From Prevotellaceae bacterium (GTDB lineage: Bacteria > Bacteroidota > Bacteroidia > Bacteroidales > UBA932): a stretch of 43,522 bases of DNA. Location: NCBI GenBank assembly GCA_031290835.1, contig JAISLN010000203.1, positions 1 through 43,522 of the forward strand, read 5' to 3'. Under the pieces are notes generated by a model. The model had not been told where the DNA came from. It saw nothing but the letters and a program-made list of their open reading frames with translations, and searched no databases. Below are positions 1-43,522 of this stretch, in pieces (position 1 is the stretch's first letter; the number at the start of each line of letters is the position of its first letter). Made by a program: the position numbers and the translations under genes.

Positions 1-410
1 TCGTAGAGCACAAACTTCTCGTGAAGGTCGTATTTTGCGGTGGAGGGCGACTGCACCTCCGCAATAAAGTCGGGTGCGCCGAGGCAGCCGCGCTGGTCTA
101 TCTTCGACGGGTCGCACACAATACAGATGTCGGGCTGTACAACGGTATCTATTTTGTCGTTATCCTTTTCGCCGTTTTTCGGCAGCCGCACGTCGAAAGG
201 CGCAGGAAAAACCTTGCATTGCCTTTTACGCTTTTTAACGAAGCTGCCCAATTCGACGTTTAAGTTGGAGAGTATGCTCTGATGTCGAGGAGTCGGCGCG
301 GGCGACATCAGCTTAATCAACCCGTGCAGCAACTCCCTGCGCGTATTGTCCCACCACGTGAGATAGTCGGCGTAGGTGTACCGTTTTGTAAGGTCTAATG
401 GGAGTTCCAT
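1..410 (-). CDS. Uma2-family (DUF820) putative endonuclease, partial (C-terminus beyond window start)
   Basis: Reverse-strand reading from ATG at 410: MELPLDLTKRYTYADYLTWWDNTRRELLHGLIKLMSPAPTPRHQSILSNL...VQPDICIVCDPSKIDQRGCLGAPDFIAEVQSPSTAKYDLHEKF; PDI/GAPDFIAEV.SPST motif typical of Uma2. Confidence 0.85.
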   Translation of the reverse strand, partial: MELPLDLTKRYTYADYLTWWDNTRRELLHGLIKLMSPAPTPRHQSILSNLNVELGSFVKKRKRQCKVFPAPFDVRLPKNGEKDNDKIDTVVQPDICIVCDPSKIDQRGCLGAPDFIAEVQSPSTAKYDLHEKFVLY

Positions 411-452
411 AACGTTTTTTTTTGCAAATATAAGCATTTTGGGGAGAATCGC

Positions 453-1586
453 TTACGGCTCTCCAATTTTCGCCATGGCTTCTATCAGCATACAGCCGCT
501 GGTTTGCTCCGTCAGCCCGGTTTGCGAGCCCGGTTTATTGCGCCAAAACGTGCCGAATAGCACATCCTTTTTGCTGGCGCCCTTTGTCCATAGCGTTTCT
601 GCGTTGTACTGCAAAAATTGGAGATAGCGGTTTTTGGTGGCGCTATCCAAGCCTTTCTGCCCGATTAGCTCCGCAAAGTAGCGCACAAAAATTCCCTTGA
701 ATAGCCCGCCGTCGCCGTTGCCCTCGTTTTTCAGTATGGCGTCGTTTACTAAATTGGCGATGGTGTAGTTGGCGGCCAGCACGGCGTCGTTAAGGTACAT
801 TTTTTCGCCGGTAATTTTGTACAGCTCCACCGCCGACCCGACAAAGGTACCTTGATTGTAGGTAAATATCCACGAGGTGTTTTTGCTGCCCGTCTGTCCG
901 TTGATGTTGTCATACACGGCGCCGGAGTTGCGGTTAAACAGCGTACTTTTTTCCCACTCATAGATTTTAAAGGCCCATGTTCTGTACACTTCGTCGCCGG
1001 TTTCCCGGTACAGGCGGGCGGCCAGTATGCAGGCGGGGCCGTTGGAGCAGGCGTTCTTGCTCCACAAGTTATTGTCCCGCTCCCATGCTATTCCGCCGCC
1101 GGCGTAGTCGTTCCATCCTTCCTGTATGTACCCCCACAGCTCCAGCGCGGCGCTTTTGTATTTTGCCTCGCCGGTGGCTTGATACGTGCGGAGCAGGGCA
1201 AGTGCTATCCACTCCATGTCGTCGAAGTAGCTGTTGTACCAGCTGTTGTTGTTCTTTTTCTTCACGCCGTCAAACCACAGGGCGAAGTATGCTTTATAAA
1301 AATCGTTGCCGCTACGCTCATACGCATCTACCAGCACATCTAGGGCGTGGGCTTGCGGCCAGTAATGGAAATTTTTGTTGCCGTGGTTATCTGCCCAAAA
1401 GTAGTGCTCGGTTTCGTCCCAGAATGAGTTGAGCAAGGCCCTGCTGCTGCTGTCGGCAGCTGCGCTCCAATCCAGCGCGGTGCTTTCCGCAGGTTGCGGC
1501 ATGTCGTTTTTGTTTTCGCTATTGCTGCTGCTGCAAGTGCAGGCAAAAAGAAGCGTGAAGATAGGTGTAGTCCAAATTTTTTTCAT
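453..1586 (-). CDS. Glycoside hydrolase family 76-like (putative alpha-1,6-mannanase) lipoprotein
   Basis: 377 aa; lipoprotein signal (LLFACTCSSS); YFDDMEWIALALLRTYQATG, GGIAWERDNNLWSKNACSNGPACILAARLY, TYNQGTFVGSAVELY motifs typical of GH76. Confidence 0.87.
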   Translation of the reverse strand: MKKIWTTPIFTLLFACTCSSSNSENKNDMPQPAESTALDWSAAADSSSRALLNSFWDETEHYFWADNHGNKNFHYWPQAHALDVLVDAYERSGNDFYKAYFALWFDGVKKKNNNSWYNSYFDDMEWIALALLRTYQATGEAKYKSAALELWGYIQEGWNDYAGGGIAWERDNNLWSKNACSNGPACILAARLYRETGDEVYRTWAFKIYEWEKSTLFNRNSGAVYDNINGQTGSKNTSWIFTYNQGTFVGSAVELYKITGEKMYLNDAVLAANYTIANLVNDAILKNEGNGDGGLFKGIFVRYFAELIGQKGLDSATKNRYLQFLQYNAETLWTKGASKKDVLFGTFWRNKPGSQTGLTEQTSGCMLIEAMAKIGEP

Positions 1587-1632
1587 GTGTAAATGTGTAT
1601 TTAATGATTAAGCTTATATTAAAACGTAAGAG

Positions 1633-4431
1633 CTATTGTTTGACAAATTTTCGTACAACGCTTCCTTCTGAGCGGCTTATTAGCTTTATCAGGTATAATC
1701 CCTTGCTCAGCGAGGAGGTGTTGATACGGCAGGCTGGTCCCGATATTTTTTTTCTGTCTATTTCCTGCCCGTCGGCTCTGTAGAGGAATAGGTCGGAAAA
1801 ATCGGCGACGTTGTGCACCGTCAGCTCGTCCGCCGCCGGATTGGGAAATAATCGGACGGCGCTGCCGGCGTCTCCATTGCCCAATACTTCCGTTTTGGTA
1901 GTATCTTCCTCCGGCGGCGGGGTTGTATTTTTTTCCGGCAGGGTGATATTTGCTTGCGGATGGGTTGTTACGCTGAAGTTGTCGAAGCTGGCGTAATCGT
2001 TGCATACCCGTAGCCCCACTTTTCCGCAGATAAACGGGCGGGGGTCGGTATAGTCTATTTGGGGTGTTTTCATGTTATCCACATAGATTTTTATGTTGCT
2101 GCCGTTCACTTCTACTTTTAGGGTATATTTTCGGTTTTTGATGTAAGCTCCTGCTTTTGTTGCCAGCTGCTGCCAATTGTAGCTCTGTTTTCCGAGTATG
2201 AGCGAGCTGGCGGACAGCGTGACGTAGTAGGCCTGCAAATAGTCTGTTCCCAACGCCGGATCTTTTCCTGCACCGCCCAAGGCGGGATTGTTTACCCGAA
2301 AGATAAGCCCGGCGTTGAACGAGCTGTAGTAGGTTACGTCCACCTGCACCGTGTAGTCTGTCCAGCCCGTGCTGCCGAGCGTCCGTTTGCCGTGGCCGTT
2401 TATGGTTGCTGCACCCGAGGAAATATTCCATGTTCCGTCGCTGTAATTCCAGAGCGGGCTGAACGCCGTATCGAACGAGTCGGCTTGGGTAACAACGGAG
2501 TTGTCGGCTTCTTCGAAGCGCATTTCGTAAAAATTAAAGCTTCCGCCAAGCGTTTCAACGGTAAGCGTTTGCCATCCGGCCTGCAGCTCCAGCCCTTTGA
2601 TGGTGAGGGTACGCCAATTTGTCGCACTGCTTGTGGCGGGCACAACAAGCCTGCCGGTCAAATCCGTGCTGCCTTGCCGGATACGTATCTGCGCAGAGTC
2701 GGTAGCGGAATAGCGAAGCCCGAGGTGGTAGAGCCCGGTTGCCTTTACGTTCACGTTGTACTTGTACCATTCGCCGCTCTGATTGGCGGTTATGGCAAAG
2801 CCGCCTTCGCTACAGCTGCCTATATCCACGCTGTCGTTTCGGAAAAGTCCCTTGTCGGAATTTCCGGCGGTCAGGTCGTGGTAAGCTACTCCCTCGCCTC
2901 CGCTATTGTAGTGCACGGCGGCGATTATTCCGGGTATGGGCTTGTGCACGTCAAAAATTCCGGAGCCGTTTGCCTGATTGTGAAGCGCAATATACCCAAA
3001 ATTCGCCTGACATCTATCGGTTGCATAGCCGATTTTTCCGCCTCCCAGCGCGTGTGAAGCGGAGAGCTTTAGCATGCCGTCGATGTAAAACCGGTAGCTT
3101 GCTCCCGATTTCTCCAAGCGCAGGTGATGCCACACCCGCAGGTTGTAGCCGCTTGGCAGGTTTGCGTAGCGGGGGGCGTCCCACTTGTTGTTTGCTTTGA
3201 AGCTTACCTCCAGCCGGTTTGAGGCGCTATTCAAGACGGCCATGCCGTAATTTGCCTCATCCGTGTAGCCGAAAACGGCGCCAAATCGGGCGTCAGCAGC
3301 TGCGATAGCTTCTTCCTTCATCGTAAATTCGGCGGTGTAGTCCGCCTTGGTCGGTTGGTTGAGAAGCGCCTTGTAGGGGGTAGCGCTTTCGTTGTCCGAA
3401 AGGTTTTGCATCAGCCTATCGCTATCAGCTACCGTCCAGCTGCCGCCGTTGGGCGTCAGCCAATTTGCGCCCAAGCTATCTCGGTCAAAAAAATCGGCCA
3501 TGTCCGCTTGCCGAAAGGCCTGTTGCGGCCAGGTGGTTGGGCCGAGCAAGAGGAGCTTTGCTCCGTTCCATGCAATTCGGTCAAAATTCAGCCGCCGGTA
3601 GGGGCCTACCCCGTAGTCGCCTGCCAAGTTGTGGTAGGTATAGTAGTAGCTGTCCAAGTCGGGGCCAACGAAGGCCGAGCCATGCCCCAGGCCTACAAAT
3701 TCGCCCTCGGTCTTTATCAGGATAGGGTTTTGGTTGGACTGGGGGGTGTAGGGAGCGATAGGGCCTGCTGTATTTTGGGCGTAATCGATGCGGTAGCCGC
3801 GGCTTATTACATGATTTCCGGTGTAGATCAAGTAGTAGGTTCCATTTCTTTTTATAACGGTAGGGCCTTCCGTCCAGCCGTAGCCCATGCGCGTATTCAG
3901 GTTGACGTCGGCGCCGATGCTGGTCGGGCTGGACATTGCGCAGCCCTGTATGCCGTTGTCGCTTGCGTGGTAAAAATACCACTTGCCGTCGTCTTCGATA
4001 AAGATGGAGCCGTCGATGCTCTTCCCCACGTTGCCGGTTGCCGCCGTAAACGGGCCGGTGGGGCTGCTGCTCGTCAAGACGTAATGCCCATTACCCGCCG
4101 GCGATGTGTACATGTAAAAGAGGCCATTCCAGTAAACGACTTCGGGCGCGTAGGCGCTTTTTGTTATGGAGGCGCTGGTGCAGGTATAGGCGTCCGACCA
4201 TGTTATAAAATCTTTTGTTGACCAGCACTTGACGCCGGTCATGTTGTCTCTGGTGCTGCAATACAGGTAGTAAACGCCTCGGTACTTCAGGATGTAGGGG
4301 TCGCCTATTCCGTACAGAGGCCATTCGTTGGGGAGCGTCAGAGGGTTTGTCCATGTTGGCTGTGCTTTTGCTCCCATGCTTAGGCTTACAGCAAGCAGGA
4401 GTAAGGTAAATACGGTTTTCATATATTTCAT
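1633..4431 (-). CDS. Glycoside hydrolase family 43-like secreted enzyme with accessory carbohydrate-binding regions and T9SS C-terminal sorting domain
   Basis: 932 aa; signal peptide; GDPYILKYRGVYYLYCSTRD, YAPEVVYWNGLFYMYTSP, SIDGSIFIEDDGKWYFYHA, WTEGPTVIKRNGTYYLIYTGN (GH43 blades); C-term LFPNPAADELTVHN...LSKGLYLIKLIS..KFVKQ. Confidence 0.88.
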   Translation of the reverse strand: MKYMKTVFTLLLLAVSLSMGAKAQPTWTNPLTLPNEWPLYGIGDPYILKYRGVYYLYCSTRDNMTGVKCWSTKDFITWSDAYTCTSASITKSAYAPEVVYWNGLFYMYTSPAGNGHYVLTSSSPTGPFTAATGNVGKSIDGSIFIEDDGKWYFYHASDNGIQGCAMSSPTSIGADVNLNTRMGYGWTEGPTVIKRNGTYYLIYTGNHVISRGYRIDYAQNTAGPIAPYTPQSNQNPILIKTEGEFVGLGHGSAFVGPDLDSYYYTYHNLAGDYGVGPYRRLNFDRIAWNGAKLLLLGPTTWPQQAFRQADMADFFDRDSLGANWLTPNGGSWTVADSDRLMQNLSDNESATPYKALLNQPTKADYTAEFTMKEEAIAAADARFGAVFGYTDEANYGMAVLNSASNRLEVSFKANNKWDAPRYANLPSGYNLRVWHHLRLEKSGASYRFYIDGMLKLSASHALGGGKIGYATDRCQANFGYIALHNQANGSGIFDVHKPIPGIIAAVHYNSGGEGVAYHDLTAGNSDKGLFRNDSVDIGSCSEGGFAITANQSGEWYKYNVNVKATGLYHLGLRYSATDSAQIRIRQGSTDLTGRLVVPATSSATNWRTLTIKGLELQAGWQTLTVETLGGSFNFYEMRFEEADNSVVTQADSFDTAFSPLWNYSDGTWNISSGAATINGHGKRTLGSTGWTDYTVQVDVTYYSSFNAGLIFRVNNPALGGAGKDPALGTDYLQAYYVTLSASSLILGKQSYNWQQLATKAGAYIKNRKYTLKVEVNGSNIKIYVDNMKTPQIDYTDPRPFICGKVGLRVCNDYASFDNFSVTTHPQANITLPEKNTTPPPEEDTTKTEVLGNGDAGSAVRLFPNPAADELTVHNVADFSDLFLYRADGQEIDRKKISGPACRINTSSLSKGLYLIKLISRSEGSVVRKFVKQ

Positions 4432-4839
4432 TTGTTAAAATTTATACTAATCAATTTTTTCAAGCTTGTTGTTTTTTTATTGTTGGCTTCAAATTACAGA
4501 ATATTAATGCTTTACAGCTTGTAGCATTTTTTTATGGTCGTACAGGGCATTGCCGGGCGAACGGCAGCGCAGCACGTTTCCTGTCGCCACATGCTCCGGC
4601 GACAGCCATTCGTTCCCCCATAGTGAAGCAGCTCGCAGGCAGCAAAGCTCCCCATGCGGTTGAGGGTGAAAAAGTAAAAATAACCTTATTCTTTGTCATG
4701 CCAAATAATATTTAAAACATTTTAGTTTTTATGCGCCTAATGGCAAAGCGTAACCTTGCCCCACAGCGCGTAATATACGCTGTCCATCTCTGTTTTCTCC
4801 TCAAGGCAGAAAAGGAGAAAAAATAGCTCGCGCAGACTT

Positions 4840-4870
4840 GCCTCGCGGCAGAAGGGCGCTGCCGCGAGGC
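4840..4870. repeat. Perfect hairpin, 11-bp stem (GCCTCGCGGCA / TGCCGCGAGGC)
   Basis: Direct inspection; ~50 bp downstream of the 145-aa minus-strand CDS stop; no immediate T-tract, so terminator function unclear. Confidence 0.7.
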
Positions 4871-4918
4871 GGTACCTCCGGCGCTTCGCCCTGCCGTGTC
4901 ATGTCGGTATTTGGCGTT

Positions 4919-5356
4919 TCACTTGCCCCGTGCAGTGAGGTCATATTTTTCTCTCTTGAGCAGGTACGACAGGCTCAGAAAAAACGGAACGTAGTAGAAT
5001 AGCAGGGCCGGAACCACAATCAATAGGAAATACAACCAACTTACAATATACTGATATTCAACTATTATTAACAGAATAATGGAAACCGCCGCTACTCCCC
5101 ATGCAAATGCGCTAAACCATTTCCAGCTTTTTCTGTATAGCCATTGCCCTATTGCCAACAGAACATACCCAAGTGGAATGAGAGGTAGCGCAGCGATAGA
5201 CAGAAAACTACCGGGTAGTATAATCGGCGTATCGCTATAGCGTACTCCAAATATCAGTATTTCAATAGCATCCCAAAAGAAAAAGAATCCTACCGCTATA
5301 AAATAGCAGGGTACCGGCAATATCCATTTCAATGTTTTTAAATTTACTTTTTTCAT
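4919..5356 (-). CDS. Small hypothetical integral membrane protein
   Basis: 145 aa, about four hydrophobic segments, ATG start, not overlapped by a better ORF. Confidence 0.7.
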   Translation of the reverse strand: MKKVNLKTLKWILPVPCYFIAVGFFFFWDAIEILIFGVRYSDTPIILPGSFLSIAALPLIPLGYVLLAIGQWLYRKSWKWFSAFAWGVAAVSIILLIIVEYQYIVSWLYFLLIVVPALLFYYVPFFLSLSYLLKREKYDLTARGK

Positions 5357-5502
5357 TTTTAGTAAGGTAATTGAGTGTCATAATAAATTTTATATGATTG
5401 CGCTCCGCATGGTGTACCGACAAAGTCTATCAACATAGTTGCCGCTTCTGCTGTCGGAGACCTTTCTGCCAACCCTTTAGTATCAAAATTGTAAATGTCT
5501 GT

Positions 5503-5517
5503 TAGCCCTACGGGCTA
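5503..5517. repeat. Single CCCTACGGG-family palindrome TAGCCC-TAC-GGGCTA
   Basis: Seen directly; same TAC loop as other family members. Confidence 0.75.
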
Positions 5518-5540
5518 TGGGCGTTAGGGGGTAGCATATT

Positions 5541-5830
5541 TTTCTATTGATATTATTTCCCTACGGGAAATCGGGAACAAGAGAGACGCCGCTTTCTATT
5601 GATATTATTTCCCTACGGGAAATCGGGAACAAGAGAGACGCCGCTTTCTATTGATATTATTTCCCTACGGGAAACCGGGAACAAGAGAGACGCCGCTTTC
5701 TATTGATATTATTTCCCTACGGGAAACCGGAGCGAAGCGGAGCTCGGCGAAGCCAATTGAGAAAGAGAGAGACGCCGCTTTCTATTGATATTATTTCCCT
5801 ACGGGAAACCGGAGCGGAGCGGAACCAATC
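5541..5830. repeat. Tandem array of ~52-bp palindromic repeat units (TTTCTATTGATATTATTTCCCTACGGGAAAT...AACAAGAGAGACGCCGC)
   Basis: CTATTGATATTATTTCCCTACGGG starts at 5544, 5596, 5648, 5700 and 5782 (period 52, 52, 52, then 82 because of an insertion containing the 35-bp element). Confidence 0.95.
5721..5755 (+). repeat. Dispersed 35-bp element copy 1 (GGGAAACCGGAGCGAAGCGGAGCTCGGCGAAGCCA)
   Basis: 34/35 identical to 12707-12741. Confidence 0.9.
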
Positions 5831-5884
5831 CGGGAAAATATAGCATCATACAATGTATGACGCTACCCAACGTTCATAGCTTCT

Positions 5885-8482
5885 TCAGCTTTTTATGAAG
5901 ACGATTACTTCGCGAGCGTTGCCGGTTGTGAGCTCAAGGAGGTACATTCCCGCCATCAGGTCGGAGACGTCCACGGCGCTGTCGTAGGGCGCCGGTGATT
6001 TTTCTAGGCTGCCGAGTATGCTGTATATTCCCCTGATTTTGGTGGCCGAATGCTGCCGGACAATGTTCAGGACGCCTGCTGTCGGGTTAGGGTAAACCCG
6101 ACAGGTGTTTTTTTTTACGGTTTCCACGGCGGTGGGCGCAGGGTCGGGGTCGGGTTGGGGCTCCGGCTGGGGTTCCGGCTGGGAGGTTGTCATTCTGGTA
6201 ATGCCCACGTCGATGTACTGCCCGCCCTCAGTCTGGCGGCAGTGCACCGCAATGGTGTTTTCGCCGCCCAAAACCAGCTTGTTTTTCACGCTATCGGCAA
6301 TGGCGAAGGAGATGTAGGCGGTTACGTAGCCGGTTACGTTGAGCGCCGGCACACCGTTGATGTAGATTTGGCAGTCTTCGTCGTGGTAGGCCTTAAGCAT
6401 TAGCGTTCCTGCGTCGAGGGCGTCGGAGGGTAGGGTGAATGTTCGGCGCAGCCAGATGTTATTCGTGCTCCATGCAGTTCTTATCGCCGTGTTGGGAGGG
6501 TTGTTGGCGCCAAAGCCGCCGCTGCCTGTACCCCATGCGCTGTCGTCAAAGGCTGTATTCATCCAGCCGGCAGCCGGCGTAGAGGTGGTGTATTTCCACG
6601 TTTGCGCTCTACTTTCGGAGGTGGCAAGATAGTCGTCGTAAAACCGATTTTCGTGGATGATTCGTTGGTTTACAGCGGCAAAACCGGCAATATCTCCTTT
6701 AAACACCTTTCGGTCGTAGGTCATCAGGCCGTTGAGCTCCATTTCCACGTCGGTAATTTCGGTATATACCGCCGCGCTCAGCCCCTTGCTGGTTTTGAAG
6801 TCTATCAGCATGTCGCCGTAGAAGGCGTATGTTTCCAGCAGCTTTGCGTAGGAGTTGACGGTTGCGTAGGGGTTTCCCTCCTGCCAGATATGCCCGTTTT
6901 CGTAGTAGCCTATGCCGCCGTATTCGCCGCACACCAGAATTTGTGAGTTTTGCGTATTTTTTGGCGGGCATACCGGCGCGGGGTAGCTGTGGTAGTCGCG
7001 TATATCGGTTTTGTTTCTGTCGTAGCGCTCATCGCAGCCGCTGTTTACGTTTACCAGACGGCTATCGTCCCATTCTTTGACTTTGTTCGCCACGTTATCT
7101 TCGTCGTGCGAGCCTTGGTATTCGTTAAACGTTACCCACGAAATGATGCTTGGCGAGTTCCAGTGCGTTTTTATCATCATTTCGAGCTCGTGCAGGTAGG
7201 CGGCGTCTTCGCGCGGGGGCACCGGACGGACTGCGGTGTTGATGTACGAGTTCATCGAGGGCATATCCTGCCACACCAGCAGGCCGAGCTTGTCGCACCA
7301 GTAGTACCAGCGGTAGGGCTCCACCTTGATGTGCTTGCGCACCATGTTGAAGCCGTACTCCTTCATTTTTTCAATGTCGAAGCGGAGCGCTTCGTCGGTG
7401 GGGGCGGTGTAGAGGCCGTCCGGCCAAAAGCCCTGGTCGAGCGGCCCCATCTGGAAGAGCACCTCGTTGTTCAGGCACATTCTGGGGTAGCCGTTGACCA
7501 GCTTTTGGGAGATTTTGCGCATCCCAAAGTACGTCAAAACCGAATCCACTGCGGTGGCGCCGTCGAGCAGGTAAATTTTCATGTCGTAGAGGAAGGGGTT
7601 ATCGACAGACCACAGCTTGAGCGGCTGCGGGATGCTGAGCGTTATGGCGGGGTCGAGCGGTTTTTCTGCGGTAGCAATTTCCTTGCCGCTGTCGTAGATT
7701 TTGAAGCGCAGCTTGGGCGTGGCAAGGGGGGCGCCGGCGTTGAGGCCGTTTGGGTAAAACTTCAGGGTGGCGTTATCAATATTCGGCGTCATTCGGAAGG
7801 TGCTGCCGATGTAGGCTTGCGGCACGGCTTCGAGCCAAACCGTTTGCCAAATGCCGGTGGTGGAGGTGTACATGATGCCTCCCGGGTAGAAAGTTTGCTT
7901 TCCGCGCGGGTAGCCCTTGTCGTCGGTTACGTCGCTCACCCGCAGGGCAACGTCCTGCGCTCCGCTGCCGGTCAGCGCTTCGGTAACGTCGAAGTAGAAG
8001 GGGTCGTAGCCTCCCTGGTGCGTCCCCACGCTGACGCCGTTAACAAAGACTTGGCAGGCGTAATCGACCGCCCCGAAGTGTAGCAGCGTTCGCAGTCCCG
8101 CCCAATCGCTCGGCGCCGTAAACGAGCGGCGGTACCACACATGCTTGTGGCTTTCCTTGATGCCCGAAAGGGCGGATTCTACCGGAAAGGGCACAAGGAT
8201 TTCCCGCGCGAGGTCGCCGACAGGCAGCGCTTCGCTCGCGCTTTTGGCGGGCTGAAGCTGCCAAATGCCGTTCAGGTTGAGCCATTTTTCGCGCACCATT
8301 TGCGGGCGCGGATATTCGGGTAGTATTGGGTCGGTAGCTTGCAGCGCCTCGCCCCACGGGCTCATCAGCTTGGCGGTTTTCTTTTGGTAGGGGCTGGGGG
8401 CTGCCGATGATGCTGACGGCTGCACAAGGCCGCAAAGAGATAAAGAAAGTGCAAGCGCAGAGCGTAAAAAATATCTGTTCAT
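5885..8482 (-). CDS. Glycoside hydrolase family 2-like protein with C-terminal galactose-binding-like module and T9SS sorting domain
   Basis: 865 aa; WLNLNGIWQLQPA, HVWYRRSFTAP, FGAVDYACQVFVNG, GFNMVRKHIKVEPYRWYYWCDKLGLLVWQDMPS, SIISWVTFNEYQG; P/E/D-rich linker; C-term VYPNPTAGVLNIV...LMAGMYLLELTTG. Confidence 0.9.
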   Translation of the reverse strand: MNRYFLRSALALSLSLCGLVQPSASSAAPSPYQKKTAKLMSPWGEALQATDPILPEYPRPQMVREKWLNLNGIWQLQPAKSASEALPVGDLAREILVPFPVESALSGIKESHKHVWYRRSFTAPSDWAGLRTLLHFGAVDYACQVFVNGVSVGTHQGGYDPFYFDVTEALTGSGAQDVALRVSDVTDDKGYPRGKQTFYPGGIMYTSTTGIWQTVWLEAVPQAYIGSTFRMTPNIDNATLKFYPNGLNAGAPLATPKLRFKIYDSGKEIATAEKPLDPAITLSIPQPLKLWSVDNPFLYDMKIYLLDGATAVDSVLTYFGMRKISQKLVNGYPRMCLNNEVLFQMGPLDQGFWPDGLYTAPTDEALRFDIEKMKEYGFNMVRKHIKVEPYRWYYWCDKLGLLVWQDMPSMNSYINTAVRPVPPREDAAYLHELEMMIKTHWNSPSIISWVTFNEYQGSHDEDNVANKVKEWDDSRLVNVNSGCDERYDRNKTDIRDYHSYPAPVCPPKNTQNSQILVCGEYGGIGYYENGHIWQEGNPYATVNSYAKLLETYAFYGDMLIDFKTSKGLSAAVYTEITDVEMELNGLMTYDRKVFKGDIAGFAAVNQRIIHENRFYDDYLATSESRAQTWKYTTSTPAAGWMNTAFDDSAWGTGSGGFGANNPPNTAIRTAWSTNNIWLRRTFTLPSDALDAGTLMLKAYHDEDCQIYINGVPALNVTGYVTAYISFAIADSVKNKLVLGGENTIAVHCRQTEGGQYIDVGITRMTTSQPEPQPEPQPDPDPAPTAVETVKKNTCRVYPNPTAGVLNIVRQHSATKIRGIYSILGSLEKSPAPYDSAVDVSDLMAGMYLLELTTGNAREVIVFIKS

Positions 8483-8682
8483 GGTGAAGAAATTTTGAAT
8501 TAAAGAAATGGTGAAATTGTTAAGCTTGATTTATGGTTAAAGGTTGTAATGGTGTTTAAATGGGGTAAAAATGAGGTTTTCGCTGCCTCCTTTTTCAGGC
8601 TGATTTTCGGAAGAAAAATATCGCCGCAAAGCTCGGCGACATTTGGCGCTGCCTCTTCCAAACTCCACAGGGACGACACTTT

Positions 8683-8826
8683 ATTTTTTGAAAAAAGTAT
8701 CGTCCCTGCGAAAGCTGGAAATAGAAATAGAAATTTTGAATTTTAAATTTTGAATTTTGAATTGCGCAAGGCACGACGCTTTGCGCAATTCAAAATTCAA
8801 AATTTCAAATTCAAAATTTCAAATTC
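8683..8826. repeat. Composite intergenic repeat: AGGGACGACACTTT hairpin followed by long AT-rich hairpin (AATTTTGAATTTTGAATTGCGCAA ... TTGCGCAATTCAAAATTCAAAATTT)
   Basis: Inverted complementarity read directly. Confidence 0.8.
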
Positions 8827-8830
8827 GGGG

Positions 8831-11800
8831 TTAGAATTTGGTTATTTTTCCGGTTTTGCCGTTGGCTTTTACGATGTAGGTACCGGCGGGCAAGGCCGAA
8901 ATATTTACCACTGCCTGACTACCTGCCGCGCTAACGCTATAAATGCCCATGAGCGAACCGCTCACGCTGTAGATTTCTACTTTGCCGCTGCCGGACAGGT
9001 TTTCGATGATCAGCAGGCCGTTTGCAACGGGATTCGGGTAGATGCGCAGCGCGGATGCGTCCAGCGAGCTTACGGCAGTTACCTCCTCTTCCCATTTGGC
9101 GTAGAACGCTTTGTTGCCGGTGCTGCCTTGCGGTATTTCGGTAATAGCGTTGCCCGTGCGCTGGGCGTTGTCGTACCAGCCGGCAAAGGTGTAGCCTGCT
9201 CTCGTTGTGGCGGGCAATACCAGCGCTGGGCTTTCGATGGTGTATGAGGTGTCGGGGATAGCGACGCCGCTGAGCTCGTTGTAGGTAACGGTGTAGCGTA
9301 TGGCCTCCGATTTTGCCCATAGCTCCTTATCGCCGGAGCTTCCTGCCGGAAGTGCAGCAAGGCTTTCGCCCGTGAGCTCGGCGTTGGCGTACCATTCAAC
9401 GCTGTAGCCTATTGCCTGCGATGCGGGCAGCGCTACCGTATCTTCGATGGTGTAGGTGATGGTGGTGTCGGCAAGGCCTGCAACGCCGGCGGCATGGTAG
9501 GTAATGGCGTACTGCACGGCAGCCCATTTTGCCCAAAACGCCTTATGGCCTATGCTTCCCGTCGGAATTTCGGTAACGGCTTCGCCCGTGAGCTCGGCGT
9601 TGTCGTACCAGCCGGCAAAGGTGTAGCCGGTTCTTGTCGCAGTAGCCGGCAATACCACTGCTTCGCTTTCGAAGGTGTATGAGCTGTCGGGGATAGAGTC
9701 GCCTCCGTTTTCGTTGTAGGTAATGGTAAACTCTAAGGATGAGAGCTGCCATTTGCCCCAGTACTCCTTAGCCCCCGTAGTGCCCTGCTGAATTATAGCG
9801 TCGGCGTCGCCCGTAAAGTCGGCGCTGCTGTACCATCCTACAAAGGAGTAGAACTCCCTTTCGGGAATGGGCTGCTTGAAGTCTGCATTGGTAACATCGT
9901 ATTCGGCGTATATGGTGGTGTCCGTCTCCTCGGTCAGCGCGTAGTGGTAGGTAACGGCAACAACCTTTTCTTCGCCGGGTGCGTGGGCGCCTCCGGTGAG
10001 AATTTTTACGTACTCAACCTCCACATCGGTGCTCGCCGTGTTTTGCGATTTGCCGAAGAAGAGGTAGGAATCTTCGCTCTCGTAGGGAACGTAGGTATCT
10101 TCCTCGTACAAAAAGAGGTCGTCCAGGTAGAAGTTGCACCAGCCGCTCCATTCGGTAAACATCCTCAGGGTATGGTTGGCTGCGGTGGTGCTAAAGGTAA
10201 TGGACTTCCTTGTCCAGCTGACGTACTTGGTGGAAATCTCCTCCTTCCAGAGCGGGAGGTCGCCGTTGGACACGTTCAGCATGCCCCTGTCGGGGTAGCC
10301 GGCTCCCTTTAGCCAGAACACAAAGGTGTAGGTTTTGTTTGCCTCCAGCTCTTTCTCAAAGTTGATGTTTACGCGGTAGGCTTTCGGCAGCGTGGTTTCC
10401 GGTACCTCGCTGGCAATTCCCTCGAACTCGCGCGCAGGGCCTCTTTCGTTGAGGTAGGATACGCGCAGCGCCTTGCTGCCGCTGTGCGCCCACTGTATGC
10501 CGGTATCTTCGGCTCCTTCGGCATTTTTCTTTCTGTCCTGCAGGCGTACGTAGGATTTCCACACCTCGCTCCACGCCACAGGGTAGTTGTCATTTTGGTT
10601 TTCGCTGCCGGACGCCAGCGCCCACACGTAGGGGTTCCCCTCGTTATCTATCGTATCGTTTTCAAAGTCGCCGTTGGCAATTAGGTTGGTTTTGCCTGCT
10701 ATTTGGGGGTCCACTGCGCCGGTTACTTCGTACAGCACGAGGTCGTCTAAGTAAATGTTAAACCAGCTACCGTATCCTTCGGTGTAGAGGTGCAGAATAG
10801 TATCGCTTTCTGTCGCGGTGAAAAACAGGTCGGCGTTAGCCCAGACGTTGTTGTTATTTGCCAGCCTATGTCCCCAGATAACAGAGTCGGCGCCCGACCC
10901 GCTTAGCTTCACCTTCAGCCACCCAAGGTCCGGCCATTTCGGGCTGCGATGCCAGAAGTTGAAGCGGTAGGTCTTGCCGGGCTCCAGCTTCTTTGTGAAG
11001 TCCATTTTGCCGCCGCCGTTGCCCAAGGAGGAAAACCGCAGCGAAGCGGCGCCGCTGTGCGCCCACCACAGGCTGTCGCGCTTGTCATTCACTGAGCCCG
11101 TTTGGTCGTCCCATTTGTCGTGCTTTTGAATACGAACTTCTCCGTTCCAGAGGTCATTACGGCCTGTCGGTGTGTTCTGCGTGATTTGGGTTTCATCGCT
11201 TATTGTCCACTGGTAATAGGTACCGTCGTTGTTTACGGTATCGTTTTCAAAGCTACCGTTTTCAATCAGGTTTACGTAGCCTTCGTGGAAGACCGGCTCG
11301 ATAATGCCGTTCGGAATGGAGCTGTTGACGCCAAAGCTGTGGCGCTCGCGCAAAATGATGTTGTCGAACGGGGTGCTGATGTCTTTTTTGCCATCACGAG
11401 TCCAAGACGGGAACTCAAAGCGAACGGATTGCCTGACAGTAGGAGTGTCCGGCGTGGTAAAGTTGTGGTTGTGCGCCATCCACTGAACGTCATTTGCGCC
11501 TCCAAACGTGATGTTATCATTACGGTCGTCCTTCTCAGTAAGTGTTCCCAGCTGATCGTTGTAGAAAACGCCCAAATCGCGCCACGCCCACGGCTCCGGC
11601 GCTGCGCGGCGGCGGGTAATGGAAATTTCGTAGTCTGTGTTGGGCTTAACGGGAAACGGGCGGGTGCGAAACGCTTCACGCTCGCCAAAAGGCTTGGTGT
11701 GGTCCGTTACTTTTCCGTCGCTGCTCGCCTCCAGCGCGTAGCTGCCGGCGTAAACCTTGCTCGAATCGTCTATCCGCCGCAGGGTGCCGTTGCTCAGGAA

Positions 11801-12400
11801 GTCCGGAAATTCTTCGTCCTCAAATCCTCCGTTTTCTACAATGTTGTCGAACTTGAAGGTGGAGAGGGCAAACGAGCCGATTTTTTCGCCGTCGCGGTAC
11901 ACGTCCACGCTGCCCGAGGGCTTTACCGCGAGGCGGTAAACGTGAAATTCGTTGTCGCCTGTCAGCCCGCTTGCAATGGTTTGCGTAGCTTTCAGCGGGT
12001 CGCTCTGGTTGGTCAGGAAGGTGTCGGCAATGGTTACGCGGAAGCCTTTTCCGCTGTTGTCGTAGCCCTGGATGTTGAACGAGCCTTTTTTGGCCACCTT
12101 CAGCTTGGCCTTCAGGTCAATGGTGTAGCCCCTGTTGAGGTCTAAGCCCGGGTTTAGCTTGTACCAGCCCAGCTGCGAGTAGAGGGTGTCGCTGTTCACG
12201 GAGGTGAGCTTCAGCACGCCTCCTGTCGTATCCAGCGCTACCGGCGCGGCAATGGGGTTCACGGAGCTATCGAGCCTCCACTCGCTCCAGCCCTGCGTGG
12301 TTGGCAGCGTGCCGCCTGTGTAAAGGGCCAGCGGCTGTGCCCATGCCGCTACGCCTGTGCAAAGGGTGGCGGCAAACAAAATGGTTTTTGTCTTTTTCAT
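8831..12400 (-). CDS. Large multi-modular secreted/surface protein: N-terminal concanavalin-like region, repeated CBM-like (CBM4/9-type) modules, four InlB B-type (Listeria-Bacteroides) repeats, T9SS sorting domain
   Basis: 1189 aa; signal peptide; duplicated NLIENGSFENDT.../NLIANGDFENDT... modules; repeats of ITYN..GG..IPDSSYT..S.AVVLPATATRTGYTFAGWYDNAELTGEAVTEIPTGSIGHKAFWAKW; C-term IYPNPVANGLLIIENLSGSGKVEIYSVSG..LPAGTYIVKANGKTGKITKF. Confidence 0.88.
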   Translation of the reverse strand: MKKTKTILFAATLCTGVAAWAQPLALYTGGTLPTTQGWSEWRLDSSVNPIAAPVALDTTGGVLKLTSVNSDTLYSQLGWYKLNPGLDLNRGYTIDLKAKLKVAKKGSFNIQGYDNSGKGFRVTIADTFLTNQSDPLKATQTIASGLTGDNEFHVYRLAVKPSGSVDVYRDGEKIGSFALSTFKFDNIVENGGFEDEEFPDFLSNGTLRRIDDSSKVYAGSYALEASSDGKVTDHTKPFGEREAFRTRPFPVKPNTDYEISITRRRAAPEPWAWRDLGVFYNDQLGTLTEKDDRNDNITFGGANDVQWMAHNHNFTTPDTPTVRQSVRFEFPSWTRDGKKDISTPFDNIILRERHSFGVNSSIPNGIIEPVFHEGYVNLIENGSFENDTVNNDGTYYQWTISDETQITQNTPTGRNDLWNGEVRIQKHDKWDDQTGSVNDKRDSLWWAHSGAASLRFSSLGNGGGKMDFTKKLEPGKTYRFNFWHRSPKWPDLGWLKVKLSGSGADSVIWGHRLANNNNVWANADLFFTATESDTILHLYTEGYGSWFNIYLDDLVLYEVTGAVDPQIAGKTNLIANGDFENDTIDNEGNPYVWALASGSENQNDNYPVAWSEVWKSYVRLQDRKKNAEGAEDTGIQWAHSGSKALRVSYLNERGPAREFEGIASEVPETTLPKAYRVNINFEKELEANKTYTFVFWLKGAGYPDRGMLNVSNGDLPLWKEEISTKYVSWTRKSITFSTTAANHTLRMFTEWSGWCNFYLDDLFLYEEDTYVPYESEDSYLFFGKSQNTASTDVEVEYVKILTGGAHAPGEEKVVAVTYHYALTEETDTTIYAEYDVTNADFKQPIPEREFYSFVGWYSSADFTGDADAIIQQGTTGAKEYWGKWQLSSLEFTITYNENGGDSIPDSSYTFESEAVVLPATATRTGYTFAGWYDNAELTGEAVTEIPTGSIGHKAFWAKWAAVQYAITYHAAGVAGLADTTITYTIEDTVALPASQAIGYSVEWYANAELTGESLAALPAGSSGDKELWAKSEAIRYTVTYNELSGVAIPDTSYTIESPALVLPATTRAGYTFAGWYDNAQRTGNAITEIPQGSTGNKAFYAKWEEEVTAVSSLDASALRIYPNPVANGLLIIENLSGSGKVEIYSVSGSLMGIYSVSAAGSQAVVNISALPAGTYIVKANGKTGKITKF
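9080..9990 (-). repeat. In-gene repeats encoding InlB B-type modules
   Basis: Repeated coding of TFAGWYDNA.L/RTG.A.TEIP.GS.G.KAF.AKW within the 8831-12400 CDS. Confidence 0.85.
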
Positions 12401-12554
12401 AATCTGTAAAAATTAGAACGTTAAAAAAAAATAAATAAAGAATGGAGCTTGAGAGATGTAATCGGAGATTTACATCGTGCTGCACGTTGCAGCATTTTTT
12501 TTGCGCTAAGGCTATCGGGAGCCCTCGCCCTAAATGTTAGCATTGCGTTTTTCA

Positions 12555-12700
12555 TAGCGGTTTTTTTTTTGATGCTTGCGTGATTTTTTTTTTTGATACC
12601 TGTGTGATTTTTTTTGATGTTTGCGTGATGTTTTTTTGATGCCTGCGTGATGTTTTTTTGATGTTTGCGTGATGTTTTTTTGATGCTTGTTTGAGCTGTG
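12555..12700. repeat. Short tandem repeat, ~22-bp unit GATGYYTGCGTGATGTTTTTTT, about six degenerate copies
   Basis: gatgcttgcgtga / gatacctgtgtga / gatgtttgcgtga / gatgcctgcgtga / gatgtttgcgtga / gatgcttgtttga, each followed by a T-tract. Confidence 0.9.
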
Positions 12701-12706
12701 ATTTGC

Positions 12707-12741
12707 GGGAAACCGGAGCGAAGCGGAGTTCGGCGAAGCCA
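12707..12741 (+). repeat. Dispersed 35-bp element copy 2
   Basis: GGGAAACCGGAGCGAAGCGGAGTTCGGCGAAGCCA; 34/35 with 5721-5755. Confidence 0.9.
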
Positions 12742-12892
12742 GCCGGACAAATTCGCTACGATTGCCCGTAGGGTGGCGGACACAGTAAATCGCGTAACAG
12801 CGTTTTGTCGAAAACGGAAGCATTGATAATTTGTATTAAGTGCTATGCAGCACTTAATTTTTACTATCATTACTGCCCAATAGAATCGGTCA

Positions 12893-13068
12893 AGTCCCGC
12901 AGGGACGGCACTTTATTAACCGTAGGCTTTAGCCTACGGATTTTAGCCTGCGGCTTTAGCCTACGGCTTTAGCCTGCGGACACGCTATGCTCTCGTGCTG
13001 TAGCCATTACCCTCTCTCCATCCGTAGGCTAACGCCTACGGTTAATAAAGTGCCGTCCCTGCGGGACT
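12893..13068. repeat. MITE-like element: 48-bp near-perfect inverted arms around an ~80-bp core with further AGCCTRCGG palindromes
   Basis: Left arm 12893-12940 agtcccgcagggacggcactttattaaccgtaggctttagcctacgga; right arm 13021-13068 is its reverse complement with one mismatch. Confidence 0.92.
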
Positions 13069-13136
13069 GTCCGTGTGGAGAGGGGATTTTGAATTAGGCT
13101 AACGCGCTACAATCCGTGCTTTGCGCAATTCAAAAT

Positions 13137-15566
13137 TTAGAATTTAGAATTCAAAATTTCCCCGTTTTCTAGCATTTTTATAAAAAAACCGCCCACAACC
13201 GATCGCGCCTGAAATCCCCGCTGGTGCGGTCGGTCGGTAAAATACCAGTCGGAGAGCGGCACGCGGTCGGGCGTTGTGTTGGCAAAGTTGTGGAGGGGGC
13301 GGATAAATTGCTCAAAGGTTGCCTTGTTGTCGGCCAGCGTGGCCGTCCAGACAATCCAGTCGGCCTTTGTGTAGGTTGCCCGGTTGTCCAATGGCAGCCC
13401 GTAGGCGTTTTGGCGGGTCAGGTAGTAGGCCACCTCCGTTTGCGCCACGCTGCTGGGGAATATATTCAGGTTCAGGAGTTTGTCCCAAACCAGATTGTAC
13501 TTTTGGCTCCATGTTCCCGGCTTGTCAAAGGTGAGGCGGTAGTGGTCGCCGTCGTTGGCCATTTTGACCCACTCCTGCGCCATGTTTTTTGCCTTTTGCG
13601 TGTATTCGTCGGCCACCTCCTGCTTGCCGAGCATGGCGGCTAAGCGTCCGTAGGAGGCAATGCCGAGAATGGCTTTTACCGACAGGTTGGTGTTGTGCGC
13701 AAAGTGTCCTGCAAAATCGTCGGTGCAGAGCTGGTTTTCGGGGTCAAGGCCTTTTTCCACCAAGTAGTTAGTCCACGTGGTGAGCACGTCCCAGTGTTTT
13801 TCCGCATAGCGCGCGTTTCCCTCGCGGTCGGCAATGGCGGCCGTGATGATGAGCATGTTTCCGCTTTCCTCCACGGGCATGTCGCCGCCGTAGGTTTGTC
13901 CGTTGGCTATGGGGTAGGTGCCTACGTCGTGCGCGGCAAATGGTTTTGGCCATTTTCCGCTTTCGCTGTAGTAAAAGATGTGATTGAGCAATCCCTTGCA
14001 CAGCTCCGGGTTGTAGAGCAGGAAGAGGGGTGCTGACGGGAAGGTTATGTCCACCGTGCCGATAGAACCGTTGCTGAAGTTTTCTTTTGAGAGGAAAAGG
14101 AGGTCTCCGTTGGGGGCTTCCACGAGCTTATGCGCTGCAATCGCCTGCCGGTAGGCCAGCGCGCAGAGTTCGGCGTACTCCTTTCCGCCCGCTTCGGCGG
14201 CTTTTTGCATCAGCTCGGCGTCGAAGCGGCTGCACGCGGCTACGACCTTGTCGTACTCCCGGTTCGCCTTGCCGAATTGTGAAACGATGTTTTCCTTTCC
14301 CGAGCGGTTCCAGTAGGGGCGCAGGTTTTCGCCAAAGTACCGGATGGAGTAGAGGTCGTCGTAGCCTACCATGATTTTGTCGGCAGCTTTTGTTGCCACC
14401 CGGAATTGCTTTTCCAGCTTCAGCAACGAGCGAGGGCTGTCGCTTGTCAGCGTGGATATCCATCCTTTTTCGGCCGCCATGTAGAAGTATCCCCAGTCGA
14501 TGCGCAGGTCGTCGCCTTTTTTGGCGAGTACAGCCTGCTCTTTGGTTCCTGTTTTCACAAACACCAAGTTTTCCTGCTCAAATCCGTCGCAAACGGTTTG
14601 CTGGTAGGGCGTATTGGTAGCCCACTGCGAGGAGGCTTCAAACGATAGGGCTACGTCGTGAGGCTGCCCGTCGGCGGAGGTCAGCTCGCAGGCGATGTAG
14701 CTCACCGGCCGCGCCAGCAGCTCTAGGTTATCCATCAGCAAGGGCGAAGCGAACGTCAGCTTCAGGTTGACCTTTCCGCAGGCAAACGTATAGTGCGTTT
14801 GCGTGGCCTGCACATCTACCGATTGCTGCACGGCGGCTTGGGCGTATCGGACGCTGTTTTCCTTTTCCGCATAGAGCCCAAAGTCAATCAGCCCGTTGGC
14901 TACGGGGTTGCTGCAATGGGCTGCAATAAGGTTTTGCCCCTCCTGCAGCAGCTTTGCCGCCTCCTTGGGGAGCTTAAAGAGCTTGTTTTTGTTGCAGCAT
15001 CCCACCTCCAGCACTTTTTGGCCGTTGATGTAAAACACGGCGTCGTCGTCGTTGGAGTACTCCAGATATACGTCTCTCCCTACGTAGCTTGGCGGCACGT
15101 TGACCAAGCGCCGCACCCATATTTTTTGCTCCATCCAGTCGGTTTTTGCCACCGGCTCCTTGTGCCGGGAGATGGTGCCAAAGGCGCCGTTTCCGTTTTT
15201 CCACTTGGCGTCGTCAAAGTCGGCGGTTATCCAGCCGGCGGCGGGCTCGGTGGTGGTATATTTTCCCGGCCATGGTTGCTGCTCCGAGTTGGGTGCAATG
15301 GGCTCCAGCGCCGGCTTTTCCTTGCCCAGGAAGCGAAACGTTTTGCCGTCCACCACCGCTACGCCGATGAGCGGGAAGTCTTTGCCCGTCCAGTGCTTTA
15401 CCGGGCTGTCGTACAGCTTGTCGGAAAACGACCACGCGGAGGTGTAGGGGTCAATGGTAATCAGGGGAACGGCTGGCGCTCGCAGGGTGCTTGCGGTGTG
15501 CTCCGCTCCGGTGGATTGGCAGGCGACAAAAAGCGCCATAACAGGTAGTAGGGTAATTTTTTTCAC
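13137..15566 (-). CDS. DUF4965/DUF5127 (glutaminase A-like) lipoprotein with inserted galactose-binding-like module
   Basis: 809 aa; lipoprotein-like signal (MALFVACQS); RAPAVPLITIDPYTSAWSFSDKLYD, GNMLIITAAIADREGNARYAEKHWDVLTTWTNYLVEKGLDPENQLCTDDFAGHFAHNTNLSVKAILGIASYG, YNLVWDKLLNLNIFP. Confidence 0.88.
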   Translation of the reverse strand: MKKITLLPVMALFVACQSTGAEHTASTLRAPAVPLITIDPYTSAWSFSDKLYDSPVKHWTGKDFPLIGVAVVDGKTFRFLGKEKPALEPIAPNSEQQPWPGKYTTTEPAAGWITADFDDAKWKNGNGAFGTISRHKEPVAKTDWMEQKIWVRRLVNVPPSYVGRDVYLEYSNDDDAVFYINGQKVLEVGCCNKNKLFKLPKEAAKLLQEGQNLIAAHCSNPVANGLIDFGLYAEKENSVRYAQAAVQQSVDVQATQTHYTFACGKVNLKLTFASPLLMDNLELLARPVSYIACELTSADGQPHDVALSFEASSQWATNTPYQQTVCDGFEQENLVFVKTGTKEQAVLAKKGDDLRIDWGYFYMAAEKGWISTLTSDSPRSLLKLEKQFRVATKAADKIMVGYDDLYSIRYFGENLRPYWNRSGKENIVSQFGKANREYDKVVAACSRFDAELMQKAAEAGGKEYAELCALAYRQAIAAHKLVEAPNGDLLFLSKENFSNGSIGTVDITFPSAPLFLLYNPELCKGLLNHIFYYSESGKWPKPFAAHDVGTYPIANGQTYGGDMPVEESGNMLIITAAIADREGNARYAEKHWDVLTTWTNYLVEKGLDPENQLCTDDFAGHFAHNTNLSVKAILGIASYGRLAAMLGKQEVADEYTQKAKNMAQEWVKMANDGDHYRLTFDKPGTWSQKYNLVWDKLLNLNIFPSSVAQTEVAYYLTRQNAYGLPLDNRATYTKADWIVWTATLADNKATFEQFIRPLHNFANTTPDRVPLSDWYFTDRPHQRGFQARSVVGGFFIKMLENGEILNSKF

Positions 15567-15701
15567 GTTAATTTTTTTTTAGCTGGTTTTGGGAATTTGG
15601 TTGATTGTTATTAATTAATTAAATTTATTATTTATTTATTGTTAACTAAATGTCTGTTGCTCATATTCCGGATTGCTGCGCTTCGCTACCAATTGTTCCG
15701 T

Positions 15702-15960
15702 CGCATCTTCCGCATCCCGTAGGGATGCGTCTCTCGGTAGAAACGTCGCTCCGTCGTCGCATCTTCCGCATCCCGTAGGGATGCGTCTCTCGGTAGAAAC
15801 GTCGCTCCGCCGCATCTTCCGCATCCCGTAGGGATGCGTCTCTCGGTAGAAAGGTCGCTCCATCGTCGTATCTTCCGCATCCCGTAGGGATGCGTCTCTC
15901 GGTAGAAACGTCGCTCCGTCGTCGTATCTTCCGCATCCCGTAGGGTAGGGTGTGCAAACC
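15702..15960. repeat. Tandem palindromic array, unit ~53-56 bp: CGCATCTTCC-GCATCCCGTAGGGATGC-GTCTCTCGGTAGAAACGTCGCTCCGTCGT
   Basis: Unit starts at 15702, 15758, 15811, 15867, 15923. Confidence 0.95.
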
Positions 15961-16100
15961 TGCGTAATTTTTCCGCTGATTTTTGCCAAAATAATTGCAT
16001 CAATAATCTCATCTTCAAATTTCTACGAAATGATTTTCGGAAAAAAAATTTCGTACCTTCTGAACACCCTAACCGTAGGGCTTTAATTTCAGCGCTTTTT

Positions 16101-16232
16101 ATTAATCCCCTACGGGGAAGCGGGAGCAAGAAGAACGTCGGGTTCTATTGATATTATTGTCCTACGGACAATACCCCCAGCTCTTCAAGCCAGCGCGTGG
16201 TGGCTGCATTGTTCTATTGGTATTATTGCCCT
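16101..16232. repeat. Cluster of diverged CCCTACGGG-family palindromes (TCCCC-TAC-GGGGA; ATTGTCC-TAC-GGACAAT; degenerate ATTGCCCTACGAAACAAT)
   Basis: The latter two are preceded by TTCTATTGATATT / TTCTATTGGTATT, matching the 5541-5830 array flank. Confidence 0.85.
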
Positions 16233-16279
16233 ACGAAACAATCGCCGCAAATCCGCTTCGTGATTTTCTTAACTTTTAG

Positions 16280-18640
16280 CTAAAAAAAACATTTCAGCGT
16301 TTTTGAGAAATTTCTTGTGCTAACCGAAATAAGGTATATTCCTCTTGCGTATCGGCTCAAATCCAGCTGCTGCACTGAGGTTTTTCCGGCCTGCCGCAGC
16401 ACTATTCGGCCGCAAATGTCATACACCGTCAAGCTTACGTCGTCAGGCCCGTTGTAGCTGCCTACCTCAACGTTCACCACTCCCTTTTCGGAGGGGCTTG
16501 GGTAGAGCTTTACTTCGGGAAATGGGCTTACGTACTGCGCAATGCCCGTTGGGACGTCCTTAAAGAGCTGGCTTTGCGGAATAACTTCGCGCGACTGAAA
16601 AGCGCTTGCCCACTCCAGCTTGCATCGCGCCGTAGCGCGGTCGTCGTAGTACTCCAGCTTCAAATCGTACTTTTCGCCTGCGGTTAGCGCAATGGTTGCG
16701 GTTAGCGTAGCTGCTCCCGGGGTTGTTTGGCTTTCAGCCCAGCCGTCAATCATCAGCCGGTTGTCTATCCACAGCCTGCCGCCTTTGTCGCAGGTGAGGT
16801 AAAAGGTGTAGGTTTCCGAGTATCTGGGCATAACCTTTCCCTTCCAGCGGATTGAAAAATTATCGGTGTTAGCGCCTTCTATCGGCAGGCGGGTTCCCCA
16901 GTCAAAGTTTACGGTGGGGTCGATTCGGCTGGCCACCTCCGTTTCAAAGGCGGTTCCGTTGAAGTAGGCGCCGGTAAGCCCTTCGCCGTCGCCTTCCGTA
17001 CCGCCCGGATTTACGGGCAGCTTGTTATGCTCGCGCAGGAGCTGAAAAATATGGTCGGGGCGAACAAAAACGTACTTTCCGGAGTATTCGCCCGAGCTAA
17101 AGTATTCTTTCACCGCTTTGAAGCCGGTGGGGTTTACTTCGCTGTTCCACGGGTTGCCCTGAATGATGAGGAAGCGCGGCTCCGTAGGGTTCCATCCGTT
17201 AGAGTGGGTGATAATATGGTCTTTCATTGCCTGCACGCCCGTGCAGTAGTTGCACGAAAGGGGCTTTCCCGGCAGCTTGCTGGCGTAGAGGCTTTGCGCT
17301 CCGCCGGTGTTCTGCGCCGTCAGCCCAAGTAGGGTAGGGGCGTTGTCGGCAAAGATGTTCCCCACGTTCTTGTCAATACCGCCGGTAATGGTGTTCCAAA
17401 CCGTAATAACCCTCAGCCCCGCCGCCACGTTGTAGGCTTCGGTTTTGGCAACAAAATTCGCCAGCTCGTCGCTCAGCGAACGGGTTATCCACGTGTTGGG
17501 GTAGGTGTAGCCATAGCCCGACGGCCCGGAAATGAGGTTGTCGTTGTCGGTAGCGCTCCGGTGGAAGTAGCTCAGCGCCGCCGGCATGGCGTCGACCATT
17601 GCGGGCGAAATTGTCCAGCCGATGGGCACGGAGCCGCGGTTGGGGTCGTCCCAGAACCTGCGCATGCGGTGCTCTACGTACTGCAGGTTGTCGCCATCGC
17701 TAATGATGAACGCGACATAAATTTTATTCTCCAGCGCAGGCTTGGCGGGCATTGGACGGATGTAGATGCTGCGCGACGTTCCGCTGTGAAAGGTCAGGTT
17801 GGTGCAGTAGTCGCTGGCAATGGTTGTAAATCCGTAGGTTGACAGGCGCTCCACGCCCGGTTGCTCTTCTGGCCACCAGCCCATGTAGTTTGCGCCGGCG
17901 GGCATCAGCGCCAAAAAGCGGTTGAGCAGCTCGCTTTCGGCGGGTTTGTTCGGGTCGAGCCAAACGACCGCCGCGCCAAGCGCCACGGCGTATTCGCGCA
18001 GCGCCGCCTTGTGAAATTCGGGGCTCAGGCCAATCAGCAGGCGCTTGTCGATGTGCCTGTTGGGGTTGCTCCAGCAGCTGTCGTACAGCGCTTGGTACAC
18101 TTGCAGCGATGAGCTGAAGCGCCCGCGCAGGTCGGCCACAATCGGGAAGCTGTACGGCGGGGAGGTTAGCGTGCTCAGCAGCGTTGGCGAAGCTATGAGG
18201 GCGTTTAAATCTTTTGCCAGCGCGCTTGCCAAGTTGACCGTATGCAGCTGCGCCGGGTCGTAAGCTATCAAGCCCGAAATTTCCGACTTGTACTTTTGCA
18301 GCGCCGCCCAGGGGGTTGTCGTATTATAGCTTACACCGAGCGAGCTGAGCCACGTGAATGGCCCTTCGGCAAAGGCGTCGCCCTCGTAGGAGAAGATGCG
18401 CGGCTGCCTGCGGTTGACAAGCCCCTTGAGCGATGCAAAAAGGTACATTTCGGCGTCGGTGTTGCTGTTGAGGTAGATGTGGTCCTGCACCTGCGCCGGA
18501 GCCGGAAATGAGGGCAGCAGCTGTCCTTCGGGCCATGTGAGCTGTTCCGCCTGTCCATCGTCCTGTTCGGCGCCGGCGCTAATGCTTGCAAGTAATGTAA
18601 GCGCTAATACCGTGATTTTTATCTTTATGAGCGTGCTCAT
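16280..18640 (-). CDS. GxGYxYP-domain protein with PA14 domain and T9SS sorting domain
   Basis: 786 aa; literal GPSGYGYTYPNTW motif; PA14-like GLTGAYFNGTAFE...RWKGKVMPRYSETYTFYLTCDKGGRLWIDNRLMIDGWAE; C-term KLYPSPSEKGVVNVEV...LSRYARGIYLISVSTRNFSKTLKCFF. Confidence 0.88.
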   Translation of the reverse strand: MSTLIKIKITVLALTLLASISAGAEQDDGQAEQLTWPEGQLLPSFPAPAQVQDHIYLNSNTDAEMYLFASLKGLVNRRQPRIFSYEGDAFAEGPFTWLSSLGVSYNTTTPWAALQKYKSEISGLIAYDPAQLHTVNLASALAKDLNALIASPTLLSTLTSPPYSFPIVADLRGRFSSSLQVYQALYDSCWSNPNRHIDKRLLIGLSPEFHKAALREYAVALGAAVVWLDPNKPAESELLNRFLALMPAGANYMGWWPEEQPGVERLSTYGFTTIASDYCTNLTFHSGTSRSIYIRPMPAKPALENKIYVAFIISDGDNLQYVEHRMRRFWDDPNRGSVPIGWTISPAMVDAMPAALSYFHRSATDNDNLISGPSGYGYTYPNTWITRSLSDELANFVAKTEAYNVAAGLRVITVWNTITGGIDKNVGNIFADNAPTLLGLTAQNTGGAQSLYASKLPGKPLSCNYCTGVQAMKDHIITHSNGWNPTEPRFLIIQGNPWNSEVNPTGFKAVKEYFSSGEYSGKYVFVRPDHIFQLLREHNKLPVNPGGTEGDGEGLTGAYFNGTAFETEVASRIDPTVNFDWGTRLPIEGANTDNFSIRWKGKVMPRYSETYTFYLTCDKGGRLWIDNRLMIDGWAESQTTPGAATLTATIALTAGEKYDLKLEYYDDRATARCKLEWASAFQSREVIPQSQLFKDVPTGIAQYVSPFPEVKLYPSPSEKGVVNVEVGSYNGPDDVSLTVYDICGRIVLRQAGKTSVQQLDLSRYARGIYLISVSTRNFSKTLKCFF

Positions 18641-18758
18641 TTGTGGAAATTTTGAATTTTAAATTTTGAATTTTGAATTGGCTTCGCCGAACTCCGCGGC
18701 GCGACGCTCCCAAAAAAAGTGTCGTCCTTGCGGGACTTTGCACTCCGCCGCCGCTCTT

Positions 18759-18960
18759 GCATCCCGTAGGGGATGCGTCTCTCGGTAGAAACGACAAACC
18801 TCTCCTCTTCTTTGCATCCCGTAGGGGATGCGTCTCTCGGTAGAAACGACAAACCTCTCCTCTTCTTTGCATCCCGTAGGGATGCGTCTCTCGGTAGAAA
18901 CGACAAACCTCTCCTCTTCTTTGCATCCCGTAGGGATGCGTCTCTCGGTAGCAAGGTTGC
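18759..18960. repeat. Tandem palindromic array, unit ~54-55 bp: GCATCCCGTAGGG(G)ATGCGTCTCTCGGTAGAAACGACAAACCTCTCCTCTTCTTT
   Basis: Unit starts at 18759, 18814, 18869, 18923; linker identical within this array but different from the 15.7-kb array. Confidence 0.95.
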
Positions 18961-18990
18961 CGCTCCTTCTCCCTCCGTATCCCGTGGGGT

Positions 18991-19136
18991 GCATCCCTAC
19001 GGGATGCAAAGAGAGCGGGGGGCAGGGCTTTTCTACCGAGAGATAATCCCTACGGGATTAGCTGGCGCCCTCAACTCTACGGGCTTTTCTACCGCCAGCT
19101 CAACCCTACGGGATTAGCTGGCGCCCTCAACTCTAC
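18991..19136. repeat. Mixed palindromes of the same family in opposite orientation plus direct repeat CCCTACGGGATTAGCTGGCGCCCTCAACTCTAC (two copies, the first extended by GGG)
   Basis: GCATCCCTACGGGATGC at 18991-19007; TTTTCTACCGAGAGATAATCCCTACGGGATTA ending 19060; direct repeat ~19048-19080 and ~19103-19135. Confidence 0.88.
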
Positions 19137-19304
19137 CAATGATGAAAATTTATTTTGCTCATTATCAATATCTTGAATTTATTCGCTGCGGGGAATTAGG
19201 AAACAAAAGGAACGCCTTTTGCTTATCCTCCTCACCCTGCCGAATGTAGAGACGCGGTATTATCCACGTCTCTACTATCCGCATCATATTTGTATTTATT
19301 GTAT

Positions 19305-19380
19305 TTAAAATTTAGAATTTAAAATTTAGAATTTAAAATTTAGAATTTCCAAGCTGCGCAATCAATTCAAAATTCAAAAT
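19305..19380. repeat. AT-rich direct/inverted repeat (AAAATTTAGAATTT)n ... AATTCAAAATTCAAAATT
   Basis: Direct inspection; similar blocks at 8730-8826, 13120-13160 and 18650-18680. Confidence 0.8.
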
Positions 19381-20376
19381 TTATTCAAAGATAAATTGCT
19401 GGTCTTCTTCCGGGATTAGGGTGTTCTGGAGGCGCTCCATGCGCATGGAGACGTTTTTTACCCGGTAATGTATCGGGTCTTGCGGGTTGGTAAAATCCTT
19501 AAAGCTGTAGGTCAGCTTTATGACCGTATAGTGCCGCTTCAAGTAGGGCTTTGTAGGGTCTGTGGTGGTGGAGAGCTCGTAGGTAGAGCCTTCATCCGCA
19601 AACTCTATCCGTGCGCTGTCGGCCGTTAAGGTCAGCGAATTGTCGGAGTTAAACCTCATCCGGATTTTATAGAGCGCCCGCTCTTGCTCCAGCTCCTGGA
19701 CTTGCCCGGCGTAAAAGAACACCGTGCTTTCGTCCACCACGCGGGTTTCCCGCTGCTCTTCGTAGGCGCCGAGCGATTCTACTTCGGCGCCTACGTTGCT
19801 AAGTAGCCATAATTCTCCCCCCGTAGGCGTGTACACACCCGAAAAGTCGTTGAAGGGCACAATCCGCATCAGCGTTTTTATGTACTCTCTGCGGGGAGCG
19901 GGCGCGTAGGTCGAGGTGGACTCAATTTTCAGCGGCAGGACGTACTTATCTACCAAATCCAGCCCCGCCATCCGGAAGTTAATATCCAGCAGGCCTACAT
20001 CTTTTCCGGCGGGTATGGTGGCTGTGGCGCCGTTGGGAAATTCGTAGTATTGCTCCTCCAGCAGCTTGAAGTACAATTTGGTCTGGTATCGGAAGCGGTC
20101 AAAGTTCAGGTCGTCCAGCGTGTCGGGGTCTATGGCAACCGTTACCGCCACATCGCGGTCGTTGCCCGTGGAGCCGCTCACTACCAGCGGTATCTTGTAG
20201 GACGCCACGCCGTCTGACCGGTACTTGAGATAGACGTTTGACACGTTGTTTTTTATTGATCTAACAAATGATACGTTTTTTTGGTATTGCTCGTCTGTCC
20301 ACTCGTCGTTGCAGGCGGGGGAGAGGAGGCAGAGGGCTGCCAGCGCAAGCAGCGCATATATTTTTTTTGTCTTCAT
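19381..20376 (-). CDS. DUF1735/DUF4973-like (BT_3987-type) PUL lipoprotein
   Basis: 331 aa; lipobox LLSPACNDEW; SVYLKY-like YLKYRSDGVASYKIPLVVSGSTGNDRDVAVTVAIDPDTLDDLN; immediately downstream of susD. Confidence 0.8.
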   Translation of the reverse strand: MKTKKIYALLALAALCLLSPACNDEWTDEQYQKNVSFVRSIKNNVSNVYLKYRSDGVASYKIPLVVSGSTGNDRDVAVTVAIDPDTLDDLNFDRFRYQTKLYFKLLEEQYYEFPNGATATIPAGKDVGLLDINFRMAGLDLVDKYVLPLKIESTSTYAPAPRREYIKTLMRIVPFNDFSGVYTPTGGELWLLSNVGAEVESLGAYEEQRETRVVDESTVFFYAGQVQELEQERALYKIRMRFNSDNSLTLTADSARIEFADEGSTYELSTTTDPTKPYLKRHYTVIKLTYSFKDFTNPQDPIHYRVKNVSMRMERLQNTLIPEEDQQFIFE

Positions 20377-20414
20377 TGCATAAAAATTTTAGAATTGTTC
20401 AACATCGGTTTTCG

Positions 20415-22511
20415 CTATTCGGTAAAGTATGACCAGCCCGGATTTTGGGTTAGATTTCTGTTTCGCCTCAGCTCCGTGTGCGAAATAGGCCACAGGTACA
20501 TTTTATCCACAAAGACGCTCGGCAGGTTGAGCACGTCAACGGGGGTATCGAAGCGCTCCCGCTGGGAGGAGGTCATGTTCATGTTGAAGCCTCGCACTAC
20601 GCTGTTTTCCTCTACGGGCGCGTCTTTCCAGCGGCGCAGGTCAAAGTAGCGGTGTCCTTCGCCCATCAGCTCTATTTGCCGCTCGCGCTTCAGCTTTGCC
20701 CTAAACTTGTCGGCGTTATCGTAAACCTCCGGCTCAAAATCGGGCAGCCCGGCGCGGATGCGTACCGGCTTTATGCCCGACCGCATTTGGGCAATGCTGC
20801 GGCTTACGGGAATCGACCTCGCGCCGTCGTACGAGGGGATGGCGTAGGCGCCGCTCAGCTCGTTCAGCGCTTCGGCGTAGATCAGCAGCACTTCGGCGTA
20901 GCGGATGGCCGGCTCCGGCTTGAAGAGTATGCCCCCGTAGGAGGTGGTAGTTTCGCGGTAATCCCTGGGATGGTAGTACTTTTTGATGCCTATGCCGGTA
21001 GGCAGGTAGTACATTGGCTCGCTCGGCTTTTTGCCGTTTTCGGAATCGCGGTAGTAAAATGCCTGCTGGTAGAGGCGCGTTTTCTGGGTTCGGTCGGGGT
21101 AGCCCTCTGCCTCCCAAATGCTGCCGTTGTAGGCCACCGAAGCGTAAAATCGGGGCTCGCGGTTGAAGTGCTGTAGCGATACTCCCGGCGGCAGGGGCAG
21201 GAATTTACCGTAGTAGTTGTCGGCAGCGGGGTCGTTGCTGTAGGTAGAGGGCGTATAGCCTTTAGGTCTGGCGCCATCCGGCGGAAATTCCGTACCGTCG
21301 TTCATGTAGTAGGCGTCGTACATTTTCAGGCTCAAGCCGTGCGTGTTCCAGCCGTTCATGGTGCGGGGCATTTGGTGGGCTGCCAGCGCCTTTACGTCGT
21401 CATTATTGCGCTGGTTTACGCCCCTCGTAAATATCAGCTCTGTGGAGCCCCATGCCCGCATGTCGCCGTTGAAAACTTGGCGGTACGATTCAAACGGGTC
21501 GATGTTCTTCCAGCCGTCGGGCCAGTAAAGCTCCGAAAATTCATCGTGGGCAGGGGGCGGAATAGTTGCCGGATAGTAGTGGTAATCATACGTCAGCCAT
21601 GCTTGGAAGCCTATTTTGGAGGCGTCGATGGGCTGGTCGCGGAAGGGGACGGTGTGCAGCTCATAAACGCCTAGGTCCATCACCTCCTTTGCGGCAGCGG
21701 CGGCTTTAGCCCACTTGGTTTCGTCGCGCGTTTCCGACACCAAGCGGTTGCCTTCGTGGTCAACCAGCTGCGCCGCCCAGCCGTCGGTGTTGCCGTTGAA
21801 GAGTGGGCTTGCCGAGTAGAGGTAAACTTTGGCGCGGGCGGCAAGGGCAGCCCCTCTGGTAGGGCGGGCTATGTTGGTGTTGTCGCGGAGGCTTAGGGGC
21901 AGCTCCTGCGCGGCAAGCGCCAGCTCGCCGGCAATAAATTCGGCGCAGTCGCCGTAGGGGCTGCGGGGTATGGCCAGCTCTTCGTAGTCCTTGGTGAAGT
22001 CCAGCCCTTCGAGGGGCAGGATAGGAATGGGGCCATACTTGCGCAGCAGCAGCCAGTAGAGGTAGGCGCGCACAAAGCGGGCTTGCCCCTTGCGGTCGGT
22101 AATTTCTTCCTGCGTCAGCTCCTTGCTGCACTTGTCTATGTTGAGGATGTAGGTCGAGGCGTCGCGGATACCTCGGTAGCAGCGCTCCCACGAGCCTTGT
22201 TCGTCGCTTTCTTTGTAATCGCCGTTCTTGAACTTGTCGTAAGTCCGCCCGTTGTCGTTAATTTTTCTCCGGTCGTTAAAGTACATATCGTCGGTAATTA
22301 TGTTGAAGAGCGCCGTTTCTTTGCTGCCCACGTCCATGTTTTCCCCTTCCAGGCGCTCAAACACGCCCGCCAGCCACTGGTCGGAGTAGTCTTTGCTCTC
22401 AAAAACGGTTTCTATGTCCATGGTGTTTTCCAGCAGGTGGTCTATGTCTAGGTAGTCCTTGCAGCCACCCGAGAGCAGCACGACAGAGAGTATAAATAAT
22501 ATTTTTTTCAT
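20415..22511 (-). CDS. susD: RagB/SusD-family nutrient uptake outer membrane lipoprotein
   Basis: 698 aa; lipobox SGGCKDYLDID; RFVRAYLYWLLLRKYGPIPI; ARAKVYLYSASPLFNG; AEVLLIYAEALNELSG; RERQIELMGEGHRYFDLRRWK. Confidence 0.96.
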   Translation of the reverse strand: MKKILFILSVVLLSGGCKDYLDIDHLLENTMDIETVFESKDYSDQWLAGVFERLEGENMDVGSKETALFNIITDDMYFNDRRKINDNGRTYDKFKNGDYKESDEQGSWERCYRGIRDASTYILNIDKCSKELTQEEITDRKGQARFVRAYLYWLLLRKYGPIPILPLEGLDFTKDYEELAIPRSPYGDCAEFIAGELALAAQELPLSLRDNTNIARPTRGAALAARAKVYLYSASPLFNGNTDGWAAQLVDHEGNRLVSETRDETKWAKAAAAAKEVMDLGVYELHTVPFRDQPIDASKIGFQAWLTYDYHYYPATIPPPAHDEFSELYWPDGWKNIDPFESYRQVFNGDMRAWGSTELIFTRGVNQRNNDDVKALAAHQMPRTMNGWNTHGLSLKMYDAYYMNDGTEFPPDGARPKGYTPSTYSNDPAADNYYGKFLPLPPGVSLQHFNREPRFYASVAYNGSIWEAEGYPDRTQKTRLYQQAFYYRDSENGKKPSEPMYYLPTGIGIKKYYHPRDYRETTTSYGGILFKPEPAIRYAEVLLIYAEALNELSGAYAIPSYDGARSIPVSRSIAQMRSGIKPVRIRAGLPDFEPEVYDNADKFRAKLKRERQIELMGEGHRYFDLRRWKDAPVEENSVVRGFNMNMTSSQRERFDTPVDVLNLPSVFVDKMYLWPISHTELRRNRNLTQNPGWSYFTE

Positions 22512-22535
22512 AATATATTAAATTTTAAAAGTTAA

Positions 22536-25500
22536 TTACATCTTAATTGATATACCGAAAGTGAAAGTTTTTGCCAATGGGTACTTCATCCCGTCGCCGC
22601 TGGCGAGCTCCGGATCCCAGAGCTTTAGGGAATCCCACACAAACAGGTTGGTGCCGATAAAGAAGATGCGCAGGTTGTTGATATGCGCCTTAGTGCTCAT
22701 TTGCTTCGGGATGGTATATCCTACCTCCAGCGTTTTGAAGCGCAGGTAGGCGCCGTTGGTCAGCCAGAAGGTAGAGCCGCGGTAGTTGTTGTCTGTTCCG
22801 CTGGTTATCAGGCGCGAGTACTTGCTCATGTCTCCCGCCCACTGTAGCTCGGTGTACGATAGGCGCGGGAAGCGCGCATCGGCGCGCTCCGTTTCGGGCG
22901 TGCCCGATATTTCGCGCGAAATCCACCGGTTGTTGGGGTCGCCTACTATGCTGAGGATGTTTCCCCACTCGCCGTCCACAAACGGGCGTACGCCAAAGCC
23001 GTTGAGGAAGTACGACGACTTGCCGGCGCCCTGAAAGTGGATGTTGAAGTCTATCCCCTTCCACATTACCGATAGCCCCGCCCCGTAAACCAAGTTCGGT
23101 ACGCGGGTGGCGCCTATGGCCACTATGTCGTTGTCGTCAACAATGCCGTCGCCGTTTACGTCCTTATACTTAATGTCGCCGGGCAGGTAGTCGCCAAACT
23201 TTTGCGTGGGGCTGTTGCGGATGTCGTCAAAATCTTCAAAGAGCCCCAGCGCAATAAGGCCCTTGGCCTGATTCCAGCGGTAGCCCTGCGTCATTTTGTA
23301 GGCTAAGGTGTTGGCCTCCTCGTCGTACTCCAGCACCTTGTTGTGGGTGTAGGTGATATTTCCGCGCAGGGTAAAATCCACCTCGCCCACGCGCTGAATG
23401 ACGTTGAGCTGCCCGTCGAACCCGCGGTTCTCCATTTTGCCCACGTTGGCCCAGGGCTCGTTGGTGATGCCCACCATGCTCGACAGCTTGGTGCGGTGCA
23501 TGTAAATATCGCTCCGCACGTCCTTGAAGACGTCTATTGTGCCGGAAAACTTTTCCCCAAACAGGCGCAGGTCAACCCCGAAGTTGTGCTTGGTAGAAAT
23601 TTCCCACGAGAGCGACTGTGGGGCAACCGTGGTGTAGCGCCGGGCTACGTACGAGTTGACGTTGTTTACATCGCCGAAGTCATAGTCGGCGGTTACGTTG
23701 CCCTCACCGTCCCTCATTTCTCCAATTTTTTCAATGTAGGGGAACCGGTCGTCGGCAATTTTTTCGTTACCCACCTTTCCGTAGGAGTAGCGCACCTTAA
23801 GGTATAGCCAGGAGAGGTAGGGTTTTAGCCAGGGTTCTTCCGAAATGTTCCATCCGCCGGAGATGGCCGGAAAGAAGCCGAATTGGTATCCGGTTTTGAA
23901 GACCTCCGATCCGGTGTAGCCGCCGTTGAACTCCACAAGGTAGCGCCCCATCAGGTCGTACATTACGCGGCCTGCCAGCGACTGGCTGCGGCGCGGGATG
24001 CCCCGCTTGATGTCTTCGCCTACGTTCGACGTTTCCACCTGCTCGCGCTGGGAGTACTTTACCATCGAGCTCACGTTGTGGTGCTCCAGAAAGCGGCGGT
24101 TGTAGTGCAGCTCCGCTTCGAGGTTAAAAATTCGCTCGCCCCACGATTCGGACACCTGTATCATCTGCTGCTCGGTGGATACCCGCTGGTAGTTAAGGCT
24201 TCCGTCGGGGTTGCGACGCCGCGCCGCGCGGTATTGCTCGGGCCACATCTGGTGCCAAATGTTGTTCTTGTTGTCGGAGTCGAACGCAAAGCGGCCTGTA
24301 AAGCGGAGCCCCTCGGTAATGAACTTGAAGTCCTGGTCGAGGGTGATGTTCGTTTCCACCTTGCTTCTCCAAAATTCCCGGTAGCCGGTTTCGGCGGCAA
24401 GCGTCCAGGGGTTGGTAAAGCCGCCCGTGCCCATGGCGGGTATTCTGCCGTCGGAGTATATTACCGGCGTAGAGTTCGGCGTAAATCCGCCTATTGAGCC
24501 CCAGATATCGCCGGCTAACCCTGCCTTGTTTTGGCTTTCAAAAAATCCGCCCACGCCGGTGCGCAGCACGGTGGTGGGGGTAATGTCTATGTCAACGTTG
24601 GCGCGGTAGTTCCAGCGGTTGAGGTTGGCGTTTGTTTTGTAGTCCTTCAGCGCTGCGTCGGACTTGTACATTCCCTCTTCGTTGAGAAAGCTCCCCGACA
24701 CAAAGTAGCGCGTCGTAGCCCCGCCGCCGTCAATGTTGATGTTGGCCCTGTAAATGCTGGCGCCGTCGCGCAGCAGCACGTCCTTCCAGTCCACATTCGG
24801 GAGCACATCCGGGTCGAGGTTGTACTTTATGATGTCCAGCTCGGTGGGCGTGTAGAGCGCCTCTTGGTTGCGCGTAAGGCGGGCTTCGTTGGCCAGCGTG
24901 GCGTAGGTGTAGCCGTCAACAAATTCGGGGGTGCGCGTGCGGGTGTTGTAGCTGTACTCCGCCTTGGTGCTGATGTTTATTTTTCCCGATTCGCCGCGCT
25001 TGGTGGTAACCAGCAGCACGCCGTTGGCGCCGCGCGACCCGTAGATGGCGGTGGCCGAAGCGTCCTTTAGCACGGAGATAGACTCGATGTCCTCCGCGTT
25101 GAGCTCGTTAAACGGGCGCTCAAAGCCATCCACCAGCACAAGGGCGCCGTCTCCCGCGCCAAACGTAGATACGCCGCGTATCCAGAACTCCGAAGCGTTG
25201 GAGCCCGGCTCGCCCGACGTTTGCATGGAGATAATACCCGCAACGTTGCCGGCCAGCGCGTTGGTGATGTTGGCCGTAGGTATCCTGAGGGTTTTCATGT
25301 CGATGGTGGTTATTGCGCCGGTCAGCGTTTCCTTTTTCTGGGCGCCCGCCGCCGTAATCACAATTTCTTCCGTTACAGAAACCTCGTGCTCCTTCAGCAC
25401 AACGTTGATGGTCGTTACCTCCTTCACCAGCACCTCTTGCGTTTCAAACCCAAGGTAGGAAAATATCAGCGTGGAGTAGAGGGTGGTTTTAATGCGGTAC

Positions 25501-25706
25501 TGCCCGTTCACGTCGGTGTTGGCGCCCAACCCCGACTGGTTTTTGGCGGCAACGCTGACGCCAATCAGCGGATTTCCCTTTTCGTCGGTTACGACGCCCG
25601 TAACTTCTACCTTTGTTGTGCTGCTCGAGCTGCTTGCTGTTTGCGCAGCGGCAGGTAGCGCCATACACATGGACGCCACCAAGGCTAATAGTATATTTTT
25701 TTTCAT
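22536..25706 (-). CDS. susC: SusC/RagA-family TonB-linked outer membrane protein
   Basis: 1056 aa; carboxypeptidase-like N-domain ([38 protein letters not shown]); plug [49 protein letters not shown]; C-term beta-barrel. Confidence 0.97.
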   Translation of the reverse strand: [1056 protein letters not shown]

Positions 25707-25715
25707 AGCGTTTAG

Positions 25716-27068
25716 TTATTGATATGATATTGTTCGGATGCGCCGATTTTTCTGGTCGGCCACGTAAAATGTTTTGGTATCCCCGTCGTACACAATGCCC
25801 CACGGCTGGTCAAACTGGGCTGTCCGCAGGTCGCCGTTTACTATCCCGTACTCCTTGGGGCGGCCGGCAAAGGTGGTAACAACGCCGTCGGGCGTGATTT
25901 TGCGGATGCACTGGTTCATGGCGTCGCAGAGGTAAAAGTTGTCGTACTCATCAAACGCGCCTTGGTGCGGCTTGTTAAAGAGGGCGCCCGAGCCGCTGCC
26001 ATCGGCGTAGCCCGACTTGTCGCGCTGCCCCACAAAAACGGCAACGGCGTTTTCCAGCGTGCGCTTTTGCTTGTTGTAGGTGGCTTTCCCCACGTAGTGC
26101 CGGTTGATGGACACGAGGTAGGCAAAGTCGCCGCTGGGCGCAAACTGGATGTTAAACTCCCAAGCGTTCTCGCCAAAACGGAATTGCTCCACGTAGTCCG
26201 TGCCGTTTTTCCACTCCGTGTTGTTGCGGTTTACAACTTTAAAGACCTGCGAGGCTTCGTAGCTGTTGAAGTAGTAGTCGTGGTCTATTGGGTGAAATGC
26301 GCCGCCGTTGCACTGCTTGGAGTTGGCTATACGAGTCCAGCTGGTAAAATTGTCGGTGCTGGTCAGCATGGCGTGCCCCATGTCCGTCCAGTTTCCGGCG
26401 TCGTTAACAATGTACATGGTGTCGTAGCCGGGCGTAAAGGCAATGGTGCGGGGGCGAGCCATGCCGTTGCCCGTGCGGAATTTGGTGGTTACCTTCCGGT
26501 TTTGGAGGTCAATGTAGCGCAGCCCGTTGTTTTCCTCAATCAGGTAGAGGTTTTTCTTGTCGTCAAAGGCCAGCCAGTAGGGCTCGTTGAACCTCGCTAT
26601 TTCAAATTCGCCGTCTATCACGGCGCCCTCCCTATTTTCGTTAACAAAGGCTCCCACCAGCTCTCCAACGAGATACTTCGGCGTGTAGTGAAATTGCTTG
26701 TCGTAGGTTACGCTTTGCTCACCTACGCCAATGGCGAGGTCGCAGAGTCCCGCATCGGGTCGCACCTGCGGCGGCACCAGCGCGTAGAGCACCGAGCCCG
26801 TGCTTCGTATCACCGCCGCCTTTTTTCCGCCTACGGTCAGGTTGATTTGCGAAACGTCGGTTCCAAAGTTGGAGCCGTAGAACAGCAGCTGCGTTGCCGC
26901 GCCGCCGCTATCGGGAGTAACCCTCTCCACCGTTAGCGGGAGGTTGGGGTCGTGCGGCACGGGCGTTTGGACGCTTTTCAGCGAATCCATGTTTACCTCG
27001 TCATCCTGGCACTGCGTGCACAAAGTGGGGAGGAGCAGTAGGGAAAGAATTAAAAGCTTGTTTTTCAT
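25716..27068 (-). CDS. IPT/TIG-domain and NHL-repeat lipoprotein (putative surface glycan-binding protein of the PUL)
   Basis: Start chosen at MKNKLLILSLLLLPTLCTQCQDDE (lipobox), 9 codons inside the ORF call; IPT LPLTVERVTPDSGGAATQLLFYGSNFG; NHL GYADGSGSGALFNKPHQGAFDEYDNFYLCDAMNQCIRKITPDGVVTTFAG; 9 bp from susC. Confidence 0.85.
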   Translation of the reverse strand: MKNKLLILSLLLLPTLCTQCQDDEVNMDSLKSVQTPVPHDPNLPLTVERVTPDSGGAATQLLFYGSNFGTDVSQINLTVGGKKAAVIRSTGSVLYALVPPQVRPDAGLCDLAIGVGEQSVTYDKQFHYTPKYLVGELVGAFVNENREGAVIDGEFEIARFNEPYWLAFDDKKNLYLIEENNGLRYIDLQNRKVTTKFRTGNGMARPRTIAFTPGYDTMYIVNDAGNWTDMGHAMLTSTDNFTSWTRIANSKQCNGGAFHPIDHDYYFNSYEASQVFKVVNRNNTEWKNGTDYVEQFRFGENAWEFNIQFAPSGDFAYLVSINRHYVGKATYNKQKRTLENAVAVFVGQRDKSGYADGSGSGALFNKPHQGAFDEYDNFYLCDAMNQCIRKITPDGVVTTFAGRPKEYGIVNGDLRTAQFDQPWGIVYDGDTKTFYVADQKNRRIRTISYQ

Positions 27069-27408
27069 AATTAAATCATTGTTTAGGTGATACAAAAATT
27101 TTGCTGCTTCATCGGTCGTTGCGCTCGCAGGAGCGCTGCGCGAGCAAGGGACAGCCTAAGCCCCCAAGCTCGACTTGTTTCAAGTCTTTTTTTCATAAAT
27201 CATTTTTTTGGGTGAATAAATGGTGGAGTAGGAAAACGTGGAGCACAGCGGTAAAATACCGTTGCCATTTGCGGTAGGCTTTACTGGGATTGGGATTGCT
27301 GGGAAAGGCATAAAAAAAGTGAATGGCCGAAAAAAATGGCCATTCACTGCAAAATAAAAACTCCAAGCTATTGCAAAACAGAAAAAAATTACATAACTTG
27401 CGGGTTTA

Positions 27409-27478
<70 letters not shown>

Positions 27479-27800
27479 ACCGCTATGCCCGGACGTATAG
27501 CGTCGGGAGTATTGGTAATATTATTTATGAAAAGTAAAGCGTCCATTTTACTATACATAGAAAATTTTGGTAGCTGATAGAAAAAATGCCCTAATAGTAG
27601 CTGCAAAAAAATTGCCCTATAAAAAAGTAACGGCAAAGGTGAGAAAGGTTTTGGAACAATCCAAATTTTTTAAGAGTTGTTTAGCACACGTTGCGTTAAA
27701 ATCCATCTTTTCAGCAAATACTTTTTACAAGTTAGCTGTTTTGGCTGTCGCTCCCAGCCGAAAAAGTTGTCCGAATTATGAATTTTCGCCCGCAGCCCGG

Positions 27801-29009
27801 TTATTCGCATAGCCATTTCCAAGCCGGCACAACCTCTACTGTTGCTCCGTTTTCTTCAAACTTATCCGCCTGATTTAGGGTGGCTATCTGTCCGTAGGCA
27901 AGGCCAAAGGCCTGCATTGCCTGCCTCAAGCCGCCTAACTCCCGCTCAAAATTTTCGTCCGTAAGCTGCAAGCAAACCTGTATTGCTTTTGTTACCGCAT
28001 TTTTTTCGAGCACAATAAAATCACATTCGCCCTTTGCCCTAAAGTAAAACAGCTCTTTGTAGCGGCGGCGTAAGTGCAAAAAGGCAAGATTCTCAAACCG
28101 TCTGCCGCTGTTTTCGGTGGTGGAGATGGCGTTTTGGGTGTACAAGCCCAAATCCATTGTGTAAACTTTCTTTGGGTTTCGCGCCTGCACCTTTAGCGAA
28201 TGGCTGAATATCGGCACAAAATCGAACAGGAAAGCGTCTTTCAAATACGAAAAATACTCCAAAAACGTACTCGGCGACTTTACGCCAAAAATTTCTACCA
28301 TTTTGCTGGCCGTAACCGTGTTGCCGATATTGGTGAGCAAAAAAACTGCAAGCTGGCGCAGCGAGGCAATATCGCGCACGGCGTGGCGAGCTGCAATATC
28401 GCGCCACAGAATATCGTCTATCAGTGCGCTCAAAATACCCGCAAATTCGGTTTTTACGTACTCCGGGATGCCGCCCGAATGCAGGTAGCTTTCAACCGAT
28501 TCGCGGCTGTTCTTTTTTCCCAAAAAATGGATGTATTCGGTGTATGAAAACGGAAACAGCTCAATAGACAAGTGCCTTCCGGTAAGGTGAGTGCCCATTT
28601 CGGCGCTCAGCATGGATGCGTTGGAGCCGGTAACAAAAACCGTATATTTTTCGCGCAGCAGCTGATTTACGTACAGCTCCCAGCCGCGCACCAGCTGAAT
28701 TTCGTCAAAAAATACAGTCTTTACCCCTCTTTTGCCGATTTCGTTGTGCAGGCGCACAAAATCGCCCGTTTCAAAAGCCGACAGGCGAATATCATCGAAG
28801 TGCAGATAAAAAGCGTTTCCGTATTTTTGGCGCAAAAGTTGCAGCAGGAGCGTACTTTTCCCGGAGCGGCGAATGCCGGTAATAATCGTTGCGAAAGCTG
28901 GTAAAACGGGTATTTGCGCCAATATTTCGCGCTCAAAACCGGCGTCTCCTTTTTGAAATTCAGCCCACTGTGCATCTATGACGTTTGCTATTTCTTCTTG
29001 CCGTAACAT
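27801..29009 (-). CDS. AAA ATPase with DUF4143-like C-terminal domain (copy 1)
   Basis: Walker A GIRRSGKSTLLLQLL; VFFDEIQLVRGWELYVNQLL; VTGSNASMLSAEMGTHLTGR; start moved to MLRQEEIANVIDAQW. Confidence 0.9.
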   Translation of the reverse strand: MLRQEEIANVIDAQWAEFQKGDAGFEREILAQIPVLPAFATIITGIRRSGKSTLLLQLLRQKYGNAFYLHFDDIRLSAFETGDFVRLHNEIGKRGVKTVFFDEIQLVRGWELYVNQLLREKYTVFVTGSNASMLSAEMGTHLTGRHLSIELFPFSYTEYIHFLGKKNSRESVESYLHSGGIPEYVKTEFAGILSALIDDILWRDIAARHAVRDIASLRQLAVFLLTNIGNTVTASKMVEIFGVKSPSTFLEYFSYLKDAFLFDFVPIFSHSLKVQARNPKKVYTMDLGLYTQNAISTTENSGRRFENLAFLHLRRRYKELFYFRAKGECDFIVLEKNAVTKAIQVCLQLTDENFERELGGLRQAMQAFGLAYGQIATLNQADKFEENGATVEVVPAWKWLCE

Positions 29010-29114
29010 GTTGATGAAAATTAATTTGCAGCAAAGATGCAATAATTTTCGATGCTATCAAAAAAAATCTTCCAATGCTATTGGAAGATTTCTTTCGGTG
29101 GCGTCAAAACAATT

Positions 29115-29993
29115 TTACTGCTTTCCTTCTGTGGCCACCTCTCGGTTTACCTTTTTCACCAGCCCTTGCAGCACGTTGCCCGGCCCCAGCTCCACAAAGT
29201 GTTCGGCGCCGTCGGCGAGCATGTTCTGCACTATTTGCGTCCAGCGCACGGGGGCGGTCAGCTGGGCAATCAGGTTTTTCTTTATGGCTTCGGGGTCTGT
29301 TTGCGGCTTGGCGTCCACGTTTTGGTAGATGGGGCAGCGGGGTGCGCTGAAGCGCGTTGCCGCAATGGCGGCCTCCAGCTCCACCTTGGCAGGCTCCATG
29401 AGCGGCGAGTGAAACGCCCCGCCAACGTTGAGCTTCAGCGCGCGCTTGGCGCCTGCGGCGGTCAACTTTTCGCAGGCCTGCTCCACGCCCTCAACGCTGC
29501 CCGAAATAACGAGCTGTCCGGGGCAGTTGTAGTTGGCGGCTACCACCACCTCGTCAACCTCTGCGCAGATTTTTTCTACCACCTCATCCGCCAAGCCGAG
29601 TATGGCTGCCATGGTAGAGGGCTCCTTTTCGCAGGCTTTTTGCATAGCCAAGGCTCGCTGCGACACCAGCTTTAGCCCGTCCTCAAAGGTCATGGCGCCT
29701 GCCGCCACCAGCGCCGAAAATTCACCCAGCGAGTGCCCTGCCGCCATGTCGGGGGCAAAATCGCTCAGCGACTTTGCCAAAACTACGGAGTGCAGAAAAA
29801 TAGCCGGCTGCGTAACGCGGGTTTGCTTCAAGCTTTCGGCGCTACCCTCAAACATGAGGTCGGTGATGCGAAACCCCAAAATGTCGTTGGCCTGCTCAAA
29901 TAGCTCCCTGTTTTGGGCGGCGCCATGGTACAAATCCTTGCCCATGCCCACAAATTGTGCGCCTTGCCCGGGAAAAATGTATGCTTTTTTCAT
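29115..29993 (-). CDS. fabD: Malonyl CoA-acyl carrier protein transacylase
   Basis: 292 aa; AYIFPGQGAQFVGMGKDLY; MAAGHSLGEFSALVAAG (GHSLGE); ELGPGNVLQGLVKK. Confidence 0.97.
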   Translation of the reverse strand: MKKAYIFPGQGAQFVGMGKDLYHGAAQNRELFEQANDILGFRITDLMFEGSAESLKQTRVTQPAIFLHSVVLAKSLSDFAPDMAAGHSLGEFSALVAAGAMTFEDGLKLVSQRALAMQKACEKEPSTMAAILGLADEVVEKICAEVDEVVVAANYNCPGQLVISGSVEGVEQACEKLTAAGAKRALKLNVGGAFHSPLMEPAKVELEAAIAATRFSAPRCPIYQNVDAKPQTDPEAIKKNLIAQLTAPVRWTQIVQNMLADGAEHFVELGPGNVLQGLVKKVNREVATEGKQ

Positions 29994-30119
29994 CTTTTAT
30001 ACAGTTTTGTTTTTAGTAAAAAATAGAGCCGCAAAAGTAAGCAATTTTTTCGTACGCGGGCATTATCCGGCGCTACGAACGCTGCTTGCCGTACGCCAAA
30101 AGGAAATTTTTAGCTGAAA

Positions 30120-31319
30120 TTACAGTATCAGCGAGCTGTCGCCGTAGCTCAAAAATCTGAAGTCGTGCTCCAGCGCGTAGCGGTATATCTCCCTCCAGCG
30201 GTCTCCCGTCATGGCGGCAACAAGGAGTAGAAGGGTGCTTTGCGGCTGGTGAAAGTTGGTCACCATACCCCGAATTATGCGAAAGCGGTAGGGTGGCGCT
30301 ATCAAAATTTGGGTGCTCGCCGAAATGGAGCTTAATCCATTATTTTTCAGGTAATTAATTAGTTTATCAACAATGGTTGATGACTTTATTTTACCGCTAT
30401 TTTCATACGGCATCCATTGCCCTATATTGCTTTGCAGTATATTTTTATCCAATAGATTAAGCCCAATAAAATAGATGCTTTCAAGGCATCTTGCCGAGGT
30501 GGTGCCAACTGCCACTATTTTGCCGAGATGCTGCCGCAGCTGCATGAGCGCCTCGAGGCTCACCTCAAAATGCTCGGCGTGCATTTCATGATTCTCTATG
30601 GTGCTTGCTTTTACGGGTTTAAAAGTTCCCGCCCCAACGTGAAGCGTTACTTCAGCTGTATTTATACCTTTGCTTTTCAGCTCGTTCAGCACGCTTGGGG
30701 TGAAGTGTAACCCTGCCGTTGGGGCTGCTACCGACCCTTTGTACTTTGAGTAGATAGTTTGGTAGCGCTCATAGTCAGCATTTTCTGTAGGGCGGTGCAG
30801 GTAGGGCGGAATGGGCAGCACGCCGGAAATTTCGAGCACCTCGGCAAAGGTCAGCTCCGGGTTGTCCCACGAAAACTTCACGACAGCTTCCCCGTTCATC
30901 ACGCTTAACTTTTTGGCGGATAGGGTGTAGGTATTGCCGTTGTGCATAAAAGGTAGAAGTAAACTTTCCTCCTTCCAGCGCTTAAGGTTGCCCACGGCGC
31001 ACACCCAGCTGCATTCAACCCTTGCTGCAAGCGACAGCATATAGCTATTTGGATGGCAAGGCTCTAAGCAAAAAACCTCTACCGCCGCGCCGGTGCTGCG
31101 CCTGAAGATTATCCGGGCGCGAATGACCTTGGTGTTGTTAAAAACCAGCAGCGTTCCCTGTGGCAGCAGGTCGGGCAGGCGGGCAAAAACGGTTTCGCTA
31201 ATGGAGCTATCCCTAAAAACCAGCAGCTTCGACGCATCTCGTTGGGGCAAAGGGTACTTTGCAATACGTTCGTCGGGAAGCGCGTAGCTGTAGTCGGCTA
31301 TGTGGATTTGTGGAATCAT
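30120..31319 (-). CDS. queA: S-adenosylmethionine:tRNA ribosyltransferase-isomerase
   Basis: Start at MIPQIHIADYSYALPDERIAKYPLPQRDASKLLVF; VFNNTKVIRARI; APTAGLHFTPSVL; HVGAGTFKPVK; MVTNFHQPQSTLLLLVAAMTG. Confidence 0.96.
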   Translation of the reverse strand: MIPQIHIADYSYALPDERIAKYPLPQRDASKLLVFRDSSISETVFARLPDLLPQGTLLVFNNTKVIRARIIFRRSTGAAVEVFCLEPCHPNSYMLSLAARVECSWVCAVGNLKRWKEESLLLPFMHNGNTYTLSAKKLSVMNGEAVVKFSWDNPELTFAEVLEISGVLPIPPYLHRPTENADYERYQTIYSKYKGSVAAPTAGLHFTPSVLNELKSKGINTAEVTLHVGAGTFKPVKASTIENHEMHAEHFEVSLEALMQLRQHLGKIVAVGTTSARCLESIYFIGLNLLDKNILQSNIGQWMPYENSGKIKSSTIVDKLINYLKNNGLSSISASTQILIAPPYRFRIIRGMVTNFHQPQSTLLLLVAAMTGDRWREIYRYALEHDFRFLSYGDSSLIL

Positions 31320-31322
31320 TTT

Positions 31323-31354
31323 TTTGTTATAGTAGGGCAAAATTACTACATTTG
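31323..31354 (+). promoter_or_regulatory. Putative Bacteroidetes-type promoter (TTTG-N20-TAcaTTTG) for the ABC transporter genes
   Basis: -33-like TTTG at 31323-31326, -7-like TACATTTG at 31347-31354; CDS starts 31375. Confidence 0.7.
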
Positions 31355-31374
31355 CACGAAAACTAAAAAATACC

Positions 31375-32301
31375 ATGAGCTATATTTTACAAGCACAGGA
31401 TATTGTTAAGCAGTACGTGGGGCATCGTGCGCTGGACAAGGTGAGCATTGCCGTGCCGCGCGGCAGCATTTTTGGGCTTTTGGGTCCAAACGGCGCCGGG
31501 AAAACCACGCTTATCCGAATTATTACCCGCATTACTGCCCCCGATAGCGGAGCTATCTACTTTGATGGCAACAAAATGCAGGAAAGTGATGTGTATCGTA
31601 TAGGTTACCTGCCGGAGGAGCGCGGGCTGTACAAAAAAATGAAGGTGGGAGAGCAGGCGCTCTACCTGGCGCAGCTCAAGGGGCTTTCGGTAGGTGAAGC
31701 AAGAAGAAGGCTAAGGCATTGGTTTACAAAGCTCGATATTATGCCTTGGTGGAATAAAAAGGTCGAAGAGCTGTCAAAAGGTATGGCGCAAAAGGTGCAG
31801 TTTGCCGTAACGGTGCTGCACGAGCCTAAGCTGCTCATCTTTGACGAGCCGTTCAGCGGTTTTGACCCGATTAACACGGAGATACTTAAATCGGAAATAC
31901 TTGCACTTCGCGAAAAGGGTAGCACCATCGTTTTTTCAACGCACAACATGGCTTCGGTGGAGGAGCTGTGCGATAGCTTAGCGCTCATCGACAAAGGGCG
32001 CTGCGTGCTGCACGGTGCGCTCAACGAGGTGCGCAGCAGCTACGGCGATTTGCAGTACGAGCTGCGCTACGCGGGCGATAGCAAAAAATTTGCGTCGGCG
32101 CTTGCGCCCGGCTTTACGGTTGGCGAGCAACGGCAGGAGGCAGGGTTGCAGGTAGCCATCGTGAAAGCCACCGGCGAAGCTGATGCCAACAGCTTAATAC
32201 AAAGCGTATCAAATGCGGTAAGCATAGAGTACTTTGCGCGCCTCACGCCAAGCATGAACGACATTTTTATTGCAGCGGTAACAAAGAAAAGCGAAGAATA
32301 A
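31375..32301 (+). CDS. ABC transporter ATP-binding protein (NatA-like)
   Basis: Walker A GLLGPNGAGKTTLIRI; signature ELSKGMAQKVQ; Walker B LLIFDEPFSGFDP; DUF4162-like C-term. Confidence 0.95.
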   Translation: MSYILQAQDIVKQYVGHRALDKVSIAVPRGSIFGLLGPNGAGKTTLIRIITRITAPDSGAIYFDGNKMQESDVYRIGYLPEERGLYKKMKVGEQALYLAQLKGLSVGEARRRLRHWFTKLDIMPWWNKKVEELSKGMAQKVQFAVTVLHEPKLLIFDEPFSGFDPINTEILKSEILALREKGSTIVFSTHNMASVEELCDSLALIDKGRCVLHGALNEVRSSYGDLQYELRYAGDSKKFASALAPGFTVGEQRQEAGLQVAIVKATGEADANSLIQSVSNAVSIEYFARLTPSMNDIFIAAVTKKSEE

Positions 32302-32316
32302 AAGAAATTTAGCATT

Positions 32317-33642
32317 ATGAAAAAAATATTTTTAGTAGCCAGACGGGAATTTTCCGTGCGCGTGCATAAAAAATCGTTTTTTGTGCTCACGCTTTTAGCG
32401 CCGGTGCTCATGGCGCTGTTGATCACCATTCCGGTCATTATCATGAGCCTCAAGAGCGGCGATACCAACGTGATAGCGGTAATTGACGACGCCCGTTCGT
32501 TCGATACCGTGCTGGTTTCCGGCAGTACGCTTCGCTTTGTGCTGTTGGAGGAGAACACCAACGTAGCCGATGTGCGCAAAAATTTTGACGCGCTGGGCTA
32601 CTACGCTTTGCTTCACATTGGCGAGCTGAACGATAGCGGCGAGCCGCAAATGCTGAAATTTTACTCCACCAAGCAGGTGAGCCTCGAGGTGCAGCAGCAG
32701 GTAGCCGGCATGCTGTCGCGCGAGGTGGAGCAGCGCAAGCTCCGCGCGTACAACATTCCGCAGCTGGAGCAAATCATGCAGGATGTACGCGCCAACCTGC
32801 ACGCAACCACCGTAAAGTGGGGCGACAACGGTGCAGAGCAAAATACGCACGCCGGCGTTGCAATGGGCGTCTCCTACGCGGCAGCTTTTTTTGTTTACAT
32901 ATTCATTTTCATGTTTGGCGGCATGGTTATGCGCGGCGTTATTGAGGAAAAGGTGAGCCGCATAGTAGAGGTTATTGTGTCGTCCGTCAAGCCGTTTCAG
33001 CTGATGATGGGCAAAATACTTGGGGTAGCGGCGGTGGGGCTGCTACAGTTTACGCTGTGGATTTTGCTCACGCTGTTGCTTGTAAGCGTATTGGGGGTAG
33101 TTCTCACGCCCGCCAACCTTATCGGCACGTTGGAGAGCGCCAATGCCGGCAATCTCCCCATGCCCCTATCCGGATTGTCCGGAGGTGGCGGGCTGCACCT
33201 GCTCAGCTACTTGTCCGGCTTCAACTTTGCGTGGATTGCCGCTTGCTTTGTGCTCTTTTTCCTTGGCGGCTACCTGCTCTACTCGTCGCTGTTTGCCGCG
33301 GTGGGATCGGCAGTTGAAGCCGAATCGGACACGCAGCAGCTCATGATGCCCATTACCCTGCCGCTGATAGTGGCCATATTTGTTATGCTCAACACATTTC
33401 GCTACCCCGACAGCGCACTCTCGTTTTGGTTTTCCATCATTCCGTTCACCTCGCCCGTGGTCATGATGGCGCGCATACCGTTTGACGTACCCGTGTGGCA
33501 GGTAGCGCTGTCGCTGGGCGTGCTTTACGCCACCTTTATCGGCATAGTGTGGGTATCGGGCAGGATTTACCGCGTTGGCATACTGATGTACGGCAAAAAG
33601 CCAAGCTTCAAGGAAATGTGGAAGTGGATAAGGTACCGGTAA
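32317..33642 (+). CDS. ABC transporter permease (NatB-like)
   Basis: 441 aa; KIFLVARREFSVRVHKKSFFVLTLLAPVLMALL; VMRGVIEEKVSRIVEVIVSSVKPFQLMMGKILGVAAVGLLQF. Confidence 0.94.
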   Translation: MKKIFLVARREFSVRVHKKSFFVLTLLAPVLMALLITIPVIIMSLKSGDTNVIAVIDDARSFDTVLVSGSTLRFVLLEENTNVADVRKNFDALGYYALLHIGELNDSGEPQMLKFYSTKQVSLEVQQQVAGMLSREVEQRKLRAYNIPQLEQIMQDVRANLHATTVKWGDNGAEQNTHAGVAMGVSYAAAFFVYIFIFMFGGMVMRGVIEEKVSRIVEVIVSSVKPFQLMMGKILGVAAVGLLQFTLWILLTLLLVSVLGVVLTPANLIGTLESANAGNLPMPLSGLSGGGGLHLLSYLSGFNFAWIAACFVLFFLGGYLLYSSLFAAVGSAVEAESDTQQLMMPITLPLIVAIFVMLNTFRYPDSALSFWFSIIPFTSPVVMMARIPFDVPVWQVALSLGVLYATFIGIVWVSGRIYRVGILMYGKKPSFKEMWKWIRYR

Positions 33643-33724
33643 AAAATAGCCGTGTTTTGGGGGTAATGGTATATTTTTTCCAACAAATGGAGAATTATTA
33701 TCTTTATCCACAATTCGGCGGGCA

Positions 33725-33747
33725 ATCAACGAGTATCACAAAATCAC
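33725..33747 (+). repeat. Flanking direct repeat A copy 1 (ATCAACGAGTATCACAAAATCAC)
   Basis: 22/23 match to 35221-35243. Confidence 0.85.
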
Positions 33748-33778
33748 CATTTATTTAGCATAAATTCAAGAGAAAAGT

Positions 33779-33786
33779 GTATCTTT
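33779..33786 (+). promoter_or_regulatory. Putative -7 element TATCTTTG
   Basis: Matches Bacteroidetes TAnnTTTG; 56 bp upstream of the ATPase CDS. Confidence 0.5.
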
Positions 33787-33841
33787 GCAGCGATATTTTT
33801 TGGAGAAAAATGTATTTCATAGCCAATAAATTGAGAGAAAA

Positions 33842-35137
33842 ATGTATCGTACAAGGATTAACGATTTAGTTAAATGGAAATTAGCAAAAAAGCGAAAACC
33901 ACTTATATTTCTTGGGGCAAGGCAAGTGGGCAAAACTTGGCTTATTCAAGAGTTTGGCAAAACAGCATACAAGCAAACGGCGTATATCAATTTTGAGCTT
34001 CCGAATGCCCCGAAAAGTCTGTTTGAAGTTGATTTTGATGCAGATAGAATTATTACAGTGCTGAATGCGTACTGCAAAATAAAAATCAATGCCGCAGACA
34101 CTTTGCTTGTTTTTGACGAAATTCAAGCCGCCCCCAAAGGTATTACTGCTTTGAAATATTTTTACGAAAATGCACCTGAATATCATATAATTGCGGCAGG
34201 CTCGCTGTTGGGAGTAAGCATACACCCGGATGAGTCATTCCCTGTTGGTAAAGTGGATTTTATGAAGCTTTACCCGATGTCGTTTACTGAATTTTTGCTT
34301 GCGATGGGCGAAACAGGAGTTGCCGAGCTTTTGGAAAAAAGAGATTTGGCCAATCTCAATTTCTTTAATGCAAAGTTAATAAATCTTTTACGCTACTATC
34401 TATACGTTGGCGGCATGCCCGAAGCCGTTGAAGAATTTGCTGAAAACCGCGATTGGCAGCAAGTTCGCAAAATTCAGCATCAAATACTTGAATCCTACCG
34501 CAACGATTTTTCAAAGCATGCGCCAAGAGACGTCCTGCCGCGCATAAATATGGTTTGGGAGAGCATCCCCGCTCAGCTGTCAAAAGAAAACAAAAAATTC
34601 GTTTTCGGCGTTATCAAAGAAGGTGCAAGAGCAAAGAGCTTTGAGCTGGCAATTCAGTGGCTTACCGACGCCGGGCTGCTGCACAAGGTGTACAATACTT
34701 CAAAACCTGCGCTTCCGCTTGTTGCCTATCAGGATTTGTCGGCCTTCAAGCTTTTTCATAACGACGTCGGCTTGTTGAGCGCAATGTCGCGATTAAACGC
34801 TAAAATCATAGCCGATGGAAACGCCATTTTTGAAGAGTTCAAAGGAGCTTTGGCAGAACAGTATGTTTTCCAGCAGCTCATTCAAAAGGAAGAGCTTGCT
34901 ATTTACTATCACACATTTGACAGGAGTAAGTATGAGCTTGATTTTCTCGTACAAAGCAATGAAAATGGGCTCATACCTATTGAAGTAAAAGCGGGCAAAA
35001 ATCTTCAGGCAGCAAGCTTCAAGCTTTTTTGTCAAAAGTACAATCCCCCAAGAGCCATCCGCACTTCTCTGGCCGATTACAAAGAAGAGGAGAGGATGAC
35101 AAACATGCCGTTGTATGCTATCGGTTGTAATTTTTAA
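33842..35137 (+). CDS. AAA ATPase with DUF4143-like C-terminal domain (copy 2)
   Basis: FLGARQVGKTWLIQEFG; LLVFDEIQAAPKGITALKYFYENAPEYHIIAAGSLLG; ELDFLVQSNENGLIPIEVKAGKN. Confidence 0.93.
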   Translation: MYRTRINDLVKWKLAKKRKPLIFLGARQVGKTWLIQEFGKTAYKQTAYINFELPNAPKSLFEVDFDADRIITVLNAYCKIKINAADTLLVFDEIQAAPKGITALKYFYENAPEYHIIAAGSLLGVSIHPDESFPVGKVDFMKLYPMSFTEFLLAMGETGVAELLEKRDLANLNFFNAKLINLLRYYLYVGGMPEAVEEFAENRDWQQVRKIQHQILESYRNDFSKHAPRDVLPRINMVWESIPAQLSKENKKFVFGVIKEGARAKSFELAIQWLTDAGLLHKVYNTSKPALPLVAYQDLSAFKLFHNDVGLLSAMSRLNAKIIADGNAIFEEFKGALAEQYVFQQLIQKEELAIYYHTFDRSKYELDFLVQSNENGLIPIEVKAGKNLQAASFKLFCQKYNPPRAIRTSLADYKEEERMTNMPLYAIGCNF

Positions 35138-35160
35138 CTCCTGATTTCCTAACCCTCCAT
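35122..35160 (+). repeat. Flanking direct repeat B copy 1
   Basis: tcggttgtaatttttaactcctgatttcctaaccctccat, ~35/40 with 36591-36629. Confidence 0.75.
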
Positions 35161-35220
35161 CAGGGTCAACCACAAAACCGACCACATGGGGTGCATTTCA
35201 AATTGGCGCAAGCATGGATC

Positions 35221-35243
35221 ATCAACGAGCATCACAAAATCAC
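35221..35243 (+). repeat. Flanking direct repeat A copy 2
   Basis: ATCAACGAGCATCACAAAATCAC; overlaps the 3' end of the minus-strand ATPase CDS. Confidence 0.85.
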
Positions 35244-36461
35244 ACCGCGCGAAGTATAATCTGCATTTGACAAAAATTCTCTCAGGTGAACCTGCCTAAT
35301 TCCTTTGTAGCTGCCAACAGGTATTTCGTCCATTGTTACCACCATTTTTGGAAAATTATTTTTGATTTCCAGCAAGTTGCCAAATTCTCGTTGCATAACA
35401 TTTTCATCATAAAGCATATAGGCAACTTGAATGTAGAGGCGTTCTCCGTTTTTTTCGGCAACAAAATCAACCTCACGGTCGGCGTTCTTGCCAACGTAAA
35501 CCGCGTATCCACAACGTTTAAGCTGCATAAAAACAGCATTTTCCATTAGCTTATTTACATCGTTACGGAAGTTAAACGAGCGAATAGCGTTGCGAAGACC
35601 AATATCCTCAAAGTAGTATTTTTCGCCCGTTTCAAAAATTTTCAGCCCATTCACATCGGCACGGGGCGTACGATACACAAAAAAAGCGCTGCAAAGTGCA
35701 TGCAGATAGCTGATGATAGTTTGCGGCGTAAGGATGATTTGCTGCGACTTCAGGTACTTGCTAATGTTAAAAGCAGATAGTATATTTCCTACATTGTCAA
35801 CAAGATATGCAACCAAGCTTTCGAGAAGTGCCACGTTGCGAATATTTTGGCGGGCAACTACATCTTTGAGTAAAATAGAGGAATATACATTTTTCAGATA
35901 TTCGAAAGAGGCATTTTTGTCGGAGCCAAAGTTGGGCAAAAACGGCATCCCGCCAATTGTAAGATATTGATTAATAGCATCATTTGAATTTTCAATGTGG
36001 TTAAATTCAAGAAATTCCAAGTAGCTCAGCGAGTGAATTTCAAATGCAGCATATCTACCGGCGAGCATGGTTGCCAGCTCGCCGGAGAGCAGCTGAGCGT
36101 TGCTGCCGGTACAGTAAATATCACATTTTCCTTCGTTGAGCAAGCTTCGCAGGCATTTCTCAAACGAGGTAATTTCCTGTATCTCATCAATAAAGAGGAA
36201 GTTATTCCCGTCTTTCAAATGCATAACCACGTAGCTGTACAAATCACTGTCGTTTTTGATAGTAGCAAATTTGTGCAGCTCCTTGTCTATGAAAATAATA
36301 TTTGCAGGATGATATTTTGCTTTGATATCTTCCATCAGCTGAAGCAAAATGTAGCTCTTCCCGACACGGCGTTGCCCCATCAATACCTTTATAACATTTT
36401 GGTTGACAAAAGCTTCAATCTGCTTGATGTATGATTTTCGGGGGATAATCTGTTTTTCCAT
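35232..36461 (-). CDS. AAA ATPase with DUF4143-like C-terminal domain (copy 3)
   Basis: 409 aa; GQRRVGKSYILLQLM; NFLFIDEIQEITSFEKCLRSLL; YCTGSNAQLLSGELATMLAGR; DREVDFVAEKNGERLYIQVAY. Confidence 0.93.
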   Translation of the reverse strand: MEKQIIPRKSYIKQIEAFVNQNVIKVLMGQRRVGKSYILLQLMEDIKAKYHPANIIFIDKELHKFATIKNDSDLYSYVVMHLKDGNNFLFIDEIQEITSFEKCLRSLLNEGKCDIYCTGSNAQLLSGELATMLAGRYAAFEIHSLSYLEFLEFNHIENSNDAINQYLTIGGMPFLPNFGSDKNASFEYLKNVYSSILLKDVVARQNIRNVALLESLVAYLVDNVGNILSAFNISKYLKSQQIILTPQTIISYLHALCSAFFVYRTPRADVNGLKIFETGEKYYFEDIGLRNAIRSFNFRNDVNKLMENAVFMQLKRCGYAVYVGKNADREVDFVAEKNGERLYIQVAYMLYDENVMQREFGNLLEIKNNFPKMVVTMDEIPVGSYKGIRQVHLREFLSNADYTSRGVIL

Positions 36462-36590
36462 TTCTTTTATACTTTAAATCGCAGGCAAAAGTACAAAAAA
36501 TTTCTTTTATATCATAAGCATCATATTTTACTGTCCAAGTTGGTATCCCTGAGCTGCTGACTATGAGTTTTTCAGCGGCGGCACCAAAGG

Positions 36591-36629
36591 TCGTTTGTAA
36601 TTTTTAATTCCAGATTTCGTACCCTCCAT
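36591..36629 (+). repeat. Flanking direct repeat B copy 2
   Basis: tcgtttgtaatttttaattccagatttcgtaccctccat. Confidence 0.75.
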
Positions 36630-36658
36630 TGTTTAGTCAAAATAAATTACTACTTTTG
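36629..36658 (+). promoter_or_regulatory. Putative Bacteroidetes promoter TTG-N19-TActTTTG
   Basis: TTG 36629-36631, TACTTTTG 36651-36658; CDS starts 36686. Confidence 0.7.
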
Positions 36659-36685
36659 CTTTCATTCAGTAGTATTTTGGTTAAA

Positions 36686-37765
36686 ATGAAGATAGGCGAT
36701 AAAGTTCGTTTTCTCAACGATGTCGGCGGCGGAGAGGTGCTGCGTATTGAGGGTAAAGTTGTCATTGTCTGCGACGAGGATGGCTTTGAAATACCCACGC
36801 CCATGGCCAGCTTGGTAGTGGTAAACGACGATAGAGCGGCTGCCGGTGAGCGCAAAGCCGAGGCACAGCGCGCTTCCTTTTCGGCAGCACGGCAGGCCGA
36901 CGTTAACCCCAAAAATCGGGTAGGGGACGCCAACCTTACGGACGCACCGGAAGAGCCGCCGCCGTCGGCAGCCGCTTCGACCGACGCGCCGGGCGAAACC
37001 TACGAGCTAATGCTTGCATTCTTGCCGCCCGCAAACGAAAAAACCGACCTCTACCTGCTGAACGACAGCCCTTACCGTGCGCTATATAGCGTTGGCATGT
37101 ACGAGCGCGATGGTAGCGTGCAACCTTTAGCGCAGGGTCAAATGGAGGGAGATAGTAAATTGCTAATAAATACGTTAAGCATTAACAAGCTGCGCGATTT
37201 CCAAACGTTTCGCGTTGAGGTTGTGCTTTACAAAAACATCAGCTACAAGCCACAAAACCTTGATGCAGCTGACGTAGAGCTCAACCCGCTCAAGTTTTTC
37301 CGGCAGGGAGCTTTTGTTGAGAACGAGTTTTTTGATGATAAAGCGCTGATTATACGCCTTTTTTCGAGCGAAGCGGTGGAAAAGGAAAAAATCCGCAACG
37401 TTTCGGCGGAGGAAATTAAGGAGGCAATGAAGCAAAAGAACGATGTGCTGCCTGTGCCTCAGAAGCCGGAAGAGTATCCTGAATTGGAGGAAGTTGACTT
37501 ACATGCAGAAATGTTGGTGAACGACGTGCACAAATTCTCAGCCGGCGAGCTGCTGGAGCTGCAAATGTCGCGCTTCACGGCTGCGCTTGAGAATGCGCTG
37601 TCGTCGGGGCGAAAAGGCAGGATAGTGTTTATACATGGCATTGGCAGCGGCAAGCTCAAGCAAGAGTTGAGGCAATGCCTGACAAAAACCTATCCGCTAA
37701 TTTCGTTTCAAGACGCTTCCTTCCGCGAGTATGGCTACGGCGCAACAATGGTATTTTTGGGGTAG
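36686..37765 (+). CDS. DUF2027 / Smr-domain protein (MutS2-like C-terminus)
   Basis: Start at MKIGDKVRFLNDVGGGEVLRIEGKVVIVCDEDGFEIPTP; C-term EVDLHAEML...GRKGRIVFIHGIGSGKLKQELRQCL...YGYGATMVFLG (Smr). Confidence 0.93.
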   Translation: MKIGDKVRFLNDVGGGEVLRIEGKVVIVCDEDGFEIPTPMASLVVVNDDRAAAGERKAEAQRASFSAARQADVNPKNRVGDANLTDAPEEPPPSAAASTDAPGETYELMLAFLPPANEKTDLYLLNDSPYRALYSVGMYERDGSVQPLAQGQMEGDSKLLINTLSINKLRDFQTFRVEVVLYKNISYKPQNLDAADVELNPLKFFRQGAFVENEFFDDKALIIRLFSSEAVEKEKIRNVSAEEIKEAMKQKNDVLPVPQKPEEYPELEEVDLHAEMLVNDVHKFSAGELLELQMSRFTAALENALSSGRKGRIVFIHGIGSGKLKQELRQCLTKTYPLISFQDASFREYGYGATMVFLG

Positions 37766-37825
37766 GAGTGTGCTATAGAAGTTAAAGTTAAATGTAATTT
37801 TTTACGCTCAATTTTCAAATAACCA

Positions 37826-38175
37826 AACCGGTAAGGTACTCTATCGCTGTCCTGCGATGAGCAGGAGAGAGGAAAGTCCGGGCAAGGCAGAGCGCCACGC
37901 TACCTAACGGGTAGATGCTCGCAAGGGCATGCAATGCGTAACAGAAAACAACCGTCGCGCCAACGCGCGATAAGGGTGAAAAGGTGGGGTAAGAGCCCAC
38001 CGCGGCAGTGGCGACACGCGCCGGCAGTACGCTCCGTGGCTTGCAAGACCATGTACACCAGCGCTATAGGGCTGCTCGTCCGATGCTGGGGGGTAGGTTG
38101 CTTGAGCGCTACGGCAACGCAGCGCCTAGATAAATGATAGAGCTCGACAGAACCCGGCTTACAGCCTTACCGGTT
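37826..38175 (+). ncRNA. rnpB: RNase P RNA (bacterial class A type)
   Basis: Terminal P1 pairing AACCGGTAAGG / CCTTACCGGTT; GAGAGGAAAGTCCGGGC; ACAGAAAA; GGTAAGAGCCCACCG; TAGATAAATGATAGAGCTCGACAGAACCCGGCTTACAG; followed by T-tract. Confidence 0.97.
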
Positions 38176-38180
38176 TTTTT

Positions 38181-38395
38181 AGAAGATAGAAGTTTAGGAG
38201 ATAGGAGTTTAGAAGAATTTTTGTGAATAAAAAATCCTATTTAATATAATGTAAATTATCAAACAAACATATTTGCCATCCTAACATTCTAATTCTAAAC
38301 ATTCTAATTCTAAACTCCTACATTCTAAACTTCTACATTCTCTAAACATTCTCTAAACTCCTACATTCTCTAAACTCCTAACATTCTAAACTCCC
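38181..38395. repeat. Degenerate short tandem/inverted repeat array (CTAAACTCCTACATTCT-like; left part inverted: AGAAGTTTAGGAGATAGGAGTTTAGAAG)
   Basis: Direct inspection between rnpB and truA. Confidence 0.85.
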
Positions 38396-39139
38396 ATCAA
38401 ATACTTCATCCACATAGCTTACAAAGGCACTGCTTATCATGGTTGGCAGCTGCAAAAAAATGCGCACACCGTTCAGGCGGAGCTTAACCAAGCCTTACAG
38501 CTGCTCCTTGACGAGCCTGTTGAAACGCTTGGCTGCGGACGCACCGATACCGGCGTTCATGCACGCCGGTTTACCGCCCATTTTAAAGCTCAAAAACTCG
38601 TTAACGTACAGCAATTTACGATAAATATAAACAAAATCCTGCCTCCCGATATATCCTGCTACAACGTGTGCCCTGTGCCGGATGCCGCCAACGCTCGCTT
38701 CGACGCCATTTCCCGTACATACAAGTACTTTGTTACACTTGTAAAAAACCCATTTTTAACGGAATACGCTCATTACGTGCACCATCCGCTCAGCGTAGAA
38801 GCTATGAATGCAGCCGCCAGCCTGCTGCTGACCACGACCGATTTCACAAGCTTTGCCAAGCTGCATAGCGACGTCAAAACCAACATTTGTACGCTATATG
38901 AAGCATATTGGTCTGAAAATAAAGAAAATAATACCCTTGTCTTCACCATTAGAGCTAACCGTTTTTTGCGCAACATGGTACGCGCTATTGTCGGGACGTT
39001 GCTGGACGTTGGGCGCGGTAAGCTTAGCCTTGAAGAGCTTACAAAAGTAATCGACAGCAAAAACCGCTGTAGCGCAAGCACCTCTGCCCCTGCACACGGG
39101 CTGTTCTTGTGGGAGGTGGAGTATGAATTAGGAAGATAG
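38396..39139 (+). CDS. truA: tRNA pseudouridine synthase A; no ATG/GTG/TTG at the expected start, apparent ATC start codon
   Basis: Translation (I/M)KYFIHIAYKGTAYHGWQLQKNAHTVQAELNQALQLLLDEPVETLGCGRTDTGVHARRFTAHF...; catalytic GRTDTGVHA lies upstream of the listed ORF start (GTG 38666); in-frame TAA at 38387. Confidence 0.88.
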   Translation: MKYFIHIAYKGTAYHGWQLQKNAHTVQAELNQALQLLLDEPVETLGCGRTDTGVHARRFTAHFKAQKLVNVQQFTININKILPPDISCYNVCPVPDAANARFDAISRTYKYFVTLVKNPFLTEYAHYVHHPLSVEAMNAAASLLLTTTDFTSFAKLHSDVKTNICTLYEAYWSENKENNTLVFTIRANRFLRNMVRAIVGTLLDVGRGKLSLEELTKVIDSKNRCSASTSAPAHGLFLWEVEYELGR

Positions 39140-40393
39140 CCTGAATGCCGGGCTCATTCGGTCTTGCTCGTCCCTTGAAAGCCTATATTGGCTTGCAAGC
39201 TGGCTCCATCCTGACGCGACGTTAGCCGTACTTTGAATGATGGCGGTCGCCTTGTTATTTGTCAGCCGGAAAAACGGGGCAATTTCTGCTGCCAAGCGCA
39301 AATCCAGCGAATTATCGTATGCCGAAATATTTAGCTTCAGGCCTGTACCTTTCGGGTTGGGGTTGATGTCATAGGCAGGCGAAAGCCGCCAACCTGCGCT
39401 TGTCAGCAAAAAGCCGTGATTTCGCAGGTGATCATCCGTATTGCTCACGCAGATGGAAAAAACAATGCGCCGAAACAACTCTTCCAAATCCTGATGCACA
39501 TTTGCACTTTTCCGCGTAATAAATTCGGCCAGCTCCAAATAGCTTGCTCCCTCCTGAAAACCAACGCCATCAGTATAGCCCAAAAGCGTCATGGCAGAAG
39601 CAAAGTGCAGCCGTTTTCCGGACGCTGTTCGGTCAAAACGTTTTGTCAAAAAAGTGTGATGCCTGCCGGAAAACGTTTTTGCCGTTGCCTGCGCTACGTT
39701 CAGCCCGGCTATTTGCGCCAACTCATTGGCAATCATTTCCCATGCGCCGACGTCGTACCGGTCTTCCCTACTCGGAAACTTGGCAATCCACAGCGACCCG
39801 TCGGTATTTTTGACGCCCGCTTTCGGTCGTGCGCCGCCCAACGAAGAGCCGGGGGCAAGCAACATGTACAGCCATTTCAGGGTTTCGGCGTCGTCTTCCA
39901 TCATATCGTTTTCCAGCTGATAGCTTGCCCGCTCAAGTTCACGAATAGAAGTCCACGGAGGCGTTGCAAAATTTCGGTTGTCGTTCATAAACGTGCCGGT
40001 TGCCGTTTCCTTAAACCGCAAAGCGCCCATTCGTTGTTCGTCGAAAACACCCAGCAAATAATCCGATTCGCTTAAGCTCCGTCGCGGCCGGTTTTCCATA
40101 CGGGCAAGAATAGATTCGCGCCTGTCCATCAGCGTTCGCCCCCAGCGGTCGGGCGAAGAATCAAGAAACACGCCGAAATTGCCTTTATCATCGCGCAAAT
40201 ACTGAACGCCGGGATAAAGCCCCAAATCAGGGTCAACTTCCTGCACAAAAGCAGATTGCAGCCAATTTTTGTCGTACTCAAAGGAAAAAATTTCCTTTCC
40301 CCGTGAGTACGAGGAAAGCAGCGTACCAATGAATTGCGGCGCTTCCGCCCCACCCCAATCGGCGTAAGCCAATATTTTTTTGCTACTGTTCAT
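39128..40393 (-). CDS. hipA: HipA-family toxin / serine-threonine kinase
   Basis: FGVFLDSSPDRWGR; LAPGSSLGGARPKAGV; WIAKFPSREDRYDVGAWE; FLTKRFDR; ICVSNTDDHLRNHGFLL; YDINPNP; start at MNSSKKILAYADWGG. Confidence 0.95.
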   Translation of the reverse strand: MNSSKKILAYADWGGAEAPQFIGTLLSSYSRGKEIFSFEYDKNWLQSAFVQEVDPDLGLYPGVQYLRDDKGNFGVFLDSSPDRWGRTLMDRRESILARMENRPRRSLSESDYLLGVFDEQRMGALRFKETATGTFMNDNRNFATPPWTSIRELERASYQLENDMMEDDAETLKWLYMLLAPGSSLGGARPKAGVKNTDGSLWIAKFPSREDRYDVGAWEMIANELAQIAGLNVAQATAKTFSGRHHTFLTKRFDRTASGKRLHFASAMTLLGYTDGVGFQEGASYLELAEFITRKSANVHQDLEELFRRIVFSICVSNTDDHLRNHGFLLTSAGWRLSPAYDINPNPKGTGLKLNISAYDNSLDLRLAAEIAPFFRLTNNKATAIIQSTANVASGWSQLASQYRLSRDEQDRMSPAFRLSS

Positions 40394-40715
40394 CGCTGGC
40401 TGTTTTTCTTTTCGGCGCACGCTTTTTCACCAATATCTCCGCGTCTTGCAGCTTCCGCCCCAGCGCATCGTCGGCAGCCATAGTGGATAAATTTTTTTCC
40501 AGCCCCAGCACAAAGAGCACTTGCGCGTAGTATCCCATTGATACATTCGGCTGCCCTTTTTCAATTTGCCAAAGCGTAGAGCGGGAAATTCCCGACCGCT
40601 CGGCAACCTGCTCGGCGCTTAGCTTTCGCCGGAGCCGCGCCAATTTAATATCTTCGCCCAACTCTTCCAGAATTTTTGTAAGACGAGGCAGCAAAGTGTA
40701 TTTTGTTCGCTTCAT
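40383..40715 (-). CDS. hipB: HipB-like XRE-family antitoxin/regulator
   Basis: 110 aa; LARLRRKLSAEQVAERSGISRSTLWQIEKGQPNVSMGYYAQVLFVLGLE; overlaps hipA start. Confidence 0.92.
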   Translation of the reverse strand: MKRTKYTLLPRLTKILEELGEDIKLARLRRKLSAEQVAERSGISRSTLWQIEKGQPNVSMGYYAQVLFVLGLEKNLSTMAADDALGRKLQDAEILVKKRAPKRKTASDEQ

Positions 40716-40733
40716 AACGTTTTATATTGCGCA

Positions 40734-40765
40734 CAAAGATAGGTATTTTGTTTGAAATATCAAAC
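40734..40765 (-). promoter_or_regulatory. Putative hipBA promoter (TTTG-N19-TAtcTTTG) with overlapping palindromic operator GTTTGATATTTCAAAC
   Basis: Minus-strand TATCTTTG 40741-40734, TTTG 40764-40761, palindrome 40750-40765. Confidence 0.7.
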
Positions 40766-40783
40766 ATTATGGGAATATCATAG

Positions 40784-41245
40784 TCAGAAGATTTCGTCAA
40801 ACGGAGAAACGCCGGGAGGATTAAATAAGCCCCATTGGTCGGTGATATAGCTCCACTTGTCGAATCCGGCTACCCATTCTATGAACAAAAGGCGGTATTC
40901 TTCAATCAGCTTCCTGACTATCTGAAAATATTCAACATTCTCAAAACCGAACATTTCCAACGAATGATTCATAATCTTTAAATCGCAAGCGGCTTTTCGG
41001 ATAAACGTTGCCGCTTCCATTTTTAGGTCGTATAGCTCCACCGCCTCTGCACCTGCCACTTTGGCTGTCAGCAAAGAGGCGTTGACAATCATTTCGTCCT
41101 TCAGAAATTGTAGCTGTTCATTGTCCTCAGGAAACAATCCGGCGATTAATCGAGCTACATCTAAGATTTCTTCACCTTTTTTAAAAATAGGCAAACTTCT
41201 TACATCCGGTTTGTCATCATCATCATCGTCGTCGTCATAAAACAT
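40784..41245 (-). CDS. Hypothetical protein with N-terminal poly-Asp tract
   Basis: 153 aa; MFYDDDDDDDDKPDVRSLPIFKKGEEILDVARLIAGLFPEDNEQ; acidic helical protein. Confidence 0.75.
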   Translation of the reverse strand: MFYDDDDDDDDKPDVRSLPIFKKGEEILDVARLIAGLFPEDNEQLQFLKDEMIVNASLLTAKVAGAEAVELYDLKMEAATFIRKAACDLKIMNHSLEMFGFENVEYFQIVRKLIEEYRLLFIEWVAGFDKWSYITDQWGLFNPPGVSPFDEIF

Positions 41246-41449
41246 AAAATGTAGTTTAAGAATAAATTATTGATTATTAAAGCTATCTCTGATTATTTCA
41301 GCGCTATCAGCTTGTATTGAGCTATTTTGTTTTGTATGATTATTTTGCTTTGATATTCTCCCTACCTTTGTTTCACGGTTTTTGCTGTTACGTCGAAGCT
41401 CTTGTAGAATTTATTGAAATTAAAAATATGCAAATATACGAATTTTTTG

Positions 41450-41492
41450 ATGCTGCACAAAAGCATGAAAAAAACATTGTAGTGTGCAGCAT
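41450..41492 (+). promoter_or_regulatory. Inverted repeat (10-bp perfect stem ATGCTGCACA/TGTGCAGCAT) just upstream of the mnmD-like CDS
   Basis: 41450-41459 and 41483-41492; CDS ATG at 41509. Confidence 0.55.
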
Positions 41493-41508
41493 GATAGCCT
41501 GATATAGT

Positions 41509-42162
41509 ATGCAAAATATAGCTGTTACCGCCGATGGCTCTCACACTGTCAGGAGCGAGCAATTCAACGAATGTTACCACTCGGAGCGTGGCGCTGTTAT
41601 GGAGTCACGGCACGTGTTTATTGACGCCGGGTTTAGGCAGGTGGAGCGAGCACAAATTGCTGTGCTTGAGGTTGGATTTGGCACGGGGCTAAATGCTTTA
41701 CTTACCATGCTTGAGGCCGAAAAATCGGGCCAACACGTTTACTACGAAAGCATTGACCCCTACCCTCTTGATTTATCTACCGCCGAGATGCTTAACTTTT
41801 CAGCATTTTTGGGCATTGACAAGCAGCTGTTTATGGAGCTTCATCGGCATGAATGGAATACGCCATTTGCCGTAACGCCCCGCTTCACGCTGCACAAAAT
41901 TAAGAAAAACTTGCTGAATTACAGCCTGCAAGGAAAATTTGACGTGGTGTACTTCGATGCGTTTTCGCCCGAAGCTCAACCGGAGCTGTGGACAAACGAG
42001 GTTTTTAGCCGTATTTATAGCTCACTCAACAACAATTCGTTGCTAACAACCTACTCAAGTAAAGGTACAGCCAAAAGAAACCTCCGCGAAGCCGGATTTA
42101 CGGTACAGCGGCTTCCGGGCGCCGGAGGCAAGCGGCACATGCTGAGGGCTGTTAAGCTTTGA
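41509..42162 (+). CDS. mnmD: MnmC N-terminal-domain/DUF752-like tRNA methyltransferase (MnmD-like)
   Basis: 217 aa; VTADGSHTVRSEQFNECYHSERGAVMESRHVFIDAG; VLEVGFGTGLNALLTML; VYFDAFSPEAQPELWTNEVF; TYSSKGTAKRNLREAGFTVQRLPGAGGKRHMLRA. Confidence 0.93.
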   Translation: MQNIAVTADGSHTVRSEQFNECYHSERGAVMESRHVFIDAGFRQVERAQIAVLEVGFGTGLNALLTMLEAEKSGQHVYYESIDPYPLDLSTAEMLNFSAFLGIDKQLFMELHRHEWNTPFAVTPRFTLHKIKKNLLNYSLQGKFDVVYFDAFSPEAQPELWTNEVFSRIYSSLNNNSLLTTYSSKGTAKRNLREAGFTVQRLPGAGGKRHMLRAVKL

Positions 42163-42278
42163 GCTGAAAGCTAAGAATTGAAGCGTAGGTTTTTAGCGTT
42201 AATGAAGCTTGCTTTTGCGCTTTGCGCCGCTTTTTTGGCTATATTTGCTACCGTTATACCCATCTATAGGAGAACTGA

Positions 42279-43522
42279 ATGTATAAGTGGAGAGAATTAT
42301 TACCCAATAATTTAGGCGTTTTCAGGCAGGTTTTTTCCTCGCTCCGCTCGCGGAACTATCGCCTTTATTTTGCAGGACAATGTATATCAATCACAGGTAC
42401 TTGGATGCAGCAAATTGCCATGAGCTGGCTTGTTTACCGGCTCACGGGCTCGCTGGTGCTGCTGGCCACCATCAACCTGCTGGTGCAGCTGCCAAGCTTC
42501 GTTATCTCACCTTTTTCCGGCGTAATCACCGACCGGTTTGACAGGCATAAAATCATTGTTATCACGCAGCTTTGCATGATGATAGAAGCTCTTACTTTAG
42601 CTACGCTTATGCTTACCGGCGCCATCGCTGTTTGGCAAATTATGGCGCTGGGGCTGTACGTTGGCGTTGTGGCGGCGATTGATGCGCCGGCGCGCCAATC
42701 GCTGACGGTGGAGCTGGTTGATAAAAAGGATATTAGCAACGCTGTGGCGCTCAACTCGGCGGTGTTCAACGGCGCACGGCTGGTGGGGCCGTCCATTGGC
42801 GGGCTTATCGTCGGCTGGCTTGGCGAGGGGTTTTGCTTTTTGATTAACGGCTTGAGCTACATTGCAGTTATCGGCGCTATGCTAAAGATGAGGATTAACC
42901 CAAAAATCTACCATAAGCGCAACGCCCGTATGCTGGAGGAGCTGGGCGAAGGTGTTCGGTACATCAACAGCTTTTTGCCCATCAAGGTGCTGCTTATTAT
43001 GGCGGCGATTATCAGCTTTTTTGGGTTGCCGCTTACGGTGCTTATTCCGGCTTACGTGGGGCAAAATCTTGGCAGCGACAGCCAAATGCTCGGCTTCCTG
43101 ATGTCGGCATTTGGCGCAGGCGCTCTGACAGCCGCCATATACCTTGCCGCCCGAAAGAGCGTGCTGGGGCTGGCCAAGGTGGTGATGCTGTGCACGGCGC
43201 TGTTTGGGTTGGGGCTTATGCTGCTCGCCTACGTGCATACGCCCGCCGTAGCGCTGCTGCTGGCGTTTCCCATCGGTTTTGGCGTAATTGCCGCCATATC
43301 GTCCATCAATACGCTGCTGCAAACCCTTGCCGACGACGACAAGCGCGGCCGCGTGATGAGCATCTACGTGATGGCCATGGTTGGCATGACGCCGCTGGGT
43401 AGCCTGCTGCAAAGCTGGCTGGAGAAGTACATCAGCTTTTCGCTCTGCATTCTGCTGTACGGCGCGGTGTGCGTGCTGGCCGCGCTGGTGTTTGAGCGCT
43501 ACCGGCCTATCGTTCGCCGCCT
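42279..43522 (+). CDS. MFS transporter (MFS_3/EntS-like), partial, runs off window end
   Basis: ATG at 42279: MYKWRELLPNNLGVFRQVFSSLRSRNYRLYFAGQCISITGTWMQQIAMSWLVYRLTGS...ITDRFDRHK; AIDAPARQSLTVELV; ALNSAVFNGARLVGPSIGG. Confidence 0.92.
   Translation, partial: MYKWRELLPNNLGVFRQVFSSLRSRNYRLYFAGQCISITGTWMQQIAMSWLVYRLTGSLVLLATINLLVQLPSFVISPFSGVITDRFDRHKIIVITQLCMMIEALTLATLMLTGAIAVWQIMALGLYVGVVAAIDAPARQSLTVELVDKKDISNAVALNSAVFNGARLVGPSIGGLIVGWLGEGFCFLINGLSYIAVIGAMLKMRINPKIYHKRNARMLEELGEGVRYINSFLPIKVLLIMAAIISFFGLPLTVLIPAYVGQNLGSDSQMLGFLMSAFGAGALTAAIYLAARKSVLGLAKVVMLCTALFGLGLMLLAYVHTPAVALLLAFPIGFGVIAAISSINTLLQTLADDDKRGRVMSIYVMAMVGMTPLGSLLQSWLEKYISFSLCILLYGAVCVLAALVFERYRPIVRR

Follow-up and report, generated by a model that had tools for sequence, protein, structure and literature searches.

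A 176-bp inverted doublet of two-hairpin, REP-like units in a Prevotellaceae genome and its probable link to a Y1 transposase of related bacteria

The element described here occupies positions 12893-13068 of the window, that is, of the whole 43,522-nucleotide stretch of Prevotellaceae DNA that was analysed. It is located between a gene encoding List_Bact_rpt repeats with a T9SS tail (8831-12400, minus strand) and a gene for a GtaA/DUF4964/DUF5127 glutaminase-like protein (13137-15566, minus strand), so that the genes on either side are in tandem orientation and not convergent. A 149-aa open reading frame at 12421-12870 was considered as a further gene and rejected, having no Pfam match and overlapping simple repeats. 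The same intergenic gap carries tandem repeats of GATGTTTTTTTGATGCNTGCGT at 12560-12700, upstream of the element. The features belonging to the element and its relatives in the window are as follows.

8666-8711, no strand assigned: H1-linker fragments forming a degenerate, miniature inverted pair
12772-12893, plus strand: upstream module, recurring at 95-97% identity beside the unit clusters C165, C160, C95 and C138 and once more where contig C21 ends
12893-12941, plus strand: left REP-like unit, with H1 at 12894-12906, linker GGCACTTTAT, TAA at 12917-12919 and H2 at 12920-12939
12942-13019, no strand assigned: core separating both units, its right part acacgctatgctctcgtgctgtagccattaccctctctccat being common to other paired genomic copies
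13020-13068, minus strand: right REP-like unit, an inverted copy with H2 at 13022-13041 and H1 at 13055-13067 and one mismatch against the left arm
18718-18737, minus strand: degenerate solo unit consisting of H1 and the start of the linker, with GTCCCGCAAGGAC at 18724-18736 (one mismatch)

An earlier note on this DNA had described near-perfect inverted arms of 48 bp, two smaller palindromes in each arm and further repeats in the core, and all three observations were borne out. The arms measure 49 nt each, are 98% complementary with a single mismatch, and are spaced 78 nt apart. Each arm constitutes one unit, composed of the hairpin H1 (GTCCC-GCA-GGGAC), a 10-nt linker, the trinucleotide TAA and the hairpin H2 (CCGTAGGC-TTTA-GCCTACGG), while the core carries AGCCTRCGG half-repeats, with additional H2-like half repeats in its left part. 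When the window was scanned for a hairpin, a short linker, TAA and a hairpin beginning with CC, only the two arms were recovered. As for the related fragments that the note had reported near 18711 and 8683, the former is a real solo remnant, and the latter proved to be the degenerate small inverted pair listed above.

Several other repeats are present in the window. A second palindromic repeat, GCATCCCGTAGGGATGC..TCTCGGTAGAAACG, forms arrays at 15736-15910, 18784-18902 and 19028-19093 and resembles a canonical GTAG-type REP; GGTAGAAACG, allowing up to one mismatch, has 11 matches against 2.3 expected. A third repeat family is represented by a repeat of about 36 bp (the GGAAACCGGAGCGAAGCGGAGTTCGGCGAAGCC region) at 12706-12741 and 5720-5755, with about 18 genomic copies. 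Furthermore, A+T-rich TTTTGAATTTTAAATTTTGAATT runs at 8715-8830, 18646-18680 and 13086-13165 recur beside many intergenic repeats of the genome.

Folded as single-stranded DNA, each arm forms exactly H1 and H2 (-12.8 and -13.8 kcal/mol), a fold equalled by at most 1 of 200 shuffled sequences, and for the whole 176 nt the fold has z-scores of -15 (DNA) and -15.7 (RNA). Such stability, together with the roles in termination and mRNA stabilisation hypothesised for REPs elsewhere (PMC3733652), would suit a strong bidirectional intrinsic terminator or an mRNA-stabilising hairpin between two genes, as the note had also proposed. This proposal was not supported: there is no T-tract 3' of the hairpins, terminator-like matches do not exceed those in shuffled sequences, and the flanking genes are in tandem. 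By crude gene calls, the 74 unit clusters surveyed across the family lie between tandem genes in 43 cases, divergent genes in 26 and convergent genes in only 5. A terminator as the primary nature of the element is thus very unlikely, and terminator action would at best be a side effect. A search of Rfam families gave no match to the element, the sole match in the window being an RNase P located elsewhere.

The host assembly, a MAG of 2.69 Mb in 315 contigs (87% complete), contains 61 H1 cores (47 exact and 14 with one mismatch), compared with two matches to a reversed-pattern control. About seven other places resemble the inverted pair, whole or mostly, at 73-93% over the aligned part, and units were also found solo or in direct tandem runs with a period of 70-80 bp. 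These copies are undercounted, since a number of contigs start or stop inside a unit. Unit midpoints fall inside open reading frames of 130 or more amino acids in 13% of cases, compared with 72% of random points, which places the family predominantly in intergenic DNA. A CRISPR reading of the tandem runs was rejected, as the spacers separating the units are nearly identical. The final ~35 nt of the upstream module (..CTGCCCGGTAAAGTCGGTCAA) occur next to further clusters, and the recurrence of this module beside other clusters indicates that some copies were moved or duplicated along with adjoining DNA. The flanks of 12893/13068, for this copy only, show no direct repeat or target duplication. 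In the unit-free relative G002 the same gene pair lies ~233 bp apart, compared with ~765 bp in the window, although this is a diverged species. An exact empty site, which the note had suggested looking for, was not found in relatives, those sharing the gene being too diverged and the G002 spacer alone being informative; the parallel search for further full-length copies succeeded, with the pair-like places given above and many copies in relatives.

A transposase with matching ends, likewise suggested earlier, was found in relatives of the host. It is a Y1 (HUH) transposase of ~149 aa, bracketed by window-type units in nine genomes; the clade emerged from a search that used the 149-aa protein of L264, an intact copy, as query. 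The eight near-full-length proteins of this nine-gene clade share 66-83% identity, and their hosts comprise two genera of the host family, Azobacteroides, Symbiothrix, a Planctomycetaceae MAG and a Kiritimatiellota MAG, with a partial gene in another Bacteroidales MAG. The proteins match PF01797, with sub-cut-off matches to NF033573 (IS200/IS605, just under) and NF047646 (REP_Tyr_transpos) and weak PDB matches to solved IS200-like transposases. Every one of the nine clade genes has units within 1.5 kb, a feature seen at none of the 29 remaining distinct Y1 loci from these searches. For instance, in L263 two units are followed by the Y1 gene, here a frameshifted copy, and two inverted units; in L264 the gene is followed downstream by three complete units and one truncated unit of the variant GTCGC-GCA-GCGAC; and in L270 (G004:C153) the gene is bracketed by window-type units. 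At L270 1085-1480, directly 5' of the transposase gene, there is also a long degenerate (ACACGGGC)n-like run, by which the open frame of the gene is lengthened to 297 aa.

Several clade genes run into a truncated unit, with the stop codon TAA at, in or beside the linker (L300, L303 and L310, ...TAATAAAGTGTCGTCCCTGCGGGAC), and to judge by these sequences the 3' end of the gene and the repeat are fused. The gene-bearing form can therefore be described by the order H1-linker-TTAA, gene, TTAA-linker-H1; on this reading the element of the window has the same ends, with H2...H2 replacing the gene. Stem covariation was also pronounced, with 129 two-sided changes compared with at most 59 in 300 shuffles (one example being GTCGC-GCA-GCGAC beside its own Y1 gene); the set was collected via the linker, so that linker conservation is not to be read from it.

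Within the host, the Y1 transposase genes C299 and C78 were considered as mobilisers and rejected, neither being flanked by window-type units, and the cognate gene is absent from the 87% complete host assembly. C299, the host's only full-length Y1 gene, is 37% identical to the cognate clade. It (L285 2013-2195, G000:C299) adjoins an inverted pair of different two-hairpin units, ..TGGA, TAA, CCCCGTGC..GCACGGGG. In the same genus, L267 1319-1959 (G007:C63) holds a disrupted Y1 gene from a different subfamily with flanking GTCCCGTAGGGACGGAATGTAGGTAGAAA palindromes, apparently a GTAG-type REPtron.

These findings bear on two further explanations. The element could be a classical MITE, which would have arisen by deletion from a DDE transposon and would show 48-bp terminal inverted repeats as well as a target-site duplication. 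It does have inverted arms, many copies, an intergenic position and no open reading frame. However, the gene found between these ends encodes a Y1/HUH enzyme (PF01797) and not a DDE one, units also occur singly or in direct tandem runs that repeat every 70-80 bp, which is not expected of full terminal-inverted-repeat elements, and 12893/13068 lacks a flanking duplication. The strict MITE reading fails because of the enzyme type and is highly improbable; the earlier proposal of a non-autonomous mobile element is supported by the many copies and by the transposase with matching ends, which is a Y1/HUH single-strand transposase of the RAYT/IS200 kind. Alternatively, the units might be passive repeats that owe their spread to recombination and replication slippage, the Y1 gene having merely been captured nearby. 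The many copies in tandem runs and a host genome without the cognate gene would agree with this, but chance capture explains neither the presence of units at all nine clade genes and none of the 29 others, nor the fact that related Y1 genes carry separate units built in the same way, and we regard it as scarcely probable.

The preferred reading is that the 176-bp element represents an inverted doublet of REP-like units (REPIN/BIME-type), part of a dispersed family that would be moved by a cognate Y1 transposase, to which we assign a probability of about 0.85. Copy number, intergenic placement and the clade of unit-bracketed Y1 genes argue for a doublet of RAYT/REP type over a terminator or a DDE MITE. 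The doublet is real, multicopy, of REPIN kind and probably mobile, and is a variant that has a transposase branch to itself. Counted against this reading are the lack of a GT[AG]G foot and of a target duplication, the frameshift in the L263 gene and the divergence of the G002 species; the missing exact empty site and the absence of the cognate gene from the host assembly weigh on mobility, which we infer.

REP/REPIN/BIME systems with RAYTs (TnpA-REP; E. coli, Pseudomonas, Stenotrophomonas) share with the present family short palindromes in high copy number, intergenic location, frequent inverted pairs, and a single Y1 transposase gene flanked by its own units with a PF01797 match. They differ in that here each unit has two hairpins, a conserved ..TAA rather than GTAG stands at the H2 foot, the enzyme belongs to another Y1 subclass, and the whole set crosses phyla. 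No unpaired GT[AG]G was found at the hairpin foot, where TTAA or ATAA precedes H2 and variable AA precedes H1. GTAG was rejected as an H2 foot and is not a conserved motif, because it sits within the H2 stem and is altered to GTAT in many copies. The unit length of 46-49 nt falls within the 21-65 nt expected of a REP as a short dispersed palindrome. Since the defining GT[AG]G feature is lacking, the family is outside the GTAG REP super-family, though it would work like a member. CGTC-tagged REPs (PMC3733652) are likewise palindromes without GTAG, and the reverse strand of the window unit reads CGTCCC.., but GTC is here paired in the H1 stem, whereas in CGTC REPs the tag is unpaired and the stem begins with A-T pairs; moreover, no transposase is known for CGTC REPs (PMC3733652), in contrast to the window family. 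Elements of the IS200/IS605 group share the HUH/Y1 superfamily and hairpin ends; the present family differs from them in its symmetric inverted pairs, in having dozens of copies without a gene in each genome, and in the low copy number of the enzyme gene.

Closely related among described enzymes are those of TnpA-Y1 subclass 1.2 (PMC6006769), with which the cognate proteins share a length of ~149 aa, the motifs Y---Q--HH (YIINQQEHH) and DHVH, and occurrence in Bacteroidota; a difference is that in the cognate proteins the residue after W is G or S instead of Q. YIINQQEHH or YIINQQKHH is present in 7 of the 8 near-full-length proteins, the eighth being frameshifted ahead of the motif, so that on this tyrosine motif the enzymes would be placed in subclass 1.2. 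In the 2018 survey (Quentin et al.), this subclass had no REPs and terminal hairpins were generally absent, the automatic REP search being anchored on GT[AG]G (PMC6006769). The gene described here, with multicopy hairpin units bracketing it, departs from the "no associated REP" description.

H1-linker-TAA-H2 was sought in the DNA next to 47 distinct Y1 genes, TAACC being the sole sequence requirement, and the architecture turned up at 24 of them. Altogether, 65 elements lay within 450 bp of a Y1 gene (63 kb), compared with one in the other 78 kb. Unit sequences vary by Y1 lineage, for instance CTGCCTGAAAGGCAG, ..TTTTCA, TAA, CCGCAGGTC..GACCTGCGG in one and AACGCCGAAGGCGTT, ..ATATGAA, TAA, CCCCGAGC..GCTCGGGG in another. 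On the Y1 tree the architecture is clustered (4 changes vs 16 in shuffles), mainly in one of the two parts divided by a weakly supported split; in the other part, some twelve Y---Q--HH genes are without it. As an anchor, TAACC gave 118 matches compared with 1-4 for other five-base anchors, in 717 kb of loci that were picked for carrying the window unit. Many H1 loops have the form GNA. GNA loops form unusually stable DNA mini-hairpins, which fits units read as single-stranded DNA without constituting a test of it.

A 16-nt linker motif occurs in 6-101 copies in six genomes of the genus, the window genome included, and in 1-3 copies in three other genera of the same family; it was absent from the sampled same-order genomes of other families, and the reversed motif had zero occurrences across the same genomes. 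The motif was also found in all 28 loci-derived genomes tested. Among the matches listed for a 29-nt pattern in GTDB genomes were Bacteroidales bearing several family names, Ca. Symbiothrix, Ca. Azobacteroides, at least three Planctomycetaceae MAGs and at least one Kiritimatiellota MAG. The exact pattern is missing from IMG/VR, and phage carriage was rejected on that ground. Symbiothrix and Azobacteroides are termite gut symbionts. The bins Mp193 and Th196 are from termite gut samples (PMC7024585), and the form of the remaining bin codes suggests that these are termite samples too.

Mis-binning was rejected as the source of the Planctomycetota matches for the array contigs, because their units share contigs with flagellar genes (fliF, fliG and fliH in L229, with the array ~200 bp from fliH, and fliD in L222) at a G+C content of 0.34-0.45, compared with 0.52 in the window. 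To our knowledge, Bacteroidales are without flagella. The Planctomycetaceae Y1 contig (L327, 4.7 kb) has two other, non-diagnostic genes and a G+C content of 0.36 that matches its MAG, and the Kiritimatiellota contigs have 0.58-0.59. The Y1 clade of the window family has a support of 100/95, and in it the proteins of the Planctomycetaceae MAG and the Kiritimatiellota MAG are nested among those of Bacteroidales; 393 other sampled Bacteroidales genomes yielded no clade member at E <= 1e-45, while positive-control matches reached 1e-98. Judging from these sequences, the repeat and transposase set has apparently moved between bacterial phyla, with termite guts as the setting. For RAYT genes, a history of horizontal transfer together with gene loss has already been proposed (PMC6006769). 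It seems reasonably likely that a Y---Q--HH (subclass 1.2) branch has its own class of REPs, with two hairpins and a linker ending in TAA, that the two have co-evolved lineage by lineage, and that at least one set has moved among Bacteroidota, Planctomycetota and Kiritimatiellota, apparently in termite guts.

In the mechanism proposed for the doublet, the unit H1, 10-nt linker, TAA and H2 would be read as single-stranded DNA. H1 and H2 would fold wherever the locus becomes single-stranded, as for instance in a lagging-strand template, and the cognate Y1 (HUH) enzyme, with its one catalytic tyrosine, would bind the hairpins. The conserved linker and TAA at the H2 foot would position the enzyme for cutting and rejoining, and solo units, tandem runs and inverted pairs could thereby be copied or moved into intergenic DNA. 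The transposase gene would itself be an element of the same design, flanked by H1-linker-TTAA ends and taking the place that H2...H2 occupies in the doublet. The sequences show how the unit is built, how often it occurs, that it is placed between genes, that it is paired with the Y1 gene and that it is present in several phyla. Hairpin binding, cleavage, guidance by TAA, copying through single-stranded DNA and movement are steps that we infer, and they are plausible because the TnpA-REP of E. coli cleaves and rejoins its own REPs in vitro (PMC8266576, PMC6006769).

If this reading is true, a function and a substrate would be assigned to a Y1 transposase subclass that is listed as REP-less, and a type of REP would be defined that GTAG-anchored searches miss. 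The lineage-specific pairs would, in addition, provide a natural series of enzymes and hairpins for studying how such enzymes read folded DNA. Finally, with a gene and its own repeat family present in three phyla of an apparently shared habitat, the invasion of a new genome by a repeat population would become directly comparable.
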